In this document: piece by piece, positions 1 to 64,000 of the stretch | How the letters are laid out: each line of letters opens with the position of its first letter | How positions within the stretch are numbered: the stretch's first letter is position 1 | From: Pseudohongiella spirulinae | GTDB taxonomy: Bacteria; Pseudomonadota; Gammaproteobacteria; Pseudomonadales; Pseudohongiellaceae | Direction of reading: 5' to 3' | Length of the DNA stretch: 64,000 nt | Assembly: GCF_001444425.1 (NCBI RefSeq) | Contig: NZ_CP013189.1 | Location: 3,038,001-3,102,000 of the forward strand | Position numbers and translations under genes: made by a program | The notes under the pieces: model-generated | Seen by the model: the letters and a program-made list of their open reading frames with translations, nothing else | What the model was told of the DNA's origin: nothing | Database searches by the model: none

Positions 1-1432
1 GAATATTGGCAACCTCCTCCAGGTCTTCAAACACCTCGGGAGTCTCGAGCATAAGCATAGCAATCACATCACCGTCCGGATTATCCGGCGACCAAACGTT
101 GAATCCTTCAAAAAAAGACACCGCCTGGCGCGCTTCTTCGAGACTCCTCACATGTGGAATCACGACGCCATCTACACCCAGCGCAAGCAACTCCTGCACC
201 CTGGCGCGCGCAACATCTGCACCGTCGTCAGAAATGGAGGGTATACGCACCAGCAGGTCTTGCGAGGAACTGCCACGCTCCAGTCCCTCAATCAGATCTC
301 GCGCCCAGCTTACATCGTACTGCGATTCAAGACTGACAAATGCATAGTCCAACAGCATGTTCTGAGCCAGATCCAGCCCTGTCTGCACAGTGTATGGAGT
401 TTGTGTTACGTACTGGCCGAAGGCTACCTGACCGGCTTCCCACAATTCAGTCAGGCTACGCTGATCTGCCGCAGACTGCACACCGTCCAGAGTACCTTCG
501 ATTTCATGATAGACACGTCTTATTGCGAAGGGAGCCTGATTATCACTCGCGTCCCATGTGCCGTATTGCCCCCAATCCGCATTGCTGACTGCCGGACATG
601 CATTGGGAGATTCGCACAACTCACCCGCAGCATGCAGACGCGCCGATTCATCAATTACTGCTGCAATCGCCTGTCGATAGGTTTCGAGGTCGCGCTCCAT
701 GGAAGCCGCGTCATCAATAAATCCATGGCCGGGAACAAACCAGGACACATCCATGGACTGCGCTTTTTCAATTGCGACGACCCACTCACTCGGGTAGGCA
801 GAACGCATAGCCGGGAAAAGGCCGCGCATATAGATTTCACTGAGGAAAAGTATCTTGCTTTCCGGCAAGTACACCGCCAGATCGCCACCTGTATGAGCAC
901 GCCCTAAGTTCAGGACTTCAATTTCGGTGTCACCCAGAGTCAATTGACGTTTATCCGTCACGATTTGCTCCGGACTATAGTCAGAACCGGAAAGCCTGAG
1001 CTGCGATACCGGTGAGGAAATAAACTGCACATCAGGGTAAGCGGCTTTAAATGCGGCATTACCGCCAACGTGGTCACCATGGTCTGATGCGACCACGACG
1101 TATTTAATCGGTTGAGAGGTCAGATCTTCGATGAAATCGATCATCAGTTTTGTTTGCCATACATCGCCCTGACCATCGACGACCATGACACCGTCGTTTG
1201 TAACAATAATCAAACTGACAGTATTAAAAACGGTGCCATCCGGGAGCGGCGAATGCAGCCCCTCATAGGCGTAAATTCCTGGAGCCAGCTCTTGAGAGCG
1301 GGGAAAATCAACATCCTGAAGACCGCGGCTCGCGATATCAGCGGATGGAAACGCGCTGACGTAACCGGCCAACGAAGTAAATGAAAATAATGCACCCAGC
1401 AGTATCAAAAACGACAATTTTCGATCTTTCAT
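1..1432 (-). CDS. Exported MBL-fold hydrolase fused to HpcH/HpaI aldolase-like domain (C-terminus outside window)
   Basis: An open frame runs leftward from an ATG at 1432 to the window edge without a stop, giving 477 codons. Residues 1-27 look like a signal peptide. Residues about 45-240 are a metallo-beta-lactamase (MBL) fold with SDHGDH at 116-121, AHTGGD (His180) and PGHG (His236). The first metal His of the usual HxHxDH is Ser116. From about residue 315 the chain resembles the N-terminal half of HpcH/HpaI aldolases: FGQYVTQTP, then LDYAFVSLES, LLVRIP, and GVDGVVIPHVRSLEEARQAV. The catalytic-His region of that family reads ESQYD here, while the Arg and the LETPE metal-ligand region remain. 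Both folds share one frame, so this is a true fusion. The substrate is unknown. HpcH/HpaI enzymes are normally cytoplasmic, so an exported copy is odd. Confidence 0.8.
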   Translation of the reverse strand, partial: MKDRKLSFLILLGALFSFTSLAGYVSAFPSADIASRGLQDVDFPRSQELAPGIYAYEGLHSPLPDGTVFNTVSLIIVTNDGVMVVDGQGDVWQTKLMIDFIEDLTSQPIKYVVVASDHGDHVGGNAAFKAAYPDVQFISSPVSQLRLSGSDYSPEQIVTDKRQLTLGDTEIEVLNLGRAHTGGDLAVYLPESKILFLSEIYMRGLFPAMRSAYPSEWVVAIEKAQSMDVSWFVPGHGFIDDAASMERDLETYRQAIAAVIDESARLHAAGELCESPNACPAVSNADWGQYGTWDASDNQAPFAIRRVYHEIEGTLDGVQSAADQRSLTELWEAGQVAFGQYVTQTPYTVQTGLDLAQNMLLDYAFVSLESQYDVSWARDLIEGLERGSSSQDLLVRIPSISDDGADVARARVQELLALGVDGVVIPHVRSLEEARQAVSFFEGFNVWSPDNPDGDVIAMLMLETPEVFEDLEEVANI

Positions 1433-1504
1433 ATCATACTCCACACTGGAACACGATCCGGCTATCAAGCACCGGATAGTTGGTCTCGCACTAACCGGCC
1501 GAAC

Positions 1505-1545
1505 CTGAAAACAACCCGCTGCCTCAAGATGAGACAACGGGCTGT
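1505..1545 (-). terminator. Putative rho-independent terminator after the first TonB receptor
   Basis: A hairpin of about 16 pairs, including several G-U wobbles, and a 3-nt loop spans 1511-1545. On the minus strand it is followed by TTTTC. It lies about 70 bp past the stop of the receptor gene that ends at 1618, so it probably ends that transcript. Confidence 0.6.
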
Positions 1546-1617
1546 GTGCAGAAGGCGATAACGACCGCAGATTACACGGTGAGTTCTCGCCTCTATCAAG
1601 CTCTACGGACTATCAAC

Positions 1618-4503
1618 TTAGAACTCGTAGTCCAAGCCCACACGTACGATACGTCCCATGCGCTCATAGAAAGTCATGTTGCCCGGGCCTGACCAGAAGC
1701 TGGTTGAAGCAACAGCCGCCGGATTCCGGTCAAACACGTTCTGGAAGTTCATGAACACCTTGCCATTTTCAAGAGCGTAGTTAAACCCAAGATCGAAGTA
1801 GGTAATGGATTCAATGCTATTGTTATTCACAGTCGGATTCGCGGCTGTAGAAACAGGGCACGATCCAGGTGCGCACTCGATGTAACGGTTATCATATACA
1901 CCAGCCCCCAGACCCCGCGCAGTGAATGTCACATCCAGCGGTCCGTTTGCATATGTCACAGAGCTAAGGAACCGGCTCTCAGCAGAGTTGAGACCGAAGC
2001 TTGGCGCGCCAATGCTGGGTCCAACTTTACCAACACCATCCGCAACGATCACGCCATCATTGGTTTCCAGAGTATCAACATAGGTGAACAATGCACGGAA
2101 TGACAGATCACCCGCAAGATTGGAACTAATGTTGGACAGAGGAAAACGGTAGCTCATTTCCAGGTCGTAGCCCGCCGCCCGCTGCGACAGGACATTCTGT
2201 GGCTGATTGAAAATCTGCACAATCTGGTTATTACCCGGATCGCGCACAATGCTGTTACACAGCGCCTCATCGCCATCAAAACAGCGATCTACCACAGCCT
2301 GTCCACCGATGGACAGGATGGCATCCTCAACCTCGATGTCATAATAGTCCAGCGACATGGCAAACTCGGGCAACCACGACGGCTGATACACAAAACCCAG
2401 ACCGGTGGTATCACCAATCTCGGGCTGAATGTTCGGATTACCCCGCGTCTGGCTGACTACCTGGCTCTCAACACCCAGGAATGGGTCACGAATGGTACCG
2501 GTTCCGGAGGTGCCCGCGTCGAACAGATCACCCAGACTGGGCGCCCGGATGTCGCGCGAACGGGTCGCACGGATACGCAGATCATCGGTAGGGCGCCAGC
2601 TCAGACCGACCTTCCAGGTATCCACGTCGCCGGAAGTACTGTAGTCCGTCCAGCGAAACGCGCCATTAAGATCCAACTGATCGTCAGCCAGCAGCGGAAT
2701 CACAGTCTCGGCGTAAAATTCGGTAACATCATAATCGCCGAATGTCGGATTGTAGTTACCGCCTGTTAACACACCCGCCCGGTCTTCCGCACTGGATGCG
2801 CTGTTGCCCACCTCCTCAGTACGATACGAAGCACCAAAGGCAACAGACACAGGGCCTGCCCAGTTTTCAATGGGATCACCTGACATGCTGCCAGACACCA
2901 TTTCCTGCTTGATGCGCATGTTCATCCAGCCGGTAGTGTATGCATATGCCAACGCTTCCGGAGAGGCCACACCCAGACCCATATTGTTGTAAGGTGCGCA
3001 GGCCGGATCATCGTTTGCCGGGTTGCTGTCAACATTAATACGGCAAGCCGGGTTTCCGTTACTATCCAGGACCACATCCGTGGCCAGGTTGTATTTGGCG
3101 TTGTTCAGGTTGTTTGGAGTTTTCTGTTGGACATCATTCCAGTTACTGACAAATGAGGCATCCCATGACCATGGGGTATCCGCTATAGCCACTTCACCTT
3201 CTGCACCCAGCACAAAGCGGGTCATTTTGCGTCGGCTCTGGAACTGAATGTTACCACCGTCGCCATTAACACTTCCCATCCTGAACGACGTAATGCCGTT
3301 GGCATCCATCTGATCCTGGACAGACTGCGGGATAAAGGGGTTATCACGCCGGATGGTGATATTACCCAGCCTGAAAGCAAAGGCCGTCGCCGGGTTAGTT
3401 GACAGCGAGTCACCATACATGAACTCACCATAAACCGTGGTCGAATCAGTCAGATCATAACTGGTGCGCAGGAACAGATTATCGCGCTCCTGCTCCAGCG
3501 ACAAACCGGTTACACGGTGAAGGGTGGACGTTTCCCAGTCGCCACCTGACATCCAGATGCCACTAACGATCGATCCGAACTCAAAGGGAGCAGGCACGCC
3601 GCCCTCAGTAAACTGCGTGCCCCGAAGCGGACAAGCACCACCACCTGCAGGCGAACAACTTAAAATCAAGCCACCATAGGTAGCACGCTCCAGACCCGCG
3701 TTATCAATGATGGTATAGAAAGGCTGCGAATTATCGGAGGCATACGCCGGATTGGGCACAAGAGCAGTCATGCCTTCGGCCCAGCTACGCGGCTTACCCT
3801 GAATACCTTCATCGTATCCGCGCTCCACGTCGATCAGGAAATGACCACGGCTGTCAGCAAACTCCATACCACCGCTGAATCCGGCTACGTATGCATCACC
3901 GTCTCCCTTGGTTGTACGAGAACCCTGAAAGCGAGCCTTGAAACCCGTGTAATCCTTGTCAAGCATGAAGTTGACTACACCCGCAAGGGCGTCTGCACCG
4001 TAGGTCGCTGATGCACCACCGGTGGTTACCTCAACGCGACGCACCAGACCACTTGGCAGATTGCTGACATCAACTGCGCCTCCCCGGGCGCCACCGATTG
4101 ATGCACCTACTACGCGCTTGCCATCCAGCAAAATCAGGGTCCGGTTTGGACCTAGACCACGCAGGTCAAGCAGATTGGTGCCAGACGTACCATCACTCAC
4201 ACTGACATTATTGCGTGCGTTCTGGGAGCCCTGAAATACCGGAAGACGCTCAACCAGCTCCCCGATCTGGGTGACGGGCATTTGATCAAACGCCTCCTCA
4301 TCCAGTGCAGACACAGGCGTCGGAGCTTCGTAGCCGCTTCGCGTGATCAGGGAGCCTGTTACGACAACCTCCTCAATCCTCGTGTCACCGTCAGTCTGCT
4401 GCGCAAGGGCACCGTTTGCGGAAAGCATTGCCGCTATGGCACTGGCCCCCACAAAGCTGGCAGATCGCGCCTGCATGCAAATGTGCATGTATTTTTTCTT
4501 CAT
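1618..4503 (-). CDS. TonB-dependent receptor
   Basis: This is an outer-membrane, TonB-energised uptake receptor of 961 residues. A long signal peptide ends near ALA-QQ (about residue 35). A TonB-box-like segment, IEEVVVTGS, follows, then a plug domain with LLDLRGLGPNRTLILLDGKR and TGGASATYGADALAGVVN, and then a long beta-barrel ending in the typical terminal Phe (VGLDYEF). GGAGG lies 9 nt before the ATG as GGAGG-ACGAACGGA. The size and plug style match the large Oar/CirA-like receptors that are abundant in marine gammaproteobacteria. The ligand cannot be read from the sequence, but a Fur-box-like site just upstream suggests iron-responsive control. It is a single-gene unit with a hairpin terminator downstream. 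Confidence 0.93.
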   Translation of the reverse strand: MKKKYMHICMQARSASFVGASAIAAMLSANGALAQQTDGDTRIEEVVVTGSLITRSGYEAPTPVSALDEEAFDQMPVTQIGELVERLPVFQGSQNARNNVSVSDGTSGTNLLDLRGLGPNRTLILLDGKRVVGASIGGARGGAVDVSNLPSGLVRRVEVTTGGASATYGADALAGVVNFMLDKDYTGFKARFQGSRTTKGDGDAYVAGFSGGMEFADSRGHFLIDVERGYDEGIQGKPRSWAEGMTALVPNPAYASDNSQPFYTIIDNAGLERATYGGLILSCSPAGGGACPLRGTQFTEGGVPAPFEFGSIVSGIWMSGGDWETSTLHRVTGLSLEQERDNLFLRTSYDLTDSTTVYGEFMYGDSLSTNPATAFAFRLGNITIRRDNPFIPQSVQDQMDANGITSFRMGSVNGDGGNIQFQSRRKMTRFVLGAEGEVAIADTPWSWDASFVSNWNDVQQKTPNNLNNAKYNLATDVVLDSNGNPACRINVDSNPANDDPACAPYNNMGLGVASPEALAYAYTTGWMNMRIKQEMVSGSMSGDPIENWAGPVSVAFGASYRTEEVGNSASSAEDRAGVLTGGNYNPTFGDYDVTEFYAETVIPLLADDQLDLNGAFRWTDYSTSGDVDTWKVGLSWRPTDDLRIRATRSRDIRAPSLGDLFDAGTSGTGTIRDPFLGVESQVVSQTRGNPNIQPEIGDTTGLGFVYQPSWLPEFAMSLDYYDIEVEDAILSIGGQAVVDRCFDGDEALCNSIVRDPGNNQIVQIFNQPQNVLSQRAAGYDLEMSYRFPLSNISSNLAGDLSFRALFTYVDTLETNDGVIVADGVGKVGPSIGAPSFGLNSAESRFLSSVTYANGPLDVTFTARGLGAGVYDNRYIECAPGSCPVSTAANPTVNNNSIESITYFDLGFNYALENGKVFMNFQNVFDRNPAAVASTSFWSGPGNMTFYERMGRIVRVGLDYEF

Positions 4504-4522
4504 TCCGTTCGTCCTCCACTGA

Positions 4523-4541
4523 TGTTCTCATTATCATTATA
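4523..4541 (-). promoter_or_regulatory. Candidate Fur box upstream of TonB receptor
   Basis: On the minus strand the site reads TATAATGATAATGAGAACA. Its left part matches the classical Fur consensus GATAATGATAATCATTATC at 11 consecutive positions (ATAATGATAAT), while the right arm is poor. It lies about 20-38 bp before the receptor start codon, a normal place for an iron-repressed operator. Confidence 0.5.
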
Positions 4542-5037
4542 AGAAGAATCGTTACCATTACTTGCGGGTTTCTACATTGATCAGTCCGCTAAACCTGATA
4601 TGCAGCTCTCCCCCCCAAAGTCAATACACTTGGGTCAACCCTCAGAGATGATACACTTTAGGCACACAATGTAAAGTACTGTGTGTCACAATAAACGCAG
4701 CAGATATAAATTTATTAGCACCCACGACAATCGATCATGACAACCGTGTGATTCATACCACCTCATGCACCAATACTCAAAGAGAAATTTTTGTAGCTAT
4801 GGCACATATAAAGCGAAAAACTTATTGACTGGACACTGAACTCCTTTCTTCTCACACCACACTCAGGGCTAAGCCACCGACTCAAGATCCTGAGCACGCG
4901 CCTTGCCTTTACAGGATATGTCCGCGACGGCCAGCGCCGTCAGATTAAATACTCCTCGCCCCGAAACAGGGGGTATTAACACGTGAGCCGACCTTTCCAG
5001 ACCAGGCAGCAAGACACACACGGGCGACAGGATGCCG
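4542..5037. other. Intergenic region, no supported gene
   Basis: About 500 bp lie between the receptor promoter and a malic-enzyme fragment. The part next to the receptor is AT-rich and probably holds its promoter. Near 4947-4978 there is an imperfect inverted repeat (AATAC and CCCC pairing with GGGG and GTATT). Short ORFs here show no family resemblance and no ribosome binding site. Confidence 0.5.
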
Positions 5038-5263
5038 CTACAATGCGACGAACCGATCAGCCAGGACATCAATAGCTTTTGCGCATGCCTGTTTCATTTC
5101 CATATCAGTCTGCGTGGCTCCGCAATCCAGCGCACCCCGGAAAATAAAGGGATCTCGTGGCATTTTTTGTGTAAGCGGGCCTATTAATACACTTGGGGCA
5201 GAGAGATACAGAAACACATCTGCATTGAGCAGCGCATCTTCAAGAGTCCGATCAGCAGATCAA
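5038..5263 (-). pseudogene. Malic enzyme remnant (C-terminal NAD-binding part, internally deleted)
   Basis: On the minus strand an open stretch without a start codon, preceded by an in-frame stop, encodes RTLEDALLNADVFLYLSAPS, then QKMPRDPFIF, directly joined to ALDCGATQTDMEMKQACAKA and a stop. These match three consecutive conserved blocks of NAD(P)-malic enzymes: the LEEAL-GADVFIGLSAPG block, the block around DPIIFA, and the late ALDVRATQINEEMK block. The segment between the last two, normally about 60-70 residues, is missing. No catalytic N-terminal domain is present nearby. It is a relic of a gene deleted between the receptor and paaE. Confidence 0.7.
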
Positions 5264-5274
5264 TAACGCGCCTA

Positions 5275-6372
5275 TCACACCTGATCAAAGTCAACGACCA
5301 CATGATCACTCACCGGATGTGATTGGCATGTCAGAATAACCCCTGCCGCCACCTCTTGCGCCGTTAGCGAGTGATTAAGATCCATCTCCACTTCGCCTTC
5401 CATCACACGCGCTTTACAGGTAGCACACACGCCGGCTTTACAGGAGAATGGCAAATCAGCCCCATTACGCATGGCACCATCAAGAATATTCTCGCCATCG
5501 GCTGACAGGTCAAACTGAATTGAACGACCACCCACTTTCACGTCAATTTTGCTTACTCGCCCACCGCTTCTTTTCGCCCGCTCATGATGCTTCGCGATCG
5601 CCGTTTTTGCGTCGTCAGGCGAGGAATAGAACAACTCATAATGGATGTTGTCTTCGTCAACACCGGCGTCACGCAGCCCCTTCGAGACTTCAGAAATCAT
5701 GGACTCAGGACCACACAAGAAGAACTCATCGGTACTCTCTATATCAATCAATTTCATTTTGTTCAGCTCACCGCCTTTTTTATTGTCAAGGCGCCCAAAC
5801 AGAACATCCGCATCCTGCTTCTCCCGACTGAGAATATTAAGCCAGTTGAGACGCGTCATATAACGGTTTTTCAGAAACCCAAGCTCTTCCTTGAACATAA
5901 CCGTTGCGGAGTTTCGATTGCCGTAGAGAAGCGTAACGGTGCTGTTGGGTTCTTGAGACAATATGCTTTTGACAATAGACAGTACAGGTGTGATGCCGCT
6001 GCCCGCGCAGACGCACATGTAGTTTTTCTCGTTATTGGCGTCCAATTGTGTGTAAAAATTCCCACCGGGGGGCAAGACATCAATGGTGTCACCGACCTTT
6101 AACTCAGTGTTCACAAAATTAGAAAAGATACCACCATCAATACGCTTGATGCCTACCTGCAATACACCGTCATCAACGCCCGAACAAATGGAATACGAAC
6201 GGCGATATTCCTCGCCTGCTATAGTCTTTTTGAGAGTAATGTATTGACCCTGGATAAATCGGAATATCTCCCTGAGATCATCAGGCACGTCAAAAGTAAT
6301 ACAAACGGCGCTGTCAGTTTCCGGCCTGATGTCAGAAATAGACAAAGGGTAAAACGTGTTGTTTTTCATCAT
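5275..6372 (-). CDS. paaE: 1,2-phenylacetyl-CoA epoxidase reductase subunit PaaE
   Basis: This is the reductase of the ring-epoxidising PaaABCE complex. It passes electrons from NADPH through FAD and a 2Fe-2S cluster to the diiron oxygenase PaaA. Of 365 residues, 1-100 form the FAD domain (RRSYSICS), about 105-235 the NAD(P) domain (GSGITPVLSI, FLCGPESMI), and 265-365 a plant-type ferredoxin domain with CKAGVCATCKARV and a final Cys in LTCQSHP. The terminal ferredoxin and the length are typical of PaaE. It sits about 8 kb from paaABCD and is separated from them by unrelated transcription units, whereas in most genomes it follows paaD. It begins MM, so either ATG could start. Confidence 0.9.
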   Translation of the reverse strand: MMKNNTFYPLSISDIRPETDSAVCITFDVPDDLREIFRFIQGQYITLKKTIAGEEYRRSYSICSGVDDGVLQVGIKRIDGGIFSNFVNTELKVGDTIDVLPPGGNFYTQLDANNEKNYMCVCAGSGITPVLSIVKSILSQEPNSTVTLLYGNRNSATVMFKEELGFLKNRYMTRLNWLNILSREKQDADVLFGRLDNKKGGELNKMKLIDIESTDEFFLCGPESMISEVSKGLRDAGVDEDNIHYELFYSSPDDAKTAIAKHHERAKRSGGRVSKIDVKVGGRSIQFDLSADGENILDGAMRNGADLPFSCKAGVCATCKARVMEGEVEMDLNHSLTAQEVAAGVILTCQSHPVSDHVVVDFDQV

Positions 6373-6497
6373 TGCTGCCTTTCAAATGCAATTTTAACCA
6401 TCGGACGATTTTTAACGCTGCACCCGGCTACTACCTTGTCAAAGACAGGGCCAGGCTGACCACTCAGTGAAATTTCGTTCTCCAGCACGGGTTTGAT

Positions 6498-7808
6498 TTA
6501 CACGAAGCGGATTACCAGATACGTCAAACCGACCGATACAAAGAAGATCATACCAATCCAGCTCAGCACTCGCATTACCGTACCAGGCTGAAGGGCCGCC
6601 GGTGTGTGCGAGGAAGTGATGAGGCGGAAGTTCAGATAGCCGTAAATGGGTGCAGAGAAAAAGGCCATGATCGTCACCACATCTATCAGACGCGTCAACG
6701 AACCAGCGAATGACATTATTACCAGCAGCGCTCCAGAAGCAACAAAACCCATCCACATCAGATAAAGTTTCTCAGGAGACTTCAGCTGTGGCGCGATCAG
6801 TCTACAACCTACCGCCATAGCACGTGAGTATCCGTCGATAACGGTCAAGGTTGTCGAATACATGGTCGCCAATGCTGCAATAGCAATAACAGGCCCCGCC
6901 CACGCACCCAGCAACTGAACATACACTCCCACCAACTGAGTAATGAAGCCACCACCGGATTCCTGCAAGACCATGCCGGTTCCGTGCATTCCAAGCGCAC
7001 CCAGACTAAGGAATACCAACGCCAACAAGGTGCTCAAACCGAAACCCACGTTAAAATCCACCCGACCATCTTTCAATGTTACTTTTTGGCCGGCCGCACG
7101 ACCCTTTGCCTGCACCCATAGCGACTGAAATACCGAGACCTCGATCGGCGCCGGCATCCAACCCATAAGCGCTATCAAGAAGGCCAGAGATGTAAGCGTC
7201 CACGGAGACGGACTGACAAAGTCAGGTGATGCGCCTGGCAGGCTGATCAGCGCAGCGACAAGCGCCACAGCCGTGGCAACAACAAGTACCGCCATAATGG
7301 GCTTCATGGCAAAATCCAGGCTCCGGTAATGGCCACGGAACAGAATCGCTATGCACGAAGTTATTATTACCAGGGCCCATACAACTGGCGGCAGAACAGC
7401 TCCGACAAAGTATTGAAGTATAGCTACGGTCACAAAGGTGACAGCCGCGGTTGATGCGATAGCAGAAACAATTGCCAGCAAAAGGAATGCATACAGAAAG
7501 CCGCGCCCCATTCGCTTGTAGCCATCCAGCAGGTTCTCACCCGTGGCAATTGCATAACGATGACCGTACTCAAAAAACGGGTATTTGAGCACGTTGATAA
7601 GCAGCACCAGCCCGATCAACTGAAAGCCGAAATCCGCACCAGCCCGAGTAGATTGCACTATATGCGAAGTACCAATGGCTGCACCCGCCATTAGCAAACC
7701 GGGACCAAGCACACGCAGAATATACTTCAACAGGCTCTTTTCAGTGGTCGGATTTTCTAAGGAATGACTATTCGAGCGGCCATCTACTTGCTGTGTTTCC
7801 TGATTCAT
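6498..7808 (-). CDS. Divergent Nramp-family transporter
   Basis: This 436-residue integral inner-membrane protein has about 11 hydrophobic helices and overall Nramp (SLC11-like) character: GPGLLMAGAAIGTSH in TM1 and LMGWMPAPIEVSVFQSLW in TM6. In classical Mn/Fe transporters TM1 carries the metal-binding DPGN motif and TM6 carries MPH. Here the DPGN position reads around AIGTSH, and MPH is replaced by MPAP. It therefore belongs to the Nramp-related branch without DPGN, and the cargo may not be Mn(II) or Fe(II). It lies between paaE and the TyrR-type regulator on the same strand, with 262 bp between its start and the regulator's stop, so it probably has its own promoter. Confidence 0.85.
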   Translation of the reverse strand: MNQETQQVDGRSNSHSLENPTTEKSLLKYILRVLGPGLLMAGAAIGTSHIVQSTRAGADFGFQLIGLVLLINVLKYPFFEYGHRYAIATGENLLDGYKRMGRGFLYAFLLLAIVSAIASTAAVTFVTVAILQYFVGAVLPPVVWALVIITSCIAILFRGHYRSLDFAMKPIMAVLVVATAVALVAALISLPGASPDFVSPSPWTLTSLAFLIALMGWMPAPIEVSVFQSLWVQAKGRAAGQKVTLKDGRVDFNVGFGLSTLLALVFLSLGALGMHGTGMVLQESGGGFITQLVGVYVQLLGAWAGPVIAIAALATMYSTTLTVIDGYSRAMAVGCRLIAPQLKSPEKLYLMWMGFVASGALLVIMSFAGSLTRLIDVVTIMAFFSAPIYGYLNFRLITSSHTPAALQPGTVMRVLSWIGMIFFVSVGLTYLVIRFV

Positions 7809-8070
7809 TTCAAATCCTTATTCTACTTTTTATAGTTGCCGACCTGCCGCGACCTGATTGAGTATTCTAATGCTGCTTGCCCATCGAACGCGCCGAGAGC
7901 GCTTTGCCCAACAAACTCGACCCGGCTGGATTCCCGAAAATATGACACAATATATTTCATAGATCAACAATCTGTGTGTCGATTATTTGATAGAAAGCAG
8001 ATCAGCTGATGCCTGCTGATTCGAGCGGCCATCAAGCCAGTCCTGGCAGCCAGCACGGTCGAGCATACGC

Positions 8071-9564
8071 TTAACTCTCCTGTATACCAAATCTTCGCAG
8101 GCGGTTAGCTATTGCCGTGTGAGACAACCCCAAACGTCGCCCGAGCAGCCTGGCGCTGGGGTAATTGGGATACAGGGCGCCAAGAAGCTCTCTGTCTATA
8201 TAGCTACAGTAATCCTTGTAACCCATCTCGGTCGCATCAAGATCCAGCGTCAAATTCAATTGCCCTTTGATAGACGCGGGATCGGGCAGTTTCAGATCTT
8301 TGCGGGTGATAGTTTTCCCTTTGGCAAGCAGTACCGACTGCATCAGCACGCGCTCCAGCTCGCGCAGGTTCTGCGGCCAATGATAGTCCCGTAAAGCCTG
8401 TTGCGCCGATAAATCCAGCACCGGCATGGGCTTGCCCGTCTGCCTGCAGACTGCATCCAAAACATCTTCGATAAAATTGTCCCAGCCTTCACGTCGCTCT
8501 CTAAGTGGCGGCAGCGCCAGCCGATAACCTGTCAGCGTTCGCCCTGGCATCAACTGCTCATCTTCATCGCCCAGGGACCCCACCATCAATCGCAAACGAC
8601 TGCCCGAAGCCCCCCATGCGTCATAAAGTTCCGCCAGGCGGACACGTCCACGGGGCGTCAATCGATGGGCATCAGTGACATACAACGTGCCGCTGACCGC
8701 CTTATTGTCTGGCGAAAACCGCGACAACTTCTCCGCGAATTCGGCATCACCGGCATCATCACAGTAAAGCTTGTGAAACGCCTGACCCGCATAGTCACTG
8801 ACCATGTGACAGGCGCGCGCCAATCGTTCTTTTCCAGCACCATCTTCGCCAGTAATCCACAAGGGAACGCTAAGTCCGGCAAGCTGCTTGGCCTGACGCA
8901 ATAAATCACGCATCTCCCGCCCGTGCGGGTACAGGGCACCAAAACCATCGACGCTGGACTCATTGTATTCCGGCACACCCTGCTCCACAGGCACCAGCGG
9001 TTTCAGCGTTATCACGGCACCTGCCAGCGAAGCCTCCGGGTCTTCAGTGATCGCATCATCAGCGTAGACAGGCGCGATGTCAGCTAGCCAAGTCCTCCCC
9101 CTGATGATCAAGGGTAGCGAGTTAAATCTCGCATTGTGCCGTTCAATCATGAGCATCAGATCCACATTACTAACCCTGCTATTCAGGGATAACCCTGGAA
9201 CTTCGTCGACCCGCTGCCCAAACACTCGCGCCGCCGCCAGATTAGCTGCAATGATTTCCCCTCGTGTATTGATCGACAAAACAGGATAGTCAAGAGCCGT
9301 CAGCAGAGCTTTAAGCTCAGTATGCCGTCTTTCGCTTGGCATCAACGAAATTCTCCGTACCCGGCGCACACCAGGCAACTTTTCGATTAAAGGTTTAACG
9401 CTCGAATACTGTATTCGCAGCATGCCCGGCGCATAAAAATAGATGGCATTGCCGTTATCACCGCCGACCTCGCCTTTCGCCAGATTGATTCGAAACTCAA
9501 CCAGAATCCCCATGATGCTGTGCAGTATGCCAAGCCGGTTCTGGCAAATTACTTCGACGCGCAT
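8071..9564 (-). CDS. TyrR/PhhR-type transcriptional regulator
   Basis: This 497-residue regulator has the TyrR layout. An ACT domain (1-75, beginning MRVEVICQNRLGILHSI) would bind aromatic amino acids, and a PAS domain follows (about 78-190). An AAA+ domain (about 205-430) has the P-loop GEDGAGKE at 239-246 and a degenerate Walker B, TLYVTDAH. A C-terminal HTH contains LLGRRLGLSHTAIANRL. No GAFTGA loop is visible, as in E. coli TyrR, which works with sigma70 rather than activating sigma54. It is divergent from the 2-oxoacid dehydrogenase operon, and a TyrR box lies 22 bp before its start. Likely targets are that operon, itself and perhaps the Nramp-like gene. Confidence 0.9.
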   Translation of the reverse strand: MRVEVICQNRLGILHSIMGILVEFRINLAKGEVGGDNGNAIYFYAPGMLRIQYSSVKPLIEKLPGVRRVRRISLMPSERRHTELKALLTALDYPVLSINTRGEIIAANLAAARVFGQRVDEVPGLSLNSRVSNVDLMLMIERHNARFNSLPLIIRGRTWLADIAPVYADDAITEDPEASLAGAVITLKPLVPVEQGVPEYNESSVDGFGALYPHGREMRDLLRQAKQLAGLSVPLWITGEDGAGKERLARACHMVSDYAGQAFHKLYCDDAGDAEFAEKLSRFSPDNKAVSGTLYVTDAHRLTPRGRVRLAELYDAWGASGSRLRLMVGSLGDEDEQLMPGRTLTGYRLALPPLRERREGWDNFIEDVLDAVCRQTGKPMPVLDLSAQQALRDYHWPQNLRELERVLMQSVLLAKGKTITRKDLKLPDPASIKGQLNLTLDLDATEMGYKDYCSYIDRELLGALYPNYPSARLLGRRLGLSHTAIANRLRRFGIQES

Positions 9565-9585
9565 GGATGCCTCCTAACCCCCTTC

Positions 9586-9603
9586 TGTAAACTTAAATTT
9601 ACG
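9586..9603. promoter_or_regulatory. TyrR box
   Basis: The sequence TGTAAACTTAAATTTACG fits the TyrR consensus TGTAAA-N6-TTTACA at all but the last base and keeps the essential G-N14-C spacing. It lies in the divergent region between the TyrR-type gene, whose start is 22 bp away, and the E1 gene. It is a strong candidate for autoregulation and control of the dehydrogenase operon. Confidence 0.75.
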
Positions 9604-9681
9604 CTTTTCTTTGCCCGGATGCCACTTTTCAATTATTCCGCACGCCCGGCTGATTGAAGGCGGTGTCAGTGAGAATCGATA

Positions 9682-9697
9682 CTTGTAGGCATACAAG
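9682..9697. promoter_or_regulatory. Perfect palindrome upstream of E1 gene
   Basis: CTTGTAGGCATACAAG has perfect 6-bp arms around a 4-nt centre, 55 bp before the E1 start at 9752. The G-to-C spacing is wrong for a TyrR box, so this would be the operator of another regulator or a second-type site. Confidence 0.35.
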
Positions 9698-9751
9698 AGC
9701 CATGCGAATGACTCACTGAAACAAATAATAATAGCGTAGATGAGGCTAACA

Positions 9752-11899
9752 ATGACTACAGCTGTCCGGAATATAAGACAACACACTGTATCAGTTCCTT
9801 CACTTGACTGGCGCCGGATCAGCCAGGTTCTGCTGCAGTCCCGAGCTATCGATACCATTGAAGAAACCGAACTGGTACCAGCCAAGCTCGTATTTAACCA
9901 GTTCTCGGCTCGCGGGCACGATCTTGCGCAGATTATCCTTGGCTCATTGCTGACCCACCCTCACGACGCCGCCACCGGGTACTATCGATCCAGACCCTTT
10001 GTGATGACTCTCGGGCTTGAGCTGGAAGATGCAATTGCACCCTGCATGGCAAAAGCCGGCGGTTACAGCGACGGCCGCGATATTGGTGTGGTTTGTAACT
10101 ATCCCAATCCGAAGCGAAACGGCGCCATGCTGTTCCCCATGTGCGGCGGTGTAGGTGCCCAATACTCACCCATTGCCGGCTGGGCTCAATCTATCCGTTA
10201 CCACCTGGACGTTCTGGGTGATGAAAGTTACCGGGGCGCAATCGGGGTTTCCATGGGCGGCGATTCGTCCATGTCTACCAGCGGTTTCTGGGCAGCACTT
10301 AACATCTCAACAACCAACAAGCTGCCGCATTTGTTTTTTATCGAAGACAACGGCTATGGTATATCCGTGCCCCAAACCGTGCAGACCCCGGGCGGAGATC
10401 AGGTGGCAAACCTCACGGCCTATCGAAACCTGAAAATCATTGACGGCGACGGTACCGACCCCGAGGTAACCCCAAGACTGATTCAGGAGGCTGTGGAACA
10501 TACACGATCAGGAGCTGGCCCATGCCTTCTGCGCCTGAAAGTTCCCCGCCTGTGTGGACACACTTTCCAGGATACACAAACCTACAAGCCAGAAGAACTG
10601 ATAGAGTCCGAGCAAGCCCGCGACCCTCTGCCCAAACTTCGCCGCTACCTTGCCAAGCACAAGATCATCAGTGACAGCGAATGGGAACAGCTGGAAGCTG
10701 ACGTTTTTGAAGAAGTGCGCGCAGCCGTTGAAAGCGCCAAACAGCGACCAGAACCGGATACATCCCGGGTCACACGGTACGTGTATGCGGAAACCGGATT
10801 CGACGGCAAGCCTGACCTGCAAATCCGAGGCGGCCTGGCAACCACGGATTACCAGCCCGACACAGGTACTGAGACACCTGCCCCGTCAGGCCCGCGACTG
10901 AACATGCTGACAGCCATACGCAAGACGCTTGATCATGAACTTGCCATCAACAAGCGCATGCTTGTATTTGGTGAAGATGTCGGCCCCAAAGGTGGTGTGC
11001 ATGGCGCTACGTTGGGACTCAACGAAAAACACGGCAACGACCGCGTCTTCGATACCAGCCTGTCGGAAGAGGGTATTATCGGCCGCTCAGTTGGCATGGC
11101 GCTGTCAGGTCTGCTGCCAGTACCGGAAATTCAGTTCCGCAAATATGCCGAACCTGCCGCAGAGCAGCTGAGTGATACCGGCATCATGCGATGGCGCACC
11201 AATAACCAGTTTGCAGCACCGATGGTGGTGCGCATCCCGGGCGGTTATGCCAAGCGCGGCGACCCCTGGCACTCCATGAGCGACGAAGTTGAATGGGTGC
11301 ACAAGGTGGGCTGGCAGGTAGCCATGCCTTCCAATGCCGAAGACGCTGTTGGCCTGTTACGCTACGCGCTGCGTGACAACAACCCGACCATCTTCTTCGA
11401 GCACAGAGCCCTGCTCGACAATTCATGGGCGCGACGCCCCTATCCGGGCGATGACTTTGTATTGCCGTTCGGAAAAGCCAGAACGCTCATCAGCGGATCA
11501 AAGCTGACCGTTGTCACCTGGGGCGCCATGGTAGAGCGATGTGAGTCGGCTATCGCCGACTACAACATTCAGAACAACATTAGCGCAGACGATCACGAAG
11601 CTGCGCACATTGAGCTGATAGACCTCAGAACGCTCAAGCCGTGGGACAAAGACTGCATCCTTGAATCGGTCAAACGAACCGGCCGCTGCCTGATCGTTCA
11701 CGAAGATAACCGATCCGCAGGGTTCGGCGCCGAAATCGCTGCCGTGCTGAGCGATGAAGCATTTTTCTATCTTGATGCGCCAATCGCACGTATCACCATG
11801 CCGGATATACCCAGCCCGCATAATCTCAAATTGCTGGATGCGGCATTGCCTTCAGCCGACCAGATTGTCGCCAAGATGAACGATCTGATTACAATCTGA
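9752..11899 (+). CDS. Branched-chain-type 2-oxoacid dehydrogenase E1, fused alpha-beta subunits
   Basis: This thiamine-diphosphate enzyme decarboxylates 2-oxoacids and passes the acyl group to the E2 lipoyl domain. One chain of 715 residues carries alpha (about 1-340, with the ThDP region MGGDSSMSTSGFW...FIEDNGYGISVP) and beta (about 380-715, with MLVFGEDVGPKGGVHGAT, RIPGGYAKRGDPWHS and VHEDNRSAGFGAE). Separate E1 alpha and beta genes are the more familiar form; fused versions occur in several bacteria. I prefer the ATG at 9752, with GAGG 6 nt before it, over an ATG 12 nt upstream. The E2 gene follows after 17 bp. Branched-chain keto acids are the likely substrate, from similarity and the TyrR context, but this is not proven. 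Confidence 0.85.
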   Translation: MTTAVRNIRQHTVSVPSLDWRRISQVLLQSRAIDTIEETELVPAKLVFNQFSARGHDLAQIILGSLLTHPHDAATGYYRSRPFVMTLGLELEDAIAPCMAKAGGYSDGRDIGVVCNYPNPKRNGAMLFPMCGGVGAQYSPIAGWAQSIRYHLDVLGDESYRGAIGVSMGGDSSMSTSGFWAALNISTTNKLPHLFFIEDNGYGISVPQTVQTPGGDQVANLTAYRNLKIIDGDGTDPEVTPRLIQEAVEHTRSGAGPCLLRLKVPRLCGHTFQDTQTYKPEELIESEQARDPLPKLRRYLAKHKIISDSEWEQLEADVFEEVRAAVESAKQRPEPDTSRVTRYVYAETGFDGKPDLQIRGGLATTDYQPDTGTETPAPSGPRLNMLTAIRKTLDHELAINKRMLVFGEDVGPKGGVHGATLGLNEKHGNDRVFDTSLSEEGIIGRSVGMALSGLLPVPEIQFRKYAEPAAEQLSDTGIMRWRTNNQFAAPMVVRIPGGYAKRGDPWHSMSDEVEWVHKVGWQVAMPSNAEDAVGLLRYALRDNNPTIFFEHRALLDNSWARRPYPGDDFVLPFGKARTLISGSKLTVVTWGAMVERCESAIADYNIQNNISADDHEAAHIELIDLRTLKPWDKDCILESVKRTGRCLIVHEDNRSAGFGAEIAAVLSDEAFFYLDAPIARITMPDIPSPHNLKLLDAALPSADQIVAKMNDLITI

Positions 11900-11916
11900 T
11901 GATTACGGAGTTATAG

Positions 11917-13188
11917 ATGGAAAGCGCAAATACACAAACTGCCTCCAGCCTCGTTCAGATAAAACTTGAAGACGGTCAACTTGAGGGTACGGCTGCCCGG
12001 ATTTCCGACTGGCTCGTCGAGATAGGCAGCCCTGTCAAAGCGGGGGACCCGCTGTTGGAGCTTGAGACTGACAAGGTCTCCATGGAACTCCCGGCCCCCG
12101 TCGATGGAGTGCTTGTGGAAATTCTGATGCATCAGAATGAAGAGGTCACACCAGAATCCATACTGGGTCAGATTGAGCAGCGCTCCGAAACCTCGCATTC
12201 CGAACCGTCGGCGTCACACAGCGCAGCACCGGATCCCCAGGCGGCGGAAAGCCCGTCCAGAGCGCGGCAGAATCGTACGGCAGCCACGACGCCTCCGGCG
12301 CCCGCCGGCAAAGCTCGCAGCCTTGTCGGCCCAGCCGTCCGACGCCTGCTCCGGGAACATAAAATCGACATTGACAGGATATCCGGCTCAGGTCGCGACG
12401 GACGTGTCACGCGCGACGATGTGCTGCATTTTCTGGAACATCAGCAAACCCGGGTAACTACAACGCCTGCACCTGCAGCCCGGGACGGTAAATCCCGACA
12501 GGTTCCACACACTAATATGCGCAAAGCCATCGCCCGGCATATGGTTAGCAGCCTTCTGGAGACGTCACCCCACGTCACCAGTGTCTTCGAGATGGACATG
12601 AGCAATGTGATTGAACACAGAAAATGGCACAAAAAAGAGTTCGCGGAACAAAATGTGAACCTGACTTTCACTGCCTATTTCCTGGCCGCTTCGGTAATAG
12701 CCATTCGCGAGGTGCCTGAGGTCAATGCCACCTACCATGAGGATCATCTGGAGATCTTCAACGACATCAATATCGGCGTAGGCACGGCTCTGGGTAATGA
12801 GGGCCTGATTGTCCCCGTCGTCAAAGGTGTACAGGATATGACTCTTTTCCAGGTGGCGGAGGCACTGCACCAACAAACTGAAAAGGCGCGATCCGGTCAA
12901 CTCAAACCGCAGGACACCCGTAACGGTACGTTCACAATCTCCAACCATGGCACCAGTGGCAGCCTGTTTGCCGCGCCGATTATCATCAATCAGCCCCAGG
13001 TTGCCATACTGGGTGTGGGCAAGCTCGAGAAGCGCGTTGTGGTAGAAACCGTGAACGGTGAGGACAAGCTGCTTATCAAACCGATGTGTTATGTATCTCT
13101 CAGCATTGATCACAGAGCACTGGATGCTTTTCAGACCAATCGATTCCTATCACGCTTCGTCGAAAGTATTGAGTCCTGGGGGCAATAG
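11917..13188 (+). CDS. 2-oxoacid dehydrogenase E2, dihydrolipoamide acyltransferase
   Basis: This E2 core component has 423 residues. The lipoyl domain spans 10-90, with the lipoylated Lys53 in ETDKVSME. An Ala/Pro-rich linker follows, then a peripheral-subunit-binding domain at about 130-170 (GPAVRRLLREHKIDIDRI, SGRDGRVTRDDV) and the catalytic acyltransferase domain at about 190-423. The active-site segment reads SIDHRALDAFQTNRF: the catalytic His and Asp of HxxxDG are kept, but Gly is replaced by Ala. It lies 17 bp after the fused E1 gene and is surely co-transcribed. No E3 (lipoamide dehydrogenase) is in the window, so E3 must be shared from elsewhere. Confidence 0.92.
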   Translation: MESANTQTASSLVQIKLEDGQLEGTAARISDWLVEIGSPVKAGDPLLELETDKVSMELPAPVDGVLVEILMHQNEEVTPESILGQIEQRSETSHSEPSASHSAAPDPQAAESPSRARQNRTAATTPPAPAGKARSLVGPAVRRLLREHKIDIDRISGSGRDGRVTRDDVLHFLEHQQTRVTTTPAPAARDGKSRQVPHTNMRKAIARHMVSSLLETSPHVTSVFEMDMSNVIEHRKWHKKEFAEQNVNLTFTAYFLAASVIAIREVPEVNATYHEDHLEIFNDINIGVGTALGNEGLIVPVVKGVQDMTLFQVAEALHQQTEKARSGQLKPQDTRNGTFTISNHGTSGSLFAAPIIINQPQVAILGVGKLEKRVVVETVNGEDKLLIKPMCYVSLSIDHRALDAFQTNRFLSRFVESIESWGQ

Positions 13189-13223
13189 GCTATACCGAAC
13201 AACTGACCTGAAACCCGTCGCAC

Positions 13224-14138
13224 TCACGCAAATCGTTCACGGAATGAGCTGCTTGCGGCGGATAACGGACCTTCCGAGGATTCCAGTTCAGTTGTAATAA
13301 ACTGCTCAGCGCCTGGCGAGAGACGCGTATACAAATTGACGGTGAGGTTGCGAACATTCACCCCCGGCCACCCACTGGGCAGTAGTTCAACCGGAAGATC
13401 ATGATCTTTCAGCAGAATGCGCCGATACTCATGGATAAGTAGCGTGCGCATCAAAAAACAGGTTTCTGGATCAAGGTTCTTTGACTTGATCATGGCATCC
13501 AGGGCGGGCCGAAAAATAACCAGGAAGCGCTTGTATTTTTTCTCCAGATCGGCGATTCCCCATTTTTCCTGAGCAAGCGCCTTCAGCGCCAGGCGAGACG
13601 GCAGCCCCTGCGCCTCGGCACTCATGACCACGACGTCATTCACAACACCCGTTTCAACCAGTATTTCATCCAGCGACAGCGTATCAAACTGATGATGGGC
13701 AAACAGGTCCTGGCTGAGCTGACCAAATCCCTGCCAAAGCAATTTTTTGCGCAACTCTTGCCGCTTTTCGATGGGCACCTGGTTGATTAACAATAAGGTC
13801 CAGCCGTTGTCCCACACTGGCTGTTCGGCCTGGTATATTCGACGTGCAACGCGTTCAAACTGACGGTAACCCGAGTCGGTAAAGCTATAGTAGCTGCGGC
13901 GAGCTATCTTGCTCACGGACAACCAGTCATCATTAACTAAACGAAAGACTGAGGTTCGAACCAATCGCTCGTTAAAGCCAAGCGGCGCCAGCGCCCTGAT
14001 CAGGCTCCCAAGCCAGATACTGCCCCCATGTTGAGATACGCAATCTCCGAATACCGTGATAATTATCGAAGTGCCACTAAGTGACTGCTCTTTGTTGATA
14101 TCGGCAAGCGTTTTCGCCAACAGGTTGCTCTTTCCCAT
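13224..14138 (-). CDS. paaX: PaaX-family phenylacetic acid degradation repressor
   Basis: This 304-residue protein matches PaaX in length and layout. The N-terminal winged helix contains SIIITVFGDCVSQHGGSIWL, then LVRTSVFRLVNDDWLSV and GRRSYYS-like RRSYYSFTDSG. A central domain and a C-terminal domain with LLIHEYRRILLKDHDLPVELLPSGWPG follow. PaaX represses paa genes and is released by phenylacetyl-CoA. It is the last gene of the minus-strand paa series, 136 bp after paaD, and converges with the E2 gene across 35 bp. Confidence 0.92.
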   Translation of the reverse strand: MGKSNLLAKTLADINKEQSLSGTSIIITVFGDCVSQHGGSIWLGSLIRALAPLGFNERLVRTSVFRLVNDDWLSVSKIARRSYYSFTDSGYRQFERVARRIYQAEQPVWDNGWTLLLINQVPIEKRQELRKKLLWQGFGQLSQDLFAHHQFDTLSLDEILVETGVVNDVVVMSAEAQGLPSRLALKALAQEKWGIADLEKKYKRFLVIFRPALDAMIKSKNLDPETCFLMRTLLIHEYRRILLKDHDLPVELLPSGWPGVNVRNLTVNLYTRLSPGAEQFITTELESSEGPLSAASSSFRERFA

Positions 14139-14274
14139 AAGTCCATATCCCTCCAGTTTCTAGCCCCTCTGTCATGCACTCACTGAACTGGCGGGGCAAG
14201 ACCTCTGATGGTATACGAAAGGACAGGGAGATTTGAACCTATTTCTGATCGGTGTCAGGCATTTCGTTGAACGA

Positions 14275-14805
14275 TCAGAAACATTTGAAATGATCGAAGG
14301 GCTCTCCGCAGGAATGGCACTTGTAAAGCGCCTTGCACGCGGTAGATGCAAACTCACTGACACATTCCGTGTCTCTGGAATTACATTGGGGACAAGCTAC
14401 CACTCTATCCGTTGCATCACGACCGGGCGGCGGCGCAATACCGTACTCGCGAAGTTTTTGTTTACCTTCGGGAGAAATCAGATCCGTCGTCCAGGCCGGC
14501 GTCAAACTCAAGCGCACGGTGGCATCCAGGCCATATTCGCGCGAAAGCAACCCTTTAATTTCTCTTGATATTTCATCCATAGCAGGACAGCCAGAGTAGG
14601 TTGGTGTGATCGTCACAACAACCTGATTACCCTCTCGTGCCACATCATGCAGCACACCGAGATCCCAAATCGACAAGACAGGAATCTCAGGATCGGCGAC
14701 CTGATCCAGTGCTGACCATAACTCGCCACAGTCAGAGTTGTTTCTCCGGGCGCGGCGGCGCGCAAGCAGCTCTGGCACCAGGGTGATTGTGTCGCCCACT
14801 ACCAC
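14275..14805 (-). CDS. paaD: 1,2-phenylacetyl-CoA epoxidase assembly protein PaaD
   Basis: PaaD is needed for maturation of the PaaABCE oxygenase, probably through iron-sulfur or diiron assembly. The 176-residue chain has a MIP18/DUF59 domain (about 25-110, PEIPVLSIWDLGVLHDV, TPTYSGCPAMD) and a C-terminal zinc-ribbon with CPQC near 140 and CHSCGEPFDHFKCF at the end. Translation appears to begin at GTG 14805, overlapping the last codons of paaC by 7 nt, so the two are translationally coupled. Confidence 0.93.
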   Translation of the reverse strand: MVVGDTITLVPELLARRRARRNNSDCGELWSALDQVADPEIPVLSIWDLGVLHDVAREGNQVVVTITPTYSGCPAMDEISREIKGLLSREYGLDATVRLSLTPAWTTDLISPEGKQKLREYGIAPPPGRDATDRVVACPQCNSRDTECVSEFASTACKALYKCHSCGEPFDHFKCF

Positions 14806-15566
14806 TCCAGACCGGGGTAAGCTCTTTGCATGTATTGCATTTCTGCCAGCATGGGCCCGAAACTTTCGGTATGGATGCCGTTTCTGCCACCGCGAATAGC
14901 CCAGCCTTCATCAGGTCGCTTCAGCGTCGCCTCTGACAACACTTCATTCACGACTCTGTCCCACTCGTTTCTGATAGTGCTGCTGTCCACTGAAATGCCT
15001 TCAGCAACAAGCGCTCTCTCACTGTCATCACCTTCGAACAGTTCATGACTGTAGCCCCACAAATCATCGAAAGCTTTTTGCATACGTGTGTGACTTTCTT
15101 CAGTGCCGTCACCCAGCCGCACAACCCATGTGCGACTGCGACGCAGATGATATTCACTTTCCTTCACTGTCCTTTGAGCAATAGCGGACAAGGTTTCATC
15201 AGTCGATTTGCACAGCGCCTTCAAGTACTCGAGGCTGAAAACATCTACCATCAATTGACGGGCCATAGTGTATGCAAAATCGCCGCGGGGCAGCTCATGT
15301 AACAGGTAGTTCCGATACTCTCTGCTGTCGCGCAGGAATGCCAGGTCATCTTCGGTACGACCCTTGTCCTCTATTTGCGCTGCATATTCAAAGAACATAC
15401 GCGCCCGGCCAAGATAGTCCAGCGCCACGTTGGCCAGAGCAAGATCTTCCTCCAGATAGGGGCCGCGGCTACACCACTCAGACAAATTCTGCCCGAGCAC
15501 CAAGGCATCATCTGCCAACGCCAACACGTAGCGAAACAAATGCTCATTGCCTGAAATCTTTGTCAT
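14799..15566 (-). CDS. paaC: 1,2-phenylacetyl-CoA epoxidase structural subunit PaaC
   Basis: PaaC is the ferritin-like partner of PaaA that forms the (PaaAC)2 core and has lost the catalytic metal site. At 255 residues it is all-helical, with family blocks LADDALVLGQNLSEWCSRGP, ALDYLGRARMF, HELPRGDFAYTMARQL and ESEYHLRRSRTWVVRLGDGT. It lies 15 bp after paaB and overlaps paaD. Confidence 0.94.
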   Translation of the reverse strand: MTKISGNEHLFRYVLALADDALVLGQNLSEWCSRGPYLEEDLALANVALDYLGRARMFFEYAAQIEDKGRTEDDLAFLRDSREYRNYLLHELPRGDFAYTMARQLMVDVFSLEYLKALCKSTDETLSAIAQRTVKESEYHLRRSRTWVVRLGDGTEESHTRMQKAFDDLWGYSHELFEGDDSERALVAEGISVDSSTIRNEWDRVVNEVLSEATLKRPDEGWAIRGGRNGIHTESFGPMLAEMQYMQRAYPGLEW

Positions 15567-15581
15567 TACTGCACCTGCATA

Positions 15582-15872
15582 TCACATATTGTTAATCGGA
15601 TCCGGGAGAACATAGTGCGCGGCATGTCGATACGGTTTCTCGTCCATAGGGTCATGGAAGCTGGACGCGTCATCCGACTGAGAAGCAACGATATCGGATG
15701 ATCTCACTACCCAGATACTGCATCCCTCGCTACGCCGGGTATAACAATCGCGCGCGTACTCAAGGGCCTGCTCCGAACTTGCGGCATGCAGGCTACCCAC
15801 ATGTTTATGATCCAGGCCACGTCTGGAACGGATGAATACCTCATACAAAGGCATAAGCGTTGTTTCTTTCAT
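15582..15872 (-). CDS. paaB: 1,2-phenylacetyl-CoA epoxidase subunit PaaB
   Basis: This small 96-residue subunit of the ring epoxidase, a structural bridge in the multicomponent complex, has the family signature PLYEVFIRSRRGLDHKHVGS followed by LHAASSEQALEYARD. The first ATG, at 15872, adds six residues ahead of MPLYEV and has a better purine-rich leader; the ATG at 15854 would give the more usual N-terminus. It is 15 bp after paaA. Confidence 0.94.
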   Translation of the reverse strand: MKETTLMPLYEVFIRSRRGLDHKHVGSLHAASSEQALEYARDCYTRRSEGCSIWVVRSSDIVASQSDDASSFHDPMDEKPYRHAAHYVLPDPINNM

Positions 15873-15887
15873 TACTCTCTGTTCCTT

Positions 15888-16877
15888 TTATGCTGCGTGC
15901 TTCTTACGATTGCCCGCTGCTTCCGTCGCGCCCACCCGATCGAGCTGCTTTCTGTCATAAGCCCTGACAGCTTCCCGCACCCAGTCGCCGTCTTGATGTG
16001 CCTGAACATGGTGGGCCAGACGCTGGCGATTGCACGGACCGTTACCACTTATTACGTTTTCGAATTCTTCCCAATTGATCTCACCAAAATCATAATGGCC
16101 GCGCTCTTCGTTCCAGCGCAGCTTTGAATCGGGAATGCGAAGCCCCAGATATTCAGCCTGAGGTACCGTCTGATCAACAAATCGTTGTCGTAGACTGTCA
16201 TTACTTTCGCGTTTGATTTTCCACTTCATAGATTGCGCACTGTGTGCAGATTCACCATCGTGCGGACCAAACATCATCAATGAAGGCCACCACCATCGGT
16301 CAAGGGCATCCTGCGCCATCGCTTTTTGTTCATCAGAACCACGTGCCAACGCCATAACACTTTGGTAACCCTGTCGCTGGTGGAAGCTTTCCTCTTTGCA
16401 TACACGCACCATGGCCCTTGCATAGGGACCATACGAAGTCCGCTGCAAAGTGATCTGGTTCACAATAGCCGCACCATCTACCAACCATCCGATGATGCCT
16501 ACATCCGCCCACGTCAGAGACGGGTAATTGAATATGGATGCATACTTGGCACTGCCACTGTGGAGACGATCGATGAGCTCTTCACGACTGACTCCAAGTG
16601 TTTCTGCGGCACTGTACAAATACAGTCCATGCCCGCCCTCGTCCTGAACTTTGGCGAGCAAAACGATCTTCCGATGCAGAGTTGGTGCGCGCGTTATCCA
16701 GCATCCCTCAGGCTGCATACCAATAACTTCTGAATGAGCGTGTTGAGATATTTGTCGAATCAGGTTTGCCCGATACTTCTCTGGCATCCAGTCCTTCGGC
16801 TCTATTCGCTGCTCCTCGTCAACCCGCAGCTGAAAGCGCCGCTCAAGCTCGGTTGAATCACAATTAAAATTACTCAT
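15888..16877 (-). CDS. paaA: 1,2-phenylacetyl-CoA epoxidase catalytic subunit PaaA
   Basis: PaaA is the diiron monooxygenase subunit that epoxidises the aromatic ring of phenylacetyl-CoA. It has 329 residues with the family blocks [40 protein letters not shown] (diiron ligand region), [13 protein letters not shown] (second ligand set) and [10 protein letters not shown]. It heads a tight paaABCD group. The 114-bp leader separating it from paaJ carries an inverted pair of TATGATAC motifs. Confidence 0.96.
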
Positions 16878-16906
16878 TACGCAAGCTCCATATCTATTCA
16901 GGCAGT

Positions 16907-16949
16907 TATGATACTAACAAAACAGCCCGATTAACTTACATGTATCATA
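16907..16949. promoter_or_regulatory. Candidate PaaX operator pair before paaA
   Basis: TATGATAC at 16907-16914 is repeated in inverted orientation as GTATCATA at 16942-16949, with 27 bp between. The motif resembles the TRTGATTC core of the PaaX sites known from E. coli and recurs before paaZ. It suggests a promoter and PaaX control inside the gene series. Confidence 0.4.
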
Positions 16950-16991
16950 TATCTATAAGCCTGTCACGACAAGGCTAAAACCACTAAATAT

Positions 16992-18212
16992 TCAGACTGA
17001 CGCGTCACACCTTTCTATGACCATGGCAATGCCCTGGCCAACGCCAACACACATGGTACACAGGGCATACAGCCCTCCTGTGCGCTCCAGTTCTATCATG
17101 GCTGTTGTGACCAGGCGCGCACCGCTCATGCCCAGCGGGTGCCCCAATGCTATAGCCCCGCCATTAGGGTTCACGTTTGCGGCATCATCGGCAAGGCCCA
17201 GCTCGCGCAGGACAGCAAGCGATTGGGCCGCAAAAGCTTCGTTCAGTTCAATAACGTCCATATCAGCCAGCGTTAACCCCACCAGGCGGAGCACCTTATG
17301 AACGGCGGCCACTGGCCCAGCACCCATAATGCGTGGCTCAATACCGGCCACCGCCATAGCACGCACCTTGGCACGAGCACTCAGCCCGTAGTCTTTAACC
17401 GCATTCTCAGAAGCCAATAACAGTGCGCACGCCCCATCATTTACGCCCGATGAGTTACCTGCAGTCACACTGCCATTTTGTCGAAATGGAGTGCCGAGGG
17501 CCGACAGAGCCTCCAACGAAGCATCGGCGCGGATATGCTCGTCGTGCTCGACAACCAGGTCACTGCGCTTTTTCTGCGGAATTGATACGGGAATTATCTC
17601 CTCTGTAAACCGGCCGGAGTCACGAGCTGCTGTCGCCTTTTGCTGGCTGCGCAGCGCAAACGCATCCTGATCGGCCCTGCTGACGCCGAATTGCGCTGCA
17701 ACTTCCTCAGCCGTCTCCGGCATCGAGTGGGTGCCGTAAATTGAGGCCAGACGCTTGTTTATAAAGCGCCAGCCAATGGTTGTGTCGTACAGCTCCTGGC
17801 TGCGGCTGAAGGCAGTCTCGGCTTTACCCAGCACAAACGGCGCCCGCGACATGGACTCGACACCGCCTGCCACCACTAATTGGGCCTCGCCCGTACGAAT
17901 TGCCCGGGACGCATAACCCACGGCGTCCATTCCGGACCCACACAGGCGATTGATAGTCGTTCCGGGCACATCGACCGGCAAGCCGGCAAGCAGAGCCGAC
18001 ATTCGCGCCACGTTGCGATTATCCTCGCCCGCCTGATTGGCACAGCCATAAACCACATCATCCACCTCGGACCATTGAATGCCTGTGTTACGCTCAATCA
18101 GTGCACGTATCGGCAGGGCACCCAGATCGTCTGCCCGGACTGCAGCAAGTGCACCGCCATAACGACCAATGGGTGTGCGAACGGCATCACAGATAAAAGC
18201 ATCTTTCAACAT
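16992..18212 (-). CDS. paaJ: 3-oxoadipyl-CoA / 3-oxo-5,6-dehydrosuberyl-CoA thiolase PaaJ
   Basis: This is the thiolase of the lower phenylacetate pathway, releasing acetyl-CoA and ending in succinyl-CoA. It is about 406 residues, with the nucleophilic Cys in [14 protein letters not shown], the [11 protein letters not shown] motif and the terminal CxG segment MCVGVGQG. Starting [20 protein letters not shown] at 18212, with GGAG 6 nt upstream, is better than the longer frame from 18245. Context separates it from a generic PhaA-type thiolase. It is flanked by paaG and paaA. Confidence 0.9.
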
Positions 18213-18384
18213 CACTAACTCCAAATTGACACAGCACTGCCTCAATGCAGCCTTGCGGCAGGCATCAAAAGCGGTGCAGCACAGTAATATTTTGATTCAC
18301 AACCAAGACACAACAGAGGCAGTGCACTCTTATCGGTGCACACTGTGAGATCTGTCTCGTCAATATTGCTACTTCGACGGCCTG

Positions 18385-19179
18385 TCAGTCACCACGAAAA
18401 ACCGGTGGCCGCTTATCCAGGAAAGCAGCAACACCTTCGCGATAATCGTGCGACTGCCCCAAACGCCGCATGGCATATTTTTCATTCTCCATTTGCTGGT
18501 GCATGGGGGTAGAGAATGATTCATTCAGAAGACGTTTTGTTTCGGCCAATCCCCGTGTAGGTTGAGTGGCGAGATACCTGGCGAGCTCCATTGTTTCTGA
18601 CATCAGTGCATCATCATCCACACAGCGCCAGATCATGCCCCAGTTTTCCGCCTGCTCGGCGGGTAGTTTGTCACCCAACAGAGCCAGACCTTTGGCGCGA
18701 GGCAATCCAAGCGCGCGAGGTAAGTTCCAGGTGCCACCCGAATCAGGAATCAAGCCAATTTTACAGAACACTTGTACAAATTTGGCGGAGCGTGCTGCCA
18801 GCACAATATCACAAGCGAGCGCGATGCTGGCGCCGGCACCCGCAGCAACTCCATTCACGGCACAGAGAACCGGCTTATCAAGAGTCATGATCGATCTGAC
18901 AAAAGGGTTGTAGTATTTCTCTACCGACTCACCCAGATCAAGCGGACCCGCATCAGATTGCACAGTTCTGTCATTCAGATCCTGACCCGCACAGAAGCCA
19001 CGACCGGCGCCAGTTATTAACAGGCAACGTACTTCCGGATTAGTGCGCGCATCGTTCATTGCGACACGTACTTCTTCGTGCATGGCAACCGTAAAGCTGT
19101 TCAGAGTCTCAGGGCGATTCAGCGTCAGAACTGCCACGCCGTCCTCTACGGTGTACATAATATTTGCGAATGCTGTCAT
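18385..19179 (-). CDS. paaG: Ring 1,2-epoxyphenylacetyl-CoA isomerase PaaG
   Basis: This crotonase-fold enzyme of 264 residues has the CoA-binding and oxyanion-hole segments GAGRGFCAGQDLNDR and VNGVAAGAGASIALACDIVL. PaaG converts the epoxide to oxepin-CoA and also acts in later double-bond isomerisation. The length, the DLNDR segment and its position between paaZ and paaJ favour PaaG over the hydratase PaaF. A 172-bp gap to paaJ contains inverted GTGCAC repeats and no gene. Confidence 0.88.
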   Translation of the reverse strand: MTAFANIMYTVEDGVAVLTLNRPETLNSFTVAMHEEVRVAMNDARTNPEVRCLLITGAGRGFCAGQDLNDRTVQSDAGPLDLGESVEKYYNPFVRSIMTLDKPVLCAVNGVAAGAGASIALACDIVLAARSAKFVQVFCKIGLIPDSGGTWNLPRALGLPRAKGLALLGDKLPAEQAENWGMIWRCVDDDALMSETMELARYLATQPTRGLAETKRLLNESFSTPMHQQMENEKYAMRRLGQSHDYREGVAAFLDKRPPVFRGD

Positions 19180-19209
19180 TATTTTTTCTCGCCTCCATGA
19201 ACCGATTGA

Positions 19210-21258
19210 TTACGCATCACGTCGTACAACCAGCGTCAGAATGTCATAGTGTGCGCACAACTCACCGCGCTGATTCATAATCTGTACATCCCAGACAACA
19301 ACGCCCGTTGCTTCTTTGTCATCCGGTCGCTTATCTTTTTCTATCTTCTGCTTGACCGTCAGCCGCGCTTGAATCGTGTCGCCAATGCCCACCGGCTCTA
19401 TGAAGCGCAGATTTTCCAGACCATAATTTGCAAGAACCGGGCCCGGGGAAGGTTCGACGAACATACCAGCCGCCGCGGAAATGAGGAAATAGCCGTGCGC
19501 CACGCGTTTGCCAAACAGGGATTCGGACGCTGCCAGCTCATCAAAGTGGGCATAAAAATGGTCACCACTCAGGCAGCCGAAATTGACAATGTCAGCCTCA
19601 GTGACCGTTCTTCGGTAGGTCAGCAGGCTTTCCCCAACCTGAAGGTCTTCGAAGTGTTTTCTGAACGGATGGATGTCAGTGCTTGTTGTTCGCGCTCCTG
19701 GGGAATACTCGCGTGTTATGGCCATGAGCATGGTCGGGTTGCCCTGAACAGACGTGCGCTGCATGTAATGTTTGACGGCTCTGACCCCGCCCAGCTCTTC
19801 ACCACCGCCCGCGCGTCCGGGACCGCCGTGAACCAGTTGCGGTAGCGGCGAACCGTGCCCGGTAGATGATTCCGCACAGTCACGATTCAGCACCAGCAAA
19901 CGGCCATGATAGGGCGCCATACGCAACACAAATTCCGCAACCTCTTCCTGATCTGCAGATACTACTGAGCTGACCAGGCTGCCGCGTCCGTAACTCACGA
20001 GCGTGACTGCTTCCTCTGTCGAGTTGTACGGCATAATCGTTGTCACCGGACCAAAAGCTTCCAGAGAATGCGCTGGACTTTGCTCGTCCATGGGCTCCTT
20101 ACACAGCAATACGGTAGGAGGGTAGAAAGCCGCCGGTATTGCGTTATCGCCAACGAGATCAAAAGACTCGTCCCCGCCGATCAGGCACTCACAAACTTCA
20201 CGCAGTGCATTTACGCAACTGCTGACATCCTGCTTCTGCGAAGCACTGACCAGCGGCCCCATTGTTACGCCGTCCACAGCAGGGTCGCCGATTACGACCT
20301 TTTGCAGGCGCTCACGAAGTGCCGATATCACCGCTTCGACCTTACTGGCTGGCACCAGAACCCGGCGAATAGCCGTACACTTCTGCCCGGCCTTGGCTGT
20401 CATTTCGCGAACCACTTCATTGATGAACAGGCCAAACTCAGGATCTGTGTCCGCAACTGACGCACCCAGCACGCAGCAGTTGAGTGAATCCGCCTCCATG
20501 TTAAAGGGAATGCGTCGACGAACAATATTCGGATGGTTGCACAACTTCTGCCCGGTCGATGCCGAACCGGTAAACGTGACCACATCCTGCTCAAGAAGGT
20601 GATCCAGCAGGTCGCCTGTGCTTCCGCAAATCAGCTGCAATGAACCCGGCGGCAGAATCTCCGACTCAACAATCGCCTTTACAACAGCCTCTGTGACATA
20701 GGCCGTATCGGTAGCAGGCTTAACAACAACGGGCACACCGGCAATCAGGCTTGGAGCGATTTTTTCCAGCATCCCCCAACAGGGAAAGTTGAAGGCGTTA
20801 ATATGCACCGAAACGCCCAACCGAGGCACCAGTATGTGCCTGGCAGAAAAACTGTTATCTGCCGAAAGCCGTTCCGCCGGACCTTCCACGATAAAGCGCT
20901 GGTTAGCAAACTCACGCCTCGCAAGGCTGGAATAGGCGAAAAGGGTGCCAATGCCACCATCAATATCAATACGATGGTCGCCCGCCGTCGCACCTGTATG
21001 ATCAGAAATTTTGTAGAACTCTTTCTTACGGCTTGTCAGATACAATGCCAGCTGCTTGAGCAATGCGGCCCTTTCATGCAACGTCATCGCTTGTAAAGCA
21101 GGCACCCCCACCTCGCGACCAAATCGTAGCACCTCAGGAAAGTCCACACCCGCACTGGAGACACCTGCGACCCGGACACCACTAACAGCATCATATACTG
21201 CACGGCCCTCTTCTTCGCTGTAAAACCAATTCCCACCAATATAGCTTGCTGTTTTCAT
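19210..21258 (-). CDS. paaZ: Bifunctional oxepin-CoA hydrolase / semialdehyde dehydrogenase PaaZ
   Basis: PaaZ opens the oxepin-CoA ring and oxidises the aldehyde formed. Starting at the ATG at 21258 (GGAG 9 nt upstream) it is 682 residues. An aldehyde dehydrogenase domain (about 1-515) has the NAD-binding region HINAFNFPCWG, VTFTGSASTGQKL and the catalytic Cys in KAGQKCTAIRR. A MaoC-type hot-dog hydratase domain (about 535-680) has HFEDLQVGESLLTYRRTVTE and SGDHFYAHFDE. The N-terminal extension to 21345 is rich in unusual residues and is not needed. It is the first gene of the minus-strand paa series, with a PaaX-like motif about 60 bp upstream. Confidence 0.94.
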   Translation of the reverse strand: MKTASYIGGNWFYSEEEGRAVYDAVSGVRVAGVSSAGVDFPEVLRFGREVGVPALQAMTLHERAALLKQLALYLTSRKKEFYKISDHTGATAGDHRIDIDGGIGTLFAYSSLARREFANQRFIVEGPAERLSADNSFSARHILVPRLGVSVHINAFNFPCWGMLEKIAPSLIAGVPVVVKPATDTAYVTEAVVKAIVESEILPPGSLQLICGSTGDLLDHLLEQDVVTFTGSASTGQKLCNHPNIVRRRIPFNMEADSLNCCVLGASVADTDPEFGLFINEVVREMTAKAGQKCTAIRRVLVPASKVEAVISALRERLQKVVIGDPAVDGVTMGPLVSASQKQDVSSCVNALREVCECLIGGDESFDLVGDNAIPAAFYPPTVLLCKEPMDEQSPAHSLEAFGPVTTIMPYNSTEEAVTLVSYGRGSLVSSVVSADQEEVAEFVLRMAPYHGRLLVLNRDCAESSTGHGSPLPQLVHGGPGRAGGGEELGGVRAVKHYMQRTSVQGNPTMLMAITREYSPGARTTSTDIHPFRKHFEDLQVGESLLTYRRTVTEADIVNFGCLSGDHFYAHFDELAASESLFGKRVAHGYFLISAAAGMFVEPSPGPVLANYGLENLRFIEPVGIGDTIQARLTVKQKIEKDKRPDDKEATGVVVWDVQIMNQRGELCAHYDILTLVVRRDA

Positions 21259-21318
21259 TTTGTTAGTCTCCGTGATGCAGTTTTGCCGCTTTAACCATCG
21301 GCAGATAGCTGCCGCAAA

Positions 21319-21326
21319 TATGATAC
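21319..21326. promoter_or_regulatory. PaaX-like half site before paaZ
   Basis: TATGATAC within ATATGATACAT recurs here, the same 11-mer that occurs in inverse orientation before paaA. It lies about 60 bp upstream of paaZ, so paaZ and paaA may share a regulator. Confidence 0.4.
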
Positions 21327-21649
21327 ATTTTTTTGCGATTATCAAGCATTAATGTACTATTTAGCGAACCCCGAAAAAGCAAGGCAAAGCCCGACCGCAG
21401 ATCAGTCACTACTGCTTCTCAAGCAATACAGCTATGCCTGGCTGGCAAATTGAACGCCACGGAATAATTCTGAATACTGCACAAAAAAGATGAATGCGTG
21501 CGTTTATACAAAACGTTTTTTGAATTGCCCGGTGAACTTTCCAGGCCTGAGGGTGATTTCAGGCCGATTCGCCTGACGTCTCACTTGACAGGAGCGACTA
21601 AGTTACAGACTTGATCAATCTCACCATACTGGCTCTGTGAGAGCATTGT
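21327..21649. other. Intergenic region, no supported gene
   Basis: This region lies between the paaZ promoter and the icd terminator region. It contains a GGCCTGA/TCAGGCC hairpin (7-bp arms, about 21553-21575) without a T-run. No coding frame with a plausible start or family resemblance was found. Confidence 0.5.
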
Positions 21650-21678
21650 GCACCGCGCTTACATAATAACCGCGGTGC
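21650..21678 (-). terminator. Hairpin after icd
   Basis: Perfect 8-bp arms (GCACCGCG and CGCGGTGC) surround a 13-nt loop just past the icd stop. There is no T-run on the minus strand, so intrinsic termination is not certain. Confidence 0.4.
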
Positions 21679-21689
21679 TACCAGCTGGG

Positions 21690-23162
21690 TTACTGGCCCT
21701 GCCCGAGGGCATAACCGGCTTCACCGTCAAAGGTATAAAGATTCTCGGTTTTGATGACATCCACGCCGGACTCAATTAATCCACCAAGAATGCATAAGAT
21801 GTCCTGATGCGACGGTGCAGACGCGTCGTCCGATGCCAGATAGCGGCAACGCCAATGGTCAGTGCAGAACGTCTCGGGGAAACCATTTGGCCAGACTTTA
21901 ATGCCCCTGTTGGTGATCATCTGCAGGCTCAGCGCACTCTCTGAATGCTGATTCAGGCGACTCGCCAAAAACTCCGGATCACTGTTTGGTTCATGCACAA
22001 ATACATCAACACCTACAAGCTTTTTTTCTGCTGGTGCTTTTCGCTGGTATGATGATTTGCTGACCGGTGCTTCGGGTGGATTCTGGTAGCGTACCGGCTT
22101 GAATATCTTGGGCTCATGACCCAGACGGGCAACTACAGCATCCGCGAATTCCGCCGTCGATACATGCTGCAGCGTTTGCTCACCACGCAAGTCGCCAGTA
22201 TGTATCCCCTCTTCGATGGTTGCCAGCCATGCATTATGAACCTGTTCGGCAACATCTGCCTGCCGTATATGAACCAGCATCATGACGGCACCTAGCAGGA
22301 TGCCGCTGGGGTTGGCAATGCCCTGGCCTGCGATATCAGGCGCACTGCCGTGAATCGCTTCGAACATGGCAACATGGTCACCGATATTGGCACTACCCGC
22401 CAGACCGACACTGCCGGTCATTTCAGCTGCGATGTCACTGATAATGTCACCATAAAGATTCGAGGTCACAATCACATCAAACTGTTCAGGGCGCGTAGCG
22501 ATCCTCGCGCTACCGATATCAATGATATATCGCTCCTGCTCGATGTCCGGATATTCTGCACCGATCTCCTGAAAGACTTTATAGAACAGGCCATCGGTCA
22601 TCTTCATGATGTTGTCTTTGACCATACAGGTAACTTTTTTGCGTCCCTGTTGACGGGCATATTCAAACGCATAGCGTACGATTTTTTCGCAGCCGGGACG
22701 TGAAATCAGTTTCAAACACTGAAACACCTCATCGGTTTGCCGGTGTTCTATGCCCGCGTACAAATCCTCTTCATTCTCTCTGATGATGACAAGATCCATA
22801 GCAGGATGTTGCGTCTTGACAAACGGTGCGTAGCTGACGCAGGGCCGCACATTGGCGTACAGGCCCAGCGTCTTGCGAATAGTTACATTCAGGCTTTTGT
22901 ATCCGCTGCCTGAAGGAGTTGTGATTGGACCTTTCAAAAAAACCCGTGTCCGGCGAAGCGATTCCCATGCGGAAGGTTCAATTCCCGAGCTATGCCCTGC
23001 CAGATACACCTGCTCGCCAATATCGATAAACTCGGGTGCGATTCTTGCACCCGCTGCCTCCAGAATTTTAAGAGTGGCCCGGGTAATCTCCGGGCCGATA
23101 CCATCGCCAAGTGCCACGGTAATGGGCACGTTATTCTGGTTAGTCTGAGCGTTCTTCATCAA
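21690..23162 (-). CDS. icd: Isocitrate dehydrogenase, long Thermus/Rickettsia type
   Basis: This TCA-cycle enzyme oxidises isocitrate to 2-oxoglutarate. At 490 residues it has the isopropylmalate/isocitrate dehydrogenase fold: ALGDGIGPEIT at the start, the substrate Ser-loop region GPITTPSGSGYKSLNV, RENEEDLYAGIEHR, metal-binding NLYGDIISDIAAE, and AIHGSAPDIAGQGIANPSG. A C-terminal extension (about 350-490, with VDVFVHEPNSDPEFLASRL) marks the roughly 480-500-residue class known from Thermus and Rickettsia rather than the 416-residue E. coli class. The coenzyme cannot be decided here. The LysR regulator gene lies 64 bp upstream on the same strand. Confidence 0.9.
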   Translation of the reverse strand: MMKNAQTNQNNVPITVALGDGIGPEITRATLKILEAAGARIAPEFIDIGEQVYLAGHSSGIEPSAWESLRRTRVFLKGPITTPSGSGYKSLNVTIRKTLGLYANVRPCVSYAPFVKTQHPAMDLVIIRENEEDLYAGIEHRQTDEVFQCLKLISRPGCEKIVRYAFEYARQQGRKKVTCMVKDNIMKMTDGLFYKVFQEIGAEYPDIEQERYIIDIGSARIATRPEQFDVIVTSNLYGDIISDIAAEMTGSVGLAGSANIGDHVAMFEAIHGSAPDIAGQGIANPSGILLGAVMMLVHIRQADVAEQVHNAWLATIEEGIHTGDLRGEQTLQHVSTAEFADAVVARLGHEPKIFKPVRYQNPPEAPVSKSSYQRKAPAEKKLVGVDVFVHEPNSDPEFLASRLNQHSESALSLQMITNRGIKVWPNGFPETFCTDHWRCRYLASDDASAPSHQDILCILGGLIESGVDVIKTENLYTFDGEAGYALGQGQ

Positions 23163-23226
23163 ATGACTCCTTACTTACATTTGTTACTGCTTACCGAATT
23201 CCTGATCTACTCTCGCTACCTGTTGA

Positions 23227-24138
23227 TCATGCGCGTGAAGCGACAGTGCTGAATACATTGCTTTTGGCAGATTGGCTGATCGCCTCCAGTGCCGGGTGTT
23301 TCAAACGACGTTCAGGCGTGATGGCGTAGTACCGGCAGCTGATATCTGATGTGGTGCCGGCAATGCTCACACCATGCTGCCTGGCAGCCTGCTCGCTAAT
23401 TGCCTCCGGGGCCGGAAACAGACCCACGCCCTCCTGTCCGAACGCCTTCATCAAGCCGGAGTCATCAAACTCAGCTTTGATATATGGCGAGATGCCCATG
23501 TCTGCAAACCAACGCTCCAGGGCAGGCATTAGTGCGCTGTCCGGGCCCGGCATCAACAGCGGGGCGTCGTTGAGCGAGCGCGGGAAATCAACCCGTACTG
23601 ATTCGACAAGTTCCGGGGTTCCATAAAAAGCCAAAGCGCACTCTCCCAGCAGATGGTTGTAACCCTTTACACCGGTATCGGCCGGCAGCGGACGGTCAGC
23701 GATCACCAGATCCAGGTTGTGCACAGCAAGCTCAGCAAACAAGGACTCCAGCTTGTCCTCATAGCAATTGAGCCTGACAGGTTCCTGTAATTGAAGTGCC
23801 GGTGACAGCAGGCTGAATGCTATTGATTTGGGCACTACATTGGATACTCCGACACGCAGCAGAAGGTCGGTATGATGCTGATTGTTTTTAAGTCTGGCCT
23901 CAAGCGACTTGCCTGTCTGGAATATCTCTTCGGCATGAGTGAACGCAAGCTCACCGGCAGATGTCAGTTTTAGACGCCGACCGCTCTGGTAAAAGAGATC
24001 CACACCCAGCGACTGCGCCAGCTCACTGACCTGGCCACTGATGGTTTGTGGTGTCAAATGTAATTGCTCGGCGGCTCGCGTAACACCTCCGTACTTGGCC
24101 ACATTCCAGAAATAGTAGAGCTGTTTGTAGTTCAACAT
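23227..24138 (-). CDS. NhaR-like LysR-family transcriptional regulator
   Basis: It has 304 residues from the ATG at 24138, which begins MLNYKQLYYFWNVAKYGGVT; upstream TTG codons are less likely. The N-terminal winged HTH (RAAEQLHLTPQTISGQVSEL) and the effector domain resemble NhaR, the sodium/alkaline-pH-responsive activator of nhaA in enterobacteria. No antiporter gene is adjacent. Instead it precedes icd on the same strand and diverges from the Sua5-like gene, so its regulon may differ. Confidence 0.85.
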   Translation of the reverse strand: MLNYKQLYYFWNVAKYGGVTRAAEQLHLTPQTISGQVSELAQSLGVDLFYQSGRRLKLTSAGELAFTHAEEIFQTGKSLEARLKNNQHHTDLLLRVGVSNVVPKSIAFSLLSPALQLQEPVRLNCYEDKLESLFAELAVHNLDLVIADRPLPADTGVKGYNHLLGECALAFYGTPELVESVRVDFPRSLNDAPLLMPGPDSALMPALERWFADMGISPYIKAEFDDSGLMKAFGQEGVGLFPAPEAISEQAARQHGVSIAGTTSDISCRYYAITPERRLKHPALEAISQSAKSNVFSTVASRA

Positions 24139-24245
24139 TAGCAACAATCATCAGTTTCAGACGAACAATTGTTAAAATATATTCGATTTTTATTTAACAT
24201 ACAATTCCCTGACAATACTTGTCTTTGCATTCTTCGGCCCCCGCG

Positions 24246-25202
24246 ATGACTCCCGATTGCAACATAGAACACGCAGCAAAAATTCTTCGTGCTGGCGGCC
24301 TGGTGGCCTTTCCAACGGAGACTGTCTATGGTCTGGGGGCAGATGCCGGCAACGATACCGCTTTACTCAACATTTATCGTGTCAAGCAACGACCTGCAGG
24401 GCATCCGCTGATTGTTCATCTGGCAGATGCCCAGCTCTTGCATCGATACGCCCGCGACATCCCGGAATCTGCATGGACATTGGCGGAATTGTTCTGGCCA
24501 GGTCCCATGACCATCGTATTGAAAGCCTCGAAACACACCTCCCGCGTACTCACTGGCGGTCAGGATACGGTGGGGCTCAGAGTACCGTCTCACCCCGTCG
24601 CGCGCTCGCTGCTCAACGCCTTTGATGCCGGTATCGCGGCGCCATCGGCAAACCGCTTTGGTCGCATCAGTCCTACACAGGCCCGACATGTCACAGAAGA
24701 ACTCGGGAGCGATGTAGGCCTGGTGCTGGATGGGGGTAGCTGTGAAGTAGGTCTGGAATCAACAATTGTCGATCTCAGCGCAGATCAGGCCCGCATCCTG
24801 CGCCCCGGCGCGGTCACACAGGCACAAATAGAAGCCGTTATTGGCGAGCTTTCGCCAGACACCAAAGGGTCTCTGCCACGCGTTCCTGGCACCCATACCA
24901 GTCATTACGCGCCACTTACACCACTTTCGCTTGTGACGCGGCAGTCCTTACAGCAGCAGCTTGAACAAAGTGCCGACTCACAAAGCAGAATTGCTGTGCT
25001 CTCCATGACTGCACAACCGCTGACTTTTAAAGGCACTGCCTGGAAGATGATGTCAAATACCTGCAAAGAGTATGGGCAACAGCTGTTTTCCACCCTGCGT
25101 GAGCTCGATAGGCTTCAGTGCGAAAAAATCATTGTCGAGTCACCTCCGTCTACTCCCGAATGGGAGGCAGTAAATGACCGTCTGGCTCGCGCGGCCGGTT
25201 AA
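24246..25202 (+). CDS. L-threonylcarbamoyladenylate synthase, Sua5/TsaC type
   Basis: This enzyme makes threonylcarbamoyl-AMP for the universal t6A37 tRNA modification. It is 318 residues from the ATG at 24246. The YrdC domain (1-200) has the signature GGLVAFPTETVYGLGADA, KQRPAGHPLIVHL, FWPGPMTIVL and GLRVPSHPVA. A linker with RVPGTHTSHYAPLTPL leads to the C-terminal Sua5 domain, making it the long Sua5 form rather than the short E. coli TsaC. TTG codons at 24219 and 24225 are alternative starts; no clear Shine-Dalgarno sequence is visible for any of them. Confidence 0.9.
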   Translation: MTPDCNIEHAAKILRAGGLVAFPTETVYGLGADAGNDTALLNIYRVKQRPAGHPLIVHLADAQLLHRYARDIPESAWTLAELFWPGPMTIVLKASKHTSRVLTGGQDTVGLRVPSHPVARSLLNAFDAGIAAPSANRFGRISPTQARHVTEELGSDVGLVLDGGSCEVGLESTIVDLSADQARILRPGAVTQAQIEAVIGELSPDTKGSLPRVPGTHTSHYAPLTPLSLVTRQSLQQQLEQSADSQSRIAVLSMTAQPLTFKGTAWKMMSNTCKEYGQQLFSTLRELDRLQCEKIIVESPPSTPEWEAVNDRLARAAG

Positions 25203-25238
25203 ACAGAGGAGTACACAGTTATAAACAATTGGCTGATT

Positions 25239-25736
25239 GTGCGAAGCATCGAGGATCTGGCAATCGCCCTGCCACAGATTAACAGACTACTGATGTCGAC
25301 CTGGGACACAACCGATAAATCGGCATCGCTGCGATTGCATGGCGTGTGGATTGACTCCTTTATGGCAACTCATACACCAACACAGTTACCCGCTTTAGAT
25401 CGCAATAATGCCGACAGACATCTGAGCATCCACGAATCCCTGGGGCTCCCGGGTGTCTGGCAACTGTTCCGCCTGCACGATTCCGACGATCAGTCGGACG
25501 TAAGGCCCCAAGACGTATTAACAGCACTAATCAACCAGTCTCGACACTCAATCTCTGACTCGAATAAGTGTCTGATCCCTGTATTGTCAATATCATCAGA
25601 CCTGAAGACCGACGCTGATGACATCCGTCGGCTGGTTGCTGTCGCACAGGACAATGATGTCAACGTGCCGACCGTGTGGTACCAGGATGCAGCATCGGGT
25701 CAGTGTCGCCAGCCAGATAGAGGCGTCATTCACTAG
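25239..25736 (+). CDS. Hypothetical protein, start unclear
   Basis: An open frame of about 165 codons follows the Sua5-type gene in the same reading frame as that gene, after its TAA. The only standard start is GTG at 25239. The strong GAGGAG at 25206-25211 is 27 nt away from it, but 9 nt from an ATA codon at 25221. The protein has no signal peptide, no membrane helix and no family I recognise; it includes LHESLGLPGVW-like HESLGLPGVWQLF and many Asp/Ser residues. It could be a diverged gene or a former extension of the upstream gene. Confidence 0.4.
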   Translation: MRSIEDLAIALPQINRLLMSTWDTTDKSASLRLHGVWIDSFMATHTPTQLPALDRNNADRHLSIHESLGLPGVWQLFRLHDSDDQSDVRPQDVLTALINQSRHSISDSNKCLIPVLSISSDLKTDADDIRRLVAVAQDNDVNVPTVWYQDAASGQCRQPDRGVIH

Positions 25737-25786
25737 TAGGTGTACTATTAAACCACTCCCGACATCGTCCTGCCAGAGAGCGCCTG

Positions 25787-25951
25787 ATGAAACCAAAGAC
25801 CAAAGACCAAAGGCTTGAGGCGACTGATTAACGCCACTGGATATTCTGCTCGCGGCATTCGCTCACTGTGGAGCAATGAAGCTGCATTCCGACAAGAGAC
25901 AGCCTTGTCTGTTGTTCTTTTACCGGTGGTGGTACTTGCAGACATATCAGG
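25787..25951 (+). pseudogene. dgkA: dgkA (diacylglycerol kinase) remnant, frameshifted and truncated
   Basis: ATG at 25787 starts MKPKTK, but a 7-bp unit, accaaag, is present three times (25792-25812), which shifts the frame. Removing one copy joins MKPKTKGLRRLINATGYSAR and then SLWSNEAAFRQETALSVVLL in one frame, the N-terminal third of bacterial diacylglycerol kinase. The membrane helices with the catalytic Asn and Glu are missing; the frame ends near a terminator. The gene is therefore both frameshifted and lacking about two thirds of its coding sequence. Confidence 0.75.
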
Positions 25952-25956
25952 CAATC

Positions 25957-25984
25957 AAAAAAGGGGCCATGAGGCCCCTTTTTT
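25957..25984. terminator. Bidirectional intrinsic terminator
   Basis: A perfect inverted repeat with 12-bp arms (AAAAAAGGGGCC and GGCCCCTTTTTT) surrounds a 4-nt loop, ATGA. It has T-runs on both strands, so it can stop transcripts from the Sua5/dgkA side and from the TonB receptor gene ending at 26006. Confidence 0.9.
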
Positions 25985-26005
25985 GTTGGACGATGACTGA
26001 ATCAA

Positions 26006-28969
26006 TCAGAAATCGTAAACCATACGAGCGTAAATTGACCGACCCATCGGATCCTGCAATTCACCCATTACACCGGCGAAGTCTGGTGTGCGTTGCGCCT
26101 GTCTGTCAAACAGATTACGCGAACCAACGCTGAAGGCCATTTCGCCGCCATAAAGACTGATGCCGCGGTAAGTGTAGGCCAGGTCGAAGTCGGTCCAGGC
26201 CCGAATCTGCCCCCCGACAATGCTGGGATTCGGGTTGGTGTTGGCAAAACGCGCAATGAGCGGAGTGTAGTTGGTACCATCCCAGTCCATAGCGCTGACA
26301 TACCGGACAGTACCGCTCACTGCATGGTTATTCAACGACCAACCCAATCGCAGATTGGCTTTTAGTTCAGGGACAGCTGGCGCTGTGCCTGTCAGGCGAT
26401 TAGTTCGCCCAACCGCATCAGACACCGGGCCACCCGGATTCTCCTGGTACAGAAACTCATCCAAATAAGTTGCCTGCAGGTTGACCCGAAAATCGCCCCA
26501 ATCCCCCAGACTCATCGTGTAATTGCCTTGAATATCATAAGCCGTCACTTTTACGCTTTGGGCATTAACACTTCCCGGCGTTGTAACCTGCAAAATGGTA
26601 TGCAGATCGTTCTGGTCACGCACTATGTCTGGATTACTTAAACCACTGGCCAGCCAAGCCTGCAATTGAGCCAGAGAGGGCTGATTGGCAGAACCTACAC
26701 CACTGCCTGTAAAACCTGACCAGGCTTTGAATGCTTCGAATTCAGCATTCATGACCTGCTGGCCGGATATTCCAACGATACGATTCTTAAAATCCGTTTC
26801 GTTCCAGGTGACTGACAGATCAAAGTTACCAAAAGTAAGGTCGAAACCGAATTGTCTGGATGTTGATGTCTCGTTCTCCAAATTGGGATTACCACCAGAA
26901 CATGCGGTTGTGAAAGCGGAGAAAGTAGAGAAGCGATCAGTCACTGTTGACAACCCACAGCTGACCGGATTAAGCAGCTGAGTAATTGAGGGTGCGATAA
27001 ATGCATCACCTGTTGTCGCGCGCAAGTTAAGCCAGTCGGTCGCCGCCCAGGTTACGCCGAATTTGGGATCAGTTGATTTCTGGCCTGTACTAAAATCCTC
27101 GGTACGCACAGCGGCTTCTATTTCCAGATTCGACAAAACCGGAATTGCCAACTCCAGGAAATAGGCATCGACTTCGCGGCTGCCTGACGTAATATCCTCA
27201 GGAATCGGGCTACCGATCCACGTATCACCCCGAATTTCATGAACCGATGGCGTATTGGTAAACTTCTCATCACGCCACTGATAACCAACTGCAGCACCGA
27301 TTGGTCCGCCGGGCAATTCAAAACTGCCCAATGGCAGCTCACCGTTGAGGATCACATCAATGGTATTCAGCCAAACTTCTTCCATTTCCTTTGATCGTGC
27401 GGCAATCGCATTCATTACATGAATAGAATTATTGGTCGATTGATCCACAACAAAGAACGGATTATAACACGCATCTCGATCATTGATCACATCACAGTTA
27501 ATACCCTGCTTCATGGCCTCAATATCATAGTTCTGGTTAGACATGTAACGCAGTTTCTTGTTACTTCGGGCGTATGCTGCTACGCCTTCCCAACCATCCA
27601 GCATGGGAACCTTAAAATCAGCCTGGAATAACATCCGACTATTATGGTCAGTGCTGTCAGATATGTTATCCCCGTCAGGCGTGTGTCCATCTGATGGCGT
27701 ATGTGTTTTATTGATAGGTCGTAATGTTCTGGCTCTCACATCCTCATGCAGAGGCAGACCATTGGGCGTTGTACCGGACACGATATAGTCCATCAACCCA
27801 TCATTATTGCGATCCTCTGTGCCACGATCGGGAATGCCATCGCCATTCAAGTCAACGCCATACAGCTGCTCACCGGCAGCGTTTCGAGCCAGGAAAGGGT
27901 TACCTGGTAGTTCGCCACGAATGGCTCCCAACTCTCCGATGCGCGAGTTACCCGGATTGGATGTTGAGGTGTAAGACACCTGGTAAAGGCGCGAATTAAA
28001 CACCTGCGCCCGTAATGTCAAATCGTCACTGACATCCCAGGTCGCATTTGCGAAAATCGAATTCGTATCCGTTGGCTCGCGGTAACTCCGGGTGTCTCCA
28101 AAATCGAAATAGCAGGTACTCCCGACTAACATACCGTAGGGGTTGTTGTTGGCTCCTGCAACGTAGGACTGCCGATCCGCCGCCGGTGCGCAATTGGGAT
28201 CCGGTCGATTGGCCGACGCCCCGGTGTAATTACCGGAAGCATCACGGAGCGGGACAACATAGTTGCCCGGCGCATTGGATGAATAGTTCAGACCAGCCTG
28301 AGCCAGATAGGGACGCTCGTCCCAGCCGAGTCGGCTGTTTGTCCTGAACTGCCCGGCAACCACAACATCCAAGTCGCCGATGTCTCCACCCCAAAGCATC
28401 TGTACCGACTGTTCATCATAGTCGCCACGTGAATCCTGCTCTCCATACGCCTCAATTTTTACACCATCATAGGAAGTGTAAGGTACAAAATTGACGACAC
28501 CCGCAACCGCCTCGTTACCATAAAGAGCAGCTGCACCGTCAGCAACAATATCTATTCGCTGTATAGCGATAGTAGGCACCATCACGTTTACGTTCTGGTC
28601 AGCAATACGCTTGCCATCCAGTAGCGTCAGGGTGGAACGCGGCCCAAGACCACGCAAGTCAATACTCGTGCTGCGCGAGCTGGTACCCTGAATGGTATTG
28701 GTAATTGAGGACGATGGACCGCCCACAAATGACATATTCTGAATTACCTCTCCCAAATTCAGAGTACCTTCGTCCAGCAGGTCATCAGCACTTATCTGGG
28801 TAACCTGAGAAGCCTGAGTAAAACCTTCACTTCGACGAATAAAGGAACCGGTCACAACAACTTCCTCAACCTCAATTTCTTGCGAGTAACTCTGAGAAGT
28901 CATTGGCAGCAGTGAGAGGGAAATAGCGCTGCACAGTAATCTGCGCTTGTGGGGCACATTAAATCGCAT
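26006..28969 (-). CDS. TonB-dependent receptor
   Basis: This large outer-membrane receptor is 987 residues from the ATG at 28969 (AGGAG about 7 nt upstream), which is better supported than the frame opening at 29014. The signal peptide is followed by IEVEEVVVTGSFIRR (TonB-box region), a plug with SIDLRGLGPRSTLTLLDGKR and ADGAAALYGNEAVAGVVNF, and a barrel ending YARMVYDF. It contains a calcium-loop-like VDLNGDGIPDRGTEDRNNDG. It resembles the large Oar-like marine receptors; the substrate is unknown. No Fur-like site is evident upstream. The intrinsic terminator at 25957 lies just past its stop. Confidence 0.92.
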   Translation of the reverse strand: MRFNVPHKRRLLCSAISLSLLPMTSQSYSQEIEVEEVVVTGSFIRRSEGFTQASQVTQISADDLLDEGTLNLGEVIQNMSFVGGPSSSITNTIQGTSSRSTSIDLRGLGPRSTLTLLDGKRIADQNVNVMVPTIAIQRIDIVADGAAALYGNEAVAGVVNFVPYTSYDGVKIEAYGEQDSRGDYDEQSVQMLWGGDIGDLDVVVAGQFRTNSRLGWDERPYLAQAGLNYSSNAPGNYVVPLRDASGNYTGASANRPDPNCAPAADRQSYVAGANNNPYGMLVGSTCYFDFGDTRSYREPTDTNSIFANATWDVSDDLTLRAQVFNSRLYQVSYTSTSNPGNSRIGELGAIRGELPGNPFLARNAAGEQLYGVDLNGDGIPDRGTEDRNNDGLMDYIVSGTTPNGLPLHEDVRARTLRPINKTHTPSDGHTPDGDNISDSTDHNSRMLFQADFKVPMLDGWEGVAAYARSNKKLRYMSNQNYDIEAMKQGINCDVINDRDACYNPFFVVDQSTNNSIHVMNAIAARSKEMEEVWLNTIDVILNGELPLGSFELPGGPIGAAVGYQWRDEKFTNTPSVHEIRGDTWIGSPIPEDITSGSREVDAYFLELAIPVLSNLEIEAAVRTEDFSTGQKSTDPKFGVTWAATDWLNLRATTGDAFIAPSITQLLNPVSCGLSTVTDRFSTFSAFTTACSGGNPNLENETSTSRQFGFDLTFGNFDLSVTWNETDFKNRIVGISGQQVMNAEFEAFKAWSGFTGSGVGSANQPSLAQLQAWLASGLSNPDIVRDQNDLHTILQVTTPGSVNAQSVKVTAYDIQGNYTMSLGDWGDFRVNLQATYLDEFLYQENPGGPVSDAVGRTNRLTGTAPAVPELKANLRLGWSLNNHAVSGTVRYVSAMDWDGTNYTPLIARFANTNPNPSIVGGQIRAWTDFDLAYTYRGISLYGGEMAFSVGSRNLFDRQAQRTPDFAGVMGELQDPMGRSIYARMVYDF

Positions 28970-29265
28970 ATCTTGCTCCTGAATATTTTTATTATCTGAG
29001 TTCTTTCGAAACAAAAGACGTTGCGATCAGGAACGAAGAGAGAGGGATGGGTAGAAAGCCTCTGGTTCGTCACAAATCGTAACGCCAGTTCCTACCACTC
29101 ACGTCTGGAACGAACGAATAGTGTATCAATATACATAATTTTGCAACACCTTGTTACGAATGAAGTGCTGGACTAGGAACTGGTTCACAGTTATCTTTCC
29201 AAAAGTTTCGTTCGCAGGAAGATTATTTTTATCGAAATATTTACTGACAATAAAAGGAAAGATCC
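28970..29265. other. Divergent promoter region
   Basis: About 296 bp lie between the divergent TonB receptor and oxygenase-like genes. It is AT-rich toward 29120-29250 and contains several GTTCG/CGAAC-type short repeats, but no ORF or clear operator. Confidence 0.4.
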
Positions 29266-29862
29266 TTGAAGATTAGTCCCCAGTCTCTGTTTCCAAGTTT
29301 AGTCTGGAGCACCTTGTTCGACGATCATGTGGACTTTAACAACAGACTACTCGGAGCGATCCGACTGCTGTATAAAAATGATCCGCGGGGAGTCCTTAAC
29401 TCCAATGTCAGGGGTTGGCAAAGTCCTAACAACCTGCAGCACTTACCTGAATTTGACGAGATCAATCTGCGGATACTACAGGTCTGTCAGCGCATTGGTG
29501 AATCCATTCACTTTAAGCCGAATCTGGTTTATCAGCATCAGGCCTGGGTGAATATCAGTCCGCCGGGCGCATCCAACAAGATTCACTACCATGCCAATTG
29601 CCATTTCAGCGGGGTTTATTATGTAAGTCTTAAAGCGCCGGAATGCGGGAGTATTTTTTTCAGAGATCCGCGCGTCGCGTCACGGATGATAACCTATCCG
29701 ATCAATGAGCTCAGCGAATTTACTGCAGAGGAAATACAGATGCGCCCCGAGCAGGGGCGCATGTATGTTTTTCCTGGTTGGCTGGAGCACGGTGTTGAAG
29801 AAAATCGCAGCGACCGTGACCGTATCAGCATCAGCTTTAACGTATTGGCATCGCCCCGTTAA
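29266..29862 (+). CDS. Putative 2OG-Fe(II) oxygenase-like protein
   Basis: This 198-residue cytoplasmic protein resembles the small family of putative 2-oxoglutarate/Fe(II) oxygenases typified by the blocks NKIHYHANCHFSGVYYV and IFFRDPR and the late FPGWLEHGV and RDRISISFNV. His107, His109 and His175 are candidate metal ligands and Arg184 or Arg186 could bind 2-oxoglutarate, by analogy. The second ligand is not the usual Asp. The start is TTG at 29266 with AGGA about 8 nt upstream. Its TAA overlaps the stop codon of the convergent copper receptor (4-nt overlap). The substrate is unknown. Confidence 0.7.
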   Translation: MKISPQSLFPSLVWSTLFDDHVDFNNRLLGAIRLLYKNDPRGVLNSNVRGWQSPNNLQHLPEFDEINLRILQVCQRIGESIHFKPNLVYQHQAWVNISPPGASNKIHYHANCHFSGVYYVSLKAPECGSIFFRDPRVASRMITYPINELSEFTAEEIQMRPEQGRMYVFPGWLEHGVEENRSDRDRISISFNVLASPR

Positions 29863-32126
29863 AAGCTGTAATTAACTCCGGCAAAGAATGAACGTCCCAT
29901 GCCCGGCACACCAATGCCGAAGGGAATTCCATTCATGGACATGGTCATGCCCTGAGCGACGTAGGTACCGCCAGCAGGCAGGTAGTAAAACTCATCCAGC
30001 AGGTTTTCAACTCCCAGATCCAACCGCACCTGATCCCATGTATGGCTCAGTCGCAGATTGAAAAGCGAATAACTGTCGGTCGTCATCTCGTTACGAATAG
30101 CGGACACATCATCTTTGTCGCCAGCAAACACCCACTCCAGGCTGTTGTCCCAGCCTCCCAACTGCTGAGTCAGCGCGAGACGCCCCTGAACCGGAATGAT
30201 ATTGTACAGGCCAGAACCGGTATCTGTATTCTCTGCATCAATGTAGCTCACATTACCGGCCAACTGCCATTGACCACTGGCATTATTAAACAAATTAGCA
30301 GTAAGCGTCAGGTCAACCCCTTTAAGCTCGGCCTGCTGATTCTGATATTGCAAGACATTGTATTGGCCCGGTCGCCACATCATCATCCCGCCCGCCACGG
30401 CATCGATGTAATCATCAACCCGGGTGAAGTAGGGATTGATACTGGCTTCAATATCCCGGTCAGCACTTCGCCAGTTCAGACTACCCGACAGCGTATGCGC
30501 GACTTCCGGTTTAAGGTCCAGATTGCCGACATATCCGTTGCCATCACCAACCAGATTATTCATAGATGCGGCCATCATCCATGACGACCAGGGATAAGCT
30601 TCGTACAAGTTGGCTGAACGGGTTTTCTGCGCAAGACCCAACTCCAGATCAATCTGGTCGCTCACTTCATAACGAGCCAATAATGTCAGATCGAGATTGG
30701 TATCGGCCTCCTTGCGATCGGCATTATTAAATGCCCTGGCCTCCATAAACTGCATACCCGGCGCAGTCATTGCCGTTGAGTAACCCTGAACCTCATCGGC
30801 GTTGCGGGTAACGCGCTCTGCGCGCGCACCATACATAAGCAACAGCGCATCGGTCAGTTGCAATTCATGCTCGGCAAAAATCGCGCTGCGATCACGCTGG
30901 CCGTTGTTGATATTCTGGAATGTTCCCGGCCCCATGCCACCACCAGAGGCTGTCCAGTAATCATCCAGCGTGAATTGCTGGAAGTCGGCCCCGACGCGCA
31001 CCATGCCACGTGCAGCCAGTTCAATTTCAGCGGTCAGACTCAAGCCCGTATTATTCGAATCAGAAAACATCGGCATACCCGCTGCGCAGGTACCAGCCGG
31101 ATCCCCATGAAAACGAATAGTGTCACAAGGGTTACCACCCATCGCATTGGTGCCATACCAGAACTGTCGGTCAGGACCAAAATCCATGCCGTGCTCTACC
31201 TTTTCGTGGTAGAGACGAGTCTGCAATTGGCCCCAGGACATGTCGCGCTGCCAGTTCAGATTAAGTCTGACCTGCTGGTTGTCGAGCAAGTCCATACGCT
31301 GATTGGGGTAGAGCTGGCTGGGCATGTTCTGGTAACCCAGCTGCACATCGAACAGATTGCCCTCTGTGCGGTAAGCAAAACGCAGATTGTGGTTCTGTGT
31401 TTCGTAAGCTGTTGAGGCCACCTCGTCCAGCGGCAGAGTGTGACCCGGCCGTCCTGTCTGAGCAGTCGGCTTGAAGTTTTCTGCCGCGGTGTAGTTGTCA
31501 CCCTGGCTGTAGTTGCCGCTATAACTGACATAAGCGTTTTGCGTGCTGCGGCTGACTTTAACATTGGTGCCGTAGGCATTATTATTGCTGCGGCTGAAGC
31601 CACCCACCTCACCTTCAAAGACGGCTGCATCCGAGAACGACGGTGCTTTCGACTCGCTGATTACCGTACCACCAATACTGTCCCCTCCCACGCTGACCGG
31701 CGTAATGCCGGCGAACACGGTCATCTGCCCCACATCGCTGGGTGCCATGTATGACAGGGGCGGATTCATGTGGTTCGGGCAGGCGGAAATCATGTCCATA
31801 CCGTCCACCTTGATGCGCAGTCGGTCATCCGACAGGCCACGGATCATCGGCAGGCTGGATACGGCGCCGGTCTGGTTAACGCTGACGCCGGCCAGATTGG
31901 CCAGCAGGCTGGCTGTGTCGCTGGTAGAAGCCGACAATTTTCTGATGTCAGCCTCACTCATGGTTTTCAGGTGGCCACCGGCGCTATGTCGCTGACCTTC
32001 AATAACGATCTGTTCGATGTCTGTCGGCGGTTCGGCTGCGACCGCAACAACAGTCGCGCCCGACATGGCAACCGCTAGAGCAATTCTGGACAAACTGAAG
32101 ACATTTGATTTAAGTGTCGCTGACAT
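29859..32126 (-). CDS. OprC/NosA-type TonB-dependent copper receptor
   Basis: This 755-residue outer-membrane receptor has a signal peptide (cleavage about residue 31), a TonB box near IEQIVIEGQ and a plug with PMIRGLSDDRLRIKVDGMD. In P. aeruginosa OprC, copper is held by a CxxxM plus HxM site. Here CPNHM at 116-120 and HGM at 312-314 provide the same pattern. Many exposed methionines (TNAMGG, AGMPMF, SSWMMAASMNN, GGMMMW, MTMSMNG, VPGMG) fit a methionine track for Cu(I). The terminal strand is FFAGVNYSF. It lies 103 bp downstream of pqqE on the same strand. Confidence 0.85.
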   Translation of the reverse strand: MSATLKSNVFSLSRIALAVAMSGATVVAVAAEPPTDIEQIVIEGQRHSAGGHLKTMSEADIRKLSASTSDTASLLANLAGVSVNQTGAVSSLPMIRGLSDDRLRIKVDGMDMISACPNHMNPPLSYMAPSDVGQMTVFAGITPVSVGGDSIGGTVISESKAPSFSDAAVFEGEVGGFSRSNNNAYGTNVKVSRSTQNAYVSYSGNYSQGDNYTAAENFKPTAQTGRPGHTLPLDEVASTAYETQNHNLRFAYRTEGNLFDVQLGYQNMPSQLYPNQRMDLLDNQQVRLNLNWQRDMSWGQLQTRLYHEKVEHGMDFGPDRQFWYGTNAMGGNPCDTIRFHGDPAGTCAAGMPMFSDSNNTGLSLTAEIELAARGMVRVGADFQQFTLDDYWTASGGGMGPGTFQNINNGQRDRSAIFAEHELQLTDALLLMYGARAERVTRNADEVQGYSTAMTAPGMQFMEARAFNNADRKEADTNLDLTLLARYEVSDQIDLELGLAQKTRSANLYEAYPWSSWMMAASMNNLVGDGNGYVGNLDLKPEVAHTLSGSLNWRSADRDIEASINPYFTRVDDYIDAVAGGMMMWRPGQYNVLQYQNQQAELKGVDLTLTANLFNNASGQWQLAGNVSYIDAENTDTGSGLYNIIPVQGRLALTQQLGGWDNSLEWVFAGDKDDVSAIRNEMTTDSYSLFNLRLSHTWDQVRLDLGVENLLDEFYYLPAGGTYVAQGMTMSMNGIPFGIGVPGMGRSFFAGVNYSF

Positions 32127-32199
32127 AGTAACCCCGCTATAACGACTGATTCACTTTTTCCATATCGTTATTCTGCGGGAGCTTTGTCAAAGATAGAAT

Positions 32200-32214
32200 G
32201 CGACACATTGTCGC
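32200..32214. promoter_or_regulatory. Short palindrome between pqqE and copper receptor gene
   Basis: GCGACACATTGTCGC has perfect 6-bp arms and a 3-nt centre, 74 bp before the receptor start and just after pqqE. It could be a metal-regulator operator or a weak terminator; there is no T-run directly after it. Confidence 0.3.
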
Positions 32215-32229
32215 GGCACCAGTTCAGCT

Positions 32230-33375
32230 TTACGTAAACTGACGTGAATTCCTGTCATCACGAAAGATGATCAGCGGCCGAACTTGATTGTCTGGCAGAC
32301 GAGGCTGCTGCGCAAGTGCCACCTGATCAGTTACCAGGGTGTGATGCGGTGACTTACTGCACACCGGGTCGGCATTGCGTGCATCACCGGTCAGCATAAA
32401 GGCCTGACAGCGGCAACCACCAAAATCCTTGTCCTTTTCGTCACAGCTGCGGCAGGGCTCCTTCATCCAGCTATCACCGCGATAGGCATTAAAGGCCTCT
32501 GACTCATACCAGATGCTGCGCACGTCCTGATCACGCAGATTGGGAAAGTCCAGGCCGGGTAACATGCGGGCCTCGTGACAGGGCAGCGCCAGACCATCAG
32601 GTGCAATATTCAGAAATACCGTACCCCAGCCGTTCATGCAGGCTTTGGGTCTGTCCTGGTAATAATCGGGCACCACAAAATAGAGTTTCATTTTATTACC
32701 CAGCCGGGCTCGAAACTGATTGCAGACCGCTTCTGCATGCTCCAGCTGCTCGCGACTGGGCATCAGGTGTTCACGGTTCTTCAGCGCCCAGGCGTAATAC
32801 TGACTGTTGGCCAGTTCCACATGGTCAGCCTGCATTTCCTCTGCCATCTGCAGTATCTGCTCAATGTGATCGATATTCAGTCGATGCAGGACCACGTTGA
32901 GCACCATGGGGTAATCATACTGCTTTATCAGCCTCGCAACCTTGAGTTTCAGATCGAAGGTTTTAGTGCTCGAGAGGAAGTCGTTCATTTCCCTGGTTGA
33001 ATCCTGAAACGATAACTGGATCTGGTCCAGACCACCGGCTTTAAATGCAGCAATTCTTTTTTCAGTCAGACCGATGCCAGACGTCAACAAGTTAACGTAG
33101 TAGCCCATATTGCTGGCCTCGGCGACTATCTCTTCTACATCATCACGCATCAGCGGTTCGCCGCCGGAAATGCCAAGCTGTACGGCACCCAGTTCGCGCG
33201 CCTGGCGAAGGGCCTTGATCCACTCGGCAGAGCTCAATTCCTTTTCGAAGGTCTCTGCATAATTCAGGGGGTTGTAGCAAAAGACACAATGCAGCGGACA
33301 CTTATAAGTGATTTCAGCATTGACCCACAGAGGGGGCTTGATGCTGTCAGTCGGCGGTGATCCAGCCTTTGTCAT
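32230..33375 (-). CDS. pqqE: PqqA peptide cyclase PqqE
   Basis: This radical-SAM/SPASM enzyme cross-links Glu15 and Tyr19 of PqqA, the first step of PQQ synthesis. It is 381 residues from the ATG at 33375. The SAM-cluster motif CPLHCVFC has Cys26, Cys30 and Cys33, followed by ISGGEPLMR. The C-terminal SPASM cysteines lie in CMNGWG, CHEARMLPG and CRSCDEKDKDFGGCRCQ. It overlaps the end of pqqD by 29 nt; a frame opening at 33450 is longer but would overlap most of pqqD's second half. Confidence 0.96.
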   Translation of the reverse strand: MTKAGSPPTDSIKPPLWVNAEITYKCPLHCVFCYNPLNYAETFEKELSSAEWIKALRQARELGAVQLGISGGEPLMRDDVEEIVAEASNMGYYVNLLTSGIGLTEKRIAAFKAGGLDQIQLSFQDSTREMNDFLSSTKTFDLKLKVARLIKQYDYPMVLNVVLHRLNIDHIEQILQMAEEMQADHVELANSQYYAWALKNREHLMPSREQLEHAEAVCNQFRARLGNKMKLYFVVPDYYQDRPKACMNGWGTVFLNIAPDGLALPCHEARMLPGLDFPNLRDQDVRSIWYESEAFNAYRGDSWMKEPCRSCDEKDKDFGGCRCQAFMLTGDARNADPVCSKSPHHTLVTDQVALAQQPRLPDNQVRPLIIFRDDRNSRQFT

Positions 33376-33619
33376 GAGCATGCTCCAGAAAATCAATGAC
33401 ATCCTGCTGCAAGTCGGCCTCCGGGAAGGCTGCCTGCAAGTTGCTGACAATATCCTCTACACTGCTGCGACCGTCGATCCGCTTGAGAATTTCACCGGCA
33501 CTGCCGGTCAGTTTGATCAGGCCTTCGGGGTATAAGAGTACCCAGGCGTCCTGTGCGGTTTCCCATTGCAGTTTGTACTGCCTGGCAAACTTCAATGGCA
33601 CGCTGATTGGCAAGCTCAT
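33347..33619 (-). CDS. pqqD: PQQ biosynthesis peptide chaperone PqqD
   Basis: PqqD is a 90-residue peptide chaperone that presents PqqA to PqqE. Family features are [36 protein letters not shown] and a winged-helix end with [11 protein letters not shown]. It overlaps pqqC by 4 nt and pqqE by 29 nt, so the three are translationally coupled. Confidence 0.95.
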
Positions 33620-34356
33620 GGGTTCATCCTCGCGATCGCTCCATTGTTGTTTTCACCGATACCGTAGGTCACCTGCATGGCATCCAGCATGCTCCACAGC
33701 ACGTTTAGTTTGAACTGCAGGATGTTTATAGCCCGCTCCTGTTCAGCCCGAGTCTTGAAATGCGCCAGCGTCACACGCAAACCATGTTCTACATCACGGC
33801 GCGCTTCTGAAAGACGTTTACGGAAATATTGGTACCCCGTGGCGTCAATCCACGGATAGTGCTCTGGCCAGCTGTCCAGTCGTTTCTGGTGGATGGTGGG
33901 CGCAAACAGCTCCGTCAATGACGAGCAGACAGCCTCCTGCCAGGGCGCGGTTCTGGCAAAGTTGACGTAGGCATCGACGGCAAATTTAACACCGGGTGTC
34001 ACTTTTTCCAGAGATATCACTTCGTCTCTTGACAGGCCAACGGCCTCAGCCAGTGCCAGCCAGGCTTCAATTCCACCTTCGTCACCTTCCAGGCCATCAT
34101 GATCCAGAATGCGCTGGACCCAGAGCCGACGGTGTTCTTTGTCTGGCATGTTAGACATCACCGCTGCGTCTTTTATAGGAATCATGATCTGATAATAAAA
34201 ACGATTGATCACCCAGCCCTGCACCTGCTCTTTGGTGCATTGCCCGCTGTTCATGGCAATGTGGAAGGGATGAAAAATGTGGTAACACTTTTCTTTGGCT
34301 CGCAGTCTGGCTTCAAATTCTTCGACTGACCATGGCACAGCAACATCATTTGCCAT
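33616..34356 (-). CDS. pqqC: Pyrroloquinoline-quinone synthase PqqC
   Basis: PqqC is the cofactor-less oxidase that completes PQQ by an eight-electron ring oxidation. The all-helical 246-residue protein has family blocks [44 protein letters not shown] and [16 protein letters not shown]. The ATG at 34356, with AGGAG about 8 nt upstream, is preferred over one seven codons earlier. It lies 35 bp after pqqB. Confidence 0.96.
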
Positions 34357-34391
34357 AGCACACACTCCTGCAATCACGGTTAAAAGGGATC

Positions 34392-35309
34392 CTAAAGACT
34401 GAAGTCCATGCCATCAAATGCAACATCAATCTTTTCCTGCAGTAGAATCTGACGTTCAGCAGAATCTTCGCGCAGGATGGGATTGGTATTATTGATATGA
34501 ATAAGTATTTTGCGTGCTTCCGGAAACGATCTAAGCGCTTCGATCATACCTCCCGGACCAGACTGGGGCATGTGTCCCATATCCAGTGATAATTTTTCGC
34601 TGATACCCAGAGCCTGCATTTCATCATTGGTCCAGCAGGTGCCGTCCACCATCAGACAGTCAGCCTGTTGCATAAACGGCAGCAGATGCGCTTCGATAGA
34701 CGCAAGACCCGGCGCGTAAAACAGCTTCTTGCTGCTGCCAAGGTCTTCCAGTTGTATACCAATATTGTCGCCTTCATGCGGATCATGGCGATGCGGCGAA
34801 AATGGCGGTGCTTTGCTGCTGAGCGGGACGGCTGTGATGCGAATACCTTCAATGCCCTCCACTTGAAATGTGCTGCCGACTGCAGTTGGAATCTGATGCC
34901 AGGACACACCACAAAAATGGCTCAGTACGTTAAAAATGGGGTTACCCTGTGTCAGATCCTCATGGACCATGTCTGTGCAGTAAATGTTGAGCGGCGTTTT
35001 GCCTTCACGCAGCATAAACAGGCCGGTTGTGTGATCAATCTGCGCGTCCATTAACACGATACCACGCACAGCCGTATCGCGAATGGCACGTCCGGGCTGC
35101 AGCTCGGGAAAGCGTTGGAACTGAGTCAGGATGTCGGGCGAGGCGTTAAACAATAACCAGTTGATATTGTCGTTACTGACGGCAATTGATGACTGGGTAC
35201 GCGGCGCCGCCTGGATGGTGCCTTTGCGCACGCCGTCACAATTCGGACAGTTGCAGTTCCACTGCGGGAATCCGCCGCCAGCAGCGGAACCCAGAACGCG
35301 TATTCTCAT
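34392..35309 (-). CDS. pqqB: PQQ biosynthesis protein PqqB
   Basis: PqqB is a metallo-beta-lactamase-fold protein of 305 residues, proposed in other bacteria to hydroxylate the tyrosine-derived intermediate. Family blocks are [20 protein letters not shown] (structural zinc CxCxxC), a degenerate metal site in [11 protein letters not shown], and [15 protein letters not shown]. It lies 89 bp after pqqA. Confidence 0.96.
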
Positions 35310-35398
35310 AAATTTTCCTGGTTTCGGGTCAGAGAGAAGGCCGCCTTGTCTACCAGGCCGCTTTCCCCCTGAGGCTTCACCGTCAATCAGTCTGGCAA

Positions 35399-35470
35399 TT
35401 AACGATTGGCGAAGTACATGGTGACTTCAAAGCCATAGCGCATTTCGGTATAAGCTGGTTTAGTCCACAT
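35399..35470 (-). CDS. pqqA: PQQ precursor peptide PqqA
   Basis: This 23-codon gene begins MWTKP at 35470 and ends with TAA at 35399-35401. It carries the invariant Glu15 and Tyr19 in [10 protein letters not shown], whose side chains become PQQ. GGAG lies about 7-10 nt upstream. It is the first gene of pqqABCDE, as usual, and is too short to be caught by ordinary ORF length cutoffs. Confidence 0.97.
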
Positions 35471-35700
35471 AGTATTATCTCCACGGTAGATGAGTTTTCC
35501 CGATAATTCGGGGTCATGCATCCGGTCGATTTAGATCGCCTGAACACACGACATCTCGATTGTTACCTTTCGGGACATCATCAAGCTGCCGCATTATCAG
35601 CAATTGTCACTCATGATTTTCATTAGATGACGGCCTTTAATCTTGGCAAAACCTGCATAAACCTGTAAAAAAGTGGCGCATTCATAATAAGTTAGCGCTC
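35471..35700. other. pqqA / aminopeptidase intergenic region
   Basis: This is a divergent upstream region with the presumed pqqA promoter. It includes a GATCTAAATC-type near-palindrome around 35528-35540 and AT-rich sequence at 35610-35690. No ORF is supported. Confidence 0.4.
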
Positions 35701-35786
35701 ATGCCTGCGCCGCCCGGGGGTATCTTATCAACACGCTGTATCCACACATCGAACCCTGGTTCCGCCAGAGCGTAGCAGTCTCACCA
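35701..35786 (+). other. Orphaned N-terminal codons of the aminopeptidase (likely frameshift)
   Basis: An ATG at 35701 opens MPAPPGG in another frame. Adding one G to the five-G run at 35716-35720 would join it in frame to YLINTLYPHIEPWFRQSVAV and the rest of the aminopeptidase. Either the genome or the assembly carries a 1-bp deletion in the G tract, or a non-standard start is used. Confidence 0.5.
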
Positions 35787-36671
35787 ATGCATTCGCTGTA
35801 TGTGGAACGCTGTGGCAACAAAAACGGTCACCCTGTCATTTTTCTGCACGGCGGGCCCGGCAGTCAGGTCAATGCCAACCACCGGCGCTACTTTGATCCG
35901 GACTTCTACGACAGTGTGCTGTTTGACCAGCGCGGCTGCGGTCAGTCAGCACCTGCTGGCGAGACCCGGGAAAACACCACTCAAGACTTGATAAACGACA
36001 TCAATACCCTGCGCTCAGTGCTGGACATCAATGGCCCAATGACTCTGTTTGGCGGATCATGGGGCAGCACGTTGGCACTGGCCTACGCGCAACAGTTTCC
36101 ACAGAACGTGCAGGCGATGATTCTAAGGGGAATTTTTCTGGGCACCGATGATGAAGTTAGCTGGTTTACCGGTGGCCTGAAGCGGTTTGCGCCGCGAGCC
36201 TGGCAGAACATGTCTGAAGGGATGGGGCAGGATTTGATCGAAGCTTATTATCAGGCCGTGTTTGATACAAACCAGAGCAGAGCGACGGAGGCTGCCCTGC
36301 GCTGGGTTGAATATGAAATGCAGATTATGAAAATCGGCAGCGACGCAGATGGCGTGAGCTCACTACCTGAGAGTGAGACAATTCTGAATCGTGCCCGAAT
36401 TCATCTGCACTTTATCAGGCACAAATTCTTTCTCGGAGACACTGACTTGCTGAACAGCTCAGAATTGCTTCAGATACCCGTCACAATAGTTCAGGGCGAA
36501 ATAGATCTTGTCTGCCCGCCGATCACTGCGTGGCAGCTAAGCCAACGTCTGCCCGATGCCAGACTCCGGCTGTTGGGCAACGCCGGGCATAGTGGAATGG
36601 CTGATGTGATGGCCTGCGCCCTGCGTGAAGAAGCCGACGCGCTTCGCGATCGGCTGCTGATTAAAAATTGA
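35787..36671 (+). CDS. Prolyl aminopeptidase (proline iminopeptidase), 5' end disrupted
   Basis: This alpha/beta-hydrolase peptidase of family S33 removes N-terminal proline. It has 294 residues from the ATG at 35787, with VERCGNKNGHPVIFLHGGPG, the DQRGCGQS block, the nucleophile elbow GGSWGSTLALAYA and a late catalytic His in GNAGHSG. The in-frame sequence upstream, 35730-35786, encodes the family's normal N-terminus (TLYPHIEPW), but no standard start codon precedes it in this frame. Translation from 35787 would lose about 20-30 conserved residues. It could be a partner for PqqA processing or a general peptidase; it diverges from pqqA. Confidence 0.8.
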   Translation: MHSLYVERCGNKNGHPVIFLHGGPGSQVNANHRRYFDPDFYDSVLFDQRGCGQSAPAGETRENTTQDLINDINTLRSVLDINGPMTLFGGSWGSTLALAYAQQFPQNVQAMILRGIFLGTDDEVSWFTGGLKRFAPRAWQNMSEGMGQDLIEAYYQAVFDTNQSRATEAALRWVEYEMQIMKIGSDADGVSSLPESETILNRARIHLHFIRHKFFLGDTDLLNSSELLQIPVTIVQGEIDLVCPPITAWQLSQRLPDARLRLLGNAGHSGMADVMACALREEADALRDRLLIKN

Positions 36672-36680
36672 GGGGCTGAA

Positions 36681-38093
36681 ATGAATCTTCGCTTCCGGGT
36701 TGGTTTGAGCATTTCGCTGGTGGGCATTGCCTGCCTCGCGGTAATTGCTTATATGCTGATTGACTATAAACGTCGATCTATCGACCAGGAAATCGAAGCC
36801 GGCACCCGGGTAGCGATTCAACTGTTGCAGGCCATTGCACCTTCACCGATAGAGCTGAGCCAGATCAGCGATCCGATGGACAGCCTGGTCGACTACCTGG
36901 GCAATGTCGGCCGGGTCCGGGCCAATGAAGTGCGGGTGTACGACGAACATGAAATGCTGTTGTATGAATCACCGCCGTCCGAGTATAAGCAGGGCCGCTG
37001 GGCGCCTGACTGGTTTACGGCCCTGGTCGCGCCGGATACGGGCGAAGTCCGGCTGCCTGTGCCCGGCGGCTTCATTCTGATAACACCTGACTCTTCAAGA
37101 TCTGTACTGGATGCCTGGGATGAGCTTTGGCAGTTTGCCCTGTTTGTGCTCGTTATCATTATTCTCCTGAATATTGCGGTCTATCAGATTCTGGGTCGCA
37201 CACTCAAACCGCTGAATGACATTGTGAATGCACTGACGGAAATGGAGAAAGGCAACTATGGTGTCCGTCTCGAAAATTACAACCTGCCAGAATTCAATGC
37301 CATCTCGCACACTTTCAACAGAATGGCTGAATCTCTGCAGGCCGCCTTGATCGAAAACGCCCGGCTTGCCAAAGAGGAACAACAACGAATGGCCGCTGAA
37401 CTGGAACTGGAACAAAACCGCAAGTTTACTCAACTGATGCAGGTGAAGCTGGAAGATGAGCGCCGCTCAATTGCCCGGGAACTCCACGACGAACTTGGAC
37501 AGTGTGTGACCGCAATCAAGACCATTGGCACAGCCATTGCCAACCGGGACAATGCGCAGGCTGACCAGACTCGGGAGAACGCCCGAACCATCGTTGAGGT
37601 GGCATCACACATTTATGATGTTGTGCATTCCATGATACGCCAGCTTCGACCCAGCGCACTGGATCACCTGGGCCTGAATGACGCGATCGGCGAACTGGTG
37701 GATCAGTATCGTAAACAGCATCCTAAGCTGGCAATTCATCTCGTAACAGAGGAGACTCTCGACGACTTTGAAGAAAGCCTGAACATTACCGTTTATCGGA
37801 TAGTCCAGGAATGCCTGACCAACGTTGTGAAACACGCCGATGCGTCAAAAGTCGATGTGGCGCTTACACTGAAAGCCGGCGATCCGACTTTATTGCAGGT
37901 TAGCATCAGCGACGATGGCAAGGGGCTGAAACACAATTTTCCCGGAAGCAATCCTGAAAGGAACTCACGTTTTGGTCTGATCGGTATCAAAGAACGTGTT
38001 CAGGCATTCGGCGGCGAACTGAATTACGAACTCAATACCGACGGTGGCACCACCATTCTGGTGACACTCCCAATACCTCAGGACTGCCCATGA
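36681..38093 (+). CDS. NarX/UhpB-type sensor histidine kinase
   Basis: This membrane sensor kinase has 470 residues: TM1 (about 7-28), a periplasmic domain (30-148), TM2 (about 150-172), HAMP (172-225), coiled-coil, then HisKA_3 with the phosphorylated His269 in ERRSIARELHDELGQ. The HATPase domain has SDDGKGL and FGLIGIKERVQAFGG. It overlaps the response-regulator gene by 4 nt. Comparable kinases next to pqq genes in pseudomonads control quinoprotein alcohol dehydrogenases, so a similar job is plausible but inferred. Confidence 0.9.
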   Translation: MNLRFRVGLSISLVGIACLAVIAYMLIDYKRRSIDQEIEAGTRVAIQLLQAIAPSPIELSQISDPMDSLVDYLGNVGRVRANEVRVYDEHEMLLYESPPSEYKQGRWAPDWFTALVAPDTGEVRLPVPGGFILITPDSSRSVLDAWDELWQFALFVLVIIILLNIAVYQILGRTLKPLNDIVNALTEMEKGNYGVRLENYNLPEFNAISHTFNRMAESLQAALIENARLAKEEQQRMAAELELEQNRKFTQLMQVKLEDERRSIARELHDELGQCVTAIKTIGTAIANRDNAQADQTRENARTIVEVASHIYDVVHSMIRQLRPSALDHLGLNDAIGELVDQYRKQHPKLAIHLVTEETLDDFEESLNITVYRIVQECLTNVVKHADASKVDVALTLKAGDPTLLQVSISDDGKGLKHNFPGSNPERNSRFGLIGIKERVQAFGGELNYELNTDGGTTILVTLPIPQDCP

Positions 38094-38734
38094 GCAAAAA
38101 AGCCATCAAGGTGATGTTAGTGGATGACCATGCCGTTGTGCGCATGGGCTTCAAGCTGCTTTTACAAGGCTCCGACGATATCGACGTCATAGGCGAAGCA
38201 CACAGCGGTGAAGATGCTGTAAAACAATTCCAGGACCTGGCGCCGGATGTGCTGATCATGGACATTTCCATGCCAGGCATTGGTGGCCTGGAAGCAATTG
38301 GCAGAGTACTGGCCAAAAATCCGCAGCAAAAAATTCTGGTGTTATCGGCACATGAAGATGTTATGCATGCGCGGCGCGTCATTAAAGCCGGTGCCGTGGG
38401 TTATGTCACCAAACGCAGTGCCGCCGATGTCCTGATGCAGGCTATTCGCACCGTACACAAAGGGCAAATTTATCTGGAGCCCGAGATTGCGCAGGCCCTG
38501 GCAGTGGAACAGGTGTCCGGTTCAAAGAATCCACTGGATGCATTGAGTGAAAAGGAGTTCAAGGTATTTCTTGAGCTGGCCAAAGGCAGGTCTGTGCAGG
38601 AGATTGCCGACGTGATGTCACTGAGCCCCCGCACCATTGGCACACATCTTTATAACATCAAGCAGAAGCTCAATGCAGCCAACAGTGCCGAGCTGGCGAT
38701 CATTGCCATTCGTGCGGGGCTGATAGAACCCTGA
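38090..38734 (+). CDS. NarL/LuxR-type response regulator
   Basis: The receiver domain (5-120) has acidic Asp12/Asp13 and the phospho-acceptor Asp58 in LIMDISMPG, with Lys in TKRSA. The LuxR HTH (about 145-210) contains LSEKEFKVFLELAKGRSVQE and SPRTIGTHLYNIKQKL. It is 214 residues and cognate to the overlapping sensor kinase. Confidence 0.93.
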   Translation: MSKKAIKVMLVDDHAVVRMGFKLLLQGSDDIDVIGEAHSGEDAVKQFQDLAPDVLIMDISMPGIGGLEAIGRVLAKNPQQKILVLSAHEDVMHARRVIKAGAVGYVTKRSAADVLMQAIRTVHKGQIYLEPEIAQALAVEQVSGSKNPLDALSEKEFKVFLELAKGRSVQEIADVMSLSPRTIGTHLYNIKQKLNAANSAELAIIAIRAGLIEP

Positions 38735-38755
38735 CACTACTGATCGGCATGTTAT

Positions 38756-40171
38756 TTAGATTGATTCGATGTCAGATGAGCCGGGCATAACCATATGCGT
38801 TCCGACCTGCCTAATCAGCTTTCCCTCTGCATTGCGAATTAATAATGTCCTCGCGAGAATATTCACCAGATGGCCGTCTCGATGGCGCATTTTAAATTCA
38901 GTCTCAACCCATTGAGCACCTGCCTCTGCGGCTTGCTCTACACTGCTGCTGAGTCGGCGCCATTGATCCGGAGGTGTGAGTTTACTGGCTAATCCGGGAT
39001 TATTGGCCAGTTCATGGTTCTTGTAGCCCAACAGTCGCTTCCACTCCGGCGAATAGTAAATGCTGCCGGCCTCCATATCGAAATCCCAAAGACCCTGCCG
39101 GGAAGCCTGCATCGCCAGACGCAGGCGCTGTTCGGCAAGCATCACAGAACTCAAGTCCCGCAGAGTAATCAAACAGCCTTTTGGATGGTCACTCATTGAG
39201 CTCTGCACTGGAGTAATACGCAATTCCATGTCGAGAGCCTGATTTTCGTGACACAGCCTCAACGGACATTCAACACCTAGTGAGACATCAGTCTCTGTCA
39301 GATACGGCTGTATCTCCGGCACGACCTGTGCAACTTTCTGACCCCTGAGTTCGGCCAGAGATATGTCGAAGAACTGCTCTGCACTGCGACTGGCGGTTAA
39401 TATCCGCAATTCGTCATCCAGCACCAGCATGATGTCTTCCATATTATCTACGAAAGTCTGCGCAGCACCGCGAATTACGTCGAAAAAGTTGAGTTTGACG
39501 ATAACAAATGCAATCAGCAGTGTACTGAAGAGTATTGAAATAGGTGTCGGATCAACAGGCAATACATTATTATCGAGTAACAGATACAACAAGTTCGCCG
39601 CAAAGGGCACCAATGCCGATAAAGCCATCAGGACAAACTGCAGAGGTCTGCGCTGTCGATTAAGCAGGGCATGGCGCATTAGCAACACAATGCCGCCGAT
39701 GATAAAGAAATACGAATAGAGCGTATGGACCCAGAAGTATGGGCCCAATGTTGCCGTCAGCACTGACATTGATCCAATTTCATGAATCTGAACAGATGAT
39801 CGGAACCAGCCGTGCCAGGGATTGGTCCACAACACCAACAGGCTGACGAATGGAATCAGTAACAGGCTGAGCCAGTGACGCAGAGAGAGCCTGAACTCTG
39901 GCTTGCTGACGCTCAGGGCCACCATGAAATAAGCGACAGGCACAGTGACAATGCCGAAGTACTGAAAATTAGCCCAGAAAACTTTTGTATCCAGCGTGCG
40001 CGCCCACAATTCACCCGTACTGCCGATTAACCATAGAATCACGGGTGCCGCCAGCCCCAGCATGACGAACGCACCGGGAGCGCGTCGATAATTCCATATT
40101 ATCAGTGCCAGAGAACTGGCTACCAATAAGGCCGCGCAAAGCACGGTTGTTGTCAGTACGAAAAAATTCAT
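38756..40171 (-). CDS. 7TM sensor with two PAS domains and no output domain
   Basis: The N-terminal seven-helix membrane module resembles the histidine-kinase N-terminal 7TM domain (about 1-225, including WANFQYFGIVTVPVAYFM and NPWHGWF). A PAS domain follows (about 240-345, MEDIMLVLDDELRI) and then a PAS3-type domain (about 350-465, GLWDFDMEAGSIYYSPEWKR, EFKMRHRDGHLV). The protein stops there: no kinase, GGDEF, EAL or HTH is present. It is 471 residues and convergent with the two-component pair. It may act by protein contact, perhaps on a neighbouring kinase, or be a truncated sensor. Confidence 0.75.
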   Translation of the reverse strand: MNFFVLTTTVLCAALLVASSLALIIWNYRRAPGAFVMLGLAAPVILWLIGSTGELWARTLDTKVFWANFQYFGIVTVPVAYFMVALSVSKPEFRLSLRHWLSLLLIPFVSLLVLWTNPWHGWFRSSVQIHEIGSMSVLTATLGPYFWVHTLYSYFFIIGGIVLLMRHALLNRQRRPLQFVLMALSALVPFAANLLYLLLDNNVLPVDPTPISILFSTLLIAFVIVKLNFFDVIRGAAQTFVDNMEDIMLVLDDELRILTASRSAEQFFDISLAELRGQKVAQVVPEIQPYLTETDVSLGVECPLRLCHENQALDMELRITPVQSSMSDHPKGCLITLRDLSSVMLAEQRLRLAMQASRQGLWDFDMEAGSIYYSPEWKRLLGYKNHELANNPGLASKLTPPDQWRRLSSSVEQAAEAGAQWVETEFKMRHRDGHLVNILARTLLIRNAEGKLIRQVGTHMVMPGSSDIESI

Positions 40172-40210
40172 ATCGACTCCTGGCAGATCTGGAGCCCATT
40201 ATGCTTGAAA

Positions 40211-41371
40211 TTAGGGACTTATCACACCGTGTCTGTCCAGTAGGTCCAACACGACAGGCACCGGCAACTCTGCAAATGCATCTCCGTTCACACCCTGCAC
40301 CGCAGAAGCCTTGAACAATGCATTGTAAACGGCTTCCTCGGTGGCTTCCACAACAGCCTGGAACAATGGGGTCATCAAACCATTCGGCCAGTCTTCCACC
40401 AGGGTCGTCTGCTCGCGGCGAGCAGGCGTTCGACGCACACTGTTGGCGGTCGAAAATGCCAGAGCATAGTCACCCGAACCATTAGGCATGGCCGAACCGG
40501 TTCTGGCGATACCCAGGAATGCGCGACTTGCCAGGCGTTCAAGGTTACGGTCTGATAACGGCGCATCGGTGGCAATGATAATCATCACCGAACCGTCAGG
40601 GCTGGTCTGTGTCGCGCCACTTGCCACACGACTGCTTAGTGTCTCAGCGTTCACTGGCACCCCCATGATGTGCAGTTCACCGCCGTAGTTGGTCTGCACA
40701 AGCACACCGACTGTGAAACCACCGTCGTTCGCCGGTAATACACGCGAGCTGGTGCCAATGCCGCCTTTCCATCCAAAACTGACTGTACCCATACCCGCGC
40801 CGACACTGCCTTCAGCCACAGGCCCTGAGCTGGCGCTGTCAATGGCTGCAATGGCATGTTCAGGGCGCACCGCCCGCAGGCGAATATTGTTGATGCGCCC
40901 GTCATTGGTTTCGCCCACCACGGCATTAACTGAGCGGACGTCTTCATTGCCCACCTGCTGCAGGGTCCATTCAATGACGCCGGCGGCCGCCTCTGGCACT
41001 GACAGGGTATTGGTTAATACCACCGGTGTTTCCAGCTCCCCCAGTTCGATGACCTGAGTCGTGCCCATCATTTTCCCGAATCCATTGCCCTGGGCAAATC
41101 CGGCGGGCACCTTATCCTGAAAGATGTTGCCACCATGCGGTACGATCGCCGTCACACCAGTACGTACATTGCCGTCTTCTATTAATGACACATGGCCCAC
41201 TTTCACACCGGCCACATCCGTAATGGCATTGTGTTCTCCGGCAGGGTAAATACCGGGGGCAATGCCCACGTCGCGCGGGCGCGGGTCCGAGTCATTGGCC
41301 ATGACCGGTCCGCTGATCATCAGCGCGACTGACAAGGCTATGCTTCTCAACTCTCCGAATCGACGATTCAT
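40211..41371 (-). CDS. P1-family (S58, DmpA-like) aminopeptidase, exported
   Basis: This N-terminal-nucleophile peptidase is related to DmpA and beta-peptidyl aminopeptidases. It has 386 residues from the ATG at 41371 (GAGG 6 nt upstream) with a signal peptide ending at about VMA-ND. Family blocks are GIYPAGEHNAITDVAGVKVG, VGETNDGRINN, GGFTVGVLVQTNYGG, and the presumed self-cleavage site before Ser in PDGSVMIIIATDAPL. It starts 25 bp after the MBL hydrolase gene and is likely in one operon with it and the aldehyde dehydrogenase. Confidence 0.88.
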   Translation of the reverse strand: MNRRFGELRSIALSVALMISGPVMANDSDPRPRDVGIAPGIYPAGEHNAITDVAGVKVGHVSLIEDGNVRTGVTAIVPHGGNIFQDKVPAGFAQGNGFGKMMGTTQVIELGELETPVVLTNTLSVPEAAAGVIEWTLQQVGNEDVRSVNAVVGETNDGRINNIRLRAVRPEHAIAAIDSASSGPVAEGSVGAGMGTVSFGWKGGIGTSSRVLPANDGGFTVGVLVQTNYGGELHIMGVPVNAETLSSRVASGATQTSPDGSVMIIIATDAPLSDRNLERLASRAFLGIARTGSAMPNGSGDYALAFSTANSVRRTPARREQTTLVEDWPNGLMTPLFQAVVEATEEAVYNALFKASAVQGVNGDAFAELPVPVVLDLLDRHGVISP

Positions 41372-41396
41372 GACTATCCTCAGAAAAAATGGGCGC

Positions 41397-42536
41397 TTAA
41401 AACCAGTTGTGAAACTGTATTTCATCACTTCCCAAAGGCAAAGTCACGGCCAGGCCATCTCTGGCCACACGAACCGGCCCGTCAAACCTGGAAGGTGCAC
41501 CCCGCAGAAAGGCCGCTTCCAGGAACCGGTTTGGTATGGGTGGCACCACATGATTTATGACAAGCGCCCCGGCAGCGGCTGATTGAGCAAGTTCAGCGGC
41601 CTGTTCAGGGGTTGTATGATAATCCAGCACATCCTGCATGATGACCCCCAGATTCGGGTCACCCCGTTCAATCACATTTTGTTCGATAATTTTTAACAGT
41701 TGCGGCTGCAAACCCTCCATCACCAAAAGATCAGCGCCGCGGACAAACGCTTCGAAACCGGGTGACCGTGATACAATCAGGTCACCGCTAAAGACGACAG
41801 ACCGTCCCGCGTACTCAAAACGATAAGCGACTGCCGGATCAGCGGGATCATGGTCGACCCGCAAAGCCGACACCGACACTGAGTCATCGTCGTAAACGCT
41901 GATCGCTGACTCATTCTCAGGAGGCTCCGTTCGTGCCGGCAACTGAAAAGCCTGGGCGACAAGGCCCGCACCTGAAGAAGGCACAATCTGTTCACCATGG
42001 TGTGCTGGACGATAAATCTGATCCGGGCCATACGCAAGGTTGAATCCGGCCACAATCTGGTCTACACCCTGAGGGCCGATCACCGGCAAGGGCGACGGGT
42101 GCGCCCCGTTGACCCATCGCTGCAGTGCCAGATTACCGAGATCTGCGATATGATCGGAATGAAAATGAGTCAGAAATACTGCTCGAATCTGATCGGCTGG
42201 CAACCCCATTATGGTAATGTTTGAAGTTGATCCGCTTCCTGAATCAATCACAAAAAGTGCGTCTCCGGCGATCACCACTGCGCACGACTCGGCGCGTGTC
42301 GGATCCGGCAAAGGCGCACCTGTCCCACAAAATGCAACATGCAACCCAGGCTCAAGTGATGTCAATCGGTCAAACTGCGCCTGCCGAGATGCCTGTCGCT
42401 CGAACAGCCAATAACCCAGCTCAGCACGAAATAGTGTGACGACGCTGATCAGCAGGAAAGTAGCCACTGCGGCTGACAGAGCTATTACCGATAACAACCC
42501 TGAACCCCACGAAACTGTCGGGTTGCGGCCCATCAT
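41397..42536 (-). CDS. Membrane-anchored MBL-fold hydrolase
   Basis: This 379-residue protein has an N-terminal hydrophobic helix (about 12-36) that anchors or exports it. The metallo-beta-lactamase domain of RNase Z/arylsulfatase-like type contains FCGTGAPLPDPTRAESC, the intact metal motif THFHSDHIADL, SGDLIVS and NHVVPP. It overlaps the upstream aldehyde dehydrogenase gene by 4 nt. Export argues against a tRNA-processing role; the substrate is unknown. Confidence 0.82.
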   Translation of the reverse strand: MMGRNPTVSWGSGLLSVIALSAAVATFLLISVVTLFRAELGYWLFERQASRQAQFDRLTSLEPGLHVAFCGTGAPLPDPTRAESCAVVIAGDALFVIDSGSGSTSNITIMGLPADQIRAVFLTHFHSDHIADLGNLALQRWVNGAHPSPLPVIGPQGVDQIVAGFNLAYGPDQIYRPAHHGEQIVPSSGAGLVAQAFQLPARTEPPENESAISVYDDDSVSVSALRVDHDPADPAVAYRFEYAGRSVVFSGDLIVSRSPGFEAFVRGADLLVMEGLQPQLLKIIEQNVIERGDPNLGVIMQDVLDYHTTPEQAAELAQSAAAGALVINHVVPPIPNRFLEAAFLRGAPSRFDGPVRVARDGLAVTLPLGSDEIQFHNWF

Positions 42537-43996
42537 CGTTTAACCTGTATTTTAATGGTCTGCTCAGTTGCCTTGCCGTAGGGTGGCAGCATACCGCCCA
42601 GCTTACCTACATTGAGCCGCGTCTGCCGGTATACACTTTTGGCATGACTGAAGGTGCGGAAGCCATGCTCACCGTGATACGCCCCCATGCCGCTGGGTCC
42701 CACACCACCGAACGGCAATTCTTCCTGCATGATGTGCATGATCACATCGTTAATGCAGACACCTCCGGACGTCGTTCTGGATAGCACTGCACGCTCCTCA
42801 TGCCTGTCCTCGCCAAAATAGTAGACGGCGAGTGGTCGCGGATGGGCGTTGACATAATCAATCACCTCATCAAAATCCTTATAGCTGCGGATAGGCAGCA
42901 GCGGACCAAATATCTCTTCCTCCATAACCCGTGCGTTATCGGGAGGATTCACAATCAATACCGGCGGTAGTTTGCGCCGTTCATCAAGTGCAGCGGAGTC
43001 CTCATCAGCGGGTTTAAGGGCATGGATTCGCACACCCTGCTCCTCAACTTCCTGCACATAACTGCTCAGGCGCTGGTAGTGGCGCTCATTCACAATGGCG
43101 GTGTATTCCGGATTATCCAGAATAGAGGGATACATGGAACGTACTGCTTTTTCAGCTGCTTCGACGACCGACTCGAGCAGCTCTTCCGGCGCCAACAAAT
43201 AATCAGGCGCCAGACATATCTGCCCGGCATTCAGGGTTTTGCCGAGCATGATGCGTTCAATGCTGCGTTGAATATCTGCACTGCGCGACAGAATCACGGG
43301 TGACTTGCCACCCAGCTCCAGCGTCACCGGCACCAGATTCTGCGCAGCAGCTTTCATAATATGCCGGGCGACAGACGTCGCGCCCGTAAACAACAGATGG
43401 TCAAACGGCAGAGCCGAAAAAGCCTGACCGACTTCGGGCCCGCCGGTGAAAATTGCAACCTCTTTGGGATCCCAGGTCGCAGCAACCATTTCGGCCATCA
43501 CCTCCGAGGTAGCCGGCGTAAACTCCGAGGGTTTGATCATGGCGCGATTGCCGGCCGCCAGAATGCCGGCCAGTGGGCCAAAGGTCAGATTGACGGGGAA
43601 GTTCCAGGGCGAGATGACACCGACCACACCCAGCGGCTGGTACTCAATACGGGAGCGACCGCCCAGTAAATTGAACGGAAACGAACTGGCTTTACGCTGG
43701 GGCTTCATCCACTTGTGCAAATGCTTCCGGGCGTGTTTCAGTGGTGTCAACGATGCCGCAACATCAGTGAGCAGAGTGACTTCTCGGGAGCGGCAACTGA
43801 AGTCAGTATTCAGCGCATCAACCAATTTCCCCTGATACTTCAGCAGCACATCAATGCCGCGATCAATCCGGTCCCTGCGCGTTGCCGCACTCACCGCGCC
43901 TTCCTGCAGGAAATCCTTACGCTGCAGTTCGAGAGCGCCTTTGAGTTTTGATTCTAATTGTTCACCGTGTTCTTCCGCTGCCTGCATACTCATCAC
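42533..43996 (-). CDS. calB: Coniferyl aldehyde dehydrogenase
   Basis: This 487-residue member of the ALDH superfamily closely follows the CalB group: PLGVVGVISPWNFPVNLTFG, IKPSEFTPATSEVMAE, LFTGATSVARHIMKAAA, ELGGKSPVIL, catalytic Cys in NAGQICLAPDY, and EEIFGPLLPI. CalB oxidises coniferyl aldehyde to ferulate in lignin-phenol catabolism, but related enzymes accept other aldehydes. It heads the run calB-MBL hydrolase-P1 peptidase. Confidence 0.82.
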   Translation of the reverse strand: MMSMQAAEEHGEQLESKLKGALELQRKDFLQEGAVSAATRRDRIDRGIDVLLKYQGKLVDALNTDFSCRSREVTLLTDVAASLTPLKHARKHLHKWMKPQRKASSFPFNLLGGRSRIEYQPLGVVGVISPWNFPVNLTFGPLAGILAAGNRAMIKPSEFTPATSEVMAEMVAATWDPKEVAIFTGGPEVGQAFSALPFDHLLFTGATSVARHIMKAAAQNLVPVTLELGGKSPVILSRSADIQRSIERIMLGKTLNAGQICLAPDYLLAPEELLESVVEAAEKAVRSMYPSILDNPEYTAIVNERHYQRLSSYVQEVEEQGVRIHALKPADEDSAALDERRKLPPVLIVNPPDNARVMEEEIFGPLLPIRSYKDFDEVIDYVNAHPRPLAVYYFGEDRHEERAVLSRTTSGGVCINDVIMHIMQEELPFGGVGPSGMGAYHGEHGFRTFSHAKSVYRQTRLNVGKLGGMLPPYGKATEQTIKIQVKR

Positions 43997-44023
43997 TCAC
44001 ATCTCCGGTGGCCTGAAAGTCTG

Positions 44024-45784
44024 TTAATGTATCGACCTGAACGGTCTCTTGAACAGGACATAAAAAAGAATCAGTAATGCGAGTACAACACCAAATACGG
44101 CAACCAGCAACATCATGCCGTACTTTGCAATGATCTGCCGGGTTGTCGCCTCGGCAATCATCTGTTGACCGGAGTAACCCGGCGGCATGGGCAGCACGCC
44201 GTATTCGGCCGTGTACAGTTCATACTCTCTCATCATGTCAGCAAACAACTCGGGCAATTCGGCACTCAGGTCGCGGGTTTCGCCTGGATCCTGCACGACA
44301 TTGTGCAGGCGCCAGACGCCGTCACCGTATAAGTCCAGATTACGTACCAGTTTGTAATCACCTTTGAATACCGCAGATTGCCCGGACGCCTCCAGAGACA
44401 CAGCATCCTCTGGACCATACACTGATTGCGCACGCCCTTGCAGAACATCAACAAGGCTGCGCCCGGTAAACGCCGGTCCTGAATCCAGCGCCTCGGCACC
44501 GGTCAGCTCCAGAATGGTGGGCACCAGGTCGGTAATAAAACTGAAAGGGTGTAATGCGCCCGAGGAAGGAATGCCCGGGCCGGACATGACCAATGGTACA
44601 CGCGTGCCACCCTCACTGGCGTGAAATTTGAATAACGACCCGCCCGCGCCCGCGGCGATGGCCCACTCGGGACCAATAGACGCATAGGAACCAGGCTCAC
44701 CCAATGTCTCTATGTCCTGGGAAAAACCTTCCAGCCATAACCACAAACGGAAGCCGGCATCTGCCGTTGGATGATTGTGCTCCGGCCCATTATCGGACAA
44801 CACCATAAATACCGTATTGTCGTAATCACCGCTGGTTTTCAGGTGATCAAGCAGTCGTCCGACATGGTAGTCCATGGCCTCCAGCATGCCCGCATTCACC
44901 TGCATGCTGCGTATGCTGCGTTCCCGCTCACGCGCAGACAGATCTTCCCAGCGCCGCAGTACGTCAGGCACCGGGCCGAGTTGCGCATCTGCCGGTATCA
45001 GTCCTCGCGCGATGGCTGCCTGATGCCGCCGCTGTCGAAGCACTTCCCAGCCTTCATCGTACACACCGTTATACCGGTCGATAAACTCGCGCGGCGCCTG
45101 CACAGGAATATGAATGGCCTGAAAACCGATCACAGAAAAAAATGGCTGACCGGCAGGTGTCTGATCAATGTACTCGATCGTTTTATCCACCAGAAACTCG
45201 GATGAATAAAAGTCATCCGGCAGGGTGCCTCGTTCAGCACCTTCAAACCAGTCGGCTTGTTCATACTGCGGCAAATAGGAACGCTGCGACCAGTTGTCCG
45301 CACCGGATGCATCCAGAATGAAACTGCGATCAAAACCACGCGCAACGGGCAAACTCTGTGGTGAATGGCCCAGGTGCCACTTGCCGGTAATGTAGCTGGC
45401 GTAACCAGCCGCCTGCAGGTGTTCAGCAATGGTTGGTACGTCAGGTGCCAGCTCACCCTGATAGGCCGGGTGTCCGGCATGCTCCTCCGGCCTGAGATGA
45501 TTCAAGGTCGCCAGCCCGGCACGGTGACTGGGCACACCGGTCATTAACATGGCGCGTGAGGGTGCGCAGGTGGGGCCGGCATGAAAGTTACTGAACATCA
45601 CGCCGCTTTCCGCCAGACTGTCGATGGCGGGCGTATTGATTTCACTGCCGTAGGCACCGAGATCGGTAAAGCCAGCGTCGTCTATGACGATGACGATCAC
45701 ATTGGGTTGTGCGTAAGAGGTCGCTGTAGAAATCACCAACAATGCGAGGACAATAACATGTGTGATATGGCGCTTAATTGACAT
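44024..45784 (-). CDS. Formylglycine-dependent sulfatase with C-terminal membrane anchor
   Basis: This alkaline-phosphatase-superfamily sulfatase has 586 residues from the ATG at 45784. A signal peptide ends near SYAQ, and NVIVIVIDDAGFTDLGAYG binds the metal. The C-A-P-S-R motif in GPTCAPSRAMLMTG carries the Cys (about 73) converted to formylglycine. Further blocks are GKWHLG and SDNGPEHNH. Unusually, the C-terminus has a transmembrane helix (MLLVAVFGVVLALLILFYVL) with a basic tail, so it is tethered to the inner membrane facing the periplasm. Its start overlaps the FGE gene end by 11 nt, indicating coupled translation. Confidence 0.92.
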   Translation of the reverse strand: MSIKRHITHVIVLALLVISTATSYAQPNVIVIVIDDAGFTDLGAYGSEINTPAIDSLAESGVMFSNFHAGPTCAPSRAMLMTGVPSHRAGLATLNHLRPEEHAGHPAYQGELAPDVPTIAEHLQAAGYASYITGKWHLGHSPQSLPVARGFDRSFILDASGADNWSQRSYLPQYEQADWFEGAERGTLPDDFYSSEFLVDKTIEYIDQTPAGQPFFSVIGFQAIHIPVQAPREFIDRYNGVYDEGWEVLRQRRHQAAIARGLIPADAQLGPVPDVLRRWEDLSARERERSIRSMQVNAGMLEAMDYHVGRLLDHLKTSGDYDNTVFMVLSDNGPEHNHPTADAGFRLWLWLEGFSQDIETLGEPGSYASIGPEWAIAAGAGGSLFKFHASEGGTRVPLVMSGPGIPSSGALHPFSFITDLVPTILELTGAEALDSGPAFTGRSLVDVLQGRAQSVYGPEDAVSLEASGQSAVFKGDYKLVRNLDLYGDGVWRLHNVVQDPGETRDLSAELPELFADMMREYELYTAEYGVLPMPPGYSGQQMIAEATTRQIIAKYGMMLLVAVFGVVLALLILFYVLFKRPFRSIH

Positions 45785-46676
45785 CACGTGCGCACCTGAA
45801 ACCGACATGCATTAACGAACTGTCTGGCGTGGAATGACTGCGCGCCGATACCCGATAGCCGTGGCAAACATTTTTGTCGCATAGAAATGAGCCGCCGCGC
45901 TGAACCTTGCTATTGCCATCAGACGGCGCATCATCGGCACCACTGCGCCCTTCGTAACCGCCATACCAGTCTGCCGTCCACTCCCAGACATTACCGGCCA
46001 TATCACTGAGCCCCGCCGGGGACAGGCCAAAATGACCCACCGGTGAGGTGGTTGCGAAGCCGTCTTCAACAGTATTGATCATCGGAAAGTCGCCATTCCA
46101 GACATTCGCCTGCCAGACCTTCGCCAGAGAATCGCCCTCTTTGAACAGCTCATCCCCAAAGGCGTAGGTAACATCGCCGTCGTGACCACTGCGCGCTGCA
46201 AACTCCCACTCCACCTCGCTGGGCAGGCGTTTGCCCTGTGCCTGGCAATAGGCAGTGGCATCATCCCAGGACACCTGAGTCACCGGGTGGTCCGCCAGCG
46301 CTTCCGAACCATCCGGGCCCAGCGGGTAGCGCCAATAAGCGCCGGGCTGCAGAAACCAGCGACCCGTACCAAACTGCATGACAGCGGAGTCGCCGAGCTG
46401 TTCGGCCGTGGTGATATACCCTGTGCCAGCGACAAACTCGGCAAATGCCGCGACGGTAACCGGCGTTTTGTCCAGCAGAAAGTCTGGCAGGGTTACAGCA
46501 AACACCGGGCGTTCATCTGCCAGCCCGTGCTCGGAGCCTATGACTGTATCGCCCCCTGGAATAAGCACCATATCTGCGGGCGATTCACCGGCACTAACAC
46601 TCATCGAGGGCAGCAGACACGCTGCCAGTAGCACAATGGCAGAGCGCCATCGAGGTATGACCGACCTGGGTGTCAT
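45774..46676 (-). CDS. Formylglycine-generating enzyme (SUMF1/FGE type) with export signal
   Basis: FGE oxidises the sulfatase active-site Cys to formylglycine using O2 and Cu(I). The 300-residue protein has the FGE-sulfatase fold: VTQVSWDDATAYCQAQGKRL, LPSEVEWEFAARSG, MAGNVWEWTADWYGG, and RGGSFLCDKNVCHGYRVSAR. The paired active-site cysteines are Cys266 and Cys271, at the same spacing as Cys336/Cys341 of human FGE, and SARSHSTPDSS follows. The N-terminus looks like a signal peptide, with a lipobox-like LAAC at Cys20 or signal-peptidase cleavage near VSA-GE. Export is unusual for bacterial FGEs. It is coupled to the sulfatase gene. Confidence 0.9.
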   Translation of the reverse strand: MTPRSVIPRWRSAIVLLAACLLPSMSVSAGESPADMVLIPGGDTVIGSEHGLADERPVFAVTLPDFLLDKTPVTVAAFAEFVAGTGYITTAEQLGDSAVMQFGTGRWFLQPGAYWRYPLGPDGSEALADHPVTQVSWDDATAYCQAQGKRLPSEVEWEFAARSGHDGDVTYAFGDELFKEGDSLAKVWQANVWNGDFPMINTVEDGFATTSPVGHFGLSPAGLSDMAGNVWEWTADWYGGYEGRSGADDAPSDGNSKVQRGGSFLCDKNVCHGYRVSARSHSTPDSSLMHVGFRCARDVN

Positions 46677-46787
46677 GGGCGTTTCCTCTCTTGAGTCCGC
46701 GTGTTATTATCCATTAGTATAATTAGGCCTTGATGGCTTGTCTACACGCAGACTATCACCCTTTCACGCCGGTACAGGAACGAACGT

Positions 46788-48134
46788 ATGAAAATGAAAC
46801 GATGGCTGCGCACGCGCGCTTCCGCTGTTCTGACCAGCCCACTGTACAGAGAGCTCCGGCGCACAAAGCAGGCTGTTACACGGCGGCTGACAGGCCGCTC
46901 CGCAGTTGTGCACTACTTTCACCAGGTGGATGACCCCTACTCTGACCTGGCCGTTCGGGCTCTGCCACATCTTTCCTCCCACTACGACATATGTGTCATC
47001 CCACACATCGTGCCCGCGCCGGACAAAGGCGCTGCACCGGAGCCAGAGCGGCTGATGCAATGGTCCTTGCGCGATGCAGCTGAGCTGGCAAGAGCGCTTG
47101 GGCAAAACCCGCACCCCTGGCAAACTGCGCCGGCGGCTGCGTTGCTCAGCCAGGCTCAGGCCGCGCTGGCCGGAATAAGCGATGTGCCGGAATTTGCCGC
47201 AGTGACAGCAAAAATCCGCGAAGCATTCAGTGGCGATGAAGTTGCTGTTCCAGACATCGCACGGACAGAAAACGGCAATGCCAAACACGCTTTAGAGGAG
47301 GGAGAAAGTCTGCGGCACAAGCTCGGACACTACCTGGGCGGCATGTATTATTTTGAAGGCGAGTGGTACTGGGGACTGGACAGGCTCCCCTACCTGGAAG
47401 AGCGACTGCAGCCACTGGCAAAGGTGGCAAACCTGCAACCGTTTGTGCGCAGGCTGGAAGCCTCTGTCACGCCCACTGCAGACGCCGCTGCGCTGGCCGC
47501 CGGCCATCAGCCAAAGCAGGCAACAACAAACACAAACCGCCCAAGGCTCGACCTGTACTTTTCATTTCGCAGTCCGTATAGCTGGATCGCACTGCCGCGC
47601 GTGTTTGAGCTCGCCCGCACTTATAATGCTGAGCTGCACCTGCGTTTTGTCTTACCCATGGTGATGCGCGGGTTGCCAATTCCCGAGTCCAAACGGCTGT
47701 ATATTGTCACGGACACCAAGCGCGAAGCCGAACGTGTCGGGCTGCCTTTCGGCCTGATTGCCGACCCGGTCGGAAAACCCACCGAGCGCGGCCTGGCGGT
47801 GCTGCATCACGCCATACAACTCGGCAAGGGTGAGGCGTTTGCCTTGTCATTTATGCGTGGAGTTTTTGCCGAGGGCATCAATGCCCGCAGCGACACAGGA
47901 CTACTCCGGCTGTGCGAACGCGTCGGCATCAGCGAAACACAAATGCAGTCTGCACTGGCCGACAATACTTGGCGCGCCGTGGCCGAAGCCAATCGGGAAG
48001 AGATGTTTACGCTGGGTATCTGGGGTGTGCCGGCCTTTCGGGTTAACGGCGGCACAGCACACTGGGGGCAGGACCGTCTGTGGCTGCTGGAACAGCAGCT
48101 GGCGGCCTGCCAAAAATCGGCCATGCCGTCATGA
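46788..48134 (+). CDS. Tandem DsbA-like / HCCA-isomerase-fold protein
   Basis: This 448-residue protein has two thioredoxin-like DsbA-family domains related to 2-hydroxychromene-2-carboxylate isomerases and kappa-class glutathione transferases. The first begins VVHYFHQVDDPYSDLAVRAL (about 40-225). The second begins LDLYFSFRSPYSWIALPRVF (about 255-440), with the catalytic-Ser-type SPYS and the late GIWGVPAFRVNGGTAHWGQD. Neither has a CxxC motif, so it is not a disulfide oxidase. A basic N-terminal stretch precedes domain 1, without a clear signal peptide. It diverges from the FGE gene; the function is unknown. Confidence 0.8.
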   Translation: MKMKRWLRTRASAVLTSPLYRELRRTKQAVTRRLTGRSAVVHYFHQVDDPYSDLAVRALPHLSSHYDICVIPHIVPAPDKGAAPEPERLMQWSLRDAAELARALGQNPHPWQTAPAAALLSQAQAALAGISDVPEFAAVTAKIREAFSGDEVAVPDIARTENGNAKHALEEGESLRHKLGHYLGGMYYFEGEWYWGLDRLPYLEERLQPLAKVANLQPFVRRLEASVTPTADAAALAAGHQPKQATTNTNRPRLDLYFSFRSPYSWIALPRVFELARTYNAELHLRFVLPMVMRGLPIPESKRLYIVTDTKREAERVGLPFGLIADPVGKPTERGLAVLHHAIQLGKGEAFALSFMRGVFAEGINARSDTGLLRLCERVGISETQMQSALADNTWRAVAEANREEMFTLGIWGVPAFRVNGGTAHWGQDRLWLLEQQLAACQKSAMPS

Positions 48135-48530
48135 GGCCAGCGATTGTTGGTGAGATGTCCGCAGCGCCCAGGCGGCTACCACTACAGTGATACATTCATA
48201 GATCAGAGCGCCCCACGTATAGGCACTCAACACATCGTCCGTCAGCAGCGCAGAAACCAGACGGCCGGCTGCCAACGCACCGATGCCTATGGCCAGCAAC
48301 ATCAGTCCGGCACGGTAGTATTCAGTTCGCAAAACAGCCAGCAGGCAAAACAGGCCGACACCCGTTTGCAGGCCACCGTACATGGCACCGATCTCGGCAA
48401 AGGCATCGCCGTTACTGATCACCAGCCCCGCAAATCCAGCCGGTATGGCTGGCGAAACCAAACTGACCAGTCCGTAAGCGATAAACACCAGCGCCGAGAC
48501 ACTCAGGATTATTTTTCCGATCATCTGCAT
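48129..48530 (-). CDS. DUF4345-like small membrane protein
   Basis: This 133-residue protein has four predicted membrane helices and the family-like segment EIGAMYGGLQTGVGLFCLLA. The function is unknown. It overlaps the preceding convergent gene's 3' end by 6 nt and lies downstream of the TetR gene on the same strand. Confidence 0.75.
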   Translation of the reverse strand: MQMIGKIILSVSALVFIAYGLVSLVSPAIPAGFAGLVISNGDAFAEIGAMYGGLQTGVGLFCLLAVLRTEYYRAGLMLLAIGIGALAAGRLVSALLTDDVLSAYTWGALIYECITVVVAAWALRTSHQQSLAS

Positions 48531-48586
48531 CTGCCCTGTTGAAATGTGGATACTTGGTCAGTTTACGCCATGTTCTCCACACAAGA

Positions 48587-49270
48587 TCACATCGTTTCGC
48601 GCTCGGCCCGACCTTTCTCCGTTAACACACCACTTAGCAGCACGCTGATCAACGTATCTGCATACTCCGCGACCTGCGCCTCATTGCTGGCATCGGCATC
48701 GGCCAGGGCCTGGCGCAGCGCAACATTGGCAAATGGCGCCGTTGCCGCATGTGTCGCAATCAGGAAGATAAAGTCAGGATTCATGTCACGCAGCAAGCCA
48801 TCTGCAACCGCCCGCCGGTAGGGCAGCAACGACAGCTCCTGCAGGGGTTTGACATATTTCTTGATCACATAGTCGAAGTGTTCACCGCCGTCCAGACCGG
48901 CCTGCATCAAAAAACCCGCCATATGTGGCAAGCGTGCTGACATCTGCACATAGGCACGAATCTGCAAAACCAGTTGCTGCAGCGGGTTGCCAGAAGACAC
49001 CGTTTCGGCGGATTGGCTCAAGGTTTTTGCCATCTCACCAAACAGATAATCGGCAGACGAACGGAACAGATCCTCCTTGCTCTGAAAGTAATGCCGTATC
49101 AGCCCATGAGCAACGCCCGCCTGCTGAGCAATAGTGCGCAGTGACGCGCCCACAAAACCTCGCTGTGAGAATTCTGCCAGCGCCGCCAGAATGATGCGCT
49201 CCTGCTGTTGCTGCGGATTGGCGTTCACCGGGCGCCCAACACGCCCCTTTCTGGAAACAACGTTTGTCAT
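48587..49270 (-). CDS. TetR-family transcriptional regulator
   Basis: This regulator is about 227 residues from the ATG at 49270. The N-terminal TetR HTH contains RIILAALAEFSQRGFVGASL, RTIAQQAGVAHGLIRHYFQS and KEDLF; the ligand domain follows. It diverges from the sulfatase gene at 49364 and probably controls it together with the dehalogenase gene. An AATTAT-N11-ATAATT element lies between them. Confidence 0.88.
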   Translation of the reverse strand: MTNVVSRKGRVGRPVNANPQQQQERIILAALAEFSQRGFVGASLRTIAQQAGVAHGLIRHYFQSKEDLFRSSADYLFGEMAKTLSQSAETVSSGNPLQQLVLQIRAYVQMSARLPHMAGFLMQAGLDGGEHFDYVIKKYVKPLQELSLLPYRRAVADGLLRDMNPDFIFLIATHAATAPFANVALRQALADADASNEAQVAEYADTLISVLLSGVLTEKGRAERETM

Positions 49271-49319
49271 TAAAACCGGACCCACTAAAAAACCATGAAT
49301 AGACAGGAAAAATTTTGTT

Positions 49320-49342
49320 AATTATACTACTGGATAATAATT
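49320..49342. promoter_or_regulatory. Candidate TetR-family operator
   Basis: An inverted repeat of AATTAT and ATAATT with 11 bp between lies in the 93-bp divergent region between the TetR gene and the sulfatase gene. Its position is right for a repressor site; the arms are AT-rich, so chance is possible. Confidence 0.3.
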
Positions 49343-49363
49343 TCACACCAGAGTAAATATCGT

Positions 49364-51034
49364 ATGGTATCGGCCGGACGACGATGGCTTAAGGTGACAA
49401 TTGGTTTGGTACTGGCGCTGCCGCTGGTCGCCTGGCTCACAGTCGATCGCTGGATACTCTACCTGCCCGGTCTGCTGATTGATCTGCGCACACCCACCGG
49501 CCCCAACCAGCCTGTGCATTGGCGGCCCGGCCCTGACACACCCCGCAACAGCGATCAGCCGAATATCATTTTAATCGTTGCCGACGACCTGGGCTGGAAT
49601 GACATCACGTTTTACGGGGGCGGCGTCGCTGGCGGCACGGTGCCCACGCCGCATATCGACAGCATTGCCCATAACGGTGTCGCGCTGAACCAGGCCATGT
49701 CGGCCAGCGCCATTTGCGCACCATCACGTGCCGCCTTGCTCACCGGACGCTACCCCACCCGCTTTGGTTTTGAATTCACACCGCTGCCCAACGGCATGGC
49801 CAGTATCACCACCCGCCTGGACCGCAGCATTCAGGCGGACTTCCGTCGGCCTTTGATCAGTCACCTGGACCAACCCGGCATTTATCAGGCTGACTTTGAC
49901 AGCATGGGCATGCCCGGCAGTGAAATCACCATTGCCGAGCTGTTAAAGACCCAGGGGTACAAAACAGTACACATTGGCAAATGGCATCTGGGCAGCACGA
50001 ATGGCTCGGAGCCGACGGCGCAGGGGTTTGATGAAAGCCTGAATCTGGCCGGATTACTGTACCTGCCGGTGGATCATCCGGATGCTGTGAACGCGCGTCA
50101 GGATTTTGATCCGATTGACCGCTTCTTCTGGTCAGTCGGTCGTTACTCCATGAATTACAATGAAGGGCCTCGTTTTGAAGCCGATGGATACCTGACCGAC
50201 TACCTGACACGGGAGGCTATCAAGGTTATTGAGACCAACAGGAATCAGCCCTTCTTTTTGTACCTGGCACACTGGGCACCACATTCTCCCCTGCAGGCGC
50301 TCAAGTCAGACTACGATGCACTGACACATATCGAGGATCATACGCTGCGAACCTATGCTGCCATGATCAAGGCGCTGGACCGCGGCGTGGGCGAGGTGCT
50401 CGATGCGCTTGAGCAAAATGGCCTGGACGATAACACCATCGTCATATTTACCTCAGACAACGGCGGCGCGCACTACCTGGGGCTGCCGGACATCAACCTG
50501 CCGTATCGCGGCTGGAAAACCACGTTTTTTGGCGGCGGCATTCGTGTTCCGCTGTTCATGCAATGGCCAGCCGGTATTGAACCCGGCAGTCAATTCGATC
50601 CCTTCACCCATCACACCGATCTGCTGCCGACGCTGGCTGATATGGCGGGCACATCGGCACCCAGTGATCGTTTGATTGATGGTGTGAATCTGATGCCGCA
50701 TCTGCGCGGCGAAAATCCCGCGCCACCCCATGACACCCTGTTCTGGCGCAGCGGTCATTATCAGGTGGTGATTTCCGGAGGCTGGAAATTGCAGCAGACC
50801 GACCGGCCAGATGAGGTGTGGCTGTTCCATCTGGATGCCGACCCTACTGAACAAGATAATCTGGCCTCGCAGCACCCCGACAAGGTTGCTGAATTGCAGG
50901 CATTACTGCTGCAGCACAATAACGAACTGCCGCCACCGATGTGGCCATCCGTGGTGGAAATGCCCGTCACCATCGACAAACCACTGGGCCAGCCTGAAAC
51001 ACCGGAAGACGAACATATCTACTGGCCAAATTAA
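49364..51034 (+). CDS. Formylglycine-dependent sulfatase
   Basis: This 556-residue sulfatase has an N-terminal membrane helix or uncleaved signal (about 9-38). The metal-binding NIILIVADDLGWNDITFYGG is followed by the formylglycine motif AICAPSRAALLTGRYPTRFG with Cys118, then HIGKWHLGS and FTSDNGG. It differs from the neighbouring sulfatase at 44024 in lacking a C-terminal anchor. It would need FGE maturation. The haloalkane dehalogenase gene follows after 14 bp, so they form an operon. Confidence 0.92.
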   Translation: MVSAGRRWLKVTIGLVLALPLVAWLTVDRWILYLPGLLIDLRTPTGPNQPVHWRPGPDTPRNSDQPNIILIVADDLGWNDITFYGGGVAGGTVPTPHIDSIAHNGVALNQAMSASAICAPSRAALLTGRYPTRFGFEFTPLPNGMASITTRLDRSIQADFRRPLISHLDQPGIYQADFDSMGMPGSEITIAELLKTQGYKTVHIGKWHLGSTNGSEPTAQGFDESLNLAGLLYLPVDHPDAVNARQDFDPIDRFFWSVGRYSMNYNEGPRFEADGYLTDYLTREAIKVIETNRNQPFFLYLAHWAPHSPLQALKSDYDALTHIEDHTLRTYAAMIKALDRGVGEVLDALEQNGLDDNTIVIFTSDNGGAHYLGLPDINLPYRGWKTTFFGGGIRVPLFMQWPAGIEPGSQFDPFTHHTDLLPTLADMAGTSAPSDRLIDGVNLMPHLRGENPAPPHDTLFWRSGHYQVVISGGWKLQQTDRPDEVWLFHLDADPTEQDNLASQHPDKVAELQALLLQHNNELPPPMWPSVVEMPVTIDKPLGQPETPEDEHIYWPN

Positions 51035-51048
51035 TCAGAGTGGCTGTC

Positions 51049-52119
51049 ATGCACTTTTTCAATAAACCACACCATTCGATTTTTGTATTTTTTTTAATGA
51101 TCTGCACCTTAACAGCGAGCCCGCTTATGACTGCTGACGAGATTTTGCCTGGCGTTTACAGAACACCTGACCACCATTTCGATAATCTTCCTGACTATCC
51201 GTTTCAGCCCAACTACCTGACACTTGGTCAGCTCAGAATGCATTATGTTGATGAAGGTCCGCGAACCGGCCAGGTGGTTCTGCTGCTGCATGGAGAACCG
51301 TCCTGGAGCTACCTCTACCGGCACATGATCCCGATTCTGGCTGGCGCCGGTTACCGTGTAATCGCGCCCGACCTGATTGGTTTTGGCCGCTCCGACAAAC
51401 CCGCGATGAAATCAGCACATAGCCATAGTGGCCACGTCGCCCACATAAGGGAATTTATTGAAAATCTGGATTTAAACGACATCACTCTGTTCATTCAGGA
51501 TTGGGGCGGCCTGATCGGCCTGCGTGTTGTTGCAGAAATCCCGGACCGTTTTTCGGGTGTGGTAGCCGCCAATACCGGATTACCTGCAGCGAGTGGCCTG
51601 CGTGGAGTGATCGGCTACCCCCTGTTTCGCCTGTCATTGTGGTGGCAGGGAAAGGTCAGCTGGGAAGATCTGCAGGCCGAACCCGGCTTCCTGCGCTGGG
51701 CGGCCTACTCGCGTTCTGTTGATGACATGCCTGTGGGACAGATTGTTGCCGTGGATATTGCTGAGGACAATCCGGACCGCGCATCTATTATGCATGCCTA
51801 TAACGCACCCTTCCCCGACGCTCGCTACAAGGCCGGCCCGGCCATTATGCCTTCACTGGTTCCATCCGAGCTGAGGCTTAATGCCCGTGCCTGGCAGGAA
51901 CTGGGGCAATGGCACAAACCTTTCCTTACCGCCTTCAGTGATGGCGACCCTATTACGGCAGGCGGAGATCTGGCCTTCCATCAACGCATTCCGGGCGCAG
52001 CTGGACAACAGCACGTTACCATCAGAGGCGCCGGACACTTTCTGCAGGAAACCCATGGCGAGGAGCTCGCACAGGTTATGCTTCAGTTTATGTCGCAATA
52101 TCGCAACAAGGGGCAATGA
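51049..52119 (+). CDS. Exported haloalkane dehalogenase (subfamily I-like)
   Basis: This alpha/beta hydrolase converts haloalkanes to alcohols plus halide. From the ATG at 51049 it is 356 residues with a signal peptide (SIFVFFLMICTLTASPL). Characteristic parts are LLLHGEPSWSYLYRHM (oxyanion region with Glu), DLIGFGRSDKP, the nucleophile with halide-binding Trp in FIQDWGGLIGLR (Asp151, Trp152), AFSDGDPIT (acid), and the base His in GAGHFLQE. The HGEP and DW pairs are those of DhlA/DhmA-type dehalogenases. GTG at 51040 is an alternative start. It is in an operon with the sulfatase. Confidence 0.85.
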   Translation: MHFFNKPHHSIFVFFLMICTLTASPLMTADEILPGVYRTPDHHFDNLPDYPFQPNYLTLGQLRMHYVDEGPRTGQVVLLLHGEPSWSYLYRHMIPILAGAGYRVIAPDLIGFGRSDKPAMKSAHSHSGHVAHIREFIENLDLNDITLFIQDWGGLIGLRVVAEIPDRFSGVVAANTGLPAASGLRGVIGYPLFRLSLWWQGKVSWEDLQAEPGFLRWAAYSRSVDDMPVGQIVAVDIAEDNPDRASIMHAYNAPFPDARYKAGPAIMPSLVPSELRLNARAWQELGQWHKPFLTAFSDGDPITAGGDLAFHQRIPGAAGQQHVTIRGAGHFLQETHGEELAQVMLQFMSQYRNKGQ

Positions 52120-53118
52120 CTAGGAGACAGTCGGGCAAATTTCCACACGGTTGCGCCCACCCTGTTTGGCTCGATACAAAGCCTGGTCTGCCGCCCTGAT
52201 CAATGCCGTCTCGGATACATCACCGGAATCTGTCATTGTGCAAACGCCAATACTGATTGTCACCACATCACAGACAGCGGAAGACGGATGCGGTATCTGT
52301 AATCCGGCAACTGCCCGGCGACATTGTTCAGCCAGTTCAAAAGCCTGCTTTGGCTCCGTGTTTGGCAACAATATCGCAAATTCTTCTCCACCATATCGCG
52401 CGCATAAATCCAGCTCACGTTTAGACACAGCGCTCAATGCCTCGGCAACCTGTTTCAGACACTCATCGCCCTGCACATGCCCAAGACTATCGTTATAGTT
52501 TTTAAAGAAATCAATGTCGCACATCAGCGGGGAAAGTGGCAGTTTCAAACGATGACTCTGAGCCCATTCGCGTTTCAATACAACATCGAACAACCTGCGA
52601 TTGGCTATACCGGTCAGCCCATCCTGCAGGGACAGATTTTCAAAACGGCGGTTGCTGACCAGCAGTTCAAGAGTCAATTCTATGATGCGCGCGAACTGAT
52701 TCAGCAAATCTTTTTCTTCGTCAGTGCTATGTTTTTCAACTCTGTCCAGAATGCATAAAGTACCGAACGGTGTGCCATCCGGCCAGTTCACCGGTACGCC
52801 GCAATAAGAAATCATGCCCAGCTCTATATCCGGATTATGATCCCAGACCGGATCCTTCAATGCATTGGGCACATGCAGCAGCTTCTGGGTTTTGATTACA
52901 GTTTCACAATAAAGATCGCCATTCAAGGGGGCTTTCTCATTGACTTGATACGGCGAGTCAGGGTGCTCGGAGCCGGAAACCACCTCCATGGTGTCGTCAT
53001 TCTGGCGCATGATCAGCGCAGCAGGTACGCGACACAATTTGGCAACGAGATTGGTGATGCCCTGCCATTGCTCAAGGATGCGGGGCTCCATTTCCGGGAA
53101 CTTGCTTTGCAAAGACAA
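52120..53118 (-). CDS. Diguanylate cyclase with N-terminal GAF domain
   Basis: This enzyme makes cyclic di-GMP. It has 332 residues: a GAF domain (about 20-155, GDLYCETVIKT, YCGVPVNWPDGTPFGTLCIL) and a GGDEF domain (about 165-330) with DGLTGIANRRLFD, DIDFFKNYNDSLGHVQGD and the active GGEEF in RYGGEEFAILLPNT. RELD, five residues before GGEEF, forms an intact product-inhibition I-site. There are no membrane helices. Its stop abuts the stop of the convergent dehalogenase gene. Confidence 0.94.
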   Translation of the reverse strand: MSLQSKFPEMEPRILEQWQGITNLVAKLCRVPAALIMRQNDDTMEVVSGSEHPDSPYQVNEKAPLNGDLYCETVIKTQKLLHVPNALKDPVWDHNPDIELGMISYCGVPVNWPDGTPFGTLCILDRVEKHSTDEEKDLLNQFARIIELTLELLVSNRRFENLSLQDGLTGIANRRLFDVVLKREWAQSHRLKLPLSPLMCDIDFFKNYNDSLGHVQGDECLKQVAEALSAVSKRELDLCARYGGEEFAILLPNTEPKQAFELAEQCRRAVAGLQIPHPSSAVCDVVTISIGVCTMTDSGDVSETALIRAADQALYRAKQGGRNRVEICPTVS

Positions 53119-53166
53119 CTACCTCAACATTGACTTCAAGAAAAATAATACTGGGATAATACGTCT

Positions 53167-54399
53167 ATGTCATTGCCACTGATCAAATTGTTACGAAATG
53201 CTGTACTTGTTTCAACATGCGCCTGGGCAAACACCATGATGGCAGATTCAGAAATCAGACCTTTTATTGTCTCAATCTCTGATGTACAGATAAGTGATTT
53301 AAGCGCTCGCCTGGCGCAGCGGCGACTGCCGGACCAATTGCGCAGTGACAGTTGGCAATATGGCACGGACACTGACTACCTTGACGAGCTGCTGAACTAT
53401 TGGCAACACGAATTTGACTGGCGTCAACAAGAGCAGCGATTGAACGCGCTCGATCAGTTTGTCACAGAGATCGAAGGCCTGGATATCCACTTTATTCATC
53501 AGCGCTCACCGCATCCCGACGCCACACCTTTGATGCTTACACACGGCTGGCCGGGCTCTGTCGTTGAGTTCCTCAAGATCATTGATCCGCTGATACGACC
53601 GGAGTTGTATGGGGGAGAGGCAGCGGATGCCTTTCACGTTATTGCACCATCATTGCCAGGATTCGGTTTTTCCGAAAAACCGTCGGAGCCAGGCTACAAC
53701 CCTGAGAAAATGGCACATAGTCTGGCAGCATTGATGCAGCGTCTGGGGTATGAGCGATACGGATTGCAAGGAGGTGACTGGGGAGCCATTATCAATCGCC
53801 TTCATGCCGCTCGTTACCCTGACAGAGTCATTGGACTGCATTCAAATTTCGTACTGGCCAGCCCACCCGCCGACCCAGAGGTACTGGCACAAACGCCAGC
53901 CCGGGATCTGACTCGTCGCGAAGCACGCCAGGCGTTTATGAATAATGAATCGGCGTACCAACAGATTCAGGGGACCAAGCCTCAAACACTGGGCGTCGGG
54001 CTGAATGACTCTCCGGCAGGTCTGGCGGCCTGGATCCTTGAAAAGTTTCATGGCTGGAGTGATCTGCCCACCGGACACCCGGAGGATAAATTCAGCAAAG
54101 ATGAACTGCTCACCAATATCAGTCTCTATTGGTTTACGCAAACCATCACGTCATCTGCGCGCATTTATTATGAGAACCGTTCGACACCGCTACGCGAACC
54201 GTTGGGCTTTGTGAGTGTGCCAACGGCCGGTGCGATTTTTCCGAAGGAAATCTACCTCACGCCGAAGCTTTGGGCAGAGCAGTCATATAACATCGTTCGG
54301 TGGACTGAAATGCCCCGGGGCGGCCATTTTGCCGCCCTGGAGGAGCCCGAATTATTGCTGGCTGACATCCGGGCGTTTTTCAAACAGATTCAACAGTAA
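53167..54399 (+). CDS. Exported epoxide hydrolase (microsomal-type, EHN domain)
   Basis: This 410-residue enzyme has a signal-peptide-like N-terminus (about 1-27). An EHN domain (about 35-145, LAQRRLPDQLRSDSWQYGTD) precedes the alpha/beta-hydrolase core with PLMLTHGWPGSVVEFLKIID, the nucleophile Asp in GLQGGDWGAIINRL, a lid region, and the final His in MPRGGHFAALEEPE. It should open epoxides to diols in the periplasm. It is divergent from the cyclase gene. Confidence 0.88.
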   Translation: MSLPLIKLLRNAVLVSTCAWANTMMADSEIRPFIVSISDVQISDLSARLAQRRLPDQLRSDSWQYGTDTDYLDELLNYWQHEFDWRQQEQRLNALDQFVTEIEGLDIHFIHQRSPHPDATPLMLTHGWPGSVVEFLKIIDPLIRPELYGGEAADAFHVIAPSLPGFGFSEKPSEPGYNPEKMAHSLAALMQRLGYERYGLQGGDWGAIINRLHAARYPDRVIGLHSNFVLASPPADPEVLAQTPARDLTRREARQAFMNNESAYQQIQGTKPQTLGVGLNDSPAGLAAWILEKFHGWSDLPTGHPEDKFSKDELLTNISLYWFTQTITSSARIYYENRSTPLREPLGFVSVPTAGAIFPKEIYLTPKLWAEQSYNIVRWTEMPRGGHFAALEEPELLLADIRAFFKQIQQ

Positions 54400-54402
54400 T
54401 TC

Positions 54403-55467
54403 TCAGTTCGCTGATGCACTGCCCTGCAGCTTTCCGCCACTGGCGCTGGCGATAAGCTCGATAATACGTTGTGTGACTTCAGGCTCCAGTCCCTCTGTAT
54501 GCCCCTTATCAAGCCGGACAACATCAGCCACAACGCGGCCATTGTCACAGGATGGATACTCGTAGATGTCAGCGGTACCCGGCCGCGCCTCACGCCCCCA
54601 GACCCGGTAACCAGAACGCCCACTATCTGTCACCCAGCCGGGTTGTGTATCGACGATCTGAGTGTGCTCGCGCGCTTCACACTGGTATTTGGCAGCCCAG
54701 GGTGAGTTGTCCGGCAGCTGCTCTATCTCATATTCGCCAATAGCAAAAATATGGGAGAAGTCACAGGATGGCAGCACCTCCTCAGCGGTGCCGCGGGGAC
54801 GTGCGGGCGGCGGAGAACCATCCGGCAGGGGTGGCCCGAAATTGGCCACAAAGGGTGCCTGACCAATCCGGCCACCGGACAGGCTGAGCATGCCGTCCAC
54901 TTTATCCGCAAAGAAGTCTGTGCAGACCAGTCGACGCGACGTCATCCCGCCCTGACTGTGTCCGGCCAGCCAGAATGCCTTGATGTTGTCCCGACCGAAG
55001 GCATCAATCACTTGATTGGTGATAGCCTGCAGATACGCATCATCGGTCTGTGGTGCCCAGACCCGGACACCATCTCCAGATCCCATGGAAGTCGACCCGG
55101 CTGCCGTTGGTGTTGCAACTACCAGTCGATATTTTTCTTTGTGATCCATGGCCGGAAAATAATGACGCTGCCAGTTGGCAATGGAGCCAGCACCATGAAT
55201 ATTGAGGATGAAAATCACATCCTCACCATCCTGAAGGTCGCAGGGATAGTCCAGAAAATACTGTCGACCGCTTTCTGGCTCTGTGACATTACCTGGCATG
55301 GCAGTTTTTGCCGCACAATCCCCATCCATGCAATGCACAGGAGGCGGTGTCTGGCAAGCCACACCCAGGATATCGTCAGCCGCCAGCGCCAGTTGCCCTG
55401 CCAGCGCCATAAGCAGGCCACACAAGCCTGCTATGCCTTTAGCACGATATTGCGCAAGTCTGTTCAT
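54403..55467 (-). CDS. Exported PHB-depolymerase-family esterase
   Basis: This 354-residue secreted alpha/beta hydrolase has a signal peptide ending near LALA. Notable parts are a cysteine-rich start, NIHGAGSIANWQRHYFPAM, the nucleophile elbow LAGHSQGGMTSRRL and a late LDKGHTEGLEP with the probable catalytic His. It belongs to the LpqC/poly(3-hydroxybutyrate)-depolymerase-like esterases; true polymer activity cannot be concluded. Its stop is 3 bp from the convergent epoxide hydrolase stop. Confidence 0.8.
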   Translation of the reverse strand: MNRLAQYRAKGIAGLCGLLMALAGQLALAADDILGVACQTPPPVHCMDGDCAAKTAMPGNVTEPESGRQYFLDYPCDLQDGEDVIFILNIHGAGSIANWQRHYFPAMDHKEKYRLVVATPTAAGSTSMGSGDGVRVWAPQTDDAYLQAITNQVIDAFGRDNIKAFWLAGHSQGGMTSRRLVCTDFFADKVDGMLSLSGGRIGQAPFVANFGPPLPDGSPPPARPRGTAEEVLPSCDFSHIFAIGEYEIEQLPDNSPWAAKYQCEAREHTQIVDTQPGWVTDSGRSGYRVWGREARPGTADIYEYPSCDNGRVVADVVRLDKGHTEGLEPEVTQRIIELIASASGGKLQGSASAN

Positions 55468-55606
55468 CGTAAGTCCTCGTCAACAGTGACTGAAATTCCA
55501 GCTTACTTTACACAGACTGACTCCTGTCCCTCAAGCCATCAACTGCGCAATAAGCCAGGACGCCAGCTGTTAGCGACCGAGCGACCCAATGTCAGACATC
55601 GGCGCA

Positions 55607-57412
55607 TCAGTAACCGACGGCCTGCCCATCTTTGCGGTGGTCAGAACCGGCCCGGTAAACACCATTTACCGGCATATCATAATCGTCCGGGCCGGGCACG
55701 GGCATAGACGGGTCGGGTGTGAAGAGAATCGCATTGTAGCCACCCACCGCACTGCCGGATACGGCGCGTACTTCATGTCCTTTGCCACGCAGGGCTGATG
55801 AAACCAGATTATAGAGCTCCGTTTCCAGTGACAGAACATTCTGATTCTGATTATGTGTGAAACGTGCCACGTCTGTGCTCATCTGCACATTCATGCCATG
55901 ATCAATCATATTCACCATATGCTGGGCGTGAGTCTCAGGTTGCACGCTGCCACCCATATTACCAAATGCCATCAGCGGTTGATTATTCTGCGTAACAAAA
56001 CCTGCAATGATGGTATGAAAAGGACGTTTGCGCGGTGCAACCAGATTGGGGTGCCCCTCTTCCAGTGAAAATCCCACTCCGCGGTTATGCAGAATGAATC
56101 CGTAAGGCGCTACGGTCACACCACTGCCATAGACCGAGAATACGCTGTGCACCAAAGAAACCATATTGCCCCAGCGGTCCGCCGTGCTCATGTAGATAGT
56201 GCCGCCATCCAGACCGCCGGTTGTTGCCGGATCGGTCGCCTTGTTCATATCAATGCGACCACACTGCTCAGCCGCATAGGATTTTGACAACAGGCGGTCC
56301 AGCGGGATGTCGACAAACAGTGGATCAGCGTTGTAAGCCAGCAGATCGGAGTAGGCAATTTTTTTCGCCTCTACCATAAAGTGCCAGTAGTTAGCATTGG
56401 CAGGCCCCAGATCCGCCAGCCGGATGTTATGCTCCGGCGCGCAGACCTCCAGAATATTCAACATCTGCAAAGCCGCAAATCCCTGACCGGGCGGCGGCAG
56501 TTGATGCACGTCATAGCCATGATAATTGGTAGAAATCGGCTCCACCCATTCCGGTTCGAATTCTGCCAGGTCGTCCATCGTCATCACACCGCCGACCTCT
56601 TCAATCTTGGCAACGATGGCCTCTGCTATCGGGCCACGATAAAACGCATCAGCACCATCACGCTGAATCATTCGTAATGCGGATGCCAGGCCGGGATTGC
56701 TGATGATGCTGTAAAGTGCCGGCGGCTCATTGTCATCAAGAAATGAATCTATACTGTCCTGATCACTGCGAATGCGTTCCAGCGCACTGAGCAGATCGGC
56801 ATGACGCCGCTCGGTCAGACCCCAGCCCTGCTCCGCAATGGTGGCCGCGCGCTCCAGGGTCTGGTCAAACCCCATGGTGCCAAAGCGCTCCAGCATGGCC
56901 TCATAACCTGCAATGGCCCCCGGCACGGTCGTCCCGTTAACACCTGTCCCCGGTACCCGCTCGACACCCAGGGTGTCGCGGAAATATTCGGGGGTCCAGC
57001 CCTCCGGCGCCCAGCCCGCCGCATTGATAGCATAAAGTCTTTGCTCGGCGGCAATCCAGATCAGAGCGAACAGGTCGCCCGCTATACTGGTGTCATTGGG
57101 CGAAGTGACGTCAAGTACCGCACTGGCAGCCACGGCAGCATCAATCGCATTGCCACCTTGTTGAAGAATTTCCAGTCCAGCCTGCGAAGCCAGGGGGTCG
57201 CTGGTCGCTACCGCGCCATGACGCGCCAGCACTTCGGAACGACCCTGCGCCATCCAGCCCTGGGCACGTGAGCCAGGCATGGCTGTGATTGCGGCGGATG
57301 GTGACTGAACTTCGTCGGTGGGCGTGCCAAAGGCGTTGGGGGATTGGGCATGAGCAATCAGACTGGCGGACAACAGAACGGGTACTGCAGCAAACTGTAT
57401 TATTTTTTTCAT
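55607..57412 (-). CDS. Gamma-glutamyltransferase-family protein, exported
   Basis: This Ntn hydrolase of 601 residues has a signal peptide ending at AHA-QS. Family parts are SQAGLEILQQGGNAIDAAVA, LPPPGQGFAALQMLNIL, the presumed self-cleavage and nucleophile Thr in GGTIYMSTADRWGNMVSLV, YGSGV, and LHNRGVGFSLEEGHPN. Where glutathione-acting enzymes usually have TTHxSVVD, this protein has TIYMSTAD, so the second Thr and the His are not kept. The substrate may be something other than glutathione. Confidence 0.85.
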   Translation of the reverse strand: MKKIIQFAAVPVLLSASLIAHAQSPNAFGTPTDEVQSPSAAITAMPGSRAQGWMAQGRSEVLARHGAVATSDPLASQAGLEILQQGGNAIDAAVAASAVLDVTSPNDTSIAGDLFALIWIAAEQRLYAINAAGWAPEGWTPEYFRDTLGVERVPGTGVNGTTVPGAIAGYEAMLERFGTMGFDQTLERAATIAEQGWGLTERRHADLLSALERIRSDQDSIDSFLDDNEPPALYSIISNPGLASALRMIQRDGADAFYRGPIAEAIVAKIEEVGGVMTMDDLAEFEPEWVEPISTNYHGYDVHQLPPPGQGFAALQMLNILEVCAPEHNIRLADLGPANANYWHFMVEAKKIAYSDLLAYNADPLFVDIPLDRLLSKSYAAEQCGRIDMNKATDPATTGGLDGGTIYMSTADRWGNMVSLVHSVFSVYGSGVTVAPYGFILHNRGVGFSLEEGHPNLVAPRKRPFHTIIAGFVTQNNQPLMAFGNMGGSVQPETHAQHMVNMIDHGMNVQMSTDVARFTHNQNQNVLSLETELYNLVSSALRGKGHEVRAVSGSAVGGYNAILFTPDPSMPVPGPDDYDMPVNGVYRAGSDHRKDGQAVGY

Positions 57413-57572
57413 TCGACAGCTCCTCAGATGGAAAACACCCGTAAGTGTTTCTTCGAAGAGCCACTATAGCACCACACCATCAGACTGAATAGTCTTTATT
57501 AATCAGCCGCTTACAGATTTGCTTTTTGCACCACGGTTGCGCACAGACGCCAGCGCCGCCCCAACTTGAAGC

Positions 57573-57594
57573 AGGCCTGGCATCCTTTCCAGGC
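57573..57594 (-). terminator. Possible terminator hairpin after ilvD
   Basis: GGCCTGG and CCAGGCC arms (7 bp) surround an 8-nt loop, 16 bp past the ilvD stop on the minus strand. No T-run follows, so the call is weak. Confidence 0.35.
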
Positions 57595-57609
57595 CCCTGT
57601 ACCAGGCAA

Positions 57610-59460
57610 TCAGTCCAGCTGAGAAACATCCCGAACCGCGCCTTTGTCAGCACTGGTTGTCAACGCCGCATAGGCTTTCAGCGCAGCAGAAACCTTGCGC
57701 GGACGCACTTCAACCGGCTTCCAGGCATCTTTGCCTTTCGCACACATCTCTGTGCGACGCTGCGCCAGCACCTCGTCACTGACATCCAGATTGATGCTGC
57801 GATTGGGGATATCGATCTTGATGATATCGCCTTCTTCCACCAGGCCGATTGCCCCACCCAGTGCCGCTTCCGGAGACGCGTGACCAATAGAAAGACCTGA
57901 GGTACCTCCGGAGAAGCGACCGTCTGTCAGCAAAGCGCACGCCTTACCCAGGCCTTTTGATTTCAGGTAGCTGGTTGGATAAAGCATTTCCTGCATACCC
58001 GGTCCGCCTTTGGGGCCTTCATAGCGGATTACCACAACGTCACCTGGCTTGATCTGGTCAGCCAGGATAGCTTTTACTGCGCTGTCCTGACTTTCAAACA
58101 CGCGGGCGGGACCACTGAACGTAAAAATACTTTCATCCACACCAGCGGTTTTAACGATACAGCCATCCTCAGAAATGTTGCCAAAGAGGACCGCCAGGCC
58201 GCCTTCTGTGCTGTAGGCGTATTCGATATCACGAATACAGCCATTCTGCCTGTCATCATCCAGCGACTCCCAGCGGGTATCCTGACTGAACGCCGTTTGC
58301 GTTGGAATACCGGCAGGCCCTGCACGGAAGAAGTACTTAACTTCATCGCTGACCCCGCGCTTGATATCCCACTTCTCCAGCGCTTCCTTCATGCTGCTGC
58401 TGTGAATAGTCGGCACATCGCTGTGCAGCAATCCAGCACGTTCCAGCGACCCCAGAATGGACATGATACCGCCTGCCCGGTGCACATCTTCCATATGGTA
58501 CTTTGAAGTGGAAGGTGCCACCTTGCACAGTTGAGGGACCTTGCGTGAAAGTCGATCAATATCATTGAGAGTGAAATCCAGTTCTGCCTCTCGCGCAGCG
58601 GCAAGCAGATGCAAAATGGTATTCGTGGAGCCGCCCATGGCAATGTCCAGCGACATGGCATTTTCAAACGCCTTGAAGCTGGCGATGCTGCGCGGCAGCA
58701 CAGACTCATCGTCCTGCTCATAATAGCGTTTGGTGATCTCTACGATGGTGCGACCGGCCTGTAGAAAGAGTTGCTTGCGATCAGCGTGAGTCGCCAATGT
58801 TGAGCCATTGCCCGGCAGACCCAGACCCAGTGCCTCCACCAGACAGTTCATGGAGTTGGCGGTAAACATGCCGGAGCAGGAACCACAGGTCGGGCATGCC
58901 GAGCGCTCATATTCTGCAACCTGCTCATCGGTAAAGCTGTCATCAGCGGCCGCTACCATGGCGTCAACCAGGTCAAGTTTGATGACCTGTTCCGCCAGCC
59001 TGGTTTTGCCGGCCTCCATTGGACCACCGGAGACAAACACAACGGGTATGTTCAGGCGTAACGCTGCCATCAACATGCCGGGAGTGATCTTGTCGCAATT
59101 CGAAATGCACACCAACGCATCCGCGCAGTGGGCGTTAGCCATATACTCCACAGAGTCAGCAATAATCTCTCGCGATGGCAAGCTGTAGAGCATGCCGTCA
59201 TGCCCCATGGCTATGCCGTCATCAACCGCAATAGTGTTGAATTCTTTAGCCACTCCACCGGCTTTTTCAATCTCGCGGGCAACCAATTGTCCCATATCCT
59301 TAAGATGTACGTGGCCGGGCACAAATTGAGTGAAGGAGTTGGCAACAGCGATAATGGGCTTGCTGAAGTCCTCTGTCTTCATGCCGGTGGCGCGCCATAG
59401 CGCCCGGGCACCGCTCATATTTCTGCCTTGAGTGGACGTATGCGATCTGTATACTGGCAT
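57610..59460 (-). CDS. ilvD: Dihydroxy-acid dehydratase
   Basis: This iron-sulfur dehydratase carries out the third common step of isoleucine and valine synthesis. It is 616 residues from the ATG at 59460 (AAGGAAAG 5 nt upstream), the same length as E. coli IlvD; the frame opens further upstream without support. Cluster and active-site blocks are [48 protein letters not shown] and [20 protein letters not shown]. It is a single-gene unit, divergent from the VOC protein gene. Confidence 0.97.
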
Positions 59461-59719
59461 AGTAACTTTCCTTCTGGCCTTCTGTGTGAAGTGTCTGGTC
59501 GGCTTGCAATTCAACTCAACCGGCAAGCTGCCATTGTGATAAAAATTACGCCATGACGGAAGTGAAATATTATCAAGTTTCTATTGCAAAAAACGAAATG
59601 CGTCAATACGACGCAGCCTGCCCGCTGGCATCTGCGCCGCAGCTGCTTTATTCTTCCAGGAAAGCCTCAGTTTTTTCTGAGCCATAAAACACCCTGAATT
59701 TTCTTTGTGGAGAGCTGTC

Positions 59720-60799
59720 ATGAAATCATCGGCTGAGCAGACCAAACAGCAAGAGGCGCCATCCATATCCCGCCGCAATTTGCTGATGACCCTGCCGTTT
59801 TTACCCTTTGCAACACGTGCCATCGCCCAACAGAGCGGCACGGCAGCGCCAATCCCGGTTATCGGCCTGCATAATTTTGGACTGCGGGTAAGCGATGTAC
59901 AGCGTTCACTGGAGTTTTACCAGGGGCTGTTTGGTTGTCGCGTCATGTCGCGTGTTGCCGACAAAATCGCGCTGCAGGTCGGCGAAGGCAATCAGTACTT
60001 CTCCCTTGCACCGACACGCGCTGGCGAGCAGCCACACATCAGTCACTTTGGCCTGAGCGTTGTTGATGCCAATCGCTACAGTCTGCAGAACCGCCTTTCC
60101 GAGCACGGCATTACCCGCACAGTCGACAGCATGGCCGTGACATCACGCCCGCTAAGCCGCGCGATGCGGAGCTGGCTGGCTCGTCTGCCTGGCGAAGGCG
60201 ACACGATGCTGGCCGACAACCATGAGCTGTTTGTCGCCGATCGTGACGGCGTCGTATTCCAGTTATCGGCAGCCAGTTCCTGCGGAGGCGGCGATGATGC
60301 CTGCAACCCGGAACCGGCGCCGGCACCGGGACTGATCCAGCTGCGTGAAATCAACCACATGACGACTTACGTCTCGAATTTTCAGCTCAGCAATGAGTTT
60401 TATCAAAATCTGTTTGGCCTGGAAGTTCAGGCCTATCAGGGGACCTTCCCGCTGCTCGGCCTGGGCGATGGCAGACAGTTCCTGATGTTTGTTGGTGGCA
60501 CCCAGCCAGGCACCCCCGCGCAAGCAGGTCGAATCGACCACGCCAGCATCAATATTGAGGACTTTACTGAGGAATCCGTGCTGCAAAGACTTACCGACTA
60601 TGGGCTGAGTCCGCGACCAGAAGGCGCGACTGCCGAACCGCTGCAGCACTGGGTAAGCCGACGTATGCCGGATCGGGGCGGCATCCCGGGCGGCACGCCC
60701 GAGGTTTATTTCGCTGATCCGGATGGCATCCACATTCAGCTTCAGCATCACACCTATTGTGGTGGCGGCGATGAGTTCGGCGGGGATTGCAGCCAGTAG
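59720..60799 (+). CDS. Tat-exported double VOC (glyoxalase-fold) protein
   Basis: This 359-residue protein starts at ATG 59720 (GGAG 7 nt upstream). A twin-arginine signal, SRRNLLMTLPFLPF, ends at about AIAQQ. Two vicinal-oxygen-chelate domains follow: domain 1 begins GLHNFGLRVSDVQRSLEFYQ (about 47-180), and domain 2 begins LREINHMTTYVSNFQLSNEF (about 210-350), ending VYFADPDGIHIQLQHHTYCG. Candidate metal ligands are His near each domain start and acidic residues near their ends. Both domains are followed by CGGGD motifs, SCGGGDDAC and YCGGGDEFGG, a repeated Cys-Gly element. The substrate is unknown. Confidence 0.82.
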   Translation: MKSSAEQTKQQEAPSISRRNLLMTLPFLPFATRAIAQQSGTAAPIPVIGLHNFGLRVSDVQRSLEFYQGLFGCRVMSRVADKIALQVGEGNQYFSLAPTRAGEQPHISHFGLSVVDANRYSLQNRLSEHGITRTVDSMAVTSRPLSRAMRSWLARLPGEGDTMLADNHELFVADRDGVVFQLSAASSCGGGDDACNPEPAPAPGLIQLREINHMTTYVSNFQLSNEFYQNLFGLEVQAYQGTFPLLGLGDGRQFLMFVGGTQPGTPAQAGRIDHASINIEDFTEESVLQRLTDYGLSPRPEGATAEPLQHWVSRRMPDRGGIPGGTPEVYFADPDGIHIQLQHHTYCGGGDEFGGDCSQ

Positions 60800-60815
60800 T
60801 ACCTTCCAGAACGGG

Positions 60816-60846
60816 CAGATAGGTATCGTTAACTGATGCCTATCTG
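60816..60846. terminator. Convergent hairpin overlapping chemoreceptor stop
   Basis: Perfect CAGATAGG/CCTATCTG arms with a 15-nt loop cover the 3' end of the minus-strand chemoreceptor gene and lie 16 bp past the VOC gene. It probably separates the two convergent transcripts; no T-run is present. Confidence 0.4.
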
Positions 60847-61917
60847 ATCACCCAGACGTGCCAGATGCCGCATGGTCTCGTCGCTTGCTTTCTCCATTTG
60901 GCCAATGGCGTTAATCGAGCCTTTCAAATCACCACTGACGCGCAGAGTCAACGCTTCTCGCCCGCCATTGTGGACGCCGGCATGCGGGGTCTCCAGCGCG
61001 GCATAACCATCCAGGTGACTGAACTGCTCAGCACCCTGACCCTGATAATACCATTTACCCAGACGACACTGATGATGATCAGCGATTTCCTCGTTGGCTG
61101 GCTGATTGCTCAGCCAGCGATCATAGATCACCTGCTTCCACACCATATGATCCAGCTTGACGGTCTCCAGAAAGCTGGCCATGGCCTCACTGGTGATAGT
61201 GCTGTGCATGGATCGAGAATGTTCAATCAAGCGTTCAAGTGATTGTGAGGTATCCGTCGCGTCCTCCATCATAGCTGCGCAATGGTTCAGGGTTGAAGCC
61301 ATATTCTTGTCGGCTTCCTGAGTGTTGGTGTCGATAGCCGCTACCAGCTTGGAGATTTCGGCGCTCGCCTCACCAGCCCGCTGAGCAAGCGTTCGCACCT
61401 CGTCAGCAACCACCGCGAATCCCCGCCCTTGCTCTCCTGCGCGGGCAGCTTCGATAGCCGCATTCAACGCCAACAGATTGGTCTGCTCAGAAATATTGTT
61501 GATGATGCCGACAAATTTGGTAATCTCATCAGCCGAACCACGCAGACGGGACACACCCTGATAGGTCTGCTCTACCTCGTCGTTAACCTTGTTCAGACCA
61601 CTCATCAAAGACACCATATTGCCAGATGACTGGTCATAGATACTGGCCGAACTGGCAATATTGTCTTTTTCTGTCAATAGATGGTTGGCCAGCGCGGCGA
61701 TTCGCCCACGAATCTCATTCAGAGGCTTGAGACCGTCAATGGCCATACGCATGACACCTATGTCCTCGTAGTCTCTTGAATACTCAGCCAGCTCACTTTC
61801 CAGTTCAGCAATGCGATTGTCGCGTTGCTGCAACTCCTGTTGCTGCTCCTTATTCTGACGACTGAGCTGCTCGCATTCTTCCTGCAACTCGAGGTAACGA
61901 CTTTTTTTGATGAACAT
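60829..61917 (-). CDS. Soluble methyl-accepting chemotaxis protein with C-terminal CZB domain
   Basis: This 362-residue cytoplasmic chemoreceptor has no membrane helix. An N-terminal coiled coil (about 5-50) precedes a signalling domain whose hairpin tip is [20 protein letters not shown] followed by [19 protein letters not shown]. The C-terminal chemoreceptor zinc-binding (CZB) domain (about 240-355) has [19 protein letters not shown] and THAGVH-like PHAGVHNGG, providing the His-Cys-His-His zinc set. CZB receptors sense zinc or hypochlorite in other bacteria. Confidence 0.92.
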
Positions 61918-62060
61918 GAGGTGTATTTTCTCCTGAGCGGACGACAGATGAACAACGGATCAAGCAGTCTCGATATTAATCGTCCGATTCAGCGAATACT
62001 TTACCCCCGGGCGGCGCCGTTAGCCTTAAGCAGGCAAGCGCAACCGCGTTTTCATCGAAA

Positions 62061-62717
62061 TCACTCAAGCTCTATGTCGGTGGCATCAGAGCAGCTATAC
62101 GCAGACCAGCCTGCACCACGACGTGGTTCATACTGACAGTGCGAGCGACGCTGACCTCCAAACTGTCGCGGTGCCACATTTTTTTCTGCCAAAACGAACG
62201 ACCGCAACTGCTGGCCGTTGACACGCAGCTCATACTCACCCGCCTGCAGCCCATGAATATTCAAGGCAATGTCCAGCTCAAACGGCTCCATTGCCATGGT
62301 GCAGGCCACGGACTCAGGATCGCGCAGCCAGGCATTGTCGCGGTAATAGACATACACATCGAGTGTATTGCCATGTCGCTGCTGCTCGATCCTGCCAACT
62401 TCCGGGCAGCCGCTGTTGAAGGTCCCGGCCAGGTGAATGAACATCTGGCGGGGCAGACCGGTGGTTGAACTGGTCCAGACCTCATCGACATACTGTGCGT
62501 CCAGCAAAACGCCCTCATGCAGGCGGGCGACTCGCCACAAACCGTCGCCAGCCGGTTCCAGCAGCACATCCTGAAAACGTCCGGGCTGCCCCTGCGCAAT
62601 AGCCGATGGAATGACCAGTGTCTCCGTTTCTGCATCATATACCGGCTGCGCCTCTGCCCGGGCAAGGCCGGCAATGGCTAGCAGCAATGACGCCCCGAAA
62701 AGTGTTCCATTTTTCAT
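62061..62717 (-). CDS. Secreted protein of unknown function
   Basis: It has about 218 residues from the ATG at 62717 and a signal peptide ending at ARAEA. I do not recognise the family. It has a DAETETLVIPSAIAQG segment, a mid-part with VYVYYRDNAWLRDPESVACT, and a Cys-containing tail (RRSHCQYEPRRGAG, YSCSDATDIE). The four cysteines suggest disulfides. It diverges from the ParB-like secreted protein gene, with 136 bp between the starts. Confidence 0.65.
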   Translation of the reverse strand: MKNGTLFGASLLLAIAGLARAEAQPVYDAETETLVIPSAIAQGQPGRFQDVLLEPAGDGLWRVARLHEGVLLDAQYVDEVWTSSTTGLPRQMFIHLAGTFNSGCPEVGRIEQQRHGNTLDVYVYYRDNAWLRDPESVACTMAMEPFELDIALNIHGLQAGEYELRVNGQQLRSFVLAEKNVAPRQFGGQRRSHCQYEPRRGAGWSAYSCSDATDIELE

Positions 62718-62853
62718 GATAAGGCTCCTTTTCACATCAGACATACTAATGTTGGTTTTACAAACTCCATGATTTCACATCAACCGCTGTGCTGTAATCA
62801 AGCTGTCATGAATCTGTCGTATTTTATCCGTAGATGTTTTTGTTTCGGGAGCC

Positions 62854-63855
62854 ATGATCATGATCCGGTTGACAGCACTGCTCACGCTTGGCGTGATGGC
62901 CACCATAAACTGCCTGCATGCCGATGAAATAGCGGAAGTATCTATCGACTTGCTGCACCCTACGCAGGCATTTATTGCCCATGATCAGGTTAATTATAAA
63001 CTCGGGCGCTATCGTATCGATCGTCAGAAACTGTTTGATGATCTTTGCGAAACCTGGGGTCAGGGCGATGACGCTATCATTAATGACAATTCCCGCAGCA
63101 CGGATCGAAGCAGTTTTCGTTGTACGTTATCAGATCAGACCGGGTTTCGGTTGCAGGATATGAAGACGGCTGTCCGGGGGCCTCAGGGGCGGCTGTATCT
63201 GACTGACGGCCATCACACATTCAGCACCTTTGCCGATTTTGAAGAAACCGGCCCCGGGCTTATTGTGCCCGTGGTGATAACACACGACCGGTCTGATCTG
63301 GACGAAGCGGCATTCTGGCAGTGGTTGCAGGACAACGATCTGACCTGGCTGTATGATGCCGACGGTCAGATGATTGCGACCGCTGACATCCCCGCGCGCC
63401 TGGGAAGGGATTCGCTGGCTGATGATGCTTACCGCGCGGCATTGTATTTTCTGCGCGAGCGAGTCTGGAACCGCCCGCAGCCAGCCATGCCATTTGCGGA
63501 ATTCTACTGGGCACAACATATCCGCAGCCATCCGCATCTGCAGCAACCAGACCTTCAATCCGCGCAGAGTTGGCTCCGCTGGCTGGAACGCATTACCGGG
63601 CACATGCTGGCGCTGCCGGCTGATACCGTAATCGGCCCGAATGGCGAAGGTCCTGATGCCATGGGGCGAATGTCGGCTGAAGAGGTCAGAGCCCTTGATT
63701 CACTGGTGTGCGACCACGGCGAGCCCGGACGACTGGCGCTGGCCCTGGCTGCCCGCGGCATCCCTGCCACCTGTCATGCCCTCGGGCAACATGCCGAACA
63801 CAGCATCGTGTTGTCTGCACCGGACAACGATGTCACCGGACTGAGCTGGCATTGA
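62854..63855 (+). CDS. Secreted ParB/sulfiredoxin-fold protein (ParBc_2-like)
   Basis: This 333-residue protein has a signal peptide (cleavage about LHA-DE). Its core resembles the PF08857-type putative ParB-like proteins: LHPTQAFIAHDQVNYKLGRY, then the signature LYLTDGHHTFSTFADF. Despite the usual name there is no DNA-binding HTH, and the export signal argues against chromosome partitioning. A C-terminal half of about 160 residues has a DSLVCDHGEPGRLALALAAR segment with no assigned role. Confidence 0.75.
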   Translation: MIMIRLTALLTLGVMATINCLHADEIAEVSIDLLHPTQAFIAHDQVNYKLGRYRIDRQKLFDDLCETWGQGDDAIINDNSRSTDRSSFRCTLSDQTGFRLQDMKTAVRGPQGRLYLTDGHHTFSTFADFEETGPGLIVPVVITHDRSDLDEAAFWQWLQDNDLTWLYDADGQMIATADIPARLGRDSLADDAYRAALYFLRERVWNRPQPAMPFAEFYWAQHIRSHPHLQQPDLQSAQSWLRWLERITGHMLALPADTVIGPNGEGPDAMGRMSAEEVRALDSLVCDHGEPGRLALALAARGIPATCHALGQHAEHSIVLSAPDNDVTGLSWH

Positions 63856-63894
63856 GCAGCTTGTCCGTGGTGCGGCGACACACAAATACCAGGC

Positions 63895-64000
63895 CTATTC
63901 GGCTTCCTGTTCGGCCACCCGGGCACCAGCCAGAATGCCGGGCAGGGCGTAATTGCCTTCGTGGCAGGCATACTCGTATATGGGCCCCGGCACCGATCGC
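63895..64000 (-). CDS. C-terminus of a conserved hypothetical protein (start outside window)
   Basis: The last 34 codons and the TAG at 63895-63897 are visible. PGPIYEYACHEGNYALPGIL, followed by AGARVAEQEAE, matches the very conserved end of a family of exported hypothetical proteins common in soil and marine bacteria. The function is unknown. It converges with the ParB-like gene. Confidence 0.65.
   Translation of the reverse strand, partial: RSVPGPIYEYACHEGNYALPGILAGARVAEQEAE

Follow-up and report, generated by a model that had tools for sequence, protein, structure and literature searches.

A putative exported formylglycine-generating enzyme encoded in overlap with a membrane-anchored sulfatase in Pseudohongiella spirulinae

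The window examined here, a 64,000 bp stretch of the P. spirulinae chromosome, includes a gene for a formylglycine-generating enzyme (FGE) that overlaps the gene for a sulfatase, here named sulfatase A (Table 1). The overlap is 35 nt between the longest ORFs, or 11 nt if sulfatase A is read from the downstream ATG at 45784. Sulfatase A carries a signal peptide, and its C-terminal stretch reads MMLLVAVFGVVLALLILFYVLF-KR. The overlap of an FGE gene with that of a C-terminally anchored sulfatase, described in a first-pass annotation of this DNA, was borne out by the ORFs and their coordinates. The aldehyde dehydrogenase gene that follows is likely part of the same operon as sulfatase A.

Table 1. 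Genes and features surrounding the FGE gene in the window
Feature	Position	Strand	Basis
S58-family peptidase; its longest ORF shares 32 nt with the hydrolase gene	40211..41428	-	ORF, domain match
Metallo-beta-lactamase-fold hydrolase; 4 nt overlap with the aldehyde dehydrogenase gene	41397..42536	-	ORF, domain match
Aldehyde dehydrogenase; starts 27 nt past sulfatase A	42533..43996	-	ORF, domain match
Sulfatase A (PF00884), 594 aa; likely true start 45784	44024..45808	-	ORF, PF00884
Membrane anchor at the C-terminus of sulfatase A (by reading, residues 565-586)	44051..44116	-	Sequence; hydrophobic stretch also in L028-L032
CAPSR formylglycine motif of sulfatase A; C81 is its only Cys	45554..45568	-	Sequence
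FGE (PF03781), 300 aa, predicted from sequence to be exported	45774-46676	-	PF03781 and solved-FGE matches, C266/C271
Predicted copper site C266-x4-C271, within GGSFLCDKNVC	45864..45881	-	Aligned to human C336/C341
Predicted FGE signal peptide, codons 1-29, probably cut after SVSA	46590..46676	-	Own rule; signal-like ortholog N-termini
GAGGAAACGCCC, ribosome-binding site and spacer, immediately 5' of the FGE start	46677..46688	-	Conservation in L010-L015
Divergent gene with C-terminal DSBA-like domain	46788..48134	+	Also adjoins FGE in L011-L015
Sulfatase B (PF00884), CAPSR at C118, N-terminal signal anchor	49364..51034	+	Sequence, orthologs

The FGE matched PF03781 (E 3.6e-67) over residues 34-297, corresponding to profile positions 3-255 of 255, and the domain covers the whole mature length of the protein. 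Solved FGEs 6muj, 2q17 and human 1y1e matched it with E values of 1e-58 to 5e-56. Its cysteines are at positions 20, 144, 266, 271 and 295, and the first-pass statement that C266 and C271 are the two retained copper cysteines proved exact. The C-x4-C pair is also present in 18/18 rows of the window clade, two of which are identical to each other, as are G331, G332, S333, C336, C341, R345 and R349 (human numbering). S333 and the remaining listed near-invariant FGE residues are present in the window protein. Two positions deviate. The position of Tyr340 is Val in the window FGE and Val (11) or Trp (7) across the 18 clade rows, and that of His337, which is variable among bacterial FGEs, is Asp in the window FGE and Glu or Asp in all 18. 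According to the part of PMC4505483 available to us, mutation of S333, H337 or Y340 alters FGE activity. As the window clade deviates at two of these positions, its activity is to be shown rather than assumed, and we counted the replacement of Tyr340 across the clade against a catalytic extracytoplasmic enzyme. An AlphaFold2 model of the FGE core built from 17 rows (mean pLDDT 56.8) was too poor for use. The overlapping gene encodes a candidate CAPSR substrate.

The N-terminus of the FGE reads MTPRSVIPRWR, then SAIVLLAACLLPSMSVSA, then G. Orthologs L010-L015, six of the nine in the genus, retain GAGGAAACGCCC except for its final base, followed by an ATG or GTG start; the signal peptide behind it diverges in sequence yet stays signal-like. 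Orthologs L016-L018 have different upstream sequence, and L018 is called exported only under the second version of our signal rule, via a downstream TTG. Despite sequence divergence, all nine have a signal-like hydrophobic N-terminus. Sequence and comparison together point to an export signal at the true start of the FGE, consistent with an extracytoplasmic enzyme. The first-pass annotation had offered a signal peptide or a lipobox-like N-terminus; a Sec-type signal behind a conserved start was found, but the lipobox-like LAAC (C20) is, by reading, not common to the other genus orthologs, and we do not class the window FGE as a lipoprotein. As LAAC is unshared in the genus, signal peptidase I is the likelier processing enzyme, and the predicted signal peptide is more likely type I than that of a lipoprotein. 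FGEs of Rhodothermales-group relatives are lipoproteins by our own rule.

Internal start codons 15, 25 and 37 have anti-SD matches of at most 3 nt. Met36 adjoins the FGE domain, and GGTGA, a 5 nt anti-SD match, lies 14-18 nt upstream of it. The match before codon 1 (GAGG) is one base shorter than that before codon 36, which we counted against export. As the equivalent of Met36 is invariant across the 17 FGE rows of our first alignment, it is not a start marker.

The P. spirulinae genome is a single 3.35 Mb contig with a listed completeness of 100%. It encodes five PF03781 proteins, and only the window FGE has C-x4-C. By reading, two of the others (L002 and L003) have a signal peptide or anchor and are without the catalytic cysteines, one (L004) has a methyltransferase-like end, and one (L005) is a short match in phage-like surroundings. 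Sulfatase A, sulfatase B and a third PF00884 protein, with the motif CTPSR, all combine PF00884 with C/S-x-P-x-R and are type I sulfatases. By reading, the third has a lipobox-like signal, sulfatase A a signal peptide and C-terminal anchor, and sulfatase B an N-terminal anchor. The best match in the genome to the anSME model (TIGR03942) scored 19 bits, where the cut-off is 349.

An ortholog of the window FGE was found in 9 of 15 genus genomes. PF00884 proteins are present in all nine and in one (G007) of the six without it, a co-occurrence with a hypergeometric probability of about 0.002 when kinship and the incompleteness of G004 (85%) and G006 (72%) are ignored. Among the 30 of 54 listed FGE-domain places that were read in the genus, eight have C-x4-C, and all eight are the window FGE ortholog. 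No anSME scored above the cut-off in any of the 15 genomes (best 125 bits, in G002, against 349). The CTPSR sulfatase of G007 counts against extracytoplasmic maturation; that genome gave neither an FGE match at E 1e-30 nor an anSME exceeding the cut-off, and the two of its three FGE-domain places that were read are both without C-x4-C.

In each of the nine orthologs, the stop of the FGE gene overlaps a start codon. The overlapping partner is sulfatase A in L010-L015 and sulfatase B in L016-L018, and the sulfatase frame overlaps that of the FGE in eight of the nine; in the ninth (L013) the contig ends just past the FGE. As the overlap recurs in eight of nine, the arrangement is not due to chance. 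Sulfatase A is located elsewhere, without an FGE, in G014, and seven Rhodothermales-group loci have the sulfatase first and the FGE second. FGE genes are thus linked to CxPSR sulfatases in three arrangements.

Further genomes were surveyed with profile A1 (E up to 1e-60), scoring the best 5-6 candidates per genome. Of 369 gammaproteobacterial genomes, 19 yielded a catalytic-type FGE, as did 60 of the 398 Pseudomonadota genomes; P. spirulinae is included in both counts. The survey loci, the nine genus loci and 80 named loci gave 176 FGE ORFs. The named loci are the best matches to the exported FGE in the window and hence a biased sample. Seven ORFs without the C-x4-C pattern were dropped, and our N-terminal rule called 101 of the remaining 169 exported and 68 cytoplasmic, in a sample partly drawn by similarity. 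In controls, 19 of 1593 internal starts and 16 of 338 fake cores inside the FGE domain were signal-like. The signal and Tat rules are our own and were revised after the data were seen. Under the first, stricter signal rule, L018, L130 and the Rhodothermales-group L082, L083, L085, L086 and L090 were cytoplasmic. L215, exported by the first rule and cytoplasmic by the final one, which searched less upstream sequence, was counted against the match between FGE location and sulfatase route. The weak exported call of L242, whose motif is cytoplasmic-type, is probably false; a neighbouring sulfatase was looked for at this locus and not found.

Among the named loci kept, exported FGEs made up 23/23 in Bacteroidota, 5/5 in Rhodothermota, 4/4 in Cyanobacteriota, 3/3 in Verrucomicrobiota, 5/6 in Acidobacteriota, 2/4 in Planctomycetota, 6/21 in Pseudomonadota, and 0/2 in each of Actinomycetota and Thermomicrobiota. 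The first-pass view of bacterial FGEs as usually cytoplasmic found no support in the Pseudomonadota sample, where 33 of 72 other genomes had the exported type only (one, G625, doubtful), 37 the cytoplasmic type only and two had both. An export-signal N-terminus is not rare in bacterial FGEs, and predicted exported catalytic-type FGEs are common. The human C218-C365 disulfide pair had been expected to mark exported FGEs and was not usable as a signature: a cysteine occupies the 218 position in 30/101 exported and 8/68 cytoplasmic FGEs, and the 365 position in 51/101 and 52/68, respectively.

Proteins exported via Sec are unfolded and those exported via Tat folded, and the substrate of FGE is unfolded. 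The location of an FGE was compared with the export route of its neighbour for the 94 FGEs that have a 5'-intact sulfatase within 1.5 kb. In this survey of exported FGE-sulfatase pairs, which the first-pass annotation had suggested, 52 of the 53 sulfatases beside exported FGEs were Sec-type, one (L080, doubtful) was Tat-like and none was signal-less. The 41 beside cytoplasmic FGEs comprised 11 Sec, 13 Tat and 17 signal-less (Fisher 2.5e-14). With one representative per 60% cluster, Sec:other was 20:1 for exported and 2:13 for cytoplasmic FGEs (p 5.8e-7), with 50% clusters 10:0 and 1:4 (p 0.004), and without the window genus 44:1 and 11:30 (p 6e-13). Three versions of the Tat rule were made. 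The last, used here, gave 52:1 and 11:30, the first 52:1 and 12:29, one that wrongly barred D/E after RR 53:0 and 16:25, and a variant with five hand corrections 52:1 and 10:31.

The FGE tree, with just three switches of location, is no independent test of the pairing. The tree of neighbouring sulfatases has 16 changes of route. Among 11 supported independent pairs on it, a mean of 6 agreed, 0 disagreed and 5 showed no difference (median p 0.03), and reverse pairing gave 8 pairs, with 4.7 in the expected direction and none opposite (median p 0.06). A single cysteine from the catalytic domain onwards was found in 37/53 sulfatases beside exported FGEs and 6/41 beside cytoplasmic FGEs; as export by itself favours few cysteines, these counts were not taken as evidence.

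The match between location and route is weaker genome-wide. Cys-type sulfatases were Sec-type in 44/60 cases in genomes with only exported FGEs and in 22/52 in genomes with only cytoplasmic FGEs (p 0.001), a comparison covering 29/33 and 31/37 such genomes and 85/85 and 70/139 listed places, respectively, of which 25 and 18 were dropped for want of a Cys motif or model hit. The 16 exceptions in the exported-only genomes are signal-less (14) or Tat-type (2) by our rule, and at least two of the signal-less (L306, L408) read like signals that the rule missed. By reading, the exceptions include what we take to be choline-sulfatase-like and phosphonate-hydrolase-like sequences. When the 13 genomes holding them were searched with relaxed criteria and all candidates scored, no additional FGE was returned, and we conclude that these sulfatases are matured by something else or work unmodified. 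The accessible part of PMC6189696 describes turnover by unmodified choline sulfatase and a formylglycine-forming activity on Cys-type sulfatases in E. coli via unidentified machinery, so that other maturation routes are possible.

As the only C-x4-C FGE in the P. spirulinae genome is of the exported type, each of its three sulfatases bears an export signal and no anSME exceeds the cut-off, and as FGE location pairs with sulfatase route, extracytoplasmic maturation fits best. The periplasmic maturation suggested in the first-pass annotation agrees with genome content and with the pairing of neighbours, and less closely with the genome-wide data. We consider it probable that the window protein is a real FGE working outside the cytoplasm, with the product of the overlapping sulfatase gene as its partner. 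The FGE and sulfatase A, made from overlapping genes and both bearing predicted Sec-type export signals, would cross the inner membrane unfolded. The FGE would then fold and, given its C-x4-C site, bind copper in the periplasm, and would oxidise the sole cysteine of sulfatase A, in CAPSR, to formylglycine before or during folding of the sulfatase, which its predicted C-terminal anchor would keep on the membrane. As the only C-x4-C FGE found in the genome, it probably also serves the other two sulfatases. The periplasm is the compartment of many bacterial copper enzymes. It is also oxidising, and in the text of PMC4505483 available to us FGE turnover is assayed with a reductant; we counted this against a periplasmic FGE.

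A true start at codon 25 or 36 would leave the FGE in the cytoplasm, modifying the sulfatase before export. Met36 lies directly before the FGE domain with a match (GGTGA) one base longer than GAGG, and PMC4505483, as far as its text was available, puts prokaryotic FGE in the cytosol. A start inside the ORF was also what the first-pass annotation had named as fatal to its proposal. The sequence upstream of codon 1 is, however, conserved in six orthologs and well spaced from an ATG or GTG start, all nine N-termini remain hydrophobic despite divergence, the invariance of Met36 in 17 rows makes it no start marker, and fake cores within the domain look signal-like in just 16/338 cases. An internal start is therefore highly improbable. 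We also think it unlikely that the protein is exported as a non-catalytic structural or scaffold protein with an FGE fold, like PorK/GldK or OCTIN. Such a role would accord with the cysteine-less proteins L002 and L003 bearing a signal or anchor in the same genome, with those described in the accessible parts of PMC5915273 and PMC12421860, and with the absence of Tyr340 from the window clade. It is at odds with the retention of both cysteines, S333 and the near-invariant FGE columns, with the three arrangements linking the gene to CxPSR sulfatases, and with a genome in which no second C-x4-C FGE and no anSME above the cut-off was found.

There is likewise little to favour export of both proteins combined with maturation in the cytoplasm, whether by the FGE prior to being exported itself or by a third system of another kind. 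The E. coli activity described in the available part of PMC6189696 and the signal-less Cys-type sulfatases of exported-only genomes would suit it, but it leaves unexplained why 0/53 sulfatases beside exported FGEs are signal-less when 30/41 beside cytoplasmic FGEs are Tat-type or signal-less. Extracytoplasmic maturation by an exported FGE accordingly remains the reading we prefer. P. spirulinae appears to activate its sulfatases in this way, many other bacteria seem to have the same arrangement, and the exported FGE is a variant, in location, of a known enzyme family, and a widespread one. Elsewhere, cytoplasmic FGEs mostly adjoin Tat-type and signal-less sulfatases. We lean towards two modes of bacterial FGE action: a cytoplasmic one for cytoplasmic and for folded, Tat-exported sulfatases, and an extracytoplasmic one for sulfatases exported unfolded via Sec. 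The two would be about equally common in the sampled Pseudomonadota and the second the rule in the sampled Bacteroidota, as an independent analogue of maturation in the ER.

In the available part of PMC4505483, FGE is cytosolic in prokaryotes and ER-resident in eukaryotes, and those of PMC6388578 and PMC10880615 predict export for most sulfatases and give counts of FGEs but do not say where these are located. Among the literature matches listed, which leave out most subscription journals, no title or opening abstract lines reported an exported catalytic bacterial FGE; a prior mention is possible. If our reading is correct, the statement in PMC4505483, so far as its text was available, that bacterial FGE is cytosolic would be valid for just part of the bacteria, and extracytoplasmic formylglycine formation would be no eukaryotic peculiarity. 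The location of an FGE could be read from its gene and would predict the export route of the neighbouring sulfatase. A copper-dependent oxidation would also take place in the periplasm, raising the question of the reductant there, and Sec-type sulfatases produced in heterologous hosts may mature best with an exported FGE.

Among known systems, the FGE of Streptomyces coelicolor (2q17/6muj) and 6s07, which we take to be the FGE of Thermomonospora curvata, share whole-length homology, C-x4-C, S333 and sulfatase substrates with the window FGE. They are cytosolic, whereas the window FGE has an export signal, Val at the Tyr340 position and a shorter loop past the TAE motif. The anSME (TIGR03942), a radical SAM enzyme, likewise makes formylglycine in sulfatases. 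PvdO, presumably without the catalytic cysteines, has the fold and export of the window FGE. So do PorK/GldK and OCTIN, but they lack the catalytic cysteines according to the available parts of PMC12421860 and PMC5915273. Human FGE/SUMF1 (1y1e) resembles the window FGE in being extracytoplasmic, in the ER, and in acting on translocated sulfatases, and the positions of its C218-C365 disulfide, as given in the accessible text of PMC4505483, are Cys in the window FGE (C144 and C295); its loop past the TAE motif is longer. In a quick tree with one eukaryotic sequence and unknown root, human FGE was placed, unlike the window clade, with S. coelicolor, T. curvata and six cytoplasmic-type rows (SH-aLRT 99). 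As human FGE falls among cytoplasmic-type rows, common descent of the exported state is not claimed, and ER ancestry of the exported bacterial FGEs was set aside. The bacterial counterpart of the ER process put forward in the first-pass annotation stands as an analogy only.

In 37 of the 53 sulfatases adjoining exported FGEs and in 6/41 of those adjoining cytoplasmic FGEs, the part that begins with the catalytic domain has only one cysteine; export was called by our own N-terminal rules. The FGE-adjoining sulfatase of Sinimarinibacterium flocculans (L080) is seemingly split into two neighbouring open frames. Besides its sulfatase partner, the window FGE has a divergent DSBA-like-domain neighbour, and locus comparison revealed that such a gene also adjoins the FGE in the genus orthologs L011–L015. 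At L028, it adjoins sulfatase A, and no FGE was found at that locus.

Features and loci, with positions where available
Feature	Locus	Position	Basis
Divergent gene, DSBA-like domain at C-terminal end	window	46788-48134	domain match
Sulfatase, seemingly in two adjacent frames	L080	4818-5880; 5883-7170	
G007 loci	L027, L037, L055, L071		
Cys-type sulfatases without signal by our rule, genomes with only exported FGEs found	L297, L301, L306, L313, L315, L318, L323, L357, L391, L392, L397, L401, L402, L408		

Genus member G007 carries a CTPSR sulfatase (L027). Searches of this genome at E 1e-30 gave no match to the FGE, and nothing in it passed the cut-off for another formylglycine-making enzyme, anSME (TIGR03942). 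By our signal rule, Cys-type sulfatases at 14 loci lack a Sec/Tat signal, and the FGEs found in their genomes are all of the exported type. Those at L306 and L408 may have real signals that the rule overlooked.

Two FGE-fold proteins that lack the cysteines were also seen in the same genome as the window (L002 and L003), each with a signal peptide or anchor. At L061 (G003:C2), one open frame of 1815 aa has two FGE-domain matches; no C-x4-C was seen at this locus.

When the 18 FGE-clade rows (L010–L018, L079–L086 and L090) were aligned, all 18 had Val or Trp at the position of Tyr340 in human FGE, and all 18 had Glu or Asp at that of His337. These substitutions alter the predicted copper site of the clade.
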